This document shows, piece by piece, positions 1 to 35,495 of a DNA stretch of 35,495 nt. The notes beneath the pieces are model-generated. The model was not told the origin of the DNA. It ran no database searches and saw nothing but the letters and a program-made list of their open reading frames with translations. This DNA is from a virus, in the IMG/VR virus record IMGVR_UViG_3300031857_000651, positions 1 to 35,495 of that record; one strand, 5' to 3'. Both the position numbers and the translations under genes were made by a program. Positions within the stretch are counted from its first letter, which is position 1. Each line of letters begins with the position of its first letter.

Positions 1-127
1 ATTTCACTTCAGAAAAAGCCATGACCAAAGACGAAATTTTCAAACTGATTGAAGACAATGGCCTGTCACTGCATGGTGACATTGAGCACTTTGCCGCCCT
101 TGTTGCTGATCGTGTTTACGCTCAATA
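1..127. repeat. Left copy of 127-bp terminal direct repeat (assembly overlap)
   Basis: These bases are identical to 35369-35495. A 127-bp exact end repeat is the size of a common largest assembler k-mer, so the simplest reading is a circular contig, with a unit genome of 35,368 bp. The repeat lies inside coding sequence (the end of a 47-aa gene and the start of the 89-aa gene), and both frames continue cleanly across the junction. A true short terminal repeat cannot be excluded from sequence alone. Confidence 0.95.
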
Positions 128-290
128 TCTGGAGCAGCCAACACCTAGTCAAGCTGGCGTGATCTCAATAACAGTTCCAGAGCCAGTTGCATACCTTTGC
201 GAGAACGCAGCTGGGCATCGATATTTCCGGTGGAAAAAACCTTCAGGAATCTACAAACCAATTGCGCTTTACACAAAGGAGCAAGCATGA
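21..290 (+). CDS. Small phage protein with C-terminal PVAYL...PIALYT motif
   Basis: This 89-aa protein is of unknown function. Its second half carries the pattern EPVAYL, then an aromatic stretch (HRYFRWKKPSG), then IALYT at the end. I recall that pattern as frequent at the C-terminus of small early phage proteins, with no defined role. It starts at the ATG at 21, whose ATGA overlaps the stop of the upstream 47-aa gene in the circular genome (the same junction is seen at 35389-35392). It ends in another ATGA overlap with the next gene. It is part of the rightward early operon that begins near 34939. No membrane segment or catalytic motif is visible. Confidence 0.75.
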   Translation: MTKDEIFKLIEDNGLSLHGDIEHFAALVADRVYAQYLEQPTPSQAGVISITVPEPVAYLCENAAGHRYFRWKKPSGIYKPIALYTKEQA

Positions 291-562
291 AATACCCATC
301 AACACCCAATTGCCCCAGAGACCTCTTTGAGTTCAAGTGCATCATTGAAGATGTCGAGCTGACATGCTTCTTGGAGTACAGCCCAGCAGAGACAGGCTCG
401 ACCGATTCACTTGGCGCACCCTATGAGCCTGATTTGGAAGAGTCCATGACCCTCAATAACGCATATATCTTTGGCACTGATGTGGACATTGCCCACTTGC
501 TTTTGCAATCTTTGGTGGACCACATTGAAGTGTCTGCGCTGGAGAAGTTCAATGACCGATAA
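287..562 (+). CDS. Acidic small early phage protein, unknown function
   Basis: This 91-aa protein is not recognised. It is rich in Asp and Glu, has three cysteines (positions 9, 18 and 27), and has no membrane segment. I chose the start at 287 because its ATGA overlaps the stop of the previous gene and an AAAGGAG ribosome site lies 6 nt upstream. An open frame extends back to 197, but that part lies out of frame inside the previous gene. The leading residues FEFKCIIEDVELTCFLEYSP alternate in a way that suggests beta structure, similar to small phage proteins that carry a compact beta-sheet. The gene sits in the rightward early operon. Confidence 0.7.
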   Translation: MKYPSTPNCPRDLFEFKCIIEDVELTCFLEYSPAETGSTDSLGAPYEPDLEESMTLNNAYIFGTDVDIAHLLLQSLVDHIEVSALEKFNDR

Positions 563-725
563 AGAATTGCCCTTGGCCCTTGATGCCTGCCTCGACCTGG
601 TCAATGACTTACTCCACCCAGAAGTCTTTGGCCATGCAATGCCGGATGAGGTTAAAAGCCGCGCATTCGTGGTCAGATCGATGCTGGAGCGCTTAAAAGC
701 ACGAATCGAGGCCAGTGATGCCTAG
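552..725 (+). CDS. Helical 57-aa early phage protein, unknown function
   Basis: This short protein appears to be entirely helical (KELPLALDACLDLVNDLL, then RSMLERLKARIEAS). It starts at the ATG at 552, 11 bases inside the end of the previous gene, with GGAG at 541-544 as ribosome site. The longer frame opening at 471 has no ribosome site and runs within the preceding gene. It overlaps the next gene by 8 bases, so the four genes form a translationally coupled series. I do not recognise the family. A small regulatory or host-takeover peptide would fit the position, but nothing in the sequence proves it. Confidence 0.6.
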   Translation: MTDKELPLALDACLDLVNDLLHPEVFGHAMPDEVKSRAFVVRSMLERLKARIEASDA

Positions 726-1104
726 AGGAAACAAACCCCGTGTAGAGCCTGCCATTGAGGCAGCGCTGAGAAAGAAGTCAAACCTCTCCGATGTCGACTT
801 GGCCAAGCTGTGCTTTTGCGTGCGCAGAAGTGCCGCGAGGATTCTGTTTGAGCTGCGCCTGAACAACATGGTCCACATCTCTGGGTACACCAGAGTCCAC
901 GCCAATGGCCAGTGGCGGCCACTGTGGTCATGGGGTGAGGGTGAAGACGCCGTGGCGCCTGGTCCCGTGCCAGGCATCGAGCGCATCAGAAAGCACCGCG
1001 AGAAAATGTCAGCTGATGACAAAGACTTCGGCAATGCCAGGCGCAGACAGAAAAGACGGGTCGTCAAACGCGACCCCCTTGTTGCAGCTTTTTTTGGGAG
1101 TTGA
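718..1104 (+). CDS. Putative winged-helix DNA-binding protein
   Basis: This is a 128-aa basic protein. Residues 15-60 read as a winged-helix domain: helix AIEAALRKK, helix DVDLAKLCFC, recognition helix RRSAARILFELRLNNMV, then a beta wing (HISGYTRVHANGQWRPLW) and the tail WSWGEGEDA. I recall this order from short phage HTH proteins that end in a Trp- and Gly-rich strand followed by an acidic turn. The C-terminal 40 residues are strongly basic (RRRQKRRVVKR), consistent with nucleic-acid contact. A GTG at 715 precedes the ATG at 718, and I chose the ATG. It may be an early transcription regulator of the rightward block. Target sites are unknown. Confidence 0.6.
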   Translation: MPRGNKPRVEPAIEAALRKKSNLSDVDLAKLCFCVRRSAARILFELRLNNMVHISGYTRVHANGQWRPLWSWGEGEDAVAPGPVPGIERIRKHREKMSADDKDFGNARRRQKRRVVKRDPLVAAFFGS

Positions 1105-1105
1105 T

Positions 1106-1297
1106 ATGAAGAAAATTATTGCGTATTGCGGATTAAATTCAAAAACTGGATCAACATATTTGCTTTTAAAAGATCATTTCCATAAATTATCAAGAGACGA
1201 TCAAATGAATGCACTTATTGAGTTGATTGAAGAGTTCCAGCATGAATTAAATTACATTAAGGAATATACCCAAGATACTTCAACAAGCCATCAATAG
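1106..1297 (+). CDS. AT-rich 63-aa protein at end of early operon, unknown function
   Basis: The gene starts at an ATG one base after the previous stop, with a GGGAG site just upstream. The product has a hydrophilic, helical second half (IELIEEFQHELNYIKEYTQD). Its DNA is visibly richer in A and T than the four genes before it, suggesting later acquisition. The last 41 bases overlap, in the opposite direction, the end of the leftward virion gene that stops at 1257, so the two long transcripts converge here. I see no hairpin-plus-T-run terminator between them. Function is not recognised. Confidence 0.6.
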   Translation: MKKIIAYCGLNSKTGSTYLLLKDHFHKLSRDDQMNALIELIEEFQHELNYIKEYTQDTSTSHQ

Positions 1298-2837
1298 TCT
1301 GCTGATCGACTTGCTCTCCATGATGAGCTTTTAGAATGGAAGTTCTGATGTTTGCATCTGTTTTACCTTGACTCCGCAAACGATCAAATGTTTTCCTAAA
1401 AATCTTGTCATCTGGGACTGTAACTATTTCTCCAGCAGCATTCCTAAACCCGCCAAGTACGCCCTCGGTTGGGATGCCTGCTGTATATGAGCCGTGTTGA
1501 TATGATGGTGTGAGTATCTCTCCACCTGGCTTTGCTTTAAACATTACACCGCCAGATGCACCCGTATACGCTCCTGGCTCATTAACTAGATTTGTAAAGG
1601 TATCCCACCTTGGGAACCCAAGGTCTCTGAATTCAGCTTTAGACATTTCTTCCGCAATTGCTTTGCGAATATCTCCAGCACTATATCCCTTTGCGCCTTG
1701 AGACATGATGTCGTAAATATTTTCACTGGTCACGCCAGGGAAGTCTTTAAATGGCTGCGTTTTAACTACTGTCCCATCTTTTAATTTCTTAGGGACAATT
1801 TTGTTTTGAATTGTTAAGTCTAATAATTTTGTTGCATCTTTTGATGGCCGCAAAACAGGTAATTGACCAATCAATCCTTGGGCAATGTGATGCGAAAAGT
1901 TGGAACTATCTTGCCCAAGCAAAGACGAAACACCAACAGTGTCCCCAAGATCAGCGTAATAATTTAAATTATTTGTTTTTGAGCTGGCAGCTCCAGGCAT
2001 TGACGCCCAGCCAACACCCTCTTCAATATTTTGCTCAAGCAAGCCATATTTTGTGCCTGCTTGTTTTTTTACTGGTCTTGCCAATGGAACACCCGCGGCT
2101 TGTGTAATTGTTTCTCCACCACCAGACCAATCAGACGATACAGGGACCACATATTTGTTCATTAAATATGTAGGATCAATGCCAAGTCCTTGCCTAAATG
2201 ATTCGCCTGGTGTTGGCTCTACTATGTTGCCGCCACCTTCAAGCGCCAATCGTTCTCTACGCATGACGGCAGGGACATCTAGCGACTTTTTGTATTTTGT
2301 AAGTGCAGATTTTTCTGCTGATGTTAATGATGATTGCGTTCTGCCAGGGAACAATACATCAATGGCTTTTACTCTGCCAACATTTTCTGCCATTTGACTT
2401 GTAGTACCCTGTGCCAAATCACTAAGCAGACCCGCGCCAACACCGCCGCGCTCAAGTGTTCTCCTGACCACTGGCTCCATGGCCCTCTCAAGGTCCATGC
2501 CCTTTCGCTCTGCTTGGGCCGCATAAGCCTGCCGAGGGATTGAGCTGAGTGCAACAGCCTCTGGGATTATTGGCGGCAGTTTGCTTTGCTCCATGAGCTG
2601 CGCAGCCTTGCCTAAAACCTCTTGGGCCACCCTACCCCTTGGGGCATAGGTGTTTCGCTCCATGAATTTCTTGGCCTCTTCCTGGGCAATGCGCACAGCT
2701 TGTGGGCTGCCATACTGGCCACTGGTGATGCCTTTGTACAGGCCGTATGGGGCGCCAACAACACCGGACAGCAGTCCAGTGCCAAGTGTTGCGCCAGTCT
2801 CGCCAATGCCCTCTAGGTAGTCCAGCAACCCTGCCAT
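1257..2837 (-). CDS. Putative internal virion protein with AT-rich C-terminal half
   Basis: This 526-aa protein is the last gene of the leftward late operon. Residues 1-50 hold a Gly-rich amphipathic or weakly hydrophobic segment (GATLGTGLLSGVVGAPYGLY). Residues 55-145 are helical (QEEAKKFMERN, AMEPVVRRTLERGG). The remainder is a mixed, more globular region. Position after two other large Ala/Gly proteins, and an N-terminus seen in proteins ejected with phage DNA, suggest an internal virion or ejection protein. The DNA for residues 1-145 (2400-2837) resembles its neighbours, but 1257-2400 is clearly richer in A and T. That suggests a separately acquired C-terminal module. Whether this module is enzymatic is unknown: I see no convincing catalytic signature. 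The start ATG at 2837 is preceded by AAGGAG. Confidence 0.65.
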   Translation of the reverse strand: MAGLLDYLEGIGETGATLGTGLLSGVVGAPYGLYKGITSGQYGSPQAVRIAQEEAKKFMERNTYAPRGRVAQEVLGKAAQLMEQSKLPPIIPEAVALSSIPRQAYAAQAERKGMDLERAMEPVVRRTLERGGVGAGLLSDLAQGTTSQMAENVGRVKAIDVLFPGRTQSSLTSAEKSALTKYKKSLDVPAVMRRERLALEGGGNIVEPTPGESFRQGLGIDPTYLMNKYVVPVSSDWSGGGETITQAAGVPLARPVKKQAGTKYGLLEQNIEEGVGWASMPGAASSKTNNLNYYADLGDTVGVSSLLGQDSSNFSHHIAQGLIGQLPVLRPSKDATKLLDLTIQNKIVPKKLKDGTVVKTQPFKDFPGVTSENIYDIMSQGAKGYSAGDIRKAIAEEMSKAEFRDLGFPRWDTFTNLVNEPGAYTGASGGVMFKAKPGGEILTPSYQHGSYTAGIPTEGVLGGFRNAAGEIVTVPDDKIFRKTFDRLRSQGKTDANIRTSILKAHHGEQVDQQTIDGLLKYLGYIP

Positions 2838-2846
2838 GTTTACTCC

Positions 2847-4919
2847 TTAACGATTGGCCATGCCAGTTAAATCTACTCGGTACGGCTCTCTTGGCGCTGT
2901 TGCACCAATGTAGCTTGCACCATAAGGCATAGTCTTGCCAAGCATTCTAGAGCCAGCTGCCACGGCCTGCTGCAATCTAGCCATGCCACTCTCATCACGC
3001 AATGCCTTGCGCACAATATCTGGGTCTTCTGAGATCAGAATCTGAGCCACTCGCTGTCGATCTTGCTCGGACATTCCTTTGTTGGACTCACCCAGCATCT
3101 TGCTGACAATTCTGAATGCAGCCATGGGGCTGCCAGAAACAGCGCTGGCCATTTCGTCAGCTGTAATGGTCGAGCCAGTGCGCTGGGCCTGCATGATTGA
3201 TGCCGCTGTGTCTGATCCACCAAGCACCTTATTCTTGGCAGCCTGCGACTGGGCAGCCGTACCAATACGGGTCAAGATGCCATCAAGCTCATCACCAGGG
3301 TAAATGGTGCGCAAGATGGCGCCTTGCTTGGTGTCAGGACTGGCCAGCACACCCATCATGGATTTGGCGCGGCCAGTTCCCATTTGGGCGCGTATAGCAT
3401 CCATGGCGCCAGCCCTAAACGCATTGACCGCGCCAGGATTGCTGGCCATGTCTTCCATCATTATTTGGACTTCGTCTGCGCTCTTGCTAAAGATGGTGCG
3501 GCCTTCTTTGAATGCATCCCTTGCGCTTCTAAGCTGTGAGGCTTCAGCACGGGTTGCAGCCAGTCTTGGGGAAGATGCATCAATCGCATCTCTCAAAGCG
3601 CCCTCAACGGGTTTTAAGGCCGATCCAACACCACCCTTGCCGCTTGTAAAGGCTGCATCAATTGATGTCTGAATACCTCTGCGAACAACTTCAGCATCTT
3701 CCAATGTTGGTGCCTTAGCAAACACAATGTTGCCATCTTTGTCAAAAGAGAAAAATGGAGTCTTGCCTGTCTCGGCCCTGTAGATTGCGTTGATGTCGTC
3801 AATGGCCGTTGGCGATCTTTGCAGTGCGTCTTTGAGACTCAACAATAAATCTTGGCCAATGATGCCGCCAGTGCCGTAAGAGTCTTTGTAGGCTTTGTTT
3901 TCTAATGCTTTTGCTTCTTGATCGGTTGATCGGAAAAAACGCAAGACATTTTCATTTTGTGGTCGTGGTCCCATGAAGTTGGGATTGATGCCGCTGACCA
4001 GCTTCTGCTGCATGTCTGTCAAGGCTTCTTTGCGCAATGTGTCTGGGCGTGTAGATAAAGCGCCTTGAATCGTTGTGGATGCCTTGCCGCCTTGTGTGTA
4101 CAGGCCGCGCACGGCAGCCAACAATGTTTGGTTTTCGGCCAAGATTTCACCATTGGCAATGCGCTGCACGATCTCATCTGTGGTGAGACCTGTCTCGCCT
4201 GCCAGGCGCTGAATTTCAGCCTCTGCTGCCTTACCACCGCGGCCACCGGCCAAGCGCCTTGCAGCGTCTAGGGCCATGTCTGTGATCTTGCCAGCGCCCA
4301 TGAATGCGGCTTGGGCCAATGGGGCAATAGATGCGCCCATTAAAGTTGAGCCTGGCACTCTGGCCGCACGAGCCGCAAAGTCTCCCTCGCCAGTCATAAA
4401 GCCAGTGATTCCGCCTTGAGCGCCGCCAAGCGCTGAAGTGCCGGCCAATGCCTTGACCAGTGGGGCGACACTGGCGGCCATGCGTGGACCAGTCATAGGC
4501 GCCGCAGCACCACCAGTGGCCGCAGTTAATGCAGCCGCCGATCCAACACCGCCCAATGCCTCATAGCCCAATGACTCCATTGGTGATTGGGCTTGGTAAG
4601 CCTTCATCTTATTTCTAACTTCAGCAAGCACCTTGTCGTAGTCTTGGCCAGTTACAGAAGAGATCAGTCGAGCTTCCATCTCATCAGCAGCGCCCATGGT
4701 CACGCCCTGCGCAATAGAGCGCAGGCGTTGGGTTGGTGCTTGTGGCAGTGGCTGGGACAATGCAGGCGCCGGCGCAGCTTGTGGCTCCATGATGCCGCCA
4801 ATACTTTGAGACAAAATGCTTTGAAGAATTTGCAGTTTTTCATTAGACAAGCCAGAGACATCTCCAGCTTTAATCTTTAGCAATTCTTCGTTTGTGAAGC
4901 TCTCTAGTCCAGTGCTCAT
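2847..4919 (-). CDS. Putative internal virion (DNA ejection) protein
   Basis: This is a 690-aa protein. Residues 1-65 are polar and Pro/Gln-rich. Next comes the motif IAQGVTMGAADEMEARLIS (about 69-87), which I recall from large proteins encoded after the tail genes of many podophages. Residues 110-220 are Ala/Gly-rich hydrophobic stretches that could interact with membrane. From about 230 on the protein is long helical, with many Gln and Ala. Size, composition and place beside two similar proteins fit a protein stored in the capsid and ejected into the periplasm with the DNA, as P22 gp7/16/20 or T7 gp14-16 do. No peptidoglycan hydrolase motif is visible. Its start is fixed by the ATGA overlap with the upstream gene's stop at 4916. 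Confidence 0.65.
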   Translation of the reverse strand: MSTGLESFTNEELLKIKAGDVSGLSNEKLQILQSILSQSIGGIMEPQAAPAPALSQPLPQAPTQRLRSIAQGVTMGAADEMEARLISSVTGQDYDKVLAEVRNKMKAYQAQSPMESLGYEALGGVGSAAALTAATGGAAAPMTGPRMAASVAPLVKALAGTSALGGAQGGITGFMTGEGDFAARAARVPGSTLMGASIAPLAQAAFMGAGKITDMALDAARRLAGGRGGKAAEAEIQRLAGETGLTTDEIVQRIANGEILAENQTLLAAVRGLYTQGGKASTTIQGALSTRPDTLRKEALTDMQQKLVSGINPNFMGPRPQNENVLRFFRSTDQEAKALENKAYKDSYGTGGIIGQDLLLSLKDALQRSPTAIDDINAIYRAETGKTPFFSFDKDGNIVFAKAPTLEDAEVVRRGIQTSIDAAFTSGKGGVGSALKPVEGALRDAIDASSPRLAATRAEASQLRSARDAFKEGRTIFSKSADEVQIMMEDMASNPGAVNAFRAGAMDAIRAQMGTGRAKSMMGVLASPDTKQGAILRTIYPGDELDGILTRIGTAAQSQAAKNKVLGGSDTAASIMQAQRTGSTITADEMASAVSGSPMAAFRIVSKMLGESNKGMSEQDRQRVAQILISEDPDIVRKALRDESGMARLQQAVAAGSRMLGKTMPYGASYIGATAPREPYRVDLTGMANR

Positions 4920-6319
4920 CGCTGACCTCCGGGAGTTGAATTCAATTGCAATTGTCTGTTAACAGCATCCAGCAATGGATTGCCACCATAAGGCGTGACT
5001 TGATACATAGGCGCAAACTGATCAAAGCCTGGTAGCTTGCTGGCGCGTTGGAGATAGTCTTGTTGTGCAGACAAACGATATCTGGATGTCTTTTGCGCCG
5101 TTGTCAAAGCCTGTCTAATTTCAGCAGGGCTTAGTGTTTGGTCACCAGCAGCTGCGCGTCTAAGAATTCCACGCTCACCTTCTGTCAGTGAACCTTGGCC
5201 ACGCATTTGTGCCGCGGCATCAAGCTCTTGCTGGGCCAAACCTTGGACCACAATTCTGGTGTTTGCCAGTTGCTCATTTGCGTCAGCACCGGCAATGTTT
5301 AATTGCTGGCCAATTCGCAGCATGGCTGTTCTGTAATCCGCACCTGGTCCAAGAATAGCCTTATCAAGTGCAGGCAAGATTCTGTCCACATTTGCCAATG
5401 TTTCATTTGCAGACCTTGCACCCGCAGTCAAGTCAGTCAATGTTTTAGACACATCAGTGCCAACACCAGCCAAGAATTGCTGATTGCCAGGCAATTTCAC
5501 ATCGACTTGTGTTTTCGGTGCGATCTGCTGACGATATCTTCCAACATTTTCTATTCCTGTTGGACCAGTTCCAGCCAATGGCTGGCCACTGATGTACTCC
5601 ACAGCTCGGATATCAGGGGACTGGGCCTCGTATGGCATAACCCCTGGTGCAATGCGTGGCTGGCCTTGTTTGTTGTACTGGACCATGACAGTCTTACCAT
5701 TCATCACGACTGGCGTTGGAACGCCATATTCTTCAGCAGCTTGAGACATCTTCAAAAGTTCAGGGAATCCTTGCTCTGGCTTCATTCCAGACAATAGCGC
5801 TCGTTGCGTTGGGTTTAAGAACGAAAATGGACCGCCCTGCTGCGCAGCTGGTGCTGCTGGTGCAGCATTCATCAATGCAGCACGATCAGGCGTTGGGCCA
5901 ACTCGGCCAGCTGTTTCAATTGGCGCTGCAAGACTAGCTTGTGCTGGCGTCAAAGCACCAGCTGCGCCACCAGGTGTGCCACCAGAAAACAAATTACTAA
6001 ATGCTGTTTGACGCGCAGCTTCTCGCTGCATCTCTTTGAGCTTCTCATTCAAAAGCAAATCTTGAAAAGAACCAGCTCTTGCCTGCTGATAACCCTGCTG
6101 GCCAGCCTGCAAAGCTGATCCAAGCGCTTGGCCCAAGTTGATGGGGGTTGCGCTTCGGCCACCAGCTTGCAAGAGTGCAGCAGCTGCTGACATCGCAGCA
6201 TTGCGGCCCAAAAGTTTGCGCTGATCTTCTGTCAGCAGCGCGTCAAGACCTGATGGTGTGCCACCCATGCCGCCGCCAAAAATGGAGCCTATGTTGTTGA
6301 AGTCAAATCCAGTAGCCAT
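4916..6319 (-). CDS. Putative internal virion protein, Ala/Gln-rich
   Basis: This 467-aa protein has a Gly-rich N-terminus (IGSIFGGGMGG), then helices full of Ala and Gln (AAMSAAAALLQAGGRS, LGSALQAGQQGYQQARAG). A middle section has short beta-like motifs (VVMNGKTVMVQYNKQGQPR, about 205-223). The helical C-terminal half contains GSLTEGERGILRRAAAGD (about 376-393). I recall the last motif from phage proteins placed beside DNA-ejection proteins. It ends in an ATGA overlap with the 690-aa gene, so the two are coupled in translation. An internal virion or ejection component is the best guess. Nothing enzymatic is seen. Confidence 0.6.
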   Translation of the reverse strand: MATGFDFNNIGSIFGGGMGGTPSGLDALLTEDQRKLLGRNAAMSAAAALLQAGGRSATPINLGQALGSALQAGQQGYQQARAGSFQDLLLNEKLKEMQREAARQTAFSNLFSGGTPGGAAGALTPAQASLAAPIETAGRVGPTPDRAALMNAAPAAPAAQQGGPFSFLNPTQRALLSGMKPEQGFPELLKMSQAAEEYGVPTPVVMNGKTVMVQYNKQGQPRIAPGVMPYEAQSPDIRAVEYISGQPLAGTGPTGIENVGRYRQQIAPKTQVDVKLPGNQQFLAGVGTDVSKTLTDLTAGARSANETLANVDRILPALDKAILGPGADYRTAMLRIGQQLNIAGADANEQLANTRIVVQGLAQQELDAAAQMRGQGSLTEGERGILRRAAAGDQTLSPAEIRQALTTAQKTSRYRLSAQQDYLQRASKLPGFDQFAPMYQVTPYGGNPLLDAVNRQLQLNSTPGGQR

Positions 6320-6328
6320 ATTTCCACC

Positions 6329-6778
6329 TTATTCCAATAAACCCTTGAGGCGAGTGCTGACCACATCACCCCTGCTCATCATATTCGTTGATCCTGTGCT
6401 TGGTGCAAGCAAAGATGCTGCACGCATGGCGCGTCTTTCTTGACCAGGCTTGATGGCCAGCTCTGCCACCGGTGTCCCTCTCCTGTCCATGGCCACCGCC
6501 ACATTGTCAAACCCCTTGGACTGGTCATGCGCATAGCCAAAGAGGGCCATGCCCACATCACGCTCAGAGCCTTGGTCAATGACCTTGACCTTCGCTGGGT
6601 CGCTGGTGATCACAATGCCCCTGCTGGTCCTTGCCACTGTCAACCCTTCAGGGATGCGGGAGGGCATAGGAGAGCCAGGAGTGATCAGGATGGTGTCACG
6701 CTTGCTTGATGGGTCAAGCAAAGCCATGAGCTGCGCATCAGCGTAGCGTTGTGGCTCTGGCGTTGGAGTGTTTGGCAT
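6329..6778 (-). CDS. Conserved-looking phage protein between virion genes, unknown function
   Basis: This 149-aa protein has a polar, Pro-rich start. The middle looks beta-rich (DTILITPGSPMPSRIPEGL, ARTSRGIVITSDPAKVKVID) and the tail is helical (ERRAMRAASLLAPS). It lies 1 base after the stop of the 508-aa repeat protein and 9 bases before the 467-aa protein, inside the presumed ejection-protein series. The phrase EGLTVARTSRGIVITSDP reads like a small compact domain repeated in phage structural operons. I cannot assign a family. It could be a minor virion part or a chaperone for its larger neighbours. Confidence 0.6.
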   Translation of the reverse strand: MPNTPTPEPQRYADAQLMALLDPSSKRDTILITPGSPMPSRIPEGLTVARTSRGIVITSDPAKVKVIDQGSERDVGMALFGYAHDQSKGFDNVAVAMDRRGTPVAELAIKPGQERRAMRAASLLAPSTGSTNMMSRGDVVSTRLKGLLE

Positions 6779-6779
6779 A

Positions 6780-8306
6780 TTAGATCAGGGCCAGCAATGC
6801 GCCAAGGCCTGCGCCCATACCGCCACTGATTGCGCCACCAGTCAGACCAGCCAATTGAGAGCCAGCCAATGCACCGCCCAATAGCCCAGCACCAGTGTTC
6901 TGTGTGTACGGGGTCTGGGTTGTCATGCCAAGGTTGGCAGGGTTTGCACCAAGGCTTGACTGGACAATGCCAAGACGCTGCAAACCGATATTGCGAATGG
7001 CATCCATGCGCTGCTGGTCCTGAGCTTGACGCGCAGAGCCAGCACCCATGGCCGCTTGAGCGCCACTAAAGCGCAATGCCTGCTGCTGGGCTGCCAAGTT
7101 GCCAAGCTGACTTGCACCACCCAAGCGCAATTGCGCACCTTGCAAGCCAGCTTGCTGGTTGGCCAGTGCCGCCTGCTGGCCAATGTTTGCGTTGAATTGG
7201 GCAGCCTGATTGCGTGCAGCAGCGTTTGCAAGTGCCGCCTGATTGGCAGCACCAGCACCAAACTGTGACGCCACATTCTGCGCAGCCACATTGCTCAAAC
7301 CCGCCTGCTGTAAATTGCCGGCGTTAAATTGCGCCATCTGATTGCGTGCAGCTGCGTTTGCCAGTGCCGCTTGGTTTGAAGCTCCGGCGCCAAACTGGGA
7401 CGCCACATTCTGTGCAGCCACATTGCTCAAACCGGCCTGCTGTAAATTACCAGCGTTAAATTGCGCCATCTGATTGCGTGCAGCCGCATTTGCCAGTGCT
7501 GCCTGATTGGCCGCGCCAGCACCGAATTGTGAAGCAGCTGTGCGCTGTGAGGCATTCTGAATTGCCGCTTGCTGCTGCCTGGCAAGGTCTTGCTGCATCT
7601 GATTGGCTGCAACCTCAAAACCTTGCGCTCTCAGTTGAGCCGCAGTCTTTGCGGCCTGCTCTGCAAACTGGCCACTTGATGCACCTTGAGCAATGGCTTG
7701 GCGTGATCCACCAAAGGCCTTGGCAGCCGCAGCCTGCTGGCCAATTCGGGAAGAGGCAGCAGCTCTGGCTTTTTCAATATCGGCCAAAGATGCGTCAATC
7801 ACGCCGCTGGTGTAGGGATTCATGTAGCGACCGATGTCACCCATGTTTGCCTGCGCAGCGCTGACATCGGTTGCGCCATAGCCTTGCGATCCGGCAAGGG
7901 ACGCTGGGCCTGCCTGCGCACCAGCAAACTGGCTTGCACCATAGCCCTGTGCGCCGGCAAGGGATGCTGGCCCTGCCTGTGCGCCAGCAAATTGGCTTGC
8001 GCCATAGCCTTGCGCATCGGCAAGGGATGCTGGGCCAGCGTTAAAGCCACCCACCATGCCAGGCTGATACTGAGCGCCTTCAGCGGTCATCTGAGCAGCT
8101 CGATCAATGTTGGCAAGACCTGGTCCGGCCAGACCCGTGTTGATCAGTTGGCGCTCGCCAGCCTCATACATTGGGTTGAAGCCAGCAAATTCTTGCACGG
8201 GCAATGCGCCTGCAACATTCTTGGCCTGCTCAAAATTTGAGAGAAACGCTTTTTTAACATCAGGGTCAATTGATGTTGATGATGTTTGACTTCCACCTTT
8301 TGACAT
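6780..8306 (-). CDS. Repeat-rich Ala/Gln/Asn virion protein (putative ejection or core protein)
   Basis: This 508-aa protein is built largely from repeats. Residues about 91-153 hold three 21-aa units of the form GPASLAGAQGYGASQFAGAQ. Residues about 259-390 hold three 44-aa units starting SQFGAGA and passing through NQAALANAAARNQ and NAGNLQQAGLSNVAAQN. The N-terminal 85 residues are ordinary (IDPDVKKAFLSNFEQAKNV) and the C-terminus is a Gly/Ala/Leu hydrophobic segment that could insert in a membrane. Long Ala/Gln helices of this kind are typical of podophage internal core proteins. Placement after the gp10-like stopper agrees. I infer a structural or ejected role; the repeat copy number may vary between relatives. 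Confidence 0.65.
   Translation of the reverse strand: MSKGGSQTSSTSIDPDVKKAFLSNFEQAKNVAGALPVQEFAGFNPMYEAGERQLINTGLAGPGLANIDRAAQMTAEGAQYQPGMVGGFNAGPASLADAQGYGASQFAGAQAGPASLAGAQGYGASQFAGAQAGPASLAGSQGYGATDVSAAQANMGDIGRYMNPYTSGVIDASLADIEKARAAASSRIGQQAAAAKAFGGSRQAIAQGASSGQFAEQAAKTAAQLRAQGFEVAANQMQQDLARQQQAAIQNASQRTAASQFGAGAANQAALANAAARNQMAQFNAGNLQQAGLSNVAAQNVASQFGAGASNQAALANAAARNQMAQFNAGNLQQAGLSNVAAQNVASQFGAGAANQAALANAAARNQAAQFNANIGQQAALANQQAGLQGAQLRLGGASQLGNLAAQQQALRFSGAQAAMGAGSARQAQDQQRMDAIRNIGLQRLGIVQSSLGANPANLGMTTQTPYTQNTGAGLLGGALAGSQLAGLTGGAISGGMGAGLGALLALI
7137..7532 (-). repeat. Three tandem 132-bp coding repeats
   Basis: The 132-bp unit (44 codons) occurs three times. Anchor bases gcgtt(a/g)aatt lie at 7189, 7321 and 7453, exactly 132 bp apart. 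The first two units in the coding direction are nearly identical; the third diverges in its second half. They encode Ala/Asn/Gln-rich helix in the 508-aa protein and probably arose by unequal recombination. Confidence 0.9.
7848..8036 (-). repeat. Three tandem 63-bp coding repeats
   Basis: A 63-bp unit (21 codons) occurs three times in the front part of the 508-aa protein gene. Matching anchors lie at 7882, 7945 and 8008. Encoded units begin GPASLA and end FAGAQA. The copies differ mostly at third codon positions, which suggests selection on the protein rather than a fresh duplication. Confidence 0.9.
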
Positions 8307-8317
8307 TTTGTGGTCCT

Positions 8318-9199
8318 TTAATCTAAGAGAGATTTGATTTTTTTGGCAGGCACTTTGCCTTCGTTGATCATGTCCAAAAGTCCACGGCCATATTTTTTGA
8401 CTGCTGATTTTCTAATGACATATTCTCCACGATCTAGGAACGCAGCGCCATCATCTGGACCCTTGGGATTTGGTCCAAGCAGACCATGGACCATGCCGCC
8501 TTTTGCATAGCTGGCAGAATCAAAGCTGTCCTCGCCAGTGTCTTCAAAGCCACCACCAAAGTCACTCCCGCCCATCTCACCGCCAGACTCACGGCCCATC
8601 TCGCCGCGGAAGTCACCGCCAGCAGGCTCGGCAGGCTGGCTGTAGTTATAAGCCGCAGGCTCATAGGGCATGGCCATTGGCTCTTGCATGGCCATTGGCT
8701 CTGGTGCAGGCTGGTCATAGTTGTACTCCGCAGGCTCGTATGGCATGACCATAGGCTCTGGCATAGGCTCAGATGGGTATGGATATGGATCATCTGGCAT
8801 AGGCTCTACATATGTAGACGGGAAGTCAGCATCAGGACTAGGCATAGGCTCTACATATGTAGACGGGAAGTCAGCATCAGGACTAGGCATTACTGGTGCA
8901 GGGGCATTGCCCACACTTGCGCCACCCATGATGGGACCAGCACCACCGCCACCGCCACCACCGCCGCCATTGACAGCATCGCCAGAAGAATAGTTTCTGG
9001 CATAAATACTAGGGTCAAAGCCGCCAAGCGCATTGCCTGAAGATGCGTTTGCATAGGGGTTTCTGAATCCTGGCATCATGGCCATGATCTGAGAATATGG
9101 ATCGTCACCAGTAAATTGCGGCAACGGCTGATACGCATTGTTGCCAGCTTGCTGGTCACTTGGCTGGGCAACATAATCTAAACGGCCACCTAAACTCAT
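8318..9199 (-). CDS. Low-complexity virion protein with C-terminal GPDDxxAFLDRGEYVI motif
   Basis: This 293-aa protein has four zones. There is an N-terminal polar zone, a run of nine glycines (about residue 79-87), and a Pro/Met/Glu-rich zone with two perfect 15-aa repeats (PSPDADFPSTYVEPM) followed by looser PMPYEPA..YNY repeats. The C-terminal domain is ordered: YAKGGMVHGLLGPNPKGPDD, then AAFLDRGEYVIRKSAVKKYG and a helix to the end. The KGG...GPDD...L..GEYV pattern is familiar from C-terminal domains of minor virion and tape-measure-like proteins. I moved the start from 9226 to the ATG at 9199, which has AAGGAG upstream and an ATGA overlap with the preceding gene. Likely a minor structural protein. 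Confidence 0.65.
   Translation of the reverse strand: MSLGGRLDYVAQPSDQQAGNNAYQPLPQFTGDDPYSQIMAMMPGFRNPYANASSGNALGGFDPSIYARNYSSGDAVNGGGGGGGGGAGPIMGGASVGNAPAPVMPSPDADFPSTYVEPMPSPDADFPSTYVEPMPDDPYPYPSEPMPEPMVMPYEPAEYNYDQPAPEPMAMQEPMAMPYEPAAYNYSQPAEPAGGDFRGEMGRESGGEMGGSDFGGGFEDTGEDSFDSASYAKGGMVHGLLGPNPKGPDDGAAFLDRGEYVIRKSAVKKYGRGLLDMINEGKVPAKKIKSLLD
8796..8885 (-). repeat. Perfect 45-bp tandem duplication
   Basis: Bases 8796-8840 and 8841-8885 are identical 45-mers and encode two copies of PSPDADFPSTYVEPM. Perfect identity at the DNA level, including third positions, points to a recent duplication by slippage or recombination. Confidence 0.95.
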
Positions 9200-9570
9200 A
9201 TCAGCTCCTTTGAAAGAATAAACCACTGAGGCTCATATCCCTCGTCTTTTAAAAATGTACGCTCCCAGCCCTTGCGGCCAGCCAGCGTTACTCTTGTGCA
9301 TCCGACAGACTTGCCCCAATTTTCAATATGAGGCCTCATCTTTTTCAATTCATCAAGATCACCACCAGCAAGGAAAAAATGCAAATCCTTCAGCTGCGGG
9401 TAAACAATCACCTCGGTCACCACTGCTGATTTTTGCCCTGGCCACAATTGATACCGATTTGACAATATTCCGGCGGCAATGTCATCTAGCGTATGTGTTC
9501 CACCGCTGTATTCTAAAGCCGCGCTGATCCATTGGCGACACCGGTTGATCTCTGAAATTCTGTCTGTCAT
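9196..9570 (-). CDS. GNAT-like conserved phage protein
   Basis: This 124-aa protein begins with a helical part (INRCRQWISAALEY), then THTLDDIAAGIL and SAVVTEVIVYPQLKDLHFFL. It ends with GCTRVTLAGRKGWERTFLKD followed by GYEPQWFILSKEL. A strand, a helix with a small-residue turn, and a closing G-(Y/F)-x-P strand resemble the second half of GNAT acetyltransferases. I recall close relatives beside tail genes in podophages. Acetyl-CoA binding is not proven, because the usual Q/RxxGxG/A loop is not clear. The ATG at 9570 is used (ATGA overlap with the stopper gene) in preference to an upstream ATG at 9618 that lies inside that gene. Confidence 0.6.
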   Translation of the reverse strand: MTDRISEINRCRQWISAALEYSGGTHTLDDIAAGILSNRYQLWPGQKSAVVTEVIVYPQLKDLHFFLAGGDLDELKKMRPHIENWGKSVGCTRVTLAGRKGWERTFLKDEGYEPQWFILSKELI

Positions 9571-11045
9571 CGTTTTCCACTGGCCACCGCATCGAGCCGA
9601 ATCACCCCAACACGCCAATCGGCCAATACCGCACCAGTCACCTTGACATTGACTTGGCGCCCAGAAAACCGGACAGAAGTCGGGTTGGCTGCCGTGTATG
9701 GTCCAAATGTGGATTGCGCCCCTGTTGGGTAGTATCGGGTTTTGAATGAAACCACAGCCTCACCCAGTGTCTGCTCATCTGGAATTACCTCGCGCACAGA
9801 CATGATGTTCTCGCCATTGCCAATCTGCAATGGGCCAGACTCGGCATAGATGCTGGCATTGTCATAAGCAAAACCCACCTCATGGTCGTAGAGATAACCA
9901 TCAGCTGAGACCATCAAAGGATTGGTAAACACGCCAGCATCAGTGCCAGCTGTTCTGCCCAATGTGCCTATATTCCAGTGATTCTCCCTGTAGTTATAGG
10001 TGACATAGCTGTCATTTTCATTGCTTGAATTGCTTGGGTAGTACCACCAAATCTCACCAAATTTGCTGTTGTGGACAGCATAGATTTTTGAGGATTGGTT
10101 GAAATTCATGTTGCCAAAGACATAGTCCGACACATCGCTTGGCAGTGGCTTGACATAGCCGTCATAACTCCAGAAGCCAGACTTGCTCATCCAAATGGCC
10201 GCAGTGTCAATGGCCGCCACAGCCTGGGCCGAGATCAAGCCGCAGCCTGATCCGGCCTTCTCAAAGCCATAAATGAATGGGGCGCCAATGTACTGGGCCG
10301 TGTGGACATCCACATCGGTAAACAGTAGATTCAAGCCCTTGATGCGTTTGCCGGCAATCAGCGTGCCAGGTGTGGCCAGCTCATAGTCGCCTGCCTGATT
10401 GTCGTTTGTGGGTGTCCATGCAGTGTTATCTTCTTGGTCCGACCACTGCACCTTGCGAGGGTTGCCGCCAGCTCCAAGGGCAAACAAAATGCGCTCAGAA
10501 GTCACCAAGAGTGCCTTGTTGCTCGTTGGCGCGTTGGCAATGACTGCGGCCAGTGTGGGTGTGGAAAAGCCAAGCTGCCACTCATAGAGCTTGCCATCGG
10601 CATTTGAGCAGGCCACCAAATACTCGCCCCATGTGTCCATGGACCATGTGGTGGCCGGCGTGATGCTGGAGCTGTCTGGCCGTGCAACACCATAGGCAAA
10701 ATTGCCATAGGTCGAATAACCATAGCCGGTCTTGACGACAGCATTGGCCTCGCCAACAGTAAAACTGGTGGGGGTGATGTCTTTGAGTGTCCCAGCCTCA
10801 TTCAAGGCATAGAGCTTGGAATGCGTACCAGCTGCGATCCAGCGGTCAGCCGTGTTGTCGCGCCAGGTAAGCAGTCCTCGGCATGAGCCTGTCAGCTGGC
10901 TGGCAGACTTCTTTCTCCAGCCACCCATGGGACGCAAAGTGTTCTCGTACCATCGCACCAAGTTCGCATCAAACCAGCGCCCTGCTGCCTGATACTCAGT
11001 GCCGTTTCTGTAGATGCCTGGTGGTAATTTGAGTGGGATGTACAT
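9567..11045 (-). CDS. Head-tail stopper / packaged-DNA stabilisation protein, P22 gp10-like
   Basis: This 492-aa protein begins YIPLKLPPGIYRNGTEYQAA and continues with WFDANLVRWYENTLRPMGGW. That opening is typical of podophage tail-hub proteins related in layout to P22 gp10 (472 aa). The rest is rich in beta strands, Trp and Tyr, with repeated short motifs (WIAAGTHSKLYALNE, WGEYLVACSNADGKLYEW, GFWSYDGYVKPLPSDV) spaced like blades of a beta-propeller. The role would be to close the portal channel below the adaptor after packaging and to join the tail. It overlaps the next gene by ATGA. Family assignment is by recalled motif and size only. Confidence 0.7.
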   Translation of the reverse strand: MYIPLKLPPGIYRNGTEYQAAGRWFDANLVRWYENTLRPMGGWRKKSASQLTGSCRGLLTWRDNTADRWIAAGTHSKLYALNEAGTLKDITPTSFTVGEANAVVKTGYGYSTYGNFAYGVARPDSSSITPATTWSMDTWGEYLVACSNADGKLYEWQLGFSTPTLAAVIANAPTSNKALLVTSERILFALGAGGNPRKVQWSDQEDNTAWTPTNDNQAGDYELATPGTLIAGKRIKGLNLLFTDVDVHTAQYIGAPFIYGFEKAGSGCGLISAQAVAAIDTAAIWMSKSGFWSYDGYVKPLPSDVSDYVFGNMNFNQSSKIYAVHNSKFGEIWWYYPSNSSNENDSYVTYNYRENHWNIGTLGRTAGTDAGVFTNPLMVSADGYLYDHEVGFAYDNASIYAESGPLQIGNGENIMSVREVIPDEQTLGEAVVSFKTRYYPTGAQSTFGPYTAANPTSVRFSGRQVNVKVTGAVLADWRVGVIRLDAVASGKR

Positions 11046-11047
11046 GA

Positions 11048-11704
11048 TCAGATCGTTGGTAGGTTGGAGACAAAGCTCATTGTGGCAATGGCTGATGGTA
11101 CTGCTGGCCGTGTGGGACTGGTGCTTGTCCCAAAATGCTCAATATTTACACCAGTGTTTTCAGTTCTCCACATAATCTCCACATAATCATTTGCAGCCAT
11201 TTCAACAAAGAAATTCAATGCAGCAATGATATGGCTTGGGTCACCAGAGCCTTTTCTTGCTGGTAAGTGAAATCTACTGTTTGAATTTGCAATGTTTGTA
11301 CCATTCTTGCGAAACCAAATATCCACATCTTGACCATCATTTGTCGTATTTTTAAATTGAATGGAAAACTGCAAGTTCCAGATTCCGGCATCAGCCACAG
11401 TGATTCGAGACCCGCTGGCCATTGTCACACCATTGGAAAAGTCTGTCGTGTTGAATGTGACAGCATAGGCCGTGGTGGTGTTGGCAGCCGTCTGGTCGGT
11501 TGAATCTTGAAACGCCCCATGAGGGTTATTCATAAACTTGCCACCCCTTGGCCCAAACAAAGCGCCAAGGACTGATATCAGTTTCCTGAAAAAATTGTTT
11601 AAAGCGCTGTTGTTCTCGTTGAAATTTCGGCGCTCATAAACCTCTGGCGGGTAACCCAGACTCGGTATTGATGGGACTTCTAATTGTTGCTTGACATTGG
11701 CCAT
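11048..11704 (-). CDS. Virion protein with C1q/TNF-like beta-jelly-roll domain
   Basis: This is a 218-aa protein. Residues 1-60 are a linker containing FRKLISVLGALFGPRGG. From about 75 to the end runs a pattern of strands: YAVTFNTTDFSNGVTMASGS, RITVADAGIWNLQFSIQFKN, VDIWFRKNGTNIANS, LNFFVEMAANDYVEIMWRTE. This order (an aliphatic strand, GxYxLxFS-like strand, charged hairpin, then DYVEIxW) is what I recall in C1q-like trimeric tips on phage fibres and decoration proteins. It may be a small receptor-binding or decoration protein. Placement between endolysin and stopper supports a tail role. Confidence 0.6.
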   Translation of the reverse strand: MANVKQQLEVPSIPSLGYPPEVYERRNFNENNSALNNFFRKLISVLGALFGPRGGKFMNNPHGAFQDSTDQTAANTTTAYAVTFNTTDFSNGVTMASGSRITVADAGIWNLQFSIQFKNTTNDGQDVDIWFRKNGTNIANSNSRFHLPARKGSGDPSHIIAALNFFVEMAANDYVEIMWRTENTGVNIEHFGTSTSPTRPAVPSAIATMSFVSNLPTI

Positions 11705-11710
11705 GGCTAA

Positions 11711-12304
11711 TTATGTCAGTACAGACAGCGCATGGTTGATATGTTTGATCCTGTCGTCAAGCCCTATGAACCCGCCATTGATCTTTTTGGTCATGGTCCG
11801 GTAGTCCTGGTTGTCAGCGTACTGGTTGAGCTTGTGGGTGTCCCAAAACCAGCCGGCAGTCAGGGCTGCATACTTTGGCGTGGCCACCAGCTCCGGCTGC
11901 ATGATCAGGTCCACACCCAGCGCCTTGCCTGCGTGGAAATAATTGCTGGAGCCAGTCAGCTGGATGCAGCCTCTTCCAATAAAACGCCAAGCATCCCCAG
12001 AGGCCTCATCTCGGTTGCCCATCCGGTTGCTGTAAACGACCGTGGCAATGAGCTTTGGATTTCGCTGGCAGGCTTGGGCCTTGGCAGCGTCAAAGCGCTT
12101 GGGCCAGAGCTTTTGCAGTGCCTCTGCCCTGTAGTTCAAATTCTCTTGCAGCACCTTGAAATTGCCACACTCATGGCCACACTGGCCAATGAATGCAGCC
12201 TGGCGCAATGGCGTTGAAATGTCAAAGCGCTGGAAAGTCTCGTTCAGCGCATCGACCCACTGTGGACCAATATGCAGCCGTGCCAGTTGTTCAGCGTTTA
12301 CCAT
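11711..12304 (-). CDS. Endolysin, glycoside hydrolase 19-like
   Basis: This 197-aa enzyme should cut the glycan strands of peptidoglycan. The motif FIGQCGHECGNFKVLQENLN (about 39-58) is the active-site helix of GH19-type lysozymes, and Glu45 is the likely general acid. The motif WRFIGRGCIQLTGSSNYFHA (about 106-125) is the conserved GRGxxQLTGxxNY block of the family, and AALTAGWFWDTHKLN follows as expected. The length is that of a single-domain endolysin. I see no signal peptide or wall-binding domain, so release should depend on a holin. It overlaps the spanin gene by 14 bases. Confidence 0.9.
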   Translation of the reverse strand: MVNAEQLARLHIGPQWVDALNETFQRFDISTPLRQAAFIGQCGHECGNFKVLQENLNYRAEALQKLWPKRFDAAKAQACQRNPKLIATVVYSNRMGNRDEASGDAWRFIGRGCIQLTGSSNYFHAGKALGVDLIMQPELVATPKYAALTAGWFWDTHKLNQYADNQDYRTMTKKINGGFIGLDDRIKHINHALSVLT

Positions 12305-12791
12305 TGATTAAATCCCTCGCTTCGTTATATGCGTCAATACAGGCATTGAGCTGCGCTGTGTTCCTGTCCCCTTGGGCCACTATTTCGGCAATGGCTTGGA
12401 GGGTTGCTCGCTCGGCATCAGAAGCCGTGTCAGGCGCTCTGTCAGGTTGACTTCCTGTTTCTTTGCTATCTGGGGCGGCAGGGGTGGCAGCTGTGGGGGC
12501 TGGTACACAACTTGGGGCGCTGATGCGCACCCTGCCAGCGCGAATGGCACGATCAAGAGCAGACTGCTTTTCATTGATGACATTATTTGTCTCCTGTAGC
12601 TTGGTTGCATTTGCGTTTAATTGTTCATTGAGCTTTTGCTCTGTGGCCCTAGATTCCTCGTTTTTGCGAGCAATCTCAATCTGCATCTCATTGTCCCTGT
12701 CTTGCCACCCAAAGTGATAACCACCTCGATAAGTCCCAAACAGGGTTATAAACAGGCCCACCAAAATCCATGGCAGTGGGATTCCAAACAT
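12291..12791 (-). CDS. Rz: Inner-membrane spanin (Rz-like)
   Basis: This 166-aa protein has an N-terminal membrane anchor (LPWILVGLFITLFGTYRGGY, residues 5-24). A long charged coiled-coil region follows (residues about 30-90: EIARKNEESRATEQKLNEQL and on), then a Pro/Ala-rich linker and a helical end. Anchor plus periplasmic coiled coil is the standard i-spanin plan. A lipoprotein gene sits wholly inside it in another frame, which is the classic Rz/Rz1 arrangement. The pair fuses inner and outer membranes after peptidoglycan is cut, so the host must have an outer membrane. Confidence 0.85.
   Translation of the reverse strand: MFGIPLPWILVGLFITLFGTYRGGYHFGWQDRDNEMQIEIARKNEESRATEQKLNEQLNANATKLQETNNVINEKQSALDRAIRAGRVRISAPSCVPAPTAATPAAPDSKETGSQPDRAPDTASDAERATLQAIAEIVAQGDRNTAQLNACIDAYNEARDLINGKR
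12380..12583 (-). CDS. Rz1: Outer-membrane spanin lipoprotein (Rz1-like), nested in Rz
   Basis: This 67-aa lipoprotein is read in a different frame inside the Rz gene. It has a basic start, a hydrophobic segment and a lipobox (LLLIVPFALAGC, Cys19), followed by a Pro-rich tether (VVYQPPQLPPLPPQ). Signal, Cys and proline pattern are all diagnostic of Rz1-type o-spanins. I chose the ATG at 12583 because GGAG lies 9 nt upstream. ATG codons at 12610 and 12574 are alternatives. It would be lipid-anchored in the outer membrane and bind the periplasmic end of Rz. Confidence 0.85.
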   Translation of the reverse strand: MSSMKSSLLLIVPFALAGCASAPQVVYQPPQLPPLPPQIAKKQEVNLTERLTRLLMPSEQPSKPLPK

Positions 12792-13348
12792 TATTCAGAC
12801 TCCTTCCTGGCTGCCGCCAGCTGCACACGCTCATGGTCATCCTCAAGATGGTCCGGTGGCGTGTCTGGTGGTGGGCCAGGTGTCCATGACTCATCAAGCT
12901 CTGGATTGGTCCATGTTGGCATGGCCCCAAACGGCTGACCTGGCAGTCCATTGCTGCTTGGTGTAAAGCTGTGGTTGTTTGAGTATCCAGTCGCTGGGGT
13001 TAGGTATCCAGTTGGGTATCCAGCCATTGGCTGCATCATCATCGGCTGCATGGGCTGCATTGGAGGCTGTGGCGCTCCAAGAGCCTTTGCACCAGCAGCC
13101 ACAGCTCTCTTGCTCATCACACCACCAATGCCGCCAACAATCAGCAAAACGATGTCGTTTAGCATCTTGGTGTAAGCCTGGTCAATCGGGGCCATGGACT
13201 TGATTGGCTGGGTGACAAAAGTCACAGAATACAAAAGAGCCACCACAATGAAGCAAAGAATGCAAGTGACTGATATCACCACAAAGCCCCAGACTCTGAC
13301 CTCGATCTCATCAGGGGTTAGGTTTGGCTTCTGGTTGCTGTGTTGCAT
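12791..13348 (-). CDS. Two-helix membrane protein, holin candidate
   Basis: This 185-aa protein carries two membrane segments: WGFVVISVTCILCFIVVALL (about 20-39) and MLNDIVLLIVGGIGGVMS (about 62-79). A long soluble tail rich in Met, Pro and Gln follows (PPMQPMQPMMMQPM near 95-108), ending in an acidic helix. Two helices beside endolysin and spanins make it the leading holin candidate. The 105-residue tail is unusual for a holin, so it may instead be a signal-anchor accessory or a membrane virion protein. It abuts the Rz start (shared base 12791) and overlaps the next upstream gene by 38 bases. Confidence 0.6.
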   Translation of the reverse strand: MQHSNQKPNLTPDEIEVRVWGFVVISVTCILCFIVVALLYSVTFVTQPIKSMAPIDQAYTKMLNDIVLLIVGGIGGVMSKRAVAAGAKALGAPQPPMQPMQPMMMQPMAGYPTGYLTPATGYSNNHSFTPSSNGLPGQPFGAMPTWTNPELDESWTPGPPPDTPPDHLEDDHERVQLAAARKESE

Positions 13349-13520
13349 TGACTTGTTTCTCCAAGATGGGGGCCACTAGATATTCTGGGCATTGCTGCGT
13401 AAATAGACACTTTGGCTTTTGGCACTCTAGTGCATGGAAATTATCAGGATTCTGACACTTGTATCGGTATCGATCTTCGCAGCCAGTCAGCAACAACAAT
13501 AACAAAAGTAAATATCTCAT
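13311..13520 (-). CDS. Small Cys-rich phage lipoprotein
   Basis: This 69-aa protein has an all-leucine signal segment and lipobox (RYLLLLLLLLTGC, Cys14). A mature part of about 55 residues follows, with four more cysteines in the pattern YKCQNPDNFHALECQKPKC and CPEYLV. I recall this combination (lipobox, RYRY-C, CPEYL) in small lipoproteins of several marine and freshwater phages, with no known function. It could block superinfection or take part in lysis at the outer membrane. Its start is fixed by the ATGA overlap with the 58-aa gene upstream. Confidence 0.75.
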   Translation of the reverse strand: MRYLLLLLLLLTGCEDRYRYKCQNPDNFHALECQKPKCLFTQQCPEYLVAPILEKQVNATQQPEAKPNP

Positions 13521-13693
13521 GCCATCACATCCACTTGGCCAGCCTTAATCCATTGAGCTTTGATCTCTTGGCACTTCTGATGATATTCTGCTTGTCTGTT
13601 CAGTTCTGCAAGTCTCTGCATATTTTGTTGATGGATCACCCTATGAGCCTCCCATAGCATACGAGCGTTTTCTTGATAAGTGGTAATTTTCAT
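13517..13693 (-). CDS. 58-aa helical protein in lysis region
   Basis: This short gene encodes 58 residues, almost all helical and rich in Gln (NARMLWEAHRVIHQQNMQRL, then NRQAEYHQKCQEIKAQWIKA). It starts at 13693 and overlaps both neighbours by ATGA, which is strong evidence that it is translated despite its length. It has no membrane segment. Function is unknown. Being coupled to a lipoprotein and to a small membrane protein suggests a part in lysis control or membrane remodelling. Confidence 0.7.
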   Translation of the reverse strand: MKITTYQENARMLWEAHRVIHQQNMQRLAELNRQAEYHQKCQEIKAQWIKAGQVDVMA

Positions 13694-13863
13694 AACCCAA
13701 TCTTTCCAAGTAAAAGGTTAACAATCTTGTCCGACAAGTCATCAGGCAAGAACCTAAGAAACCCTAGAAACCACCAAGCAATACACCCATAGCAGAACAC
13801 CCTGCAAAACAAGTCGAATTGCTTCTGGTACTCGTTCACCGACCACAACCGCCCTTTGGACAT
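13690..13863 (-). CDS. 57-aa small membrane protein
   Basis: This 57-residue protein has one hydrophobic, aromatic and Cys-containing segment (FCRVFCYGCIAWWFLGFLRF, about 19-38). A polar helix precedes it and an amphipathic tail follows (LSDKIVNLLLGKIG). It starts at 13863, 28 bases inside the end of the 165-aa gene, and ends with an ATGA overlap on the next gene. No strong ribosome site is seen, so it probably depends on re-initiation. It could be a holin partner or antiholin; that role is only inferred from neighbourhood. Confidence 0.65.
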   Translation of the reverse strand: MSKGRLWSVNEYQKQFDLFCRVFCYGCIAWWFLGFLRFLPDDLSDKIVNLLLGKIGL

Positions 13864-14333
13864 AAACTCATTAGTTCGTTGATACCGATAAAGACCAGAA
13901 GTAGAACAAAAGCAACACCACCAATAATCATGGCGATCTCGTTCATCTCATCTTCTTTTTGTTTGGCTTTCTTTTCCTCGGCTCTCAGCGCTGCCATCTC
14001 TTTGGCATCATCCCTGTCCATCTCAGCTTGACGGGCCTTGATCTTGTTCCAGACATCGATCTTGCCGGTCTGCATGAAGAGCATTTTCAGCTCTTCCTCA
14101 AAGGCTCTGGCTTGCTCTAGCGCCATCTCGATCTGGAGAGCAGCACCCATGTTGGAGCCTTTTTTCTCCCTCTTGGCCTGGAGCATGGCCTTGGTCGCGG
14201 TTGACTTGGCGTCAAACATCTTGCCCAGCATGGGGGCCAATGACCCTAGATCACTGGCGACCTTGCTGGCCTTTTTGACCATGCTGATGGCACTTTGCAG
14301 CCCTGCTAGGGCCGTCATTGGATCGATGATCAT
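13836..14333 (-). CDS. Helical protein with C-terminal membrane anchor, unknown function
   Basis: This 165-aa protein starts MIIDPMTALAGLQSAI and runs as long helices (KKASKVASDLGSLAPMLGKM, GSNMGAALQIEMALEQARAF, EEELKMLFMQTGKIDVWNKI). It then has a charged Ala/Lys/Glu segment and a C-terminal membrane helix (AMIIGGVAFVLLLVFIGI). I recall close relatives in marine and freshwater phages near lysis or tail genes, always unassigned. I use 14333 as start (ATGA overlap with the 41-aa gene); the frame extends to 14396 without a ribosome site. A tail-anchored membrane protein near holin candidates may regulate lysis timing. Confidence 0.7.
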   Translation of the reverse strand: MIIDPMTALAGLQSAISMVKKASKVASDLGSLAPMLGKMFDAKSTATKAMLQAKREKKGSNMGAALQIEMALEQARAFEEELKMLFMQTGKIDVWNKIKARQAEMDRDDAKEMAALRAEEKKAKQKEDEMNEIAMIIGGVAFVLLLVFIGINELMSLCPKGGCGR

Positions 14334-14455
14334 TTCCTCTTCTCCCACTTCAGACAGATGACTCTGCGATTGTAGACATCGCCGGTCCATGTCCACCTAG
14401 TGCATCGATAGTCGGCAGCTGTGGTGGCGGTTAGTAGGACCAGAGCATAGATCAT
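14330..14455 (-). CDS. 41-aa secreted or membrane-tethered micro-protein
   Basis: This tiny protein has a signal-like start (MIYALVLLTATTAA) and a short mature part, DYRCTRWTWTGDVYNRRVIC, ending LKWEKRK. I recall the pattern C-x-x-W-T-W-x-G-D-V-Y-N-R-x-V-x-C-L-x-W from small phage proteins in many aquatic phages. The two cysteines could form a disulphide in the periplasm. It overlaps both neighbours by ATGA. The longer frame to 14590 is not used, since the upstream part lies in the 72-aa protein region. Function unknown. Confidence 0.7.
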   Translation of the reverse strand: MIYALVLLTATTAADYRCTRWTWTGDVYNRRVICLKWEKRK

Positions 14456-14544
14456 GGCCAATACAAAACTATGACATAAGTTGACCAAATGATGGTGGCC
14501 ACCAAAATGGCCGCAGCAATGAATGCCACGGCCCAGTCTCTCAT
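14452..14544 (-). CDS. 30-aa single-helix membrane peptide
   Basis: This peptide of 30 residues is almost entirely one membrane helix (VAFIAAAILVATIIWSTYVI), with charged residues at the N-terminus (MRD) and Trp/Pro at the end. It overlaps the upstream gene's stop (14541) and the downstream gene's start (14455) by ATGA at both ends. Exact coupling on both sides is good evidence for a genuine gene. Possible roles are holin, antiholin or membrane inhibitor peptide. Nothing in the sequence decides between them. Confidence 0.65.
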   Translation of the reverse strand: MRDWAVAFIAAAILVATIIWSTYVIVLYWP

Positions 14545-14753
14545 AGCCCGAAAATTTTCTTAATGAATTCGGCAGCCACCCCTGGGCCAAACAACACGCA
14601 AAGGATCACCCCATACAAAAGATATTCAATCTTGGTCATGCGCCTGTCGCCATCGCGCAGTGACCGATCAATGTTGTTGTATCTCTCAAGGCAAAGCTGC
14701 TCATGTGCAGATAGCTTTGCCTCAGTTTCTGTGATCATCTTTATTTCGGCCAT
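14541..14753 (-). CDS. XhlA-like membrane protein, holin-associated candidate
   Basis: This 70-aa protein has a soluble coiled-coil front (TETEAKLSAHEQLCLERYNN, then IDRSLRDGDRRMTKIE). A single C-terminal membrane helix follows (YLLYGVILCVLFGPGVAAEF) with a short basic tail. This plan matches small haemolysin XhlA-type proteins that work with holins. I chose the ATG at 14753. A GTG at 14759 overlaps the upstream stop as GTGA and is a real alternative adding two residues. Confidence in the family is moderate. Confidence 0.65.
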   Translation of the reverse strand: MAEIKMITETEAKLSAHEQLCLERYNNIDRSLRDGDRRMTKIEYLLYGVILCVLFGPGVAAEFIKKIFGL

Positions 14754-14755
14754 GA

Positions 14756-14905
14756 TCACTGCACAGTTGATGTGTCTTTTGTAGTCTGCGCGTCAGCCTG
14801 GTCTTTGATCTTCAAAAGCAAAGGCCACACACCAGACTTGGCTGGCATCTCACCAAGCACATTCAGAATGAATTGCACTTCATTGGTTTCCAGCTCTAGC
14901 TTCAT
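14756..14905 (-). CDS. 49-aa conserved phage protein, unknown function
   Basis: This protein of 49 residues reads LELETNEVQFILNVLGEMP, then AKSGVWPLLLKIKDQADAQ and a polar tail. I recall the pattern (LxLxxxEVxxILxxLxxxP....LxxKIxxQAxxQ) as a very common small phage protein near tail-fibre genes; its role is not established. It overlaps the upstream gene by ATGA. It is a two-helix hairpin by appearance, without membrane segments. Confidence 0.7.
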   Translation of the reverse strand: MKLELETNEVQFILNVLGEMPAKSGVWPLLLKIKDQADAQTTKDTSTVQ

Positions 14906-15204
14906 TCTGCGCTCCAAGGAGTGCCAGTAGCCTTTACAGGGTTCTTCAGCAAAGCAATTTGAGCCGCCAAAGAAGCCTCAGTAGCCTCTTTATCTACGCT
15001 CTCCCATACCCAATTAAGGACTGTTGCTTCTGTGAGGGAAGCATAGGGAATCGCTGGAGTACCTTCAGCCCATGAGACTGTTGCGTAGGCAGAGGCAGAG
15101 TGTTCTCCGTCTACTGCTGTGCAAGTCCAATGCCCTACTGTTACATAACCATCGGCTGTGTTGCTTTCGAGGGTGTTAATTTTCCAGTTGTATGAGGTAG
15201 TCAT
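14902..15204 (-). CDS. Tail-fibre-adjacent conserved protein (DUF7936-like)
   Basis: This 100-aa protein starts with a beta part (YNWKINTLESN, YVTVGHWTCTAVDGEHSAS, YATVSW) and ends with helices (YASLTEATVLNWVWESVD, LAAQIALLKNPVKATGTPW). This is the pattern I recall for small proteins encoded just after tail-fibre genes in many aquatic phages. In those, the N-terminal W-x-I motif, HWxxTAxDG and the KNPxxxxxxPW end are conserved. A chaperone or fibre-associated role has been suggested by context only. It follows the S74 fibre gene by 18 bases. Confidence 0.75.
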   Translation of the reverse strand: MTTSYNWKINTLESNTADGYVTVGHWTCTAVDGEHSASAYATVSWAEGTPAIPYASLTEATVLNWVWESVDKEATEASLAAQIALLKNPVKATGTPWSAE

Positions 15205-15222
15205 GATGTTTTCCTTTGTTAA

Positions 15223-17004
15223 TTAGGGGTGGGATGCTTTGTAGGCATCGAATTCTGCTTTAAGCTCTTGAATAGCCGCTGTGAGTGTTGCCACCAAGAA
15301 CGATGTGTCGATGCCTTGGTATTTAGGATTGCCTTCAGCGTCTACAGCATCTTTTTCACCAACAACTGCATCAGGAACAACAGCTTGCAATTCGTGAGCA
15401 ATGAAGCCTTGACCAGCAACGCCATCGGTTTTCCATGTGTAAGTACAGGGCTTGAGTTGAGCCACAGTAGCCAATGCGCCTGTCATCGGGGCAATGTTTT
15501 CTTTCAGGCGGTAATCTGAAGATGTGGCGTAAGTTGTTGATGTACCGCTAGTAGATACTGTACCAACAAGTCCGTTAGTGTTATATAGATACCAATGCTC
15601 TCTAGCTCCTGATGAGCCAGCCGATGATGACATATATCCTTGGTCACCAGATTTTGTTGCTCTCCAACCCACAACAGATGAACTGGGAGTAGATGTACAG
15701 CCCACCAGCAAGTTACCGCTTGAGTCTATACGAGCACGTTCTGCCGCTGCACCACCGCCATCAGCATTAGTTCCAAAAGTTAAAGCAGTTGATGAATTAC
15801 CAGAATTGCTTGTTATTGACCGAATATATGATGTGCTTGTACCAGAGAAAGTATTAACACCTTCGAACAAAAACTGAGCATAAGTATCTGTTGTTGCAGT
15901 ATCGTTTCTAACTTTAATAGTTGGTGAGCTTGTTCCACGAACATCTAGTAACTGTGATGGGCTTGTAGTTCCAATTCCAAGCCGACCACTAGCATCCAGA
16001 GTCATTGCCTGAGTAAAGGTAATGGCGTTTCCTGCTGTGCCTGATGAGGCTGTGAGCCAGCGATGTTGCCCTGCAAGTTGTTCGTATCTGGATGAGTTTG
16101 CGGTAATGTTGTAAATGTAACTGCCGCTACTATTTAAATAGGCGTTGTACGCCAATACAGCCTCGGAACTGCTGCCGCGAATAAGCGACAACGAGTTTCC
16201 CACCTGCAAAGCGCGTTCAACACTCCCCCAAGCACTAGGAGTAACTCCCAAGCCTAGATTGCCTGAGGAGTCGAGTGTTGCTTTTTTTGCTCCTTCTGTG
16301 TAAAAGGTTAAAGTACTTCCACCACCATCAGAAACCAATTTTGTTTCGGTATCTCCACTATTTTGCAAGTAAGAAACAAAAGCGCCATCACTACGCCTAA
16401 TACCAATTTTGTTATTTAAACCACCAACAACATCACCACGCACATCCAACTTATAAGCAGGACTACTTGTACCAATACCCAACCCTGTTCCAGTAAGGCG
16501 CATTTGTTCGCCAGCACCAGTTTCAAACTGCATATCACCAGTACCAGCAGGGGCAGTGATGAAAGAAAAATTAGTATTACCTGCGTTATTAAAACGAACA
16601 CCACCACCACCAAGAGAACGCAAACCAACAGCACTTATATAATTAGTTGTTGCTAAATTGCTTCCATCAAAAGTAAGCGCAGAGCCACTTGTCAGAACCT
16701 TTGAACCATTGAGATAGGTTACTCCGTTGGCTGTGCCTCCTGAGAGGGTTAGATTTCCGGACAGTGTCGCAGCTGCCGCAGCCACAGTGCCTGTCAATGT
16801 TGGTGAAGCAGATAAAACATTGTTGCCAGTACCTGTACTTGTACCAACACCAGTACCGCCTTTAGTGACTTTAAGCAAAGGACCCGCATCAAATAATGCG
16901 TCAATCGTATCTAAGTCAGTATTGATCTTGCCACCCCATGTGTCGGTGGATGCACCAACTTCTGGTTTGGTAAGTCCTAGGTTGGTTGTTGTGGTATCTG
17001 CCAT
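15223..17004 (-). CDS. Tail fibre/spike with C-terminal S74 intramolecular chaperone
   Basis: This is a 593-aa receptor-binding fibre. The N-terminus ([20 protein letters not shown]) is the usual anchor. A Gly/Ser/Thr beta-repeat shaft follows, with recurring GxLGxGTxxP and DSSGNLxxG motifs. Residues about 495-593 form the S74 chaperone: [13 protein letters not shown] contains the autocleavage Ser (496) and conserved Lys (501), followed by [27 protein letters not shown], and the C-terminal coiled coil [14 protein letters not shown]. In known members the domain guides trimer folding and then cuts itself off. The middle (about 15560-16680) is richer in A and T than its surroundings, as expected for an exchangeable host-range region. 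AGGTG lies before the ATG. Confidence 0.9.
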
Positions 17005-17014
17005 TTTTTCACCT

Positions 17015-17776
17015 CTATGCGGCTATTTGCCAAGTTTCGCTATTATCCGCAATTGCTGTCCAAGATTCACTTGTATCGCTAATTGCGGCCCATGTTTCTG
17101 ATGTGTCTGTGATCGGTGTCCATGTCTCAGCATTGTCAGAGATTGCACTCCATGTCTCTGCCGTATCACTCTCTGCCACCCATTTTAGATTGCCAGCAAT
17201 CGTCATAGATGACTGGCAAGTGAAATTGATTGGCGTGCTTTGTCTTCTCTGGCCGTTGATGCTCATGCCAGACTGGGCTGAAATCAGCACAGCCTGATTC
17301 ACGATCACGCTGGTGGCCACAGTCATTGTGGCAAAGTCTTCAATCAAAATCTGGATCAGTGGGACCCTGACGCCATTGACAGACATGGTGCTGACATCGA
17401 CCGATGCAAATCCACCAATGGCCACCCTTGTTGCCGCCAGGCTCATGCTAGAGCTTGCCGCGAGTGTCGATCTACCTATGGCATAGCGCAAAGCGCTTGC
17501 GGCCATGGTGCTGGCGCTAGACGCTATGGCCGATGCGTCTGCGACTCTTTGCGCAGCAGCTGTGGCACTGCTAGATGCTGAAATTGAGAATGATGTTGTC
17601 TTGACGACATTGGCTCTGACAGTCTCTGTGCTAGTGCTAGATGCAGAAAACGCACCTATGCAGATGCGTCTTGCATTGATTGCAGCCGTGCTGGTGGCTG
17701 CAAATGTGACTGCCCCAAGGCTTACGCCATAGGAATACTTTCCTTGTCCATACGGGCCAAGACCATAGGCTGCCAT
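17015..17776 (-). CDS. Ala/Ser/Val-rich tail protein with five 10-aa Trp repeats
   Basis: This 253-aa protein starts [18 protein letters not shown], a glycine-tyrosine opening often seen in phage tail proteins. A long region of short beta-like repeats follows ([40 protein letters not shown]). The last 55 residues are five 10-aa units of the form W-x-x-I-S-D-x-x-E-T (starting at residues 199, 209, 219, 229 and 239) and a closing WQIAA. A regular Trp every ten residues suggests a solenoid or trimeric shaft. It sits between the fibre and the small tail protein, so a tail fibre or collar role is likely. Family not recognised. Confidence 0.65.
17033..17182 (-). repeat. Five tandem 30-bp imperfect coding repeats
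   Basis: Five 10-codon units lie at the end of the 253-aa tail gene, each starting with a Trp codon. The codons vary between units while W, D and E stay fixed, so the repeats are old and held by selection on the protein. Confidence 0.85.
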
Positions 17777-17777
17777 G

Positions 17778-18176
17778 TCATGTCAATGTGACATCAAGGT
17801 CGCCAGCTGGGATGCGCAGCACATCGCCATCATTGATGGTGCGTGCTGTGGTCAGCGCAGCCCAAGCAATCAAGTTGCCGCCAGTAGATGCGTCAAAGAT
17901 GCCAGCCCAGCCAATTGACCCCCAGTTGCCGCCGCTTGCAGCTGCAAACTCGATGGCCGCCGCATTGGTGGCGTTGGTGGGGCTTGTGCCAGAAACAGTG
18001 ATCGTGCCGGTGGCCACTCGCGCATAGGCGTTGCCAGAGACCTCAGTGCCGCCACCAGTATCACTTGGAGCAGCTGTAAAGAGGCCGATATACCAAGCCG
18101 TTGGGCGTGTGGCCGAGCCACTGGTCAGCAGCCAGGTTAAAACTAGGTTTTCGGTGTAGTCTGTAAAAGATGACAT
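17778..18176 (-). CDS. Tail protein of the AxYIGLFTAAPSDTGGGTEVSG family
   Basis: This 132-aa beta-rich protein begins with a helix (YTENLVLTWLL). It then has the block AWYIGLFTAAPSDTGGGTEV, followed by ARVATGTITVSG, WGSIGWAGIFDASTGGNLIA and TARTINDGDVLRIPAGDLDV. I recall the same series (xxYVALYTAxPxDxGGGTEV, then GIFDAxxGG and xxxxxxGDxxxxxAGxL) in a large family of phage tail and fibre proteins. It is probably part of the distal tail or fibre base. It directly follows the adaptor gene and precedes the Trp-repeat tail gene. Confidence 0.8.
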   Translation of the reverse strand: MSSFTDYTENLVLTWLLTSGSATRPTAWYIGLFTAAPSDTGGGTEVSGNAYARVATGTITVSGTSPTNATNAAAIEFAAASGGNWGSIGWAGIFDASTGGNLIAWAALTTARTINDGDVLRIPAGDLDVTLT

Positions 18177-18185
18177 GTCCAGTCC

Positions 18186-18809
18186 TTATCCAAAAGATTT
18201 TGCACGGGTGAGCAATGTGCCGCCAGAAGATGCGCTGCGATCATCAGCAGTTTGCAAATCATTCATGGCACGATCATAGAGCGCTGACCATGTCGAGATT
18301 CTCGCATCATCTTGCAAGTATGGTGCAGCCTGGAGCAGTGATCCATACAGATAAATGTCTGGACTCGATGTCAAAAGCCAGTTGTTGGCCACACTGCTTG
18401 ATAACTTTGTCAACTTAGCGTAATAGGTCAGCTCTGTCGTGTAGTTGCTGTCTGGTGTTGGGACCAATCTAAACTGGCTACCGACCACGCCAAAGAATTT
18501 TGGCTTACCGCTGGCTGTGTACTTGGTTGATTCAGCGTCTAGCGAATCAATGCTCAAAAACTGCAATGGGGTTTGTGGATTGGTGCTGGTGAGCTTGAGA
18601 GATTTAGTCTCCAAAAAGTCAGCCGGCACGGCGCCATACTGCGCGTCAAAAGAAGCATTGGCCCTGACGATCATCTGCCTGGCGCGCAATGTTCTTTCGA
18701 TTTGTGCCTCGGCCAGAGAGATAAAGTCAGGGATGGCTGCCGTCAGGTCAGACCGATTGAGCCAGTCACCAATTGAAGCCTTCAGCTCTGTGTATGTGCT
18801 AAGTGCCAT
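18186..18809 (-). CDS. Head-tail adaptor protein, SU10-adaptor-like
   Basis: This 207-aa protein starts with a helical section, YTELKASIGDWLNRSDLTAA, then DFISLAEAQIERTLRARQM. A beta part follows (PADFLETKSLKLTS, PKFFGVVGSQFRLVPTPDSN, TELTYYAKLTKLSS), and a helical end (PDIYLYGSLLQAAPYLQDD). This matches my recall of the adaptor family of phage SU10 and its relatives, which bind below the portal. I use the ATG at 18809 with GAGG upstream; the frame runs back to 18869 inside the glycosyltransferase gene. Together with the SU10-type capsid protein it defines the head-neck type. Confidence 0.85.
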   Translation of the reverse strand: MALSTYTELKASIGDWLNRSDLTAAIPDFISLAEAQIERTLRARQMIVRANASFDAQYGAVPADFLETKSLKLTSTNPQTPLQFLSIDSLDAESTKYTASGKPKFFGVVGSQFRLVPTPDSNYTTELTYYAKLTKLSSSVANNWLLTSSPDIYLYGSLLQAAPYLQDDARISTWSALYDRAMNDLQTADDRSASSGGTLLTRAKSFG

Positions 18810-19461
18810 TTTTCGCCTCTTTTTCCATCTCTTCTTTGACAATCCAAGTGTGAGGGTGGCCAAACTCAAAAGTGCCTATGTGGCCAATTTCATGCGAGAC
18901 ATCATGGTCGATGTAGACTTTAAAGCCCAGCTCTCTGGCCTTCCTACAAAAGAACACATCTTCTCCCATGTAGCCCCTGGTGGTCTGCCACGGCATATCA
19001 AACCATGGCTCAGACATTCCCTCAAACACCTTGCGCTTGATCAGCATTATGCCCGTTCCAATGCTTCCCACCTCTTCCAATCCAGTCGATTCTGGCATGG
19101 TGTAGACGGGAATGCGCTTGTCGTTCTCATCATAGTTCTGAGCTGTCGGGCCAGTGGGCATTCTGCGCCTGGCACAGTTGGCAGCCACAATGTCTTTGTC
19201 GTGCTTGAGCAGTCTTCCCACCATGTCTTGGGGAAATGTCATGTCCGAGTCAATGAAGAGAATGTGTGAGCAGCCCTCGGCCATCGCATCCAAGCAAAGG
19301 TCAGCCCTTTGGTTTTGGAGAATCGTGCCTTGCATCAGTTTCAGGCTGATTGCGTCAGGAGTGTTGAGTGTGTGATACGCCACCATGTTGACCATGCAAT
19401 AGCAATAGTTGGTGTGGACCTGATCACGGGCCGGTGTGCAAACTGCAATGTAATTGCTCAT
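18799..19461 (-). CDS. GT-A fold glycosyltransferase
   Basis: This 220-aa enzyme should transfer a sugar from a nucleotide-sugar donor. It has a short N-terminal strand (YIAVCTPARDQV), then CSHILFIDSDMTFPQDMVGR with the metal-binding DSD at 71-73. IGTGIMLIKRKVFEGM and MGEDVFFCRKARELGF follow, where the ED pair is the expected acid near the acceptor site. An SHEIGHIG end carries a His that often completes metal binding. This is the GT2-like plan in a short soluble form with no membrane helices. It sits between capsid and adaptor genes, so it may modify virion protein or host surface glycan. Donor and acceptor are unknown. Confidence 0.8.
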   Translation of the reverse strand: MSNYIAVCTPARDQVHTNYCYCMVNMVAYHTLNTPDAISLKLMQGTILQNQRADLCLDAMAEGCSHILFIDSDMTFPQDMVGRLLKHDKDIVAANCARRRMPTGPTAQNYDENDKRIPVYTMPESTGLEEVGSIGTGIMLIKRKVFEGMSEPWFDMPWQTTRGYMGEDVFFCRKARELGFKVYIDHDVSHEIGHIGTFEFGHPHTWIVKEEMEKEAKNGT

Positions 19462-19775
19462 ATCTTCCCAGGTCGTGTTCTAAAAAATTGGTTGTCAGAG
19501 TCGTTGAGCCATTTTTTCATGTACTCCTGGTCATCTATCTTGCCCTCGGCCTTCATCTTGTAATAAAGGGATTCGGGAATGGATGCGACCAAGTGCCACT
19601 CACCTTTCCAGGCGGCCTTTTCGTCTTGTGCGTTATAGATGGCCTTGTTGGCCTCAATCACCGCAGTCACATCTTGCTGGGTCTGGATCGTCACATCGCC
19701 TGTCTCTGGGTTTTCATGCCAGAAGCGCTTGATGCCTTGATCTTTGTTTTCGCTAAATAGTCTTTTGTAAATCAT
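19458..19775 (-). CDS. Conserved small protein after the capsid gene, unknown function
   Basis: This 105-aa protein reads SENKDQGIKRFWHENPETGD, then DVTAVIEANKAIYNAQDEKA, WKGEWHLVASIPESLYYKMK and WLNDSDNQFFRTRPGKI. The block (VxxxIExNKxxYNxxxxxxxxGxWHxVAxIP, and WLNDxDNxFFRTRPG at the end) is one I recall as conserved in many podophages behind the capsid gene; its role is not known. It starts only 5 bases after the T-run of the terminator and has no ribosome site in view. It ends in an ATGA overlap with the glycosyltransferase. A head-completion role is possible. Confidence 0.75.
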   Translation of the reverse strand: MIYKRLFSENKDQGIKRFWHENPETGDVTIQTQQDVTAVIEANKAIYNAQDEKAAWKGEWHLVASIPESLYYKMKAEGKIDDQEYMKKWLNDSDNQFFRTRPGKI

Positions 19776-19779
19776 GTTT

Positions 19780-19810
19780 AAAAAAAAGGGCCAAGTTTCC
19801 CTGGCCCTTT
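19780..19810 (-). terminator. Rho-independent terminator after the capsid gene
   Basis: In the leftward transcript a perfect 9-bp stem (aaagggcca paired with tggcccttt, loop of 8 bases) is followed by an unbroken run of U (19780-19787 and the stem end). It lies 14 bases past the capsid stop codon and 5 bases before the next start codon. It should stop much of the transcription after the capsid gene, with partial read-through to the tail genes. Confidence 0.9.
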
Positions 19811-19823
19811 CCGTTTGCTTCGA

Positions 19824-20786
19824 TTAAGAAGTGACCAAGTCAGCGGCCAAACCGTGGGCGTTTTCAGCCAACACTTTATGACCCCATTCCACGATCAACA
19901 TGCGCTTTTCAGCGTCACCAGTCTTAGCCAATTCGACTTGCTGGTAAGGACGCAGCACAGTCATCTTGGCGTAGTCAGGATCGATCACCCATGCATCACG
20001 CTCACGCTGGAATCTATTGGCGATGACCTGGACATTTCCGAAGTCTGAAACGTAGATGTCCACGGCGCCGACCAATGTCGCAGGCTTTGCACCACCATCG
20101 ATGTTGAAACGGCTGGAGGCAATACCAGAGAAACCAGACACGCGCTGCTTGTTGACAGGACCGCACATCAGAATCTTAGGTGTACCACCTTGTGTCCACA
20201 CCTTCTGAATCACATTCTTGAGAATGGTTTCAGTAAATGTGCGCACTGTGCCATCTGTACGGGCGCTATTTGGCAGCGTTGTGTAAGATGGGTCAGCACC
20301 GCCAGAGCCTTTGTCGGTGTTTGTTTTCACAAACGCGCCCAAAGAGGCAGTGGTACGGGCAGTTGTCGAATCACCAGCAACAGCGATGGCGCCGTTGAGC
20401 ATGGAGAATTCTTGGTCACGTTTAATTTCCGCGCCGCGCTTCGCGATTTGGTAGGCCAGCTCACTGCGACGTCCTGCCTTGTTCACCACTTCTTCAGTAG
20501 CTGACAAGATGATTGTCTTGCGTGAAATCTGTGCGTAGTTTTGCAAACGCACAGTAGCTGTCACCGCATCAAAAGACGCGACATCGTCACCTTCAAGCTG
20601 CGCATTTGCGGCGGCACTGGAAAGTTGGTCTGTCTGCCACTCGTACAAGCTGTTGGACACATTCTCGCGGCCAATGTTGCTCATGTAAGGGGTTTCTTCT
20701 GGAGAAATGTTTGTGATCACATTGCTCAAGTCTTCGCGGATACCCTTTGCAGAGTAGGTTAAAAATGTATTGCTAACGATAGCCAT
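19824..20786 (-). CDS. Major capsid protein, SU10-type (DUF5309 family)
   Basis: This 320-aa protein would form the icosahedral shell with an HK97-like fold. It starts VSNTFLTYSAKGIREDLSNV, then ITNISPEETPYMSNIGRENV, YEWQTDQLSSAAANAQLEGD, RLQNYAQISRKTIILSATEE, EIKRDQEFSMLNG and ends in MLIVEWGHKVLAENAHG. The SPxxTPxxSxIG and YEWQTDxL motifs, with the RKxxQxxK-like core, are those I associate with the SU10 major head protein family. GAGG lies 6 bases before the ATG at 20786. It follows the scaffold gene and precedes a strong terminator, as expected for a highly expressed gene. Confidence 0.9.
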   Translation of the reverse strand: MAIVSNTFLTYSAKGIREDLSNVITNISPEETPYMSNIGRENVSNSLYEWQTDQLSSAAANAQLEGDDVASFDAVTATVRLQNYAQISRKTIILSATEEVVNKAGRRSELAYQIAKRGAEIKRDQEFSMLNGAIAVAGDSTTARTTASLGAFVKTNTDKGSGGADPSYTTLPNSARTDGTVRTFTETILKNVIQKVWTQGGTPKILMCGPVNKQRVSGFSGIASSRFNIDGGAKPATLVGAVDIYVSDFGNVQVIANRFQRERDAWVIDPDYAKMTVLRPYQQVELAKTGDAEKRMLIVEWGHKVLAENAHGLAADLVTS

Positions 20787-20793
20787 AATTTCC

Positions 20794-21774
20794 TCATTTC
20801 AATAAAAGTTCAATTGCAGATGCCGCATCATCGATGCGACCGGTTTTTGCAAGACGCTGCTTTGCGCGTGTACTTTCAGTTGTTGTCGAAACCCGACCAG
20901 CTGCACCAGGCTTGGCTGGTCGTGGGCCATTGTTCACCACAGGCTTGATGCCTTGGCGTTTACTTACCATTTGGTCAAACAGTGCCGCTTTACGCAGCAG
21001 TAAAACCAGCCGGTGGTCGTAAACACTCTTCAAGTCTTCATCGGAAAAGCCTGCTGCCTTCGCAGACTCAACCAGTAGCGCTTTCTCGACCTTTGCCTTC
21101 TTTGGATCTTTCCAATCTGGCAAGGCTGCTAACAGGGCTTCTTGCTGGCTGGCAAGTTGGGCTTCCATAGCACGCTGCTGTTCATACTGAGTGACTTGAA
21201 AAAGACGCTGCTGTTCGGACTGAATAGCACCGAGCTTCTCTTGCCTCTCACGCATGATTTCCTTTTGCCTTACCCATTCAATTGGGTCCTCTTGGTAGAG
21301 GCGCTCCAAATCAACTTGAGGCTCCGAAGACTGAAGTTGGGCTTGCAATGCTCCCAACAATTGAGCGTACTGTTCACGCTCGGCCCGCACTGCCTGCGTT
21401 TCTTGCTCGACTTGCTTTCGCACTTCGGCAATCTGCTGCGTTTTGCGGGTGTAGTCCTGAGTCCTGGAGTAGCCTTTTTGAAGTTCGTCCAGCGTCACGG
21501 CGACTTCCTTGCCGTCTACTTTGACGGTGAAAGTCTGTGGCTGTTCTTGCTCCTCTTGCTCTTCCTCTTCCTCGGACTGTTCCTCTGAGGTCTCTTCATC
21601 TGGCGCGTCTTCCACACCAGACTCATCCTCCTCAGAAGCCGCTGTCTCGGTTTCCTCTTGGGATTCCTCGACTTGCTGCGTCCCGTCAACTTCTGCTTGT
21701 CCCTTTTCGGGGGCTAACATTGCCGAGATAGCACTGGCCGCATCGGCCATATTCATTGCTTGTGTTTCTGCCAT
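20794..21774 (-). CDS. Capsid scaffolding protein
   Basis: This 326-aa protein is extremely acidic between residues 30 and 80 (runs of Glu, Asp and Ser). It then has TFTVKVDGKEVAVTLDELQK, GYSRTQDYTRKTQQIAEVRK, and a long coiled coil rich in Gln and Glu to about residue 240. It ends with a basic region (KQRLAKTGRIDDAASAI). The block DGKEVxVTLDELQKGYSRxQDYTRKTQ is a signature I recall for phage scaffolds of this type. The gene lies directly between the 87-aa gene and the capsid gene. It should shape the procapsid and leave before DNA fills the head. Confidence 0.85.
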   Translation of the reverse strand: MAETQAMNMADAASAISAMLAPEKGQAEVDGTQQVEESQEETETAASEEDESGVEDAPDEETSEEQSEEEEEQEEQEQPQTFTVKVDGKEVAVTLDELQKGYSRTQDYTRKTQQIAEVRKQVEQETQAVRAEREQYAQLLGALQAQLQSSEPQVDLERLYQEDPIEWVRQKEIMRERQEKLGAIQSEQQRLFQVTQYEQQRAMEAQLASQQEALLAALPDWKDPKKAKVEKALLVESAKAAGFSDEDLKSVYDHRLVLLLRKAALFDQMVSKRQGIKPVVNNGPRPAKPGAAGRVSTTTESTRAKQRLAKTGRIDDAASAIELLLK

Positions 21775-21783
21775 AGTATTTTC

Positions 21784-22047
21784 TTAAATTAGTGTTTTCT
21801 GTGATTTGCTAATCGCGTTCTGTGCAATCTTGCCGTTGTCCATTATTTTGATCAACTCTTGCCGCAGGCCGTCAATGGCCTGCAACATGCACCACGCTGT
21901 TTCGCGCCTCGCAGACTCTTCGGGTTTCGATGAACGAAATATCCAAAGTTGGTCGCCTTCTAATTTCGCAATTGCTGCATTGAGGGTTTCATCCTCCAGC
22001 AACTGCTTGGCCTTTCGGCCTTTATTTACCTGGTCTTCATTTGTCAC
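21784..22047 (-). CDS. Small protein between portal and scaffold, unknown function
   Basis: This 87-aa protein is mostly helical. It reads VNKGRKAKQLLEDETLNAAI, then LEGDQLWIFRSSKPEESARR, a long helix (AWCMLQAIDGLRQELIKIMD) and a basic end. I recall the centre pattern (W-x-x-(S/T)-x-P-x-(D/E)-x-x-x-R-E) in small proteins beside portal genes in many phages; no function is established. It begins right after the portal stop codon. A role in head assembly is likely from position only. Confidence 0.7.
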   Translation of the reverse strand: MTNEDQVNKGRKAKQLLEDETLNAAIAKLEGDQLWIFRSSKPEESARRETAWCMLQAIDGLRQELIKIMDNGKIAQNAISKSQKTLI

Positions 22048-24264
22048 TTACTGTGCCATTCCTTGAAAGGTTGATGGGGGCATCATCTCAGGCGCTGGTG
22101 GCTGCTGCGGCTGCTGCATTAACTGCGCTGCCTGCTGCTGGGCCAGCAATGCCTGCTGACGAATCGCTTCACGATCAATATTTTGTGCGGCATCAATTTC
22201 CGCTGTACTGATCTGTGATTTGTACTTTAACTCAATTTCATACTTTTTGAGATACAAATCTTGAGCCATCTTGTCACGGGCCAAATCATCATCTAAAAGC
22301 ATTTGCTGGCGTTTTAGCTCCAGCTCGGCTGCCTTTTTCTGGATATCGGCCTGAATCGACTCGGCCTGCACCTTGGCCAAAATTTCCTCTGGTGAGGGCT
22401 TTGGCTGGGGTGGCGCTGGCGGCTGATAGTCAGCAGGGATTTGCTGGAAGTAGCTTGTCGTGTCCTTGAACCCAGACAGCTCCACCACTTTGCGCAGAGT
22501 GTTTGACAGCTGCTGTGGCGTGACCAATGGGTTTGTAGGACCAAGCTGATTCAAGATTTGCTCTTGCTTGGACAAGATCATCATCAGCGCTTGGAGCTTC
22601 TCATTGGTGTCGCCATTGCCAAGCGCAATATTAATGTTGGCATCCATGCTGGCATCCCAGAACCTTGGATCGATGGACACCCACTCATTGCGCATACGCA
22701 CCATGCGTGCTTTGTCCTGGTGCGTTGTGGCCAAGAACAAAATTCCCTTGAAGAGCTTTTTCATGCCCTCGGCCAAAAGGCGTGCTGTCAGCTCAATGCG
22801 GCCTTGGCTGGCTGATATCGTTGCGGCCACAGCTGCCTTGGTGCTTGACTGCAATGCATCAGCATTCAGGCCCATGGCCGCCTTGCTCATGCCGGTGCGA
22901 TCTTCCTTGATCTGGTCCATGTATTCCATCATCGGGAATGCGGCCTGACCCACAAATGGCGTGGACAGGGGCTGGACCATGCCAGGCGCACGCATCCGAA
23001 TGATGGCGCCTGTCTCATTGTTCAAGACATCATCAATGTTGACCTGACCCTCAACCACCGCGGTGCGTGGGTGAATGGACTGGGCCAAGCTGTCCAGCGT
23101 ATTGCGGAGAATCTCAGACTTGATCTCTTGCAAGTCGCGGGTGATGTCAAAAATAGACATCGCCTCAAGGGGACTTGTGTGTGGCTCTGGGTCGCAGGGG
23201 AAGTCAGCAAATGGGATATAGCTTGCCGGCAGATTGCGCACCACCTTATAGCTACCACCCATGCAGCAGACTTTGCGCAGCTCTGCAATGCCGTCACCAT
23301 CATAGTCAACACGCGAATAAGCCTCGATATAAAGCACCCTGCGCATCATCGGATTGGCAGCGTCATTTGTGCCAAATGTTGTGGATAGTGGCTGACGCGC
23401 CAAATACTCATCATTGCTGTCCAAGTCGGTTGAAGACAGATTCTCTTCAATCTCATCTTGGTCATAGCCCATGGCCAGCAAGTCAGCCATGGTGGCCATC
23501 TGCCGGTGGGCAATGATGGTCGAGTCGTCAAACGATCTGGCGCGTCTGTCCAAGAGCAGCTCTTCGGGTGGCACAGCCATGATCTTGATGCGGCCATCTT
23601 TTGTGATACGCTTGATCTGCACATCATGGATCATTGGTGCAGGCATAACCATTGGCTGTCCAGTTGTGGGGTCCACAGTTGTCAGCTGCGCTTCGTCAAC
23701 ATCTGGATCAGGGTAAGACACCACAATCTTGACTTCCGCGCCAGGCTCTTGCATCAGCATCTCAAGGGTCTGCTCATCTAGGCCTGTGTATTCCTCAATC
23801 CGGACCTTCTCCTCATCTTCCCACCAGAATTTGGCAATGCCGCATTTGCGAACCAGTGCATCTTTAAAAATTGCATAGCTCGTTAAAAACCCATTGTTGT
23901 CGTTTTGGAAAATGTAATTAGCATAGTCGGTGGCCTGTTGGGCCATGCGAATGTCTTCGGGTCCCCTGGGACTGAATTCAACGACATTCTCAGAACTAAA
24001 GAAAACGCGCATCAGGCTTGGCAGCATGGCCGAGACAGTGTCCCGCACCTCCATGGCCACCACCTTGCTGTTGCCTTCGACCTCATTGCCGAATAAATCA
24101 CCGCGATAGTACTCAGTCCCTTTGGCGCGTGTGGGCGACAGATCACTGTCCACATAGCTCACCGCATCGGTCAGGTCTTGCGTAATGATCGCTTGCAGCT
24201 CTGCATCGTCCATTGGCTCTGTGGCTGCAATGTCGGTGCTCATGTTCATGTTCATGTCGTTCAT
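22048..24264 (-). CDS. Portal protein, SU10/P22-like
   Basis: This 738-aa protein forms the ring at the DNA entry vertex. The N-terminal part reads SYVDSDLSPTRAKGTEYYRG, then SKVVAMEVRDTVSAMLPSLM, FFSSENVVEFSPRGPEDIRM and ATDYANYIFQNDNNGF. These match my recall of large portals of SU10-like podophages. Wing and stem regions follow. The last 150 residues are Gln-rich coiled coil (LYLKKYEIELKYKSQISTAE, then ALLAQQQAAQLMQQPQQPP), as in portals with a barrel. Several Met codons cluster at the start. I use the first, whose ATGA overlaps the 96-aa gene's stop at 24261. Confidence 0.9.
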   Translation of the reverse strand: MNDMNMNMSTDIAATEPMDDAELQAIITQDLTDAVSYVDSDLSPTRAKGTEYYRGDLFGNEVEGNSKVVAMEVRDTVSAMLPSLMRVFFSSENVVEFSPRGPEDIRMAQQATDYANYIFQNDNNGFLTSYAIFKDALVRKCGIAKFWWEDEEKVRIEEYTGLDEQTLEMLMQEPGAEVKIVVSYPDPDVDEAQLTTVDPTTGQPMVMPAPMIHDVQIKRITKDGRIKIMAVPPEELLLDRRARSFDDSTIIAHRQMATMADLLAMGYDQDEIEENLSSTDLDSNDEYLARQPLSTTFGTNDAANPMMRRVLYIEAYSRVDYDGDGIAELRKVCCMGGSYKVVRNLPASYIPFADFPCDPEPHTSPLEAMSIFDITRDLQEIKSEILRNTLDSLAQSIHPRTAVVEGQVNIDDVLNNETGAIIRMRAPGMVQPLSTPFVGQAAFPMMEYMDQIKEDRTGMSKAAMGLNADALQSSTKAAVAATISASQGRIELTARLLAEGMKKLFKGILFLATTHQDKARMVRMRNEWVSIDPRFWDASMDANINIALGNGDTNEKLQALMMILSKQEQILNQLGPTNPLVTPQQLSNTLRKVVELSGFKDTTSYFQQIPADYQPPAPPQPKPSPEEILAKVQAESIQADIQKKAAELELKRQQMLLDDDLARDKMAQDLYLKKYEIELKYKSQISTAEIDAAQNIDREAIRQQALLAQQQAAQLMQQPQQPPAPEMMPPSTFQGMAQ

Positions 24265-24551
24265 TTTTTGTTCCTTGCAGATATCGCTTTGGCTTTGGTC
24301 TTGGCGTCAGCCTTGGAGCTTGCGCCCCATGCCTTCAGACTCAGCAGCAGCCTGGTCGGCTCGCCACCCTTGTACTCAGGCCCAGGCATATTGCCCATAC
24401 GCGCCAAAAATGACGCTCGCCTTGGATTGTCGCCTGATTTGACCGGCGCTTTTAAGTTCATCCCCTCGGCCTTGGCGCTGGCACGGCCCTTGGCGTTTAA
24501 GCCGCCAGAGGGGCTTTTGCCTTCTTTGCGCTGCCAAGCTGGGGTCTTCAT
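24261..24551 (-). CDS. Basic small protein of the DUF6321 type
   Basis: This 96-aa protein is very basic and Gly/Ala/Lys-rich. It starts KTPAWQRKEGKSPSGGLNAK, then GRASAKAEGMNLKAPVKSGD, NPRRASFLARMGNMPGPEYK and LLLSLKAWGASSKADAKTKA. I recall this exact style in phage proteins grouped as DUF6321, placed beside portal and terminase. Function is not known. The charge suggests DNA contact or a role inside the packaged head. It overlaps both neighbours by ATGA. Confidence 0.75.
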   Translation of the reverse strand: MKTPAWQRKEGKSPSGGLNAKGRASAKAEGMNLKAPVKSGDNPRRASFLARMGNMPGPEYKGGEPTRLLLSLKAWGASSKADAKTKAKAISARNKK

Positions 24552-24703
24552 TTTTTCTTCACCGGCTTTGCAGTCTTGGCTGCCGCCTTGAAGTCAGCCG
24601 CGCTTGGTGCGCCTTTAGCACCAGGCTTTCTCATCTTCTCGCCAGAGCCAGCCTTGATGCGCTCACGCTTGGCCGCGATGTTGGAATAGAGTCCTTGTTT
24701 CAT
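24548..24703 (-). CDS. 51-aa basic protein, conserved beside DUF6321 genes
   Basis: This short basic protein reads KQGLYSNIAAKRERIKAGSG, then EKMRKPGAKGAPSAADFKAA and AKTAKPVKKK. The same series (GLYxNIxAKRxRIxxGSxEKMRKPGxKGAPTxxxFxxxAKTAK) is one I recall from many aquatic phages, always near terminase and portal. Its role is unknown. It could bind DNA or be a small virion component. ATGA overlaps at both ends (24551 and 24700) show it is translated as part of the series. Confidence 0.75.
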   Translation of the reverse strand: MKQGLYSNIAAKRERIKAGSGEKMRKPGAKGAPSAADFKAAAKTAKPVKKK

Positions 24704-25188
24704 TCCTCTTCTCCCTCTTCATAGCCTTCGCCCTCTTCCATGTCCTCACCCTCTTGCTCGCCAGTGTTGGGGCCACCCACCACCCATGCATCACAAGTTC
24801 TTGAGGCCGCGCACTTGAAGTCAAAGATTTCGCAGTAGCCAAGGTCGGCCAGCTTGATCGTTCCCCATGGGTCGGCTTCCATGCCAATACCCTGCGCAAT
24901 GCACTGCTTCATGTTGTCAGAGACATTGAAAGCTGCGCAGTTGCCGCAAATACTTTGCTTGGCGTCTTCCATGCTCACATCCCACTGGTCAGCCTTCTTG
25001 CGCCAAAAAGCCTCATTGGGCAGCTTGGGATTCTCAGGGCCATAGGCCGCGCTGGTGATTGCCTTGGCGCGATTCTTTAAATTCAGGGTAATGTCTTGCG
25101 TGGGCATGGGGCAGTTCTCGCCACCCTCCATGTCCTCGCCCTCTTGCCTGTCCATGACTTGGCTCATGGTGCGCTGCATGGTGGCCAT
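24700..25188 (-). CDS. Cys-rich protein, possible metal or Fe-S binding
   Basis: This 162-aa protein has a central domain with seven conserved-looking cysteines. They fall in CPMPTQDITLNLKNRAKAI (first Cys), SICGNCAAFNVS, MKQCIAQ and DLGYCEIFDFKCAASRTCDA. The domain ends in WVVGGP, and an acidic Glu/Gly tail closes the protein. C-x-x-C followed by C, C, C and C spacing suggests a zinc site or a small iron-sulphur cluster. I recall the QDITLNxKNRxxAIxxxxYGP and RTCDAWVVGGP blocks from aquatic phage head regions, but no proven function. It may be a virion protein, given its place between terminase and portal. Confidence 0.7.
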   Translation of the reverse strand: MATMQRTMSQVMDRQEGEDMEGGENCPMPTQDITLNLKNRAKAITSAAYGPENPKLPNEAFWRKKADQWDVSMEDAKQSICGNCAAFNVSDNMKQCIAQGIGMEADPWGTIKLADLGYCEIFDFKCAASRTCDAWVVGGPNTGEQEGEDMEEGEGYEEGEEE

Positions 25189-25376
25189 TATTTTTTCGCC
25201 TTGTTCTTTGCTGTGCGCTGGCCGCGCATGGGCATCTTGGCCTCAGACATTGCAATGGCAATGGCTTGCTTGGGATTCTTAACCACTGGACCACCCTTGC
25301 CGCTATGCAGCTTGCCAGAGCCAAACTCTTTCATCACAGAGCCGACCTTCTTTTGCGCCTTACTCATTGCCTTCAT
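25188..25376 (-). CDS. Basic DUF6496-like small protein
   Basis: This 62-aa protein reads SKAQKKVGSVMKEFGSGKLH, then SGKGGPVVKNPKQAIAIAMS and EAKMPMRGQRTAKNKAKK. The motif KxxxVMxEFxxGxLxSGxGxxVxxxKQAIAIAxSEA is one I recall as DUF6496, found in phages and some bacterial genomes. I chose the ATG at 25376, which has AAAGGGG 6 bases upstream. The frame runs back to 25499 through TerL coding sequence without a ribosome site. It is probably a DNA-binding or head-associated protein. It shares one base with the next gene. Confidence 0.75.
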   Translation of the reverse strand: MKAMSKAQKKVGSVMKEFGSGKLHSGKGGPVVKNPKQAIAIAMSEAKMPMRGQRTAKNKAKK

Positions 25377-25407
25377 AGGTTTCCCCTTTGGTTTGTCAAT
25401 ACCCGAA

Positions 25408-26817
25408 TTATGCAACCCGCACAAGGTTTCTGCGCAGGGGCTGGCTCCATTTGCTTGAGCCACTGCTGCCGTACATCCCCGCAATTGCGTCACTTGCAAA
25501 TGTCAGGACAAAGGCATCGGCCTTGTCAGGGCTTGGCAGCCCCCGCCGCCTGATCTCATCTTTTCCCTCAATGGCGATCTTGCCGTTGCTAGTGAAACTG
25601 TAGCGCACTGTGGCCAGCTCCGAGATCAAGACCTCATCCTTTGGCATCTTGCAGTCCCGCGCCTCAAGCCACGCCCGTGCCTTGTACCAAAGCTCTGCCT
25701 TGAGATTCCTATAAGTCCCGCCCATGGCTGGGGACTCACTCACATTGATACCCCTGACCGGCAGCCCCAGCTCTCGCAGCCGGTCCACCACCCCAGCCCC
25801 AAGGCCGATGGAGTCGACCAATATCTCTTTGGGCTGCTGGCTTGGCGCCAGTGCCTGGTACTCGGCCACCACCGCCCCAGTCAGCTGCATCAGGTCCAAA
25901 TTCTTCCATGTCCGGATATTCTCTGTCACCGCATTGCCTTGGCGCTTGCAAAGCGCTGACCTATCACTTCCAAACCTTGCCACATCCAAGCCCCATATCA
26001 TGGGCGCGTAGTCGCTTGGCGCCACATCCCTGTTGACCGCACTCTCCAAAAGGTCCATGGCAATCACCGTGTCATCGTCCCCCTTCGGGAATTCCCCAAT
26101 GACCCTGATCCGGTAGACATTGCTGTCCTCGCCATAGCGCATGGCCATCTCTTTGACATACTCATCAGACACCCGTGGCGAGTCAGTACACGCCACCTGA
26201 AATGTTGTCCATTCATCAGACAGCCTGGTATGCGTGTCGTAAAAAAACCCACTACTCCTCACCGGATTACCCAGCAGCAGCGTCACAGCGTTATGCCCAG
26301 ACATCGATCCAGCCGCCGCCTCGAACACTTGCTCTGGCACACCACTAGCCTCATCAGCCACCAGCATCACATTCTCAGAGTGAATCCCCTGCAAGGCTTC
26401 AGGCTGCTCTGCCCGTGATGTCCTGGCACTTATGAACATCTCAGTGGGCGCAGCATTAAATTCAATCCTCTCTTGCTTGACAGTCAAAAGCCCCTGCAAG
26501 GGCAAAGGCATCGCATTGATCCACCTCTTCAGTTCCGCAAACATCGCGTCATAAAGCTGGCTGCTCGTTGGCGCCGTGACCACCACCTTCACCGGCGATC
26601 TGGTCATAAAGTACCAGAGCATGGCCCAGCTGCTTGCTGTACTCTTCCCCACCCCGTGGCCAGACCTGACAGATATCTTCCGATCCCCACGAGCTATCGC
26701 CCCAAGAAACTCCACTTGCCACGGGTCAGGATCAACCCCCAGCACCTCCCGCACAAACAGCACAGGATCAGGCTGATACCTCTGCACCCACTGACTAAAC
26801 ACATTCTCTTTACTCAT
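25408..26817 (-). CDS. terL: Terminase large subunit
   Basis: This 469-aa packaging motor and nuclease carries the Walker A motif GHGVGKST at 53-60, after an adenine-binding WQ (33-34). The Walker B motif is MLVADEASGV, with Asp155-Glu156. The RNase H-like nuclease half shows three acidic groups: GLDVARFGSDRS (Asp278), ILVDSIGLG (Asp335) and SPDKADAFVLTF (Asp431/Asp434). All key residues are present. It should translocate DNA through the portal and cut the concatemer. It begins in an ATGA overlap with the upstream 67-aa gene and lies 1.2 kb from its small-subunit partner, separated by five small genes and a non-coding region. Confidence 0.95.
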   Translation of the reverse strand: MSKENVFSQWVQRYQPDPVLFVREVLGVDPDPWQVEFLGAIARGDRKISVRSGHGVGKSTASSWAMLWYFMTRSPVKVVVTAPTSSQLYDAMFAELKRWINAMPLPLQGLLTVKQERIEFNAAPTEMFISARTSRAEQPEALQGIHSENVMLVADEASGVPEQVFEAAAGSMSGHNAVTLLLGNPVRSSGFFYDTHTRLSDEWTTFQVACTDSPRVSDEYVKEMAMRYGEDSNVYRIRVIGEFPKGDDDTVIAMDLLESAVNRDVAPSDYAPMIWGLDVARFGSDRSALCKRQGNAVTENIRTWKNLDLMQLTGAVVAEYQALAPSQQPKEILVDSIGLGAGVVDRLRELGLPVRGINVSESPAMGGTYRNLKAELWYKARAWLEARDCKMPKDEVLISELATVRYSFTSNGKIAIEGKDEIRRRGLPSPDKADAFVLTFASDAIAGMYGSSGSSKWSQPLRRNLVRVA

Positions 26818-27017
26818 GGGTGAATAGTCTCATAAATTCTCCACTGCCTCTCAGGCATCGCAAACTTATGCGCATCAAGCTCATCAGTCCTCACCAACAG
26901 CAAAAAATGCATGGTCATGGCCAAATCAAAATGCCCCGACTCAATCGCCTCCAGCATCTTGATCCTCAAGTCCAAGATCACCACCTCCAAGTGCAGCGCC
27001 GTTAACAGCTCATTCAT
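26814..27017 (-). CDS. 67-aa helical protein before terL, unknown function
   Basis: This 67-residue protein is mostly two helices (LTALHLEVVILDLRIKMLEA and FDLAMTMHFLLLVRTDELDA) with a short end (RQWRIYETIHP). It is hydrophobic in part but has no clear membrane segment. Both ends overlap their neighbours by ATGA, which ties it to terL in translation. I do not recognise the family. A small terminase cofactor or a host-directed peptide would both fit. Confidence 0.65.
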   Translation of the reverse strand: MNELLTALHLEVVILDLRIKMLEAIESGHFDLAMTMHFLLLVRTDELDAHKFAMPERQWRIYETIHP

Positions 27018-27214
27018 TTGACCATCCTCGCTTGCTTTAGATTCTTACCAGTCTCACGATCAGTCCAGCAGCTGGCACATATCCACCTGGCCGCACTCAT
27101 CTGAACCCCACCCTCCGGCGGCTTCATCTCTTCACACTTATTGCACAGCTTTAATCTATGCCCATGCACATTGCCATTCAATCTCACATGGTTATTCACA
27201 AAATTACTCTTCAT
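27014..27214 (-). CDS. Small zinc-ribbon-like protein
   Basis: This 66-aa protein has two CxxC pairs: LCNKCEEMKPPEGG and ARWICASCW, about 20 residues apart. That is the plan of a small zinc ribbon. A basic N-terminal part precedes it (NHVRLNGNVHGHRLK). The start at 27214 is fixed by ATGA overlap with the 59-aa gene; an ATG at 27229 or 27268 would enter that gene. Such zinc ribbons in phages often act on nucleic acid or on host transcription, but no target is visible. Confidence 0.7.
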   Translation of the reverse strand: MKSNFVNNHVRLNGNVHGHRLKLCNKCEEMKPPEGGVQMSAARWICASCWTDRETGKNLKQARMVK

Positions 27215-27390
27215 TTTCTCGCCGGACATTCCCGACCCTGTTTGCAGTCCTGATGACATGGTGGACACTTGCGGTCAATAAAATCATACTCATTGATCCA
27301 AAGCCTAGAAACCAACCCACAGCTCGGACCAGTTTCAATTGGTGGATTATCTTTCTTTTTAAATATATTAAAGAGGCTGAATATATTCAT
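27211..27390 (-). CDS. 59-aa protein with Cys-rich C-terminus
   Basis: This protein of 59 residues has a hydrophobic, basic start (NIFSLFNIFKKKD), a Cys at 24, and ends KCPPCHQDCKQGRECPARK. The C-x-x-C-x-x-x-C-x-x-G-R-x-C-P pattern is one I recall at the C-terminus of many short phage proteins, usually with a membrane or unknown front half. Four Cys in 14 residues suggest a metal site. ATGA overlaps on both sides support translation. Confidence 0.7.
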   Translation of the reverse strand: MNIFSLFNIFKKKDNPPIETGPSCGLVSRLWINEYDFIDRKCPPCHQDCKQGRECPARK

Positions 27391-27548
27391 TGCAACCTCT
27401 GAACCTTATTATCTTTATGGATTAACCACTTATCACCTAATAATCTAATCGCCTTGATATATTGCAATTGATTATGTCTGTTCGTGCTTCGCGGTACATA
27501 TTGCACATTGAATAATTGCCTGACTTTTGTCAGCATTTGAATATTCAT
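27387..27548 (-). CDS. 53-aa basic protein, unknown function
   Basis: This short basic protein reads NIQMLTKVRQLFNVQYVPRS, then TNRHNQLQYIKAIRLLGDKW and a polar end. The start ATG at 27548 has GGGGGT upstream and an ATGA overlap with the previous stop, so I use it rather than the frame opening at 27623, which lies in the upstream gene. No domain is recognised. It could bind DNA in view of its charge. Its DNA is richer in A and T than the terminase genes. Confidence 0.6.
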   Translation of the reverse strand: MNIQMLTKVRQLFNVQYVPRSTNRHNQLQYIKAIRLLGDKWLIHKDNKVQRLQ

Positions 27549-27709
27549 ATTACCCCCACGATTTTGTTTATATCCACCCATGTGTGCCAAGTAATGTGGC
27601 CATCTGGACTCATCAAAGTGCAAAACACTTTTTTGTCCTTGACCTCATCAGTGTCCAGCACAATCCACTCCCGGTCATCAAGGACCACCGTTGCCTGCTT
27701 TGTCTTCAT
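27545..27709 (-). CDS. 54-aa beta-rich protein, unknown function
   Basis: This protein of 54 residues alternates hydrophobic and polar positions: KQATVVLDDREWIVLDTDEV, then KKVFCTLMSPDGHITWHTWV. This suggests a small beta-sheet fold. It begins at the ATG at 27709, right after the large non-coding region, and ends in an ATGA overlap. No clear ribosome site is seen before it. It is the first gene after the gap, so transcription from the gap, if any, would start here. Function unknown. Confidence 0.6.
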   Translation of the reverse strand: MKTKQATVVLDDREWIVLDTDEVKDKKVFCTLMSPDGHITWHTWVDINKIVGVI

Positions 27710-28047
27710 AGCGTTTATGCGTGTAGTTGGTGAAGATTAGATTGTGAAGCGTTTTTGCGTTTTATGTCAACTAGTGCAAAAGATTTTTTAAAAAATTTTT
27801 TTTGTAGGTGTTTAGTGCCGCCACAGTCACCCCCGCCAAACCGGCGGCAGGGGGGGGTCGCGGCCACCGACCGCCAGCCACCAGCCGCCGCCGCTGGGTT
27901 ATCAACAGCACTTTGTCCACTTCTATCCACAGATTCCTGTGCATAACCTCATCAGTAACACCAGAGCATTACTTTTTCTGTGGATATCTCCAAATCAACT
28001 TAACATAATGGTCATTGTGTTAAGTCACTGAATCATTTGGTATTCGT
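27710..28047. other. 338-bp non-coding region beside terS: candidate origin or packaging site
   Basis: This is the only stretch over 300 bases without a supported gene. It holds a T/A-rich block (27779-27803), a GC-rich island with an 8-G run (27850-27857) and a short inverted repeat (ccgcc aaacc ggcgg). Next come four 9-mers close to the DnaA box: ttatcaaca (27899), ctatccaca (27923), tgtgcataa (27938, reverse strand) and tgtggatat (27979, reverse strand). It then has AT-rich sequence up to the end of terS. A GC-rich island next to DnaA-like boxes and an AT-rich side could be a replication origin. The place beside the terminase small subunit also suits a pac or cos site. Confidence 0.5.
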
Positions 28048-28560
28048 TTACTGCGAATTGTCTAGCGATACGATGCTGCGCTTGCGCAGTGCATCGAGCG
28101 CCATGCTGCCCAGGTCGATGTTGACCAATGGCTGCTGCTTGTCGCCATACTCATCAGGCGCCTGCTTAGAGGCCAGCCAGCGCCTTGTATCGACCCGCAG
28201 CTTGGCCACTTGCGCCTCTTGAGGGCTTGCGCTGTCTGCGATTTCCAGTGTCTGCTCTGCTAAACTTCTCCCACCTCGCGTGCGTGCGCGTGCGAGAAGT
28301 TCTCCCCTCTTGGCATCTTTTTCTACCCATTTGTAGAAACCACTGATGCTGATGTCCAAAGACTTAATCACCGAATCGACTGTCTTGCCTTGTGAGATAT
28401 GGTCAAAGACCATGGCCTCACCGCCAAAGGCGTGGATTTTCTTATTGATTGAAGACATCTCTTTGCGCTCGACAGCTGCCATGTCGCGCTGGTTGAGCTG
28501 GCGCTCTGCAATGTTGTCTGCCAGTTCACTCAAAGTCTTCGCGCTTTTCTTTGTTGCCAT
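28048..28560 (-). CDS. terS: Terminase small subunit
   Basis: This 170-aa protein should recognise the packaging site and load the large subunit. It has an HTH-like front (FDHISQGKTVDSVIKSLDIS, then ISGFYKWVEKDAKRGELLAR) and the family block ARTRGGRSLAEQTLEIADSA, followed by AKLRVDTRRWLASKQAPDEY and GDKQQ. These match small terminases I recall, in which the helix LRVDTRxWLASKxxPxxYGDK is the central oligomer part. GAGGAG precedes the ATG at 28560. It overlaps the nuclease gene upstream by 35 bases. The non-coding region just downstream is its natural candidate target. Confidence 0.85.
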   Translation of the reverse strand: MATKKSAKTLSELADNIAERQLNQRDMAAVERKEMSSINKKIHAFGGEAMVFDHISQGKTVDSVIKSLDISISGFYKWVEKDAKRGELLARARTRGGRSLAEQTLEIADSASPQEAQVAKLRVDTRRWLASKQAPDEYGDKQQPLVNIDLGSMALDALRKRSIVSLDNSQ

Positions 28561-28921
28561 TCAGATACTCCTCAATTGTTTTGATTGCATCGGCAGCAGA
28601 CCTTGCGACCACTGACCGATAACCTTTTGCATTTAACTGCAAACCTACGGCGCTTTGTTTGCTTGAGACCACACCGGCCTTGGTCTTCATCTCCACAAAC
28701 AGCGCATGAAACCCGTTTTTAGGCTCCAAGACGCACAAATCAGGCATCCCAGCTAAAACCCCCTCAGAATGCAGCCTAACGCGCTCTGAGGCCGTTCTAT
28801 CGCCTCCATTCGGTATTGCTGCGATGATCACCTCCGGATAAAACGCTCGGAAGTGCTGCACCACCTTGACCTGGTCAATGTGTTCAACACTTTTTCTTTT
28901 GCGCTTTAAGTCAACCACCAT
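28526..28921 (-). CDS. VRR-NUC domain nuclease
   Basis: This is a 131-aa PD-(D/E)xK nuclease of the VRR-NUC type. It has AAIPNGGDRTASERVRLHSE, then GVLAGMPDLCVLEPKNG with Asp61, and ALFVEMKTKAGVVSSKQSAV with Glu77-x-Lys79 and a trailing Gln. All core residues of the family are seen. Stand-alone phage members can cut branched DNA such as Holliday junctions, and the place beside terS suggests clearing branches before packaging. The ATG at 28921 has GAAGG directly against it, so a GTG two codons on is also possible. It overlaps both neighbours. Confidence 0.85.
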   Translation of the reverse strand: MVVDLKRKRKSVEHIDQVKVVQHFRAFYPEVIIAAIPNGGDRTASERVRLHSEGVLAGMPDLCVLEPKNGFHALFVEMKTKAGVVSSKQSAVGLQLNAKGYRSVVARSAADAIKTIEEYLNGNKEKREDFE

Positions 28922-29226
28922 CCTTCAGATTCTACTGCCGAGGGCTTGGCCTGAAACATGTGGCATCGGTGCTTGACATCTTTTGGGAATACGGCGAAGC
29001 CAGTTGGGCCGCACTGGTGTTCGGTCCATGTGACTGTTGCCCATCCATTGCGAATCTTGGCCTGGTCAAACATCCACTGAAGTGGTTTTGCGTTGACCTT
29101 CCTGACCTTCTCCATCAATTCTGCTGGCATTGACTTGCGCTGATCTACAGCACTGCAATGCTTGCACTCATGGCAAAAAACCCTCTCATCTTCGACAAAT
29201 TCCTTAACTGTGGATAAGCTGTGCAT
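28906..29226 (-). CDS. Small Cys/His-rich protein, unknown function
   Basis: This 106-aa protein has a zinc-like cluster near the start, CHECKHC (18-24). A helix follows (MPAELMEKVRKVNAKPLQWM), then a Trp-rich part (NGWATVTWTEHQCGP) and CHMFQ. Six Cys and several His suggest one or two metal sites. It has a good ribosome site (AAGGAAGG) at 29233-29240. Its first codons lie over two perfect or near-perfect DnaA boxes (29209-29228). No family is recognised; a DNA-binding role beside the replication genes is plausible. Confidence 0.7.
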   Translation of the reverse strand: MHSLSTVKEFVEDERVFCHECKHCSAVDQRKSMPAELMEKVRKVNAKPLQWMFDQAKIRNGWATVTWTEHQCGPTGFAVFPKDVKHRCHMFQAKPSAVESEGWWLT

Positions 29227-29452
29227 AACTTTCCTTCCTTTTGGACCATCTAATGCTCGCTTCTAATACGGAAAGCCCTATAGGAAAATTCCGCCTTTCC
29301 GCATTAGAAACTGAACCACCTTCCAAGCCGAGACTGGTCTGTGGATAAGTGGGTCTAATGACCCCACTTATCCAACAATCCCAGCCATTGTCTAATACGG
29401 AATTCCGCATTAGTTCCGCATTAGTTCCGCCTTTCCGCATTAGCCCTATCAT
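29204..29452 (-). CDS. Doubtful 82-aa open frame across the repeat region
   Basis: The frame opens at an ATG overlapping the primase-helicase stop as ATGA and stays open for 82 codons through the palindromic repeats. It then overlaps the next gene by 23 bases. The product has repeated NAE(L/R) motifs, which simply reflect the DNA repeats (such as GGTNAELMRNS and SVSNAERRNFP). It has no recognisable domain. The ATGA overlap argues for a gene, and the dense repeats argue for a cis-acting region. Both may be true, and I give it low confidence. Confidence 0.35.
   Translation of the reverse strand: MIGLMRKGGTNAELMRNSVLDNGWDCWISGVIRPTYPQTSLGLEGGSVSNAERRNFPIGLSVLEASIRWSKRKESYAQLIHS
29263..29443. 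repeat. Iteron/palindrome cluster of TTCCGCATTAG
   Basis: Four direct copies of TTCCGCATTAG lie at 29297, 29403, 29414 and 29433, and two inverted, one-base-different copies (CTAATACGGAA) at 29263 and 29392. Pairs form hairpins: 29263-29275 with 29295-29307 (one mismatch), and the near-palindrome at 29392-29413 centred on GAATTC. A 19-bp piece (29289-29307) recurs at 29425-29443. In the middle, ggataagtggg/cccacttatcc (29343-29373) forms another dyad including a perfect DnaA box (29340-29348). This is the structure of a replication origin or multi-site operator. Confidence 0.8.
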
Positions 29453-31626
29453 GTCAACCTCACCCACCCCGACTGAGGCTCATTGGGTGCAAACCTGGTG
29501 AAGATTGCCGTGCCAATGTGCTTGCGGATATAGCCTGCATCACTGCCTTTGACGCTGCTGAATATTTCGGTCCAGTCAAGTTGGTAGGCGTTTTGGAGTT
29601 CTTTTGGGATGTTTGGGCGACCAGGGCCACGGCGCATGATCACGCTGCTGTGTTGATTGATGATGGACTGGACATGCAGGCAGACCTCATCGCACTTGTC
29701 TTGGATGCGCTGCTCTTTGGCGCTGTCTTGCATGGACTGCCTGGCGGCCAATCGGTCTTGCTCCGATGACATGGCAGGGATGGCCACACGGCAGATGATC
29801 TCTTGCATGTCGCCAGCTTGGGTTAAAACAACTTCTGGGAAAGTGATGCTGTCAAACTTAATCTCTCTGAATGTTGGCTCGTATCGGGTCTTGGTCAGCT
29901 TTAGGTAGCGCTGGTTATCGTCATCCATGAAGAGCACGCCGGTGAGGGTTGCGTCTCCCGTAAATGCAGATGCACCACGGGCCATGGCGTCTGAGTCTTG
30001 GCGGCTTATTGTTTTGTTGGTATGGGTCAGGATACAGACTGGCGCCTTTTGCTGGATAAATATGGTCTGCTTAATGGCGGCAATATATGCACCAACTTCC
30101 GAGTTGTCATTCTCATTGTCAATATCCATGGTGGCATTGGCCGTGTCCAATACTAATAATGGCCTTGTGCCATTTACTGTGTGGCGCTCAATATTATGGG
30201 CAAGCCTGAGTAAATCCTTAACATTGGACCTTCTGGCATCAATAACCACAAACCATTCGTTTAGGTTATTTAAACCATAATGCTTTGAATATGCGAATAA
30301 TGTCCTGATTATCTGGTCAGAGTCTTCAGTCACTATGATTGATTTGCGTTTGTTCTTTGCGTAGATTTCGCACCCTTCAACACTAAATCCCGCCATGACC
30401 ATGCACATGGACAAAACTGCTGTGGTCTTGCCCACACCAGGCTGCCCTGCCAAGATAAAGAAAGAATGGGCCATGAACCCTTCGATCAGGTAGTCGATGG
30501 GCTTGAGGCTGGACAGATCAAGCGCCAGCTCTGGCCATGACGGGTCTGGGGTGTCGGTGGTGGCCACTGGCGCATCAGGTTTTTGTGCCTGGCTGATCAC
30601 AGCTGCAAAGTCTTCCACCGCTGACTTGCGCTCGGACTGCTTGGTCGGGGCTTCCCAGCCTGCATCCTTGGCGTATTTGTAGAGAGTGCCGAGACCTACA
30701 CCCTTGCCCTGGTGAAAGCTCTTCCAGTGCAGCTCAATGTCCTTAGTGCCGGCAAACTTCTGGCCAGCCATGGACCATGTCATCCATGGGCCAAGACCTG
30801 CCTCGCCAAATTCTGTGTGTAGCGCTTGGCCAAGCTCGATCCACTGGTCATAGTCGCAGTCTGGGCTGATAAAGTGCAGCGCCTTGACAGCGCGATCAAT
30901 GTCGCTGTCTTCAACCCTTGAGCCTAATTGGGTGAAGTCAAAGGATTGGCTCGGTGGCGCAGGCTTTGGCTCTTGAAGCTGGTGCTGCTCGATGATCCCC
31001 CAGTCTTGTAGAAGAGCATAAAGGTCTACGGCCTCTTGGAATTCACCGGCCATGGCCTTGCCAGACAGTAGCACCGACTTGCCGGCACTGTTTGGGAGGC
31101 CAAATACTTCGAGTTCCTGACCACCGCCGAGCTTGTATTTGGGCAGGACCTGGTCAGATTCTTTGGGTGGCTGCACCCATAGGAAAACATGCCTGCCACG
31201 GCCTGAGACAGAGACCTCGGTCAGCATGTTGTTGGCCTTGACATACTTGGCCATGCGCTGGATGGCCACATTGGTGGGGCCAGAGGCGTGCTTCATATCC
31301 ACATCGAGGCAAACCAGATAGTTGCCTGATGGGCTGATGATGGGGCGCTGCTGGACTAGGCCAAGGTATTGGCCAAATGGGCATGATTCCATGGCCCAGA
31401 TGTCCTCAGAGCTGTAGAGGTCTGATGGGTCGGTGTCCCGTGCCACACCTTGGCCGCTTCGCTTGAATGGAATCTTTTTGGAGCCTTGCAGGGCAAAGGT
31501 ACAAAAGACAGCATCGGGGGCGACAGCGCCAATCTTGCAGGCCACTTGCTGGCTCTGGCTGAATGTATCTGGCAGGGGTGTTTCAGTTATAGTTGACACT
31601 GAAATTCCTTTAGGTTGGGGTTTCAT
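29449..31626 (-). CDS. Primase-helicase (prim-pol / PriCT-2 / RepA-type ATPase)
   Basis: This 725-aa replication protein has three parts. Residues about 90-160 look like a primase-polymerase core: NYLVCLDVDMKH (Asp108 and Asp110) and VSVSGRGRHVFLWVQ (about 138-152). Residues about 243-325 match PriCT-2: VKALHFISPDCDYDQWIELG, then GKGVGLGTLYKYAKDAGW. Residues about 380-640 form a RecA-like helicase with Walker A GQPGVGKT (394-401), Walker B PLLVLDTAN (Asp494) and VCILTHTNK. A short winged-helix-like end follows. It should prime and unwind phage DNA. I use the ATG at 31626 (ATGA overlap with a tiny upstream frame); the frame continues back to 31818 only as a shadow of the nuclease gene. Confidence 0.85.
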   Translation of the reverse strand: MKPQPKGISVSTITETPLPDTFSQSQQVACKIGAVAPDAVFCTFALQGSKKIPFKRSGQGVARDTDPSDLYSSEDIWAMESCPFGQYLGLVQQRPIISPSGNYLVCLDVDMKHASGPTNVAIQRMAKYVKANNMLTEVSVSGRGRHVFLWVQPPKESDQVLPKYKLGGGQELEVFGLPNSAGKSVLLSGKAMAGEFQEAVDLYALLQDWGIIEQHQLQEPKPAPPSQSFDFTQLGSRVEDSDIDRAVKALHFISPDCDYDQWIELGQALHTEFGEAGLGPWMTWSMAGQKFAGTKDIELHWKSFHQGKGVGLGTLYKYAKDAGWEAPTKQSERKSAVEDFAAVISQAQKPDAPVATTDTPDPSWPELALDLSSLKPIDYLIEGFMAHSFFILAGQPGVGKTTAVLSMCMVMAGFSVEGCEIYAKNKRKSIIVTEDSDQIIRTLFAYSKHYGLNNLNEWFVVIDARRSNVKDLLRLAHNIERHTVNGTRPLLVLDTANATMDIDNENDNSEVGAYIAAIKQTIFIQQKAPVCILTHTNKTISRQDSDAMARGASAFTGDATLTGVLFMDDDNQRYLKLTKTRYEPTFREIKFDSITFPEVVLTQAGDMQEIICRVAIPAMSSEQDRLAARQSMQDSAKEQRIQDKCDEVCLHVQSIINQHSSVIMRRGPGRPNIPKELQNAYQLDWTEIFSSVKGSDAGYIRKHIGTAIFTRFAPNEPQSGWVRLT

Positions 31627-31697
31627 TTTTGATAGTTGCCATGAGTTGACTTTGACCTGGGAGTGTTTACGCGCTGCCAGGTCTTTTCTTTTGGCAT
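31623..31697 (-). CDS. Possible 24-aa basic micro-gene before the primase-helicase
   Basis: A frame of 24 codons starts at 31697, 12 bases after the nuclease stop, and ends in an ATGA overlap with the primase-helicase start. The product is basic and polar (MPKEKTWQRVNTPRSKSTHG, then NYQK). No good ribosome site is placed in front (AAGGA is about 15 bases away). The primase-helicase itself lacks a ribosome site, so this micro-frame may serve mainly to deliver ribosomes to it. It could be a leader peptide or a real protein. Confidence 0.4.
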   Translation of the reverse strand: MPKEKTWQRVNTPRSKSTHGNYQK

Positions 31698-31709
31698 GAG
31701 GTTTGGATT

Positions 31710-32717
31710 CTATTCCTTGGCCTTGACAAGACTTGGCGCAGCCACCTTCTCGCCAACTAGGTCTTCGCTGACCTCGACACCGAGTTTCAAGACAGCACTG
31801 GGGCTTTTCAGCTCCCACACTTTCAAATTGTCTTTGAATGCCTCCATGACCAGCTTCTCATCCTTCCAGAATTTTGTCTTGCGGCCTGCACGCATGGTCC
31901 AGCCAGTGATTGCTTTGCCATCAGCGATCTGAGCCTTTGCAGCAGTCTGCACGGCATCGGCCCATGCGGCCACCAGAGCTGCGTTGTCCAGCATCTCAGG
32001 GGTGACAGTGGTGTCAGGCTTGAAATCAAGCCTAGCGGTCTCTTGGACCTTCTCGCGCATAGATGGGCAGATGGTCTTGGCCTTGCAGTAGCGGCAGGCA
32101 TCCACGCTGGGGCTTGTTGGTGCATCAGCTGTGAGCGCTAATTCCGCAGCAGTCTTCAAGCGATCACCATGGTCAATCAAGTCTTGGCCAGTGACTGTCC
32201 ACTTGCTGTGGCCGAAACGGGGCTGGAAGATATGCACTGTGGCCGTGATGTGGCTGGGCGCTTTGAATTGCCTCATGGCGCCCAAGGCATATGTCAGCAG
32301 CTGCTTGTTGTCTGTGGCGTCAACGGCCACACGGCCAGTCTTTAGGTCCACGACATGCAAGTGGTCGCCATCGACCAGGACTGCATCAGCCGTGCCGCCA
32401 AGCGCTGGGTGTAGGGACTTGAGGCCTTCATCGAGGTTTACTTCGATGAGCTTCTTGCGCGGATTCTCGACCAGAGTGTTGACAAAGTCTGCGTAAAGCT
32501 GGGCCATGGCCACATGGTCCTTGTCGGTGTTGGCAGGGACTTCATGGCCAGACAGAATGATCTCAGAGAGTTCATGGATTGCTGTGCCGATGGCAGCAGC
32601 CTCGCCGGCTGGCTCGTAGGGCATGAAGGATTCGAGCCGGTATGAGCCTGGGCACTGCATGAATCTGTCGGTGCGGGATGCTGACAGTCGGGCGTGTTTA
32701 CGGGTTTCATGTTGCAT
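31710..32717 (-). CDS. Cas4/RecB-like PD-(D/E)xK nuclease (DUF2800 type)
   Basis: This 335-aa nuclease has GTAIHELSEIIL (His48), LGGTADAVLVDGDHLHVVDL with Asp111 and Asp124, then K126 of DLKTG. NKQLLTYALGAMRQF provides the Gln (139) and Tyr (143). Four cysteines (Cys22, 208, 211 and 217: MQCPGS and DACRYCKAKTICPSM) fit an iron-sulphur cluster joining the two ends, as in Cas4 and AddB. It should process DNA ends, probably for recombination-based replication alongside SSB and the SNF2 helicase. AGGAGA lies upstream of the ATG at 32717. Confidence 0.85.
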   Translation of the reverse strand: MQHETRKHARLSASRTDRFMQCPGSYRLESFMPYEPAGEAAAIGTAIHELSEIILSGHEVPANTDKDHVAMAQLYADFVNTLVENPRKKLIEVNLDEGLKSLHPALGGTADAVLVDGDHLHVVDLKTGRVAVDATDNKQLLTYALGAMRQFKAPSHITATVHIFQPRFGHSKWTVTGQDLIDHGDRLKTAAELALTADAPTSPSVDACRYCKAKTICPSMREKVQETARLDFKPDTTVTPEMLDNAALVAAWADAVQTAAKAQIADGKAITGWTMRAGRKTKFWKDEKLVMEAFKDNLKVWELKSPSAVLKLGVEVSEDLVGEKVAAPSLVKAKE

Positions 32718-32729
32718 GGTTTCTCCTGG

Positions 32730-33956
32730 TTAAATGATTTGATTGACGACATTGAGCTTCTTCAAAACCTTGGCCAGCACATTGTGGTCAAGGGATGCCC
32801 TAATGGTCAGAATGTAGATGATGGGCGGGATGCCTGACTTGTTGATGTTCTCGACCCTGCTACTGGCCTGCTCCAGCGCCGAGGTGGACCAAGTGCATTC
32901 GACAAAGACAATGGTGTCGGCAGCGGAGAGGTCCACACCCTCAGACATGGCAGCAATGTTGCCGATGATGCATTGGGTCTTGCCGGTCTGGAAAGCCTCG
33001 ATGGCCATGTCGCGCTTGGCCCGTGATGTGTCACCCACCACAATGACCGGCTTGTGTTCTTTGAGTTCATCTTGCAGGGCTGCCACAACATCCTTGTGGT
33101 GCGCAAAGACCACTACCGGCTCATTGGCCTGCAAGAGGTCATCAATGAATTCACTGGCAGCCTTCACCTTGCGCATACCGGCCTCGCGCATGACCTCGGC
33201 CAGACCCTCAAAGGCCAGCAAGGCATTGGGGTTTGCCACCAAGGCATCGGCATCAAAGCCTTGCTCGCGTTTGTCACTGGGTAGGTCAAAGGTGATGAGA
33301 CTGACTTGCGGGTTTTTATAGTCCTTGAAGATGGCCTCTTTCTTTCTGCGCAGCACATGGGGCTTCATCAGCTCTTTGAGTTCACCCAAGTTGCTGGCGC
33401 CACTGGTGTCTAGCCCCCATGGCGCCGCCCACATCTTGGCGTATCGGGCTGCAAAGTCGTACCAGCCGCCACGATAAACACCAAGGCCGTGCAAGATGGG
33501 CCACAGCTCGATGGGGCGATTTGGGATGGGTGTGCCACTGAGGGCATAGACATAGTCAATCTTTTTCATGGCCAGCATGGCCGCCTTTGTTCTGGCAGCC
33601 TTTGGATTCTTAATCCTGTGGCACTCGTCCAAAACTAGAGTGTTATATCTGTCGCATTGCGTTACACCATACTGCAACACATCGTAGTTGATGATGGTGA
33701 TATCTGCTGAATTTATCTCTGCCGCGCCTCGTTTGCCGTTGACCACATGGACTGTGACATTGGGGGCCAGCTTGCTGAAAGCCGCTTCCCAGACTGTCTT
33801 GGCAATGGCTGGGCAGACGATGAGGGCTGGGAGGTTTTCTAGGGCAGCAGCTGCTGTGGGTAGCGTCTTACCAACACGGGGCTGGTCGGCCAGTATGGCC
33901 CTGCGCCGAGACAGTAAAAAGAGCTTGGCCTCTTGCTGATGGGGGAATAACTGCAT
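32730..33956 (-). CDS. SNF2-family (SF2) DNA helicase/translocase
   Basis: This 408-aa ATPase shows the SF2 motifs in order: QPRVGKTLPT (motif I, 25-34), PALIVCPA (Ia), VLDECHRIKN (motif II, DECH 110-113), ALSGTPIPNR (motif III), VVVFAHHKDVVAAL (IV), GVDLSAADTIVFVE (V) and EQASSRVENINKSG (VI). It is a compact single-chain form like those in many phages. It may remodel forks or recombination intermediates. The start at 33956 has GAAGGA 7 bases away. It is the first gene of the leftward block, so its promoter in 33957-34077 controls replication genes and perhaps everything that follows. Confidence 0.9.
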   Translation of the reverse strand: MQLFPHQQEAKLFLLSRRRAILADQPRVGKTLPTAAAALENLPALIVCPAIAKTVWEAAFSKLAPNVTVHVVNGKRGAAEINSADITIINYDVLQYGVTQCDRYNTLVLDECHRIKNPKAARTKAAMLAMKKIDYVYALSGTPIPNRPIELWPILHGLGVYRGGWYDFAARYAKMWAAPWGLDTSGASNLGELKELMKPHVLRRKKEAIFKDYKNPQVSLITFDLPSDKREQGFDADALVANPNALLAFEGLAEVMREAGMRKVKAASEFIDDLLQANEPVVVFAHHKDVVAALQDELKEHKPVIVVGDTSRAKRDMAIEAFQTGKTQCIIGNIAAMSEGVDLSAADTIVFVECTWSTSALEQASSRVENINKSGIPPIIYILTIRASLDHNVLAKVLKKLNVVNQII

Positions 33957-33979
33957 GATCGTTTCCTTCGTTTAATTTG

Positions 33980-34009
33980 TTGGCAGTGTAACCACATTTG
34001 TGCTAAAGT
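33980..34009 (+). promoter_or_regulatory. Possible rightward promoter for the SSB gene
   Basis: Reading rightward, TTGGCA (33980-33985) and TAAAGT (34004-34009) are 18 bases apart. The match is weak but it sits upstream of the SSB gene and overlaps the leftward promoter on the other strand. Simultaneous use of both would be hindered. Confidence 0.35.
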
Positions 34010-34013
34010 GCAA
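33985..34013 (-). promoter_or_regulatory. Leftward sigma70-like promoter
   Basis: Reading leftward, TTGCAC (34013-34008) and TACACT (33990-33985) are separated by exactly 17 bases. Each matches four of the six sigma70 consensus bases. It lies about 30 bases before the ATG of the SNF2 helicase gene and is the best-placed promoter for the main leftward block. No experiment supports it. Confidence 0.5.
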
Positions 34014-34014
34014 T

Positions 34015-34045
34015 TTCTGCAAACGCAGAAAACGATTAAATCGTT
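34015..34045. promoter_or_regulatory. Two adjacent perfect inverted repeats before the SSB gene
   Basis: TTCTGC-AAAC-GCAGAA (34015-34030) is followed directly by AACGAT-TAA-ATCGTT (34031-34045). Both are perfect 6-bp dyads. They lie between the promoters and the SSB start, about 33 bases before the ATG. They could be operators for a dimeric repressor or hairpins in the SSB messenger leader. Confidence 0.6.
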
Positions 34046-34077
34046 AAAACCCTGTAAACCCTTAAAAGGAAAAAACC

Positions 34078-34641
34078 ATGTCTACAAGAGTCGTAACCGG
34101 TAAAGTTCGCTTCTCATATTTCTCAGCTTTGACAGCTCGCAAGAATGAGATGAACGGCAAAGAAGAGTTCTCAACCCAAGTGCTGGTCCCCAAATCAGAC
34201 ACCGAGACTGTGAACCAATTGAAAGCGGCAGCCAAGGCCGCATTGACCGCCAAGTTCGGGGACAAGATTCCCAAAACTGTGCGCAATCCCTTGCGTGATG
34301 GCGACACCGAGACCAAGTCTGATGGCTCACCACTGGGCGATGAGTACAAGGGTCACTACTTCTTCAACACTAAGTCAACGACCAAGCCTGGTGCTGTGGA
34401 CGCCCATGGCCACGACATCATTGGCAGCCAAGACATTGTGTCTGGCGACTATGGCCGAGTGAGCTTGAATGCTTATGCCTATGACCAAGCTGGCAATAAG
34501 GGTGTGTCGTATGGCCTGAACAACATCATGCTCTTGGCCAAGGGTGATTCGCTTGGTGGTGCAAAGCCAAGTGCTGCCAGTGATTTTGGCGTGGTGGCCG
34601 GCAAGGCGCCAGCAGCAGAGTCAGTCGATAGTGACTGGTGA
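34078..34641 (+). CDS. ssDNA-binding protein, DUF2815 (Enc34-type)
   Basis: This 187-aa protein starts TRVVTGKVRFSYFSALTARK, then EEFSTQVLVPKSDTETVNQL. It continues with KFGDKIPKTVRNPLRDGDTE, YKGHYFFNTKSTTKPGAVDA and IVSGDYGRVSLNAYAYDQAG, and ends NKGVSYGLNNIMLLAKGD. These blocks match the DUF2815 family, which includes the ssDNA-binding protein of phage Enc34. The end is acidic with a terminal aromatic (ESVDSDW), as in SSB tails that bind partners. AAAAGGA lies 7 bases before the ATG. It is a single-gene rightward unit that converges with, and overlaps by 21 bases, the repressor-like gene. Confidence 0.9.
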   Translation: MSTRVVTGKVRFSYFSALTARKNEMNGKEEFSTQVLVPKSDTETVNQLKAAAKAALTAKFGDKIPKTVRNPLRDGDTETKSDGSPLGDEYKGHYFFNTKSTTKPGAVDAHGHDIIGSQDIVSGDYGRVSLNAYAYDQAGNKGVSYGLNNIMLLAKGDSLGGAKPSAASDFGVVAGKAPAAESVDSDW

Positions 34642-34824
34642 TCTGTCCTCGATCAGCTTATTGAGCGCAATGTTCAATTGATTGACTGATGTCCACAAAG
34701 GCTCCACAGTTCCAGACAGCCACCGGCTGACTTGGGACTGCTGGATGCCAGCGGCCTCGCACACCGCAGCCATGGTGATCTTGTGAGCCTTGGCCCTCGC
34801 CCTGATAGTGTGAATTGATTCCAT
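34621..34824 (-). CDS. Small HTH protein, Cro/cI-like regulator
   Basis: This 67-aa protein is one helix-turn-helix domain: IRARAKAHKITMAAVCEAAG, then IQQSQVSRWLSGTVEPLW and TSVNQLNIALNKLIE. The turn AAGIQQSQVSRWLSG is the standard HTH_3 recognition unit. It has no dimer or cleavage domain, so it is closer to Cro or a plasmid-type repressor than to cI. It is read leftward from a 114-base region shared with the rightward early operon, so it may repress both. No integrase is present, so its role is regulation, not proven lysogeny. Confidence 0.75.
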   Translation of the reverse strand: MESIHTIRARAKAHKITMAAVCEAAGIQQSQVSRWLSGTVEPLWTSVNQLNIALNKLIEDRSPVTID

Positions 34825-34938
34825 GGCCGCATTCTAATTGCGGAATATGTATAAAAACAACAGATAAAAATAATTGTTGCAACATATTTGTTTTATGTCC
34901 ACAATGGTTACACCAATCAACTTAAACGAAAGAAACCG
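34825..34938. promoter_or_regulatory. Divergent promoter-operator region of repressor and early operon
   Basis: This 114-base AT-rich region separates the HTH gene and the early operon. It holds a candidate rightward promoter, TTGCAA (34877-34882) and CACAAT (34900-34905), 17 bases apart. Nested dyads include ATAAAAACAA/TTGTTTTAT (34851-34860, 34888-34896) and CAACA/TGTTG (34858-34862, 34875-34879). Near the HTH start, CCGCA/TGCGG flanks ctaattgcggaa (34834-34845), which differs by one inserted T from the repeat in 29263-29443. Operators for the HTH protein are expected here. Confidence 0.55.
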
Positions 34939-35034
34939 ATGAAACCCTCAACCGAATCCCTCTTAGATTATTTGACAGCCTTGGCCATTGGCGTTGGCTT
35001 GGCCCTCTTGCTGGTGGCATGGTGGTCGTCATGA
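34939..35034 (+). CDS. 31-aa single-helix membrane peptide, start of early operon
   Basis: A short frame gives MKPSTESLLDYL and then one membrane helix (TALAIGVGLALLLVAWWSS). AAAGAAA is the only possible ribosome site. It ends in an ATGA overlap with the next gene, so it is very likely translated as the first member of the early operon. Small one-helix peptides made early by phages can block superinfection or alter the membrane. No particular role can be shown here. Confidence 0.6.
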   Translation: MKPSTESLLDYLTALAIGVGLALLLVAWWSS

Positions 35035-35252
35035 AAAATGAACCTGCATTTCCAACAGAGATAAACACAGAGCATTTCAGCCACCCGTCAACCATCTACA
35101 AAACTGGCATGACCTTGCGTGACTACTTTGCGGCTAAGGCTATGCAAGGGTTTATGGCAAACAAAGCCAATCCAATGCACTTTCAGCCAGAAAATGATGC
35201 TGCATGGGCATACACCATTGCAGACGCAATGCTGAAAGCGAGAGAAGCATGA
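35031..35252 (+). CDS. Conserved early phage protein with GMTLRDYFAAKAMQG motif
   Basis: This 73-aa protein has a polar front (NEPAFPTEINTEHFSHPSTI), then YKTGMTLRDYFAAKAMQGFM and a helical end (AAWAYTIADAMLKAREA). The GMTLRDYFAAKAMQG and YxxADAMLxAR blocks are very common in small phage proteins I recall, always without a function. The start at 35031 is set by ATGA overlap with the membrane-peptide stop; the GTG at 35019 lies inside that gene. Part of the rightward early operon. Confidence 0.8.
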   Translation: MKNEPAFPTEINTEHFSHPSTIYKTGMTLRDYFAAKAMQGFMANKANPMHFQPENDAAWAYTIADAMLKAREA

Positions 35253-35392
35253 ACTATCTTGGTTGCCAGCCTAAAGAGCCTGATGCCAAGTGCATGAATT
35301 GCAAGCGGCATAAGGCTTCGGGTGTGGTGGTTAAGAATTCAAAAGACAAAGCCTGCATCTACATCCCCATTTCACTTCAGAAAAAGCCATGA
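35249..35392 (+). CDS. 47-aa Cys-rich early protein
   Basis: This protein of 47 residues reads NYLGCQPKEPDAKCMNCKRH, then KASGVVVKNSKDKACIYIPI and ends SLQKKP. Four cysteines (6, 15, 18 and 35), with a CxxC in the middle, suggest a small zinc site. It overlaps both neighbours by ATGA (35249 and 35389). The stop lies within the terminal repeat, and in the circular genome the next gene is the 89-aa protein at position 21. Function unknown. Confidence 0.7.
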   Translation: MNYLGCQPKEPDAKCMNCKRHKASGVVVKNSKDKACIYIPISLQKKP

Positions 35393-35495
35393 CCAAAGAC
35401 GAAATTTTCAAACTGATTGAAGACAATGGCCTGTCACTGCATGGTGACATTGAGCACTTTGCCGCCCTTGTTGCTGATCGTGTTTACGCTCAATA
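35369..35495. repeat. Right copy of the 127-bp terminal repeat
   Basis: Identical to 1-127; see that entry. Removing one copy gives a closed circle in which the early operon runs without a break. Confidence 0.95.
35389..35495 (+). CDS. Second, cut-off copy of the 89-aa early gene
   Basis: This is the first 107 bases of the gene at 21-290, cut by the end of the contig. It is not a separate gene but the same locus seen twice through the circular overlap. The ATGA overlap with the 47-aa gene is visible only here. Confidence 0.9.
   Translation, partial: MTKDEIFKLIEDNGLSLHGDIEHFAALVADRVYAQ

Follow-up and report, generated by a model that had tools for sequence, protein, structure and literature searches.

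The window analysed here is the whole of a virus record of 35,495 bases from a freshwater phage, and it carries a 127-bp end repeat, which implies a circular unit of 35,368 bp. Its recognisable gene products include a portal, coat, scaffold and terminase, together with an Enc34-type ssDNA-binding protein, an SNF2-type helicase, a PD-(D/E)XK exonuclease and a primase-helicase; among the phage proteins searched, none was recognisable as a DNA polymerase. Downstream of the primase-helicase gene, and before a Cys-rich ORF on the same strand, comes a dense repeat array (Table 1). The primase-helicase, a RepA-like protein, contains a PriCT_2 domain at residues 312–383 (PF08707, E 8.8e-18) and an AAA_25 RecA-type ATPase at residues 434–603 (Pfam), with a weak match to DnaB_C. 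A literature search found no published description of this phage group, and an Rfam search returned no match.

Table 1. Coordinates of the repeat array and the neighbouring genes in the window
Feature	Position	Strand	Remarks
Primase-helicase / RepA-like protein	29449–31818	-	789 aa as called
C-terminal domain of the primase-helicase	29449–29778	-	~residues 681–789; proposed iteron-recognition domain
Iteron cluster I	29392–29443	-	five 8-mers; geometry universal in relatives
Cluster I, offset 0	29435–29442	-	
Cluster I, offset 8	29427–29434	-	degenerate, AAAGGCGG
Cluster I, offset 19	29416–29423	-	
Cluster I, offset 30	29405–29412	-	
Cluster I, offset 42	29393–29400		inverted
Central hairpin	29340–29374	-	arms 29342–29353 / 29363–29374; DnaA box 29340–29348 in stem
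Iteron cluster II	29263–29307	-	
Cluster II, first unit	29299–29306	-	
Cluster II, second unit	29291–29298	-	degenerate, AAAGGCGG
Cluster II, inverted 8-mer	29264–29271		35 bp from first cluster II unit
Two tandem DnaA boxes	29209–29228	-	TTATGCACA and TTATCCACA, 11 bp apart; overlap the start of the Cys-rich gene
Cys-rich ORF	28906–29226	-	106 aa; downstream of the array
Small terminase (TerS) gene	28048–28560		~0.7 kb from the array

A first-pass annotation of the sequence had described here six copies of an 11-bp motif, four direct and two inverted, along with two hairpins, a 22-bp near-palindrome and three DnaA-box matches, and all of these elements were recovered. The six copies of CTAATRCGGAA are exact and lie inside 29263–29443, on the minus strand at 29297, 29403, 29414 and 29433 and on the plus strand at 29263 and 29392. 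No further copy with up to one mismatch exists in the 35,495-base window; at the same tolerance, 100 dinucleotide shuffles contain 0.70 copies on average and three at most. The hairpins are the inverted repeat 29261–29275/29295–29309 and the central hairpin of Table 1, the near-palindrome occupies 29392–29413, and the DnaA-box matches fit TTATNCACA on the minus strand at 29209, 29220 and 29340. The meaningful unit of the array is the 8-mer TAATRCGG in a fixed geometry. Such units are grouped in two clusters, the second of which starts 136 bp after the first, and each cluster holds an extra degenerate 8-mer; the 22-bp palindrome is the last pair of cluster I units, at offsets 30 and 42.

The annotation held this dense structure to be unexplained by coding, and comparison with relatives bears it out. 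The overlapping frame of 82 codons that it mentioned, taken here as the 87-codon GTG frame at 29204–29467 on the minus strand, is broken by stops in relatives in which the array is kept, so that coding is ruled out as an explanation of the repeats. We did not find the opposite pattern, a frame under purifying selection and a motif lost in relatives, which the annotation had named as telling against its own reading.

Relatives were collected by scanning IMG/VR for the primase-helicase, which gave 80 loci; an alignment-based second scan added more divergent ones, and a search of a phage collection gave MW202879, whose protein is 52% identical. Three short loci (L005, L028 and L038) have too little sequence after the gene and were excluded from later counts. 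The array follows the primase-helicase stop codon in every locus that holds the region. Cluster I units stand at offsets 0, 8, 19 and 30, with an inverted unit at 42, in all relatives with a full array, and this geometry extends to MW202879, whose unit is TCGAAGAT. Cluster II, with units at 0 and 8 and an inverted one at 35, begins 136–137 bp after cluster I in all 78 distinct arrays.

Within this spacing the unit itself takes several forms. Type A reads TAATRCGG followed by AA, type B TAATSCGG followed by TA, and type C TAAASCGG and variants, likewise followed by TA; locus L134 has a further TAAT form. The type-diagnostic bases are correct in nearly every non-degenerate copy of both clusters across the 78 distinct arrays; the degenerate copies of type A are the second units of the two clusters. 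Most relatives, but not the window, possess an additional, type-matched iteron inside the coding sequence of the Cys-rich gene: among A loci, 26 of 27 have it in the A form; among B loci, 15 of 17 have it in the TAATGCGGTA form; and among C loci, 25 of 34 carry a TAAA or TAAG form and the other nine lack the copy. The downstream gene of MW202879 has GTCGAGGATAC. Common substitutions in so many separate copies, some inverted and one located in another gene, are what would be expected if the units were read by a trans-acting factor. Gene and array overlap in most B and C types, the first unit sharing bases with the primase-helicase stop codon, and all 55 newly fetched IMG/VR arrays of types B and C with upstream sequence (55/55) lie 1–11 nt after the matching C-terminal domain. 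In L023 and L043, which exemplify the B and C types, the TAA stop of the primase-helicase is the start of the first iteron.

Outside these phages, a scan of genome contigs returned L134 as its single match. This replicon relative (CAINTF010000009.1; 57% identity, same array geometry) resides on a contig binned as uncultured Acidimicrobium, which is either a phage contig or a binning error. A plasmid search gave partial matches confined to the PriCT-2 region, and a repeat search found no comparable array in the 3' regions of the phiHSIC and Torfinnsbu primase genes. The motif CTAATRCGGAA also occurs in contigs without the primase (L082, L086, L101, L106, L113, L118, L119, L127 and others); these were rejected as relatives. 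Their repeats, all on one strand with periods such as 30 or 36, are probably tandem repeats of coding sequence in which the 11-mer arises by chance.

Iteron type and the C-terminal domain of the primase-helicase vary together. Across 77 loci, the AUC for residues 681–789 is 0.999 and the nearest neighbour is of the same type in every case (77/77); the AAA domain reaches 0.91 and the Cys-rich protein a weak 0.66, and co-segregation is absent for the exonuclease, SNF2, the N-terminal primase, VRR-NUC and TerS (0.49–0.54). Among 197 frames from 13 whole genomes, the score exceeds 0.65 only for frames that overlap the array or the primase gene. Mosaic genes make the same point: L023, L029, L036 and L037 combine A-like residues 81–680 with a B-type C-terminus and B iterons, and L047 presents the reverse case, a diverged N-terminus joined to an A-like C-terminus and A iterons. 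At the level of single positions, residues 732 (P or A vs S) and 722 split TAAT from TAAA in 77 of 77 distinct domains, among them those of L134 and L175, a pair that seems to form a lineage of its own. The tracking of base 4 of the unit by residue 732 is suggestive, with a weight limited by the relatedness of the sequences.

Since the domain adjoins the array, the co-inheritance could partly be plain linkage. It can be argued that the array, though an origin, is read not by the primase-helicase but by a host factor or the Cys-rich protein, the C-terminal domain being tied to it by proximity: in the window 6 bp separate the gene end from the array, linkage alone would yield co-inheritance, and the Cys-rich protein might be a zinc-binding protein that contacts DNA. 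We consider this improbable, because the Cys-rich protein follows iteron type so weakly, one would hardly expect a host factor to keep pace with a phage domain across mosaic genomes, and the correspondence between residue 732 and base 4 reaches the separate pair L134 and L175. Recognition by the C-terminal domain is the reading that we prefer. Two confident AlphaFold2 models of this domain (mean pLDDT 85 and 87) display a long helix, a strand, two helices and a strand, an order of elements from which a fold compatible with a winged helix-turn-helix may be read. Foldseek found no relative of either model among solved structures.

Of the DnaA boxes, the one at 29220 is TTATGCACA and those at 29209 and 29340 are TTATCCACA; the whole window contains five matches to TTATNCACA against 1.07 expected, a number attained in 2 of 100 shuffles, and three of the five fall within 140 bp. 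The middle box is kept in 76 of 78 distinct loci, as are the tandem boxes. The position of the tandem boxes relative to the start codon of the overlapping gene differs between types, so their retention indicates a constraint on the DNA. The hairpin enclosing the middle box shows covariation in its stem: in 17 representative sequences, four pairs undergo two-sided change, with nine such cells, whereas shuffled stems have about one and none of 500 reaches nine. Stem cells pair at 90% in register, compared with 29–49% when the arms are slid.

The GC-skew analysis called for in the annotation places the array at a switch point. The detrended cumulative skew of the window has its minimum at 29470, with a range reached by none of 2000 block shuffles, and a minimum 58–418 bp from the array recurs in 14 of 14 genomes, which are related rather than independent (the window, 12 further long records and MW202879). 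Coding direction is not the cause of the switch, as the genes flanking the array in the window are both on the minus strand. Taken on the coding strand, third-position skew ranges over 0.01–0.35 for four genes between 25408 and 29226, and is near -0.2 for the three genes between 29449 and 33956. The maximum, at 23718, lies just 5.7 kb from the minimum and not opposite to it, which leaves simple bidirectional theta replication round the circle unsupported. Rather than extending over half of the circle, the skew is mainly found less than ~5 kb from the array.

The annotation left open a choice between a replication origin and a multi-site operator. If the iterons were an operator and no origin, the primase-helicase or a phage repressor would bind them and control the Cys-rich gene or the replication operon. 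In favour of this, cluster II immediately precedes the Cys-rich gene, operators commonly contain inverted pairs, and iteron initiators often autoregulate. No sigma-70 promoter-like site was found within 28700–29900, however, nor a terminator in the array region; an operator would leave the skew minimum and the conserved DnaA boxes unexplained, and iteron type is followed by no other frame that has homologues in the majority of the 13 genomes. We regard an operator in place of an origin as quite unlikely: the tests favour the origin, to which an autoregulatory role of the array may be added. That the array is a packaging (pac) or partition site is scarcely credible, for although such sites typically hold repeat arrays and the small terminase gene is close by, TerS shows no association with iteron type (AUC 0.54), the proteins searched included no recognisable partition protein, and DnaA boxes and a skew minimum would be unexpected there.

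In our view the segment 29209–29443 is very probably the replication origin of the phage, recognised by the adjacent primase-helicase through its C-terminal domain, with host DnaA as a probable partner. The computed basis of this reading consists of the conserved architecture, the concerted switching of the units, the co-segregation confined to the C-terminus, the covarying hairpin and the skew minimum; from these we infer DNA binding, oligomerisation, the use of DnaA and origin activity itself, as well as the argument from helical faces. In the mechanism that we propose, the C-terminal domain would bind the 8-bp iterons of clusters I and II, whose starts, 136–137 bp or ~13 helical turns apart, could face the same side of the helix. 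On the clusters the primase-helicase would multimerise, loading its own RecA-type helicase and primase. The tandem boxes and the box of the central hairpin would be bound by host DnaA, which might assist in strand opening or in priming of the opposite strand, as at the A site of the ABC-primosome. Given that no DNA polymerase gene was recognised, a host polymerase would then take over. The C-terminal domain and its iterons would together make up a single specificity module, exchanged as a block between phages. More tentatively, and with somewhat more doubt than confidence, we envisage a swappable domain-iteron cassette of invariant spacing, in which the 8-bp word has been rewritten repeatedly, including the copy in the neighbouring gene, residue 732 (RRG[P/A]GRP vs RRGSGRP) helps to read base 4, and the DnaA-box hairpin serves as a second, host-dependent start element.

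How does this arrangement compare with known origins? It has short direct repeats above chance near an initiator gene, a skew switch and DnaA boxes, as iteron-type origins do. A distinct AT-rich unwinding element was not found, the best 27-bp stretch being 67% AT and matched at 6.6% of genome positions, and for this reason the array is better said to work like an iteron-type origin than to be a classical member. By analogy, it may work like the alpha/crr system of P4 or like pRN1, without belonging to either. P4 alpha, whose helicase is of the SF3 type, unites primase, helicase and C-terminal origin-binding domain in one polypeptide, and the 8-bp type 1 repeats of P4 occur in direct and inverted copies. 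The differences are that P4 combines a Toprim primase with SF3, as opposed to PriCT_2 with a RecA-type AAA_25 here; that its ori and crr are ~5 kb apart, as opposed to both clusters within 180 bp; and that DnaA boxes are conserved in the present array. The C-terminal domain has no sequence similarity to alpha (hhalign probability 0.1%), and no solved fold matched it. The Toprim primase of alpha is of the bacterial type (PMC4234260), and crr lies directly downstream of the alpha gene (NC_001609 annotation), just as the 8-bp repeats here lie 3' of the primase-helicase gene.

The plasmid pRN1 and Bordetella phage BIP-1 each encode a multidomain replication protein with a C-terminal DNA-binding domain; a stem-loop origin directly 3' of the gene has been demonstrated in pRN1 and proposed in BIP-1, in which PriCT_2 is present as well (PMC4234260). 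PriCT_2 or its equivalent in the primase-helicase is common to these systems and ours, but their helicase is SF3 rather than AAA_25. What stands 3' of the gene here is a covarying hairpin that is small, holds a DnaA box and is accompanied by iteron clusters, as against the ~100-nt stem-loop of pRN1, which is devoid of iterons. A hairpin carrying a DnaA box is known from the ABC-primosome A site (Masai et al. 1990, as cited in PMC6127211). At the A site DnaB is loaded via DnaA on ssDNA; the likeness of the present hairpin to it is one of anatomy only. RSF1010 oriV (RepC/RepA/RepB', ssiA/ssiB) likewise employs iterons and a plasmid-encoded helicase, with hairpins serving as priming sites (PMC4234260). 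It differs in dividing the task among three separate proteins, where we find one polypeptide and no RepC. Lambdoid O proteins and their iterons vary and are exchanged together. The same is reported for the origin-recognition proteins and iterons of PLE RepA and ICP1 Odn (PMC8263062), and co-variation of initiator and iterons is already known. The PLE/ICP1 and lambdoid initiators are unrelated to the primase-helicase, and we found no description there of an array of fixed geometry that has a further iteron inside a coding sequence.

Replication origins of uncultivated phages are seldom located. Comparison of one window with ~80 relatives narrows the candidate origin to a few hundred bases and yields a candidate initiator domain and natural domain swaps. 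These phages offer a natural experiment in the evolution of origin recognition, in which the repeat word and the end of the protein change together and the spacing stays fixed. The long-standing question of how an initiator changes specificity in step with several dispersed binding sites becomes directly testable in this system. Our data also suggest that replicon type is a mosaic module in these phages, which may matter for the incompatibility of co-infecting phages.

The comparison bears on the primase-helicase gene model as well. The alignment with relatives is poor over residues 1 to ~60, and ~109 bp of the frame are shared with the upstream exonuclease gene (31710–32717); judged from the sequences, the true start is probably 40–65 residues further in than called. 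Two stretches between the domains, residues ~281–320 and ~401–440, are more variable than their surroundings among close relatives, which suggests recombination points or flexible linkers.
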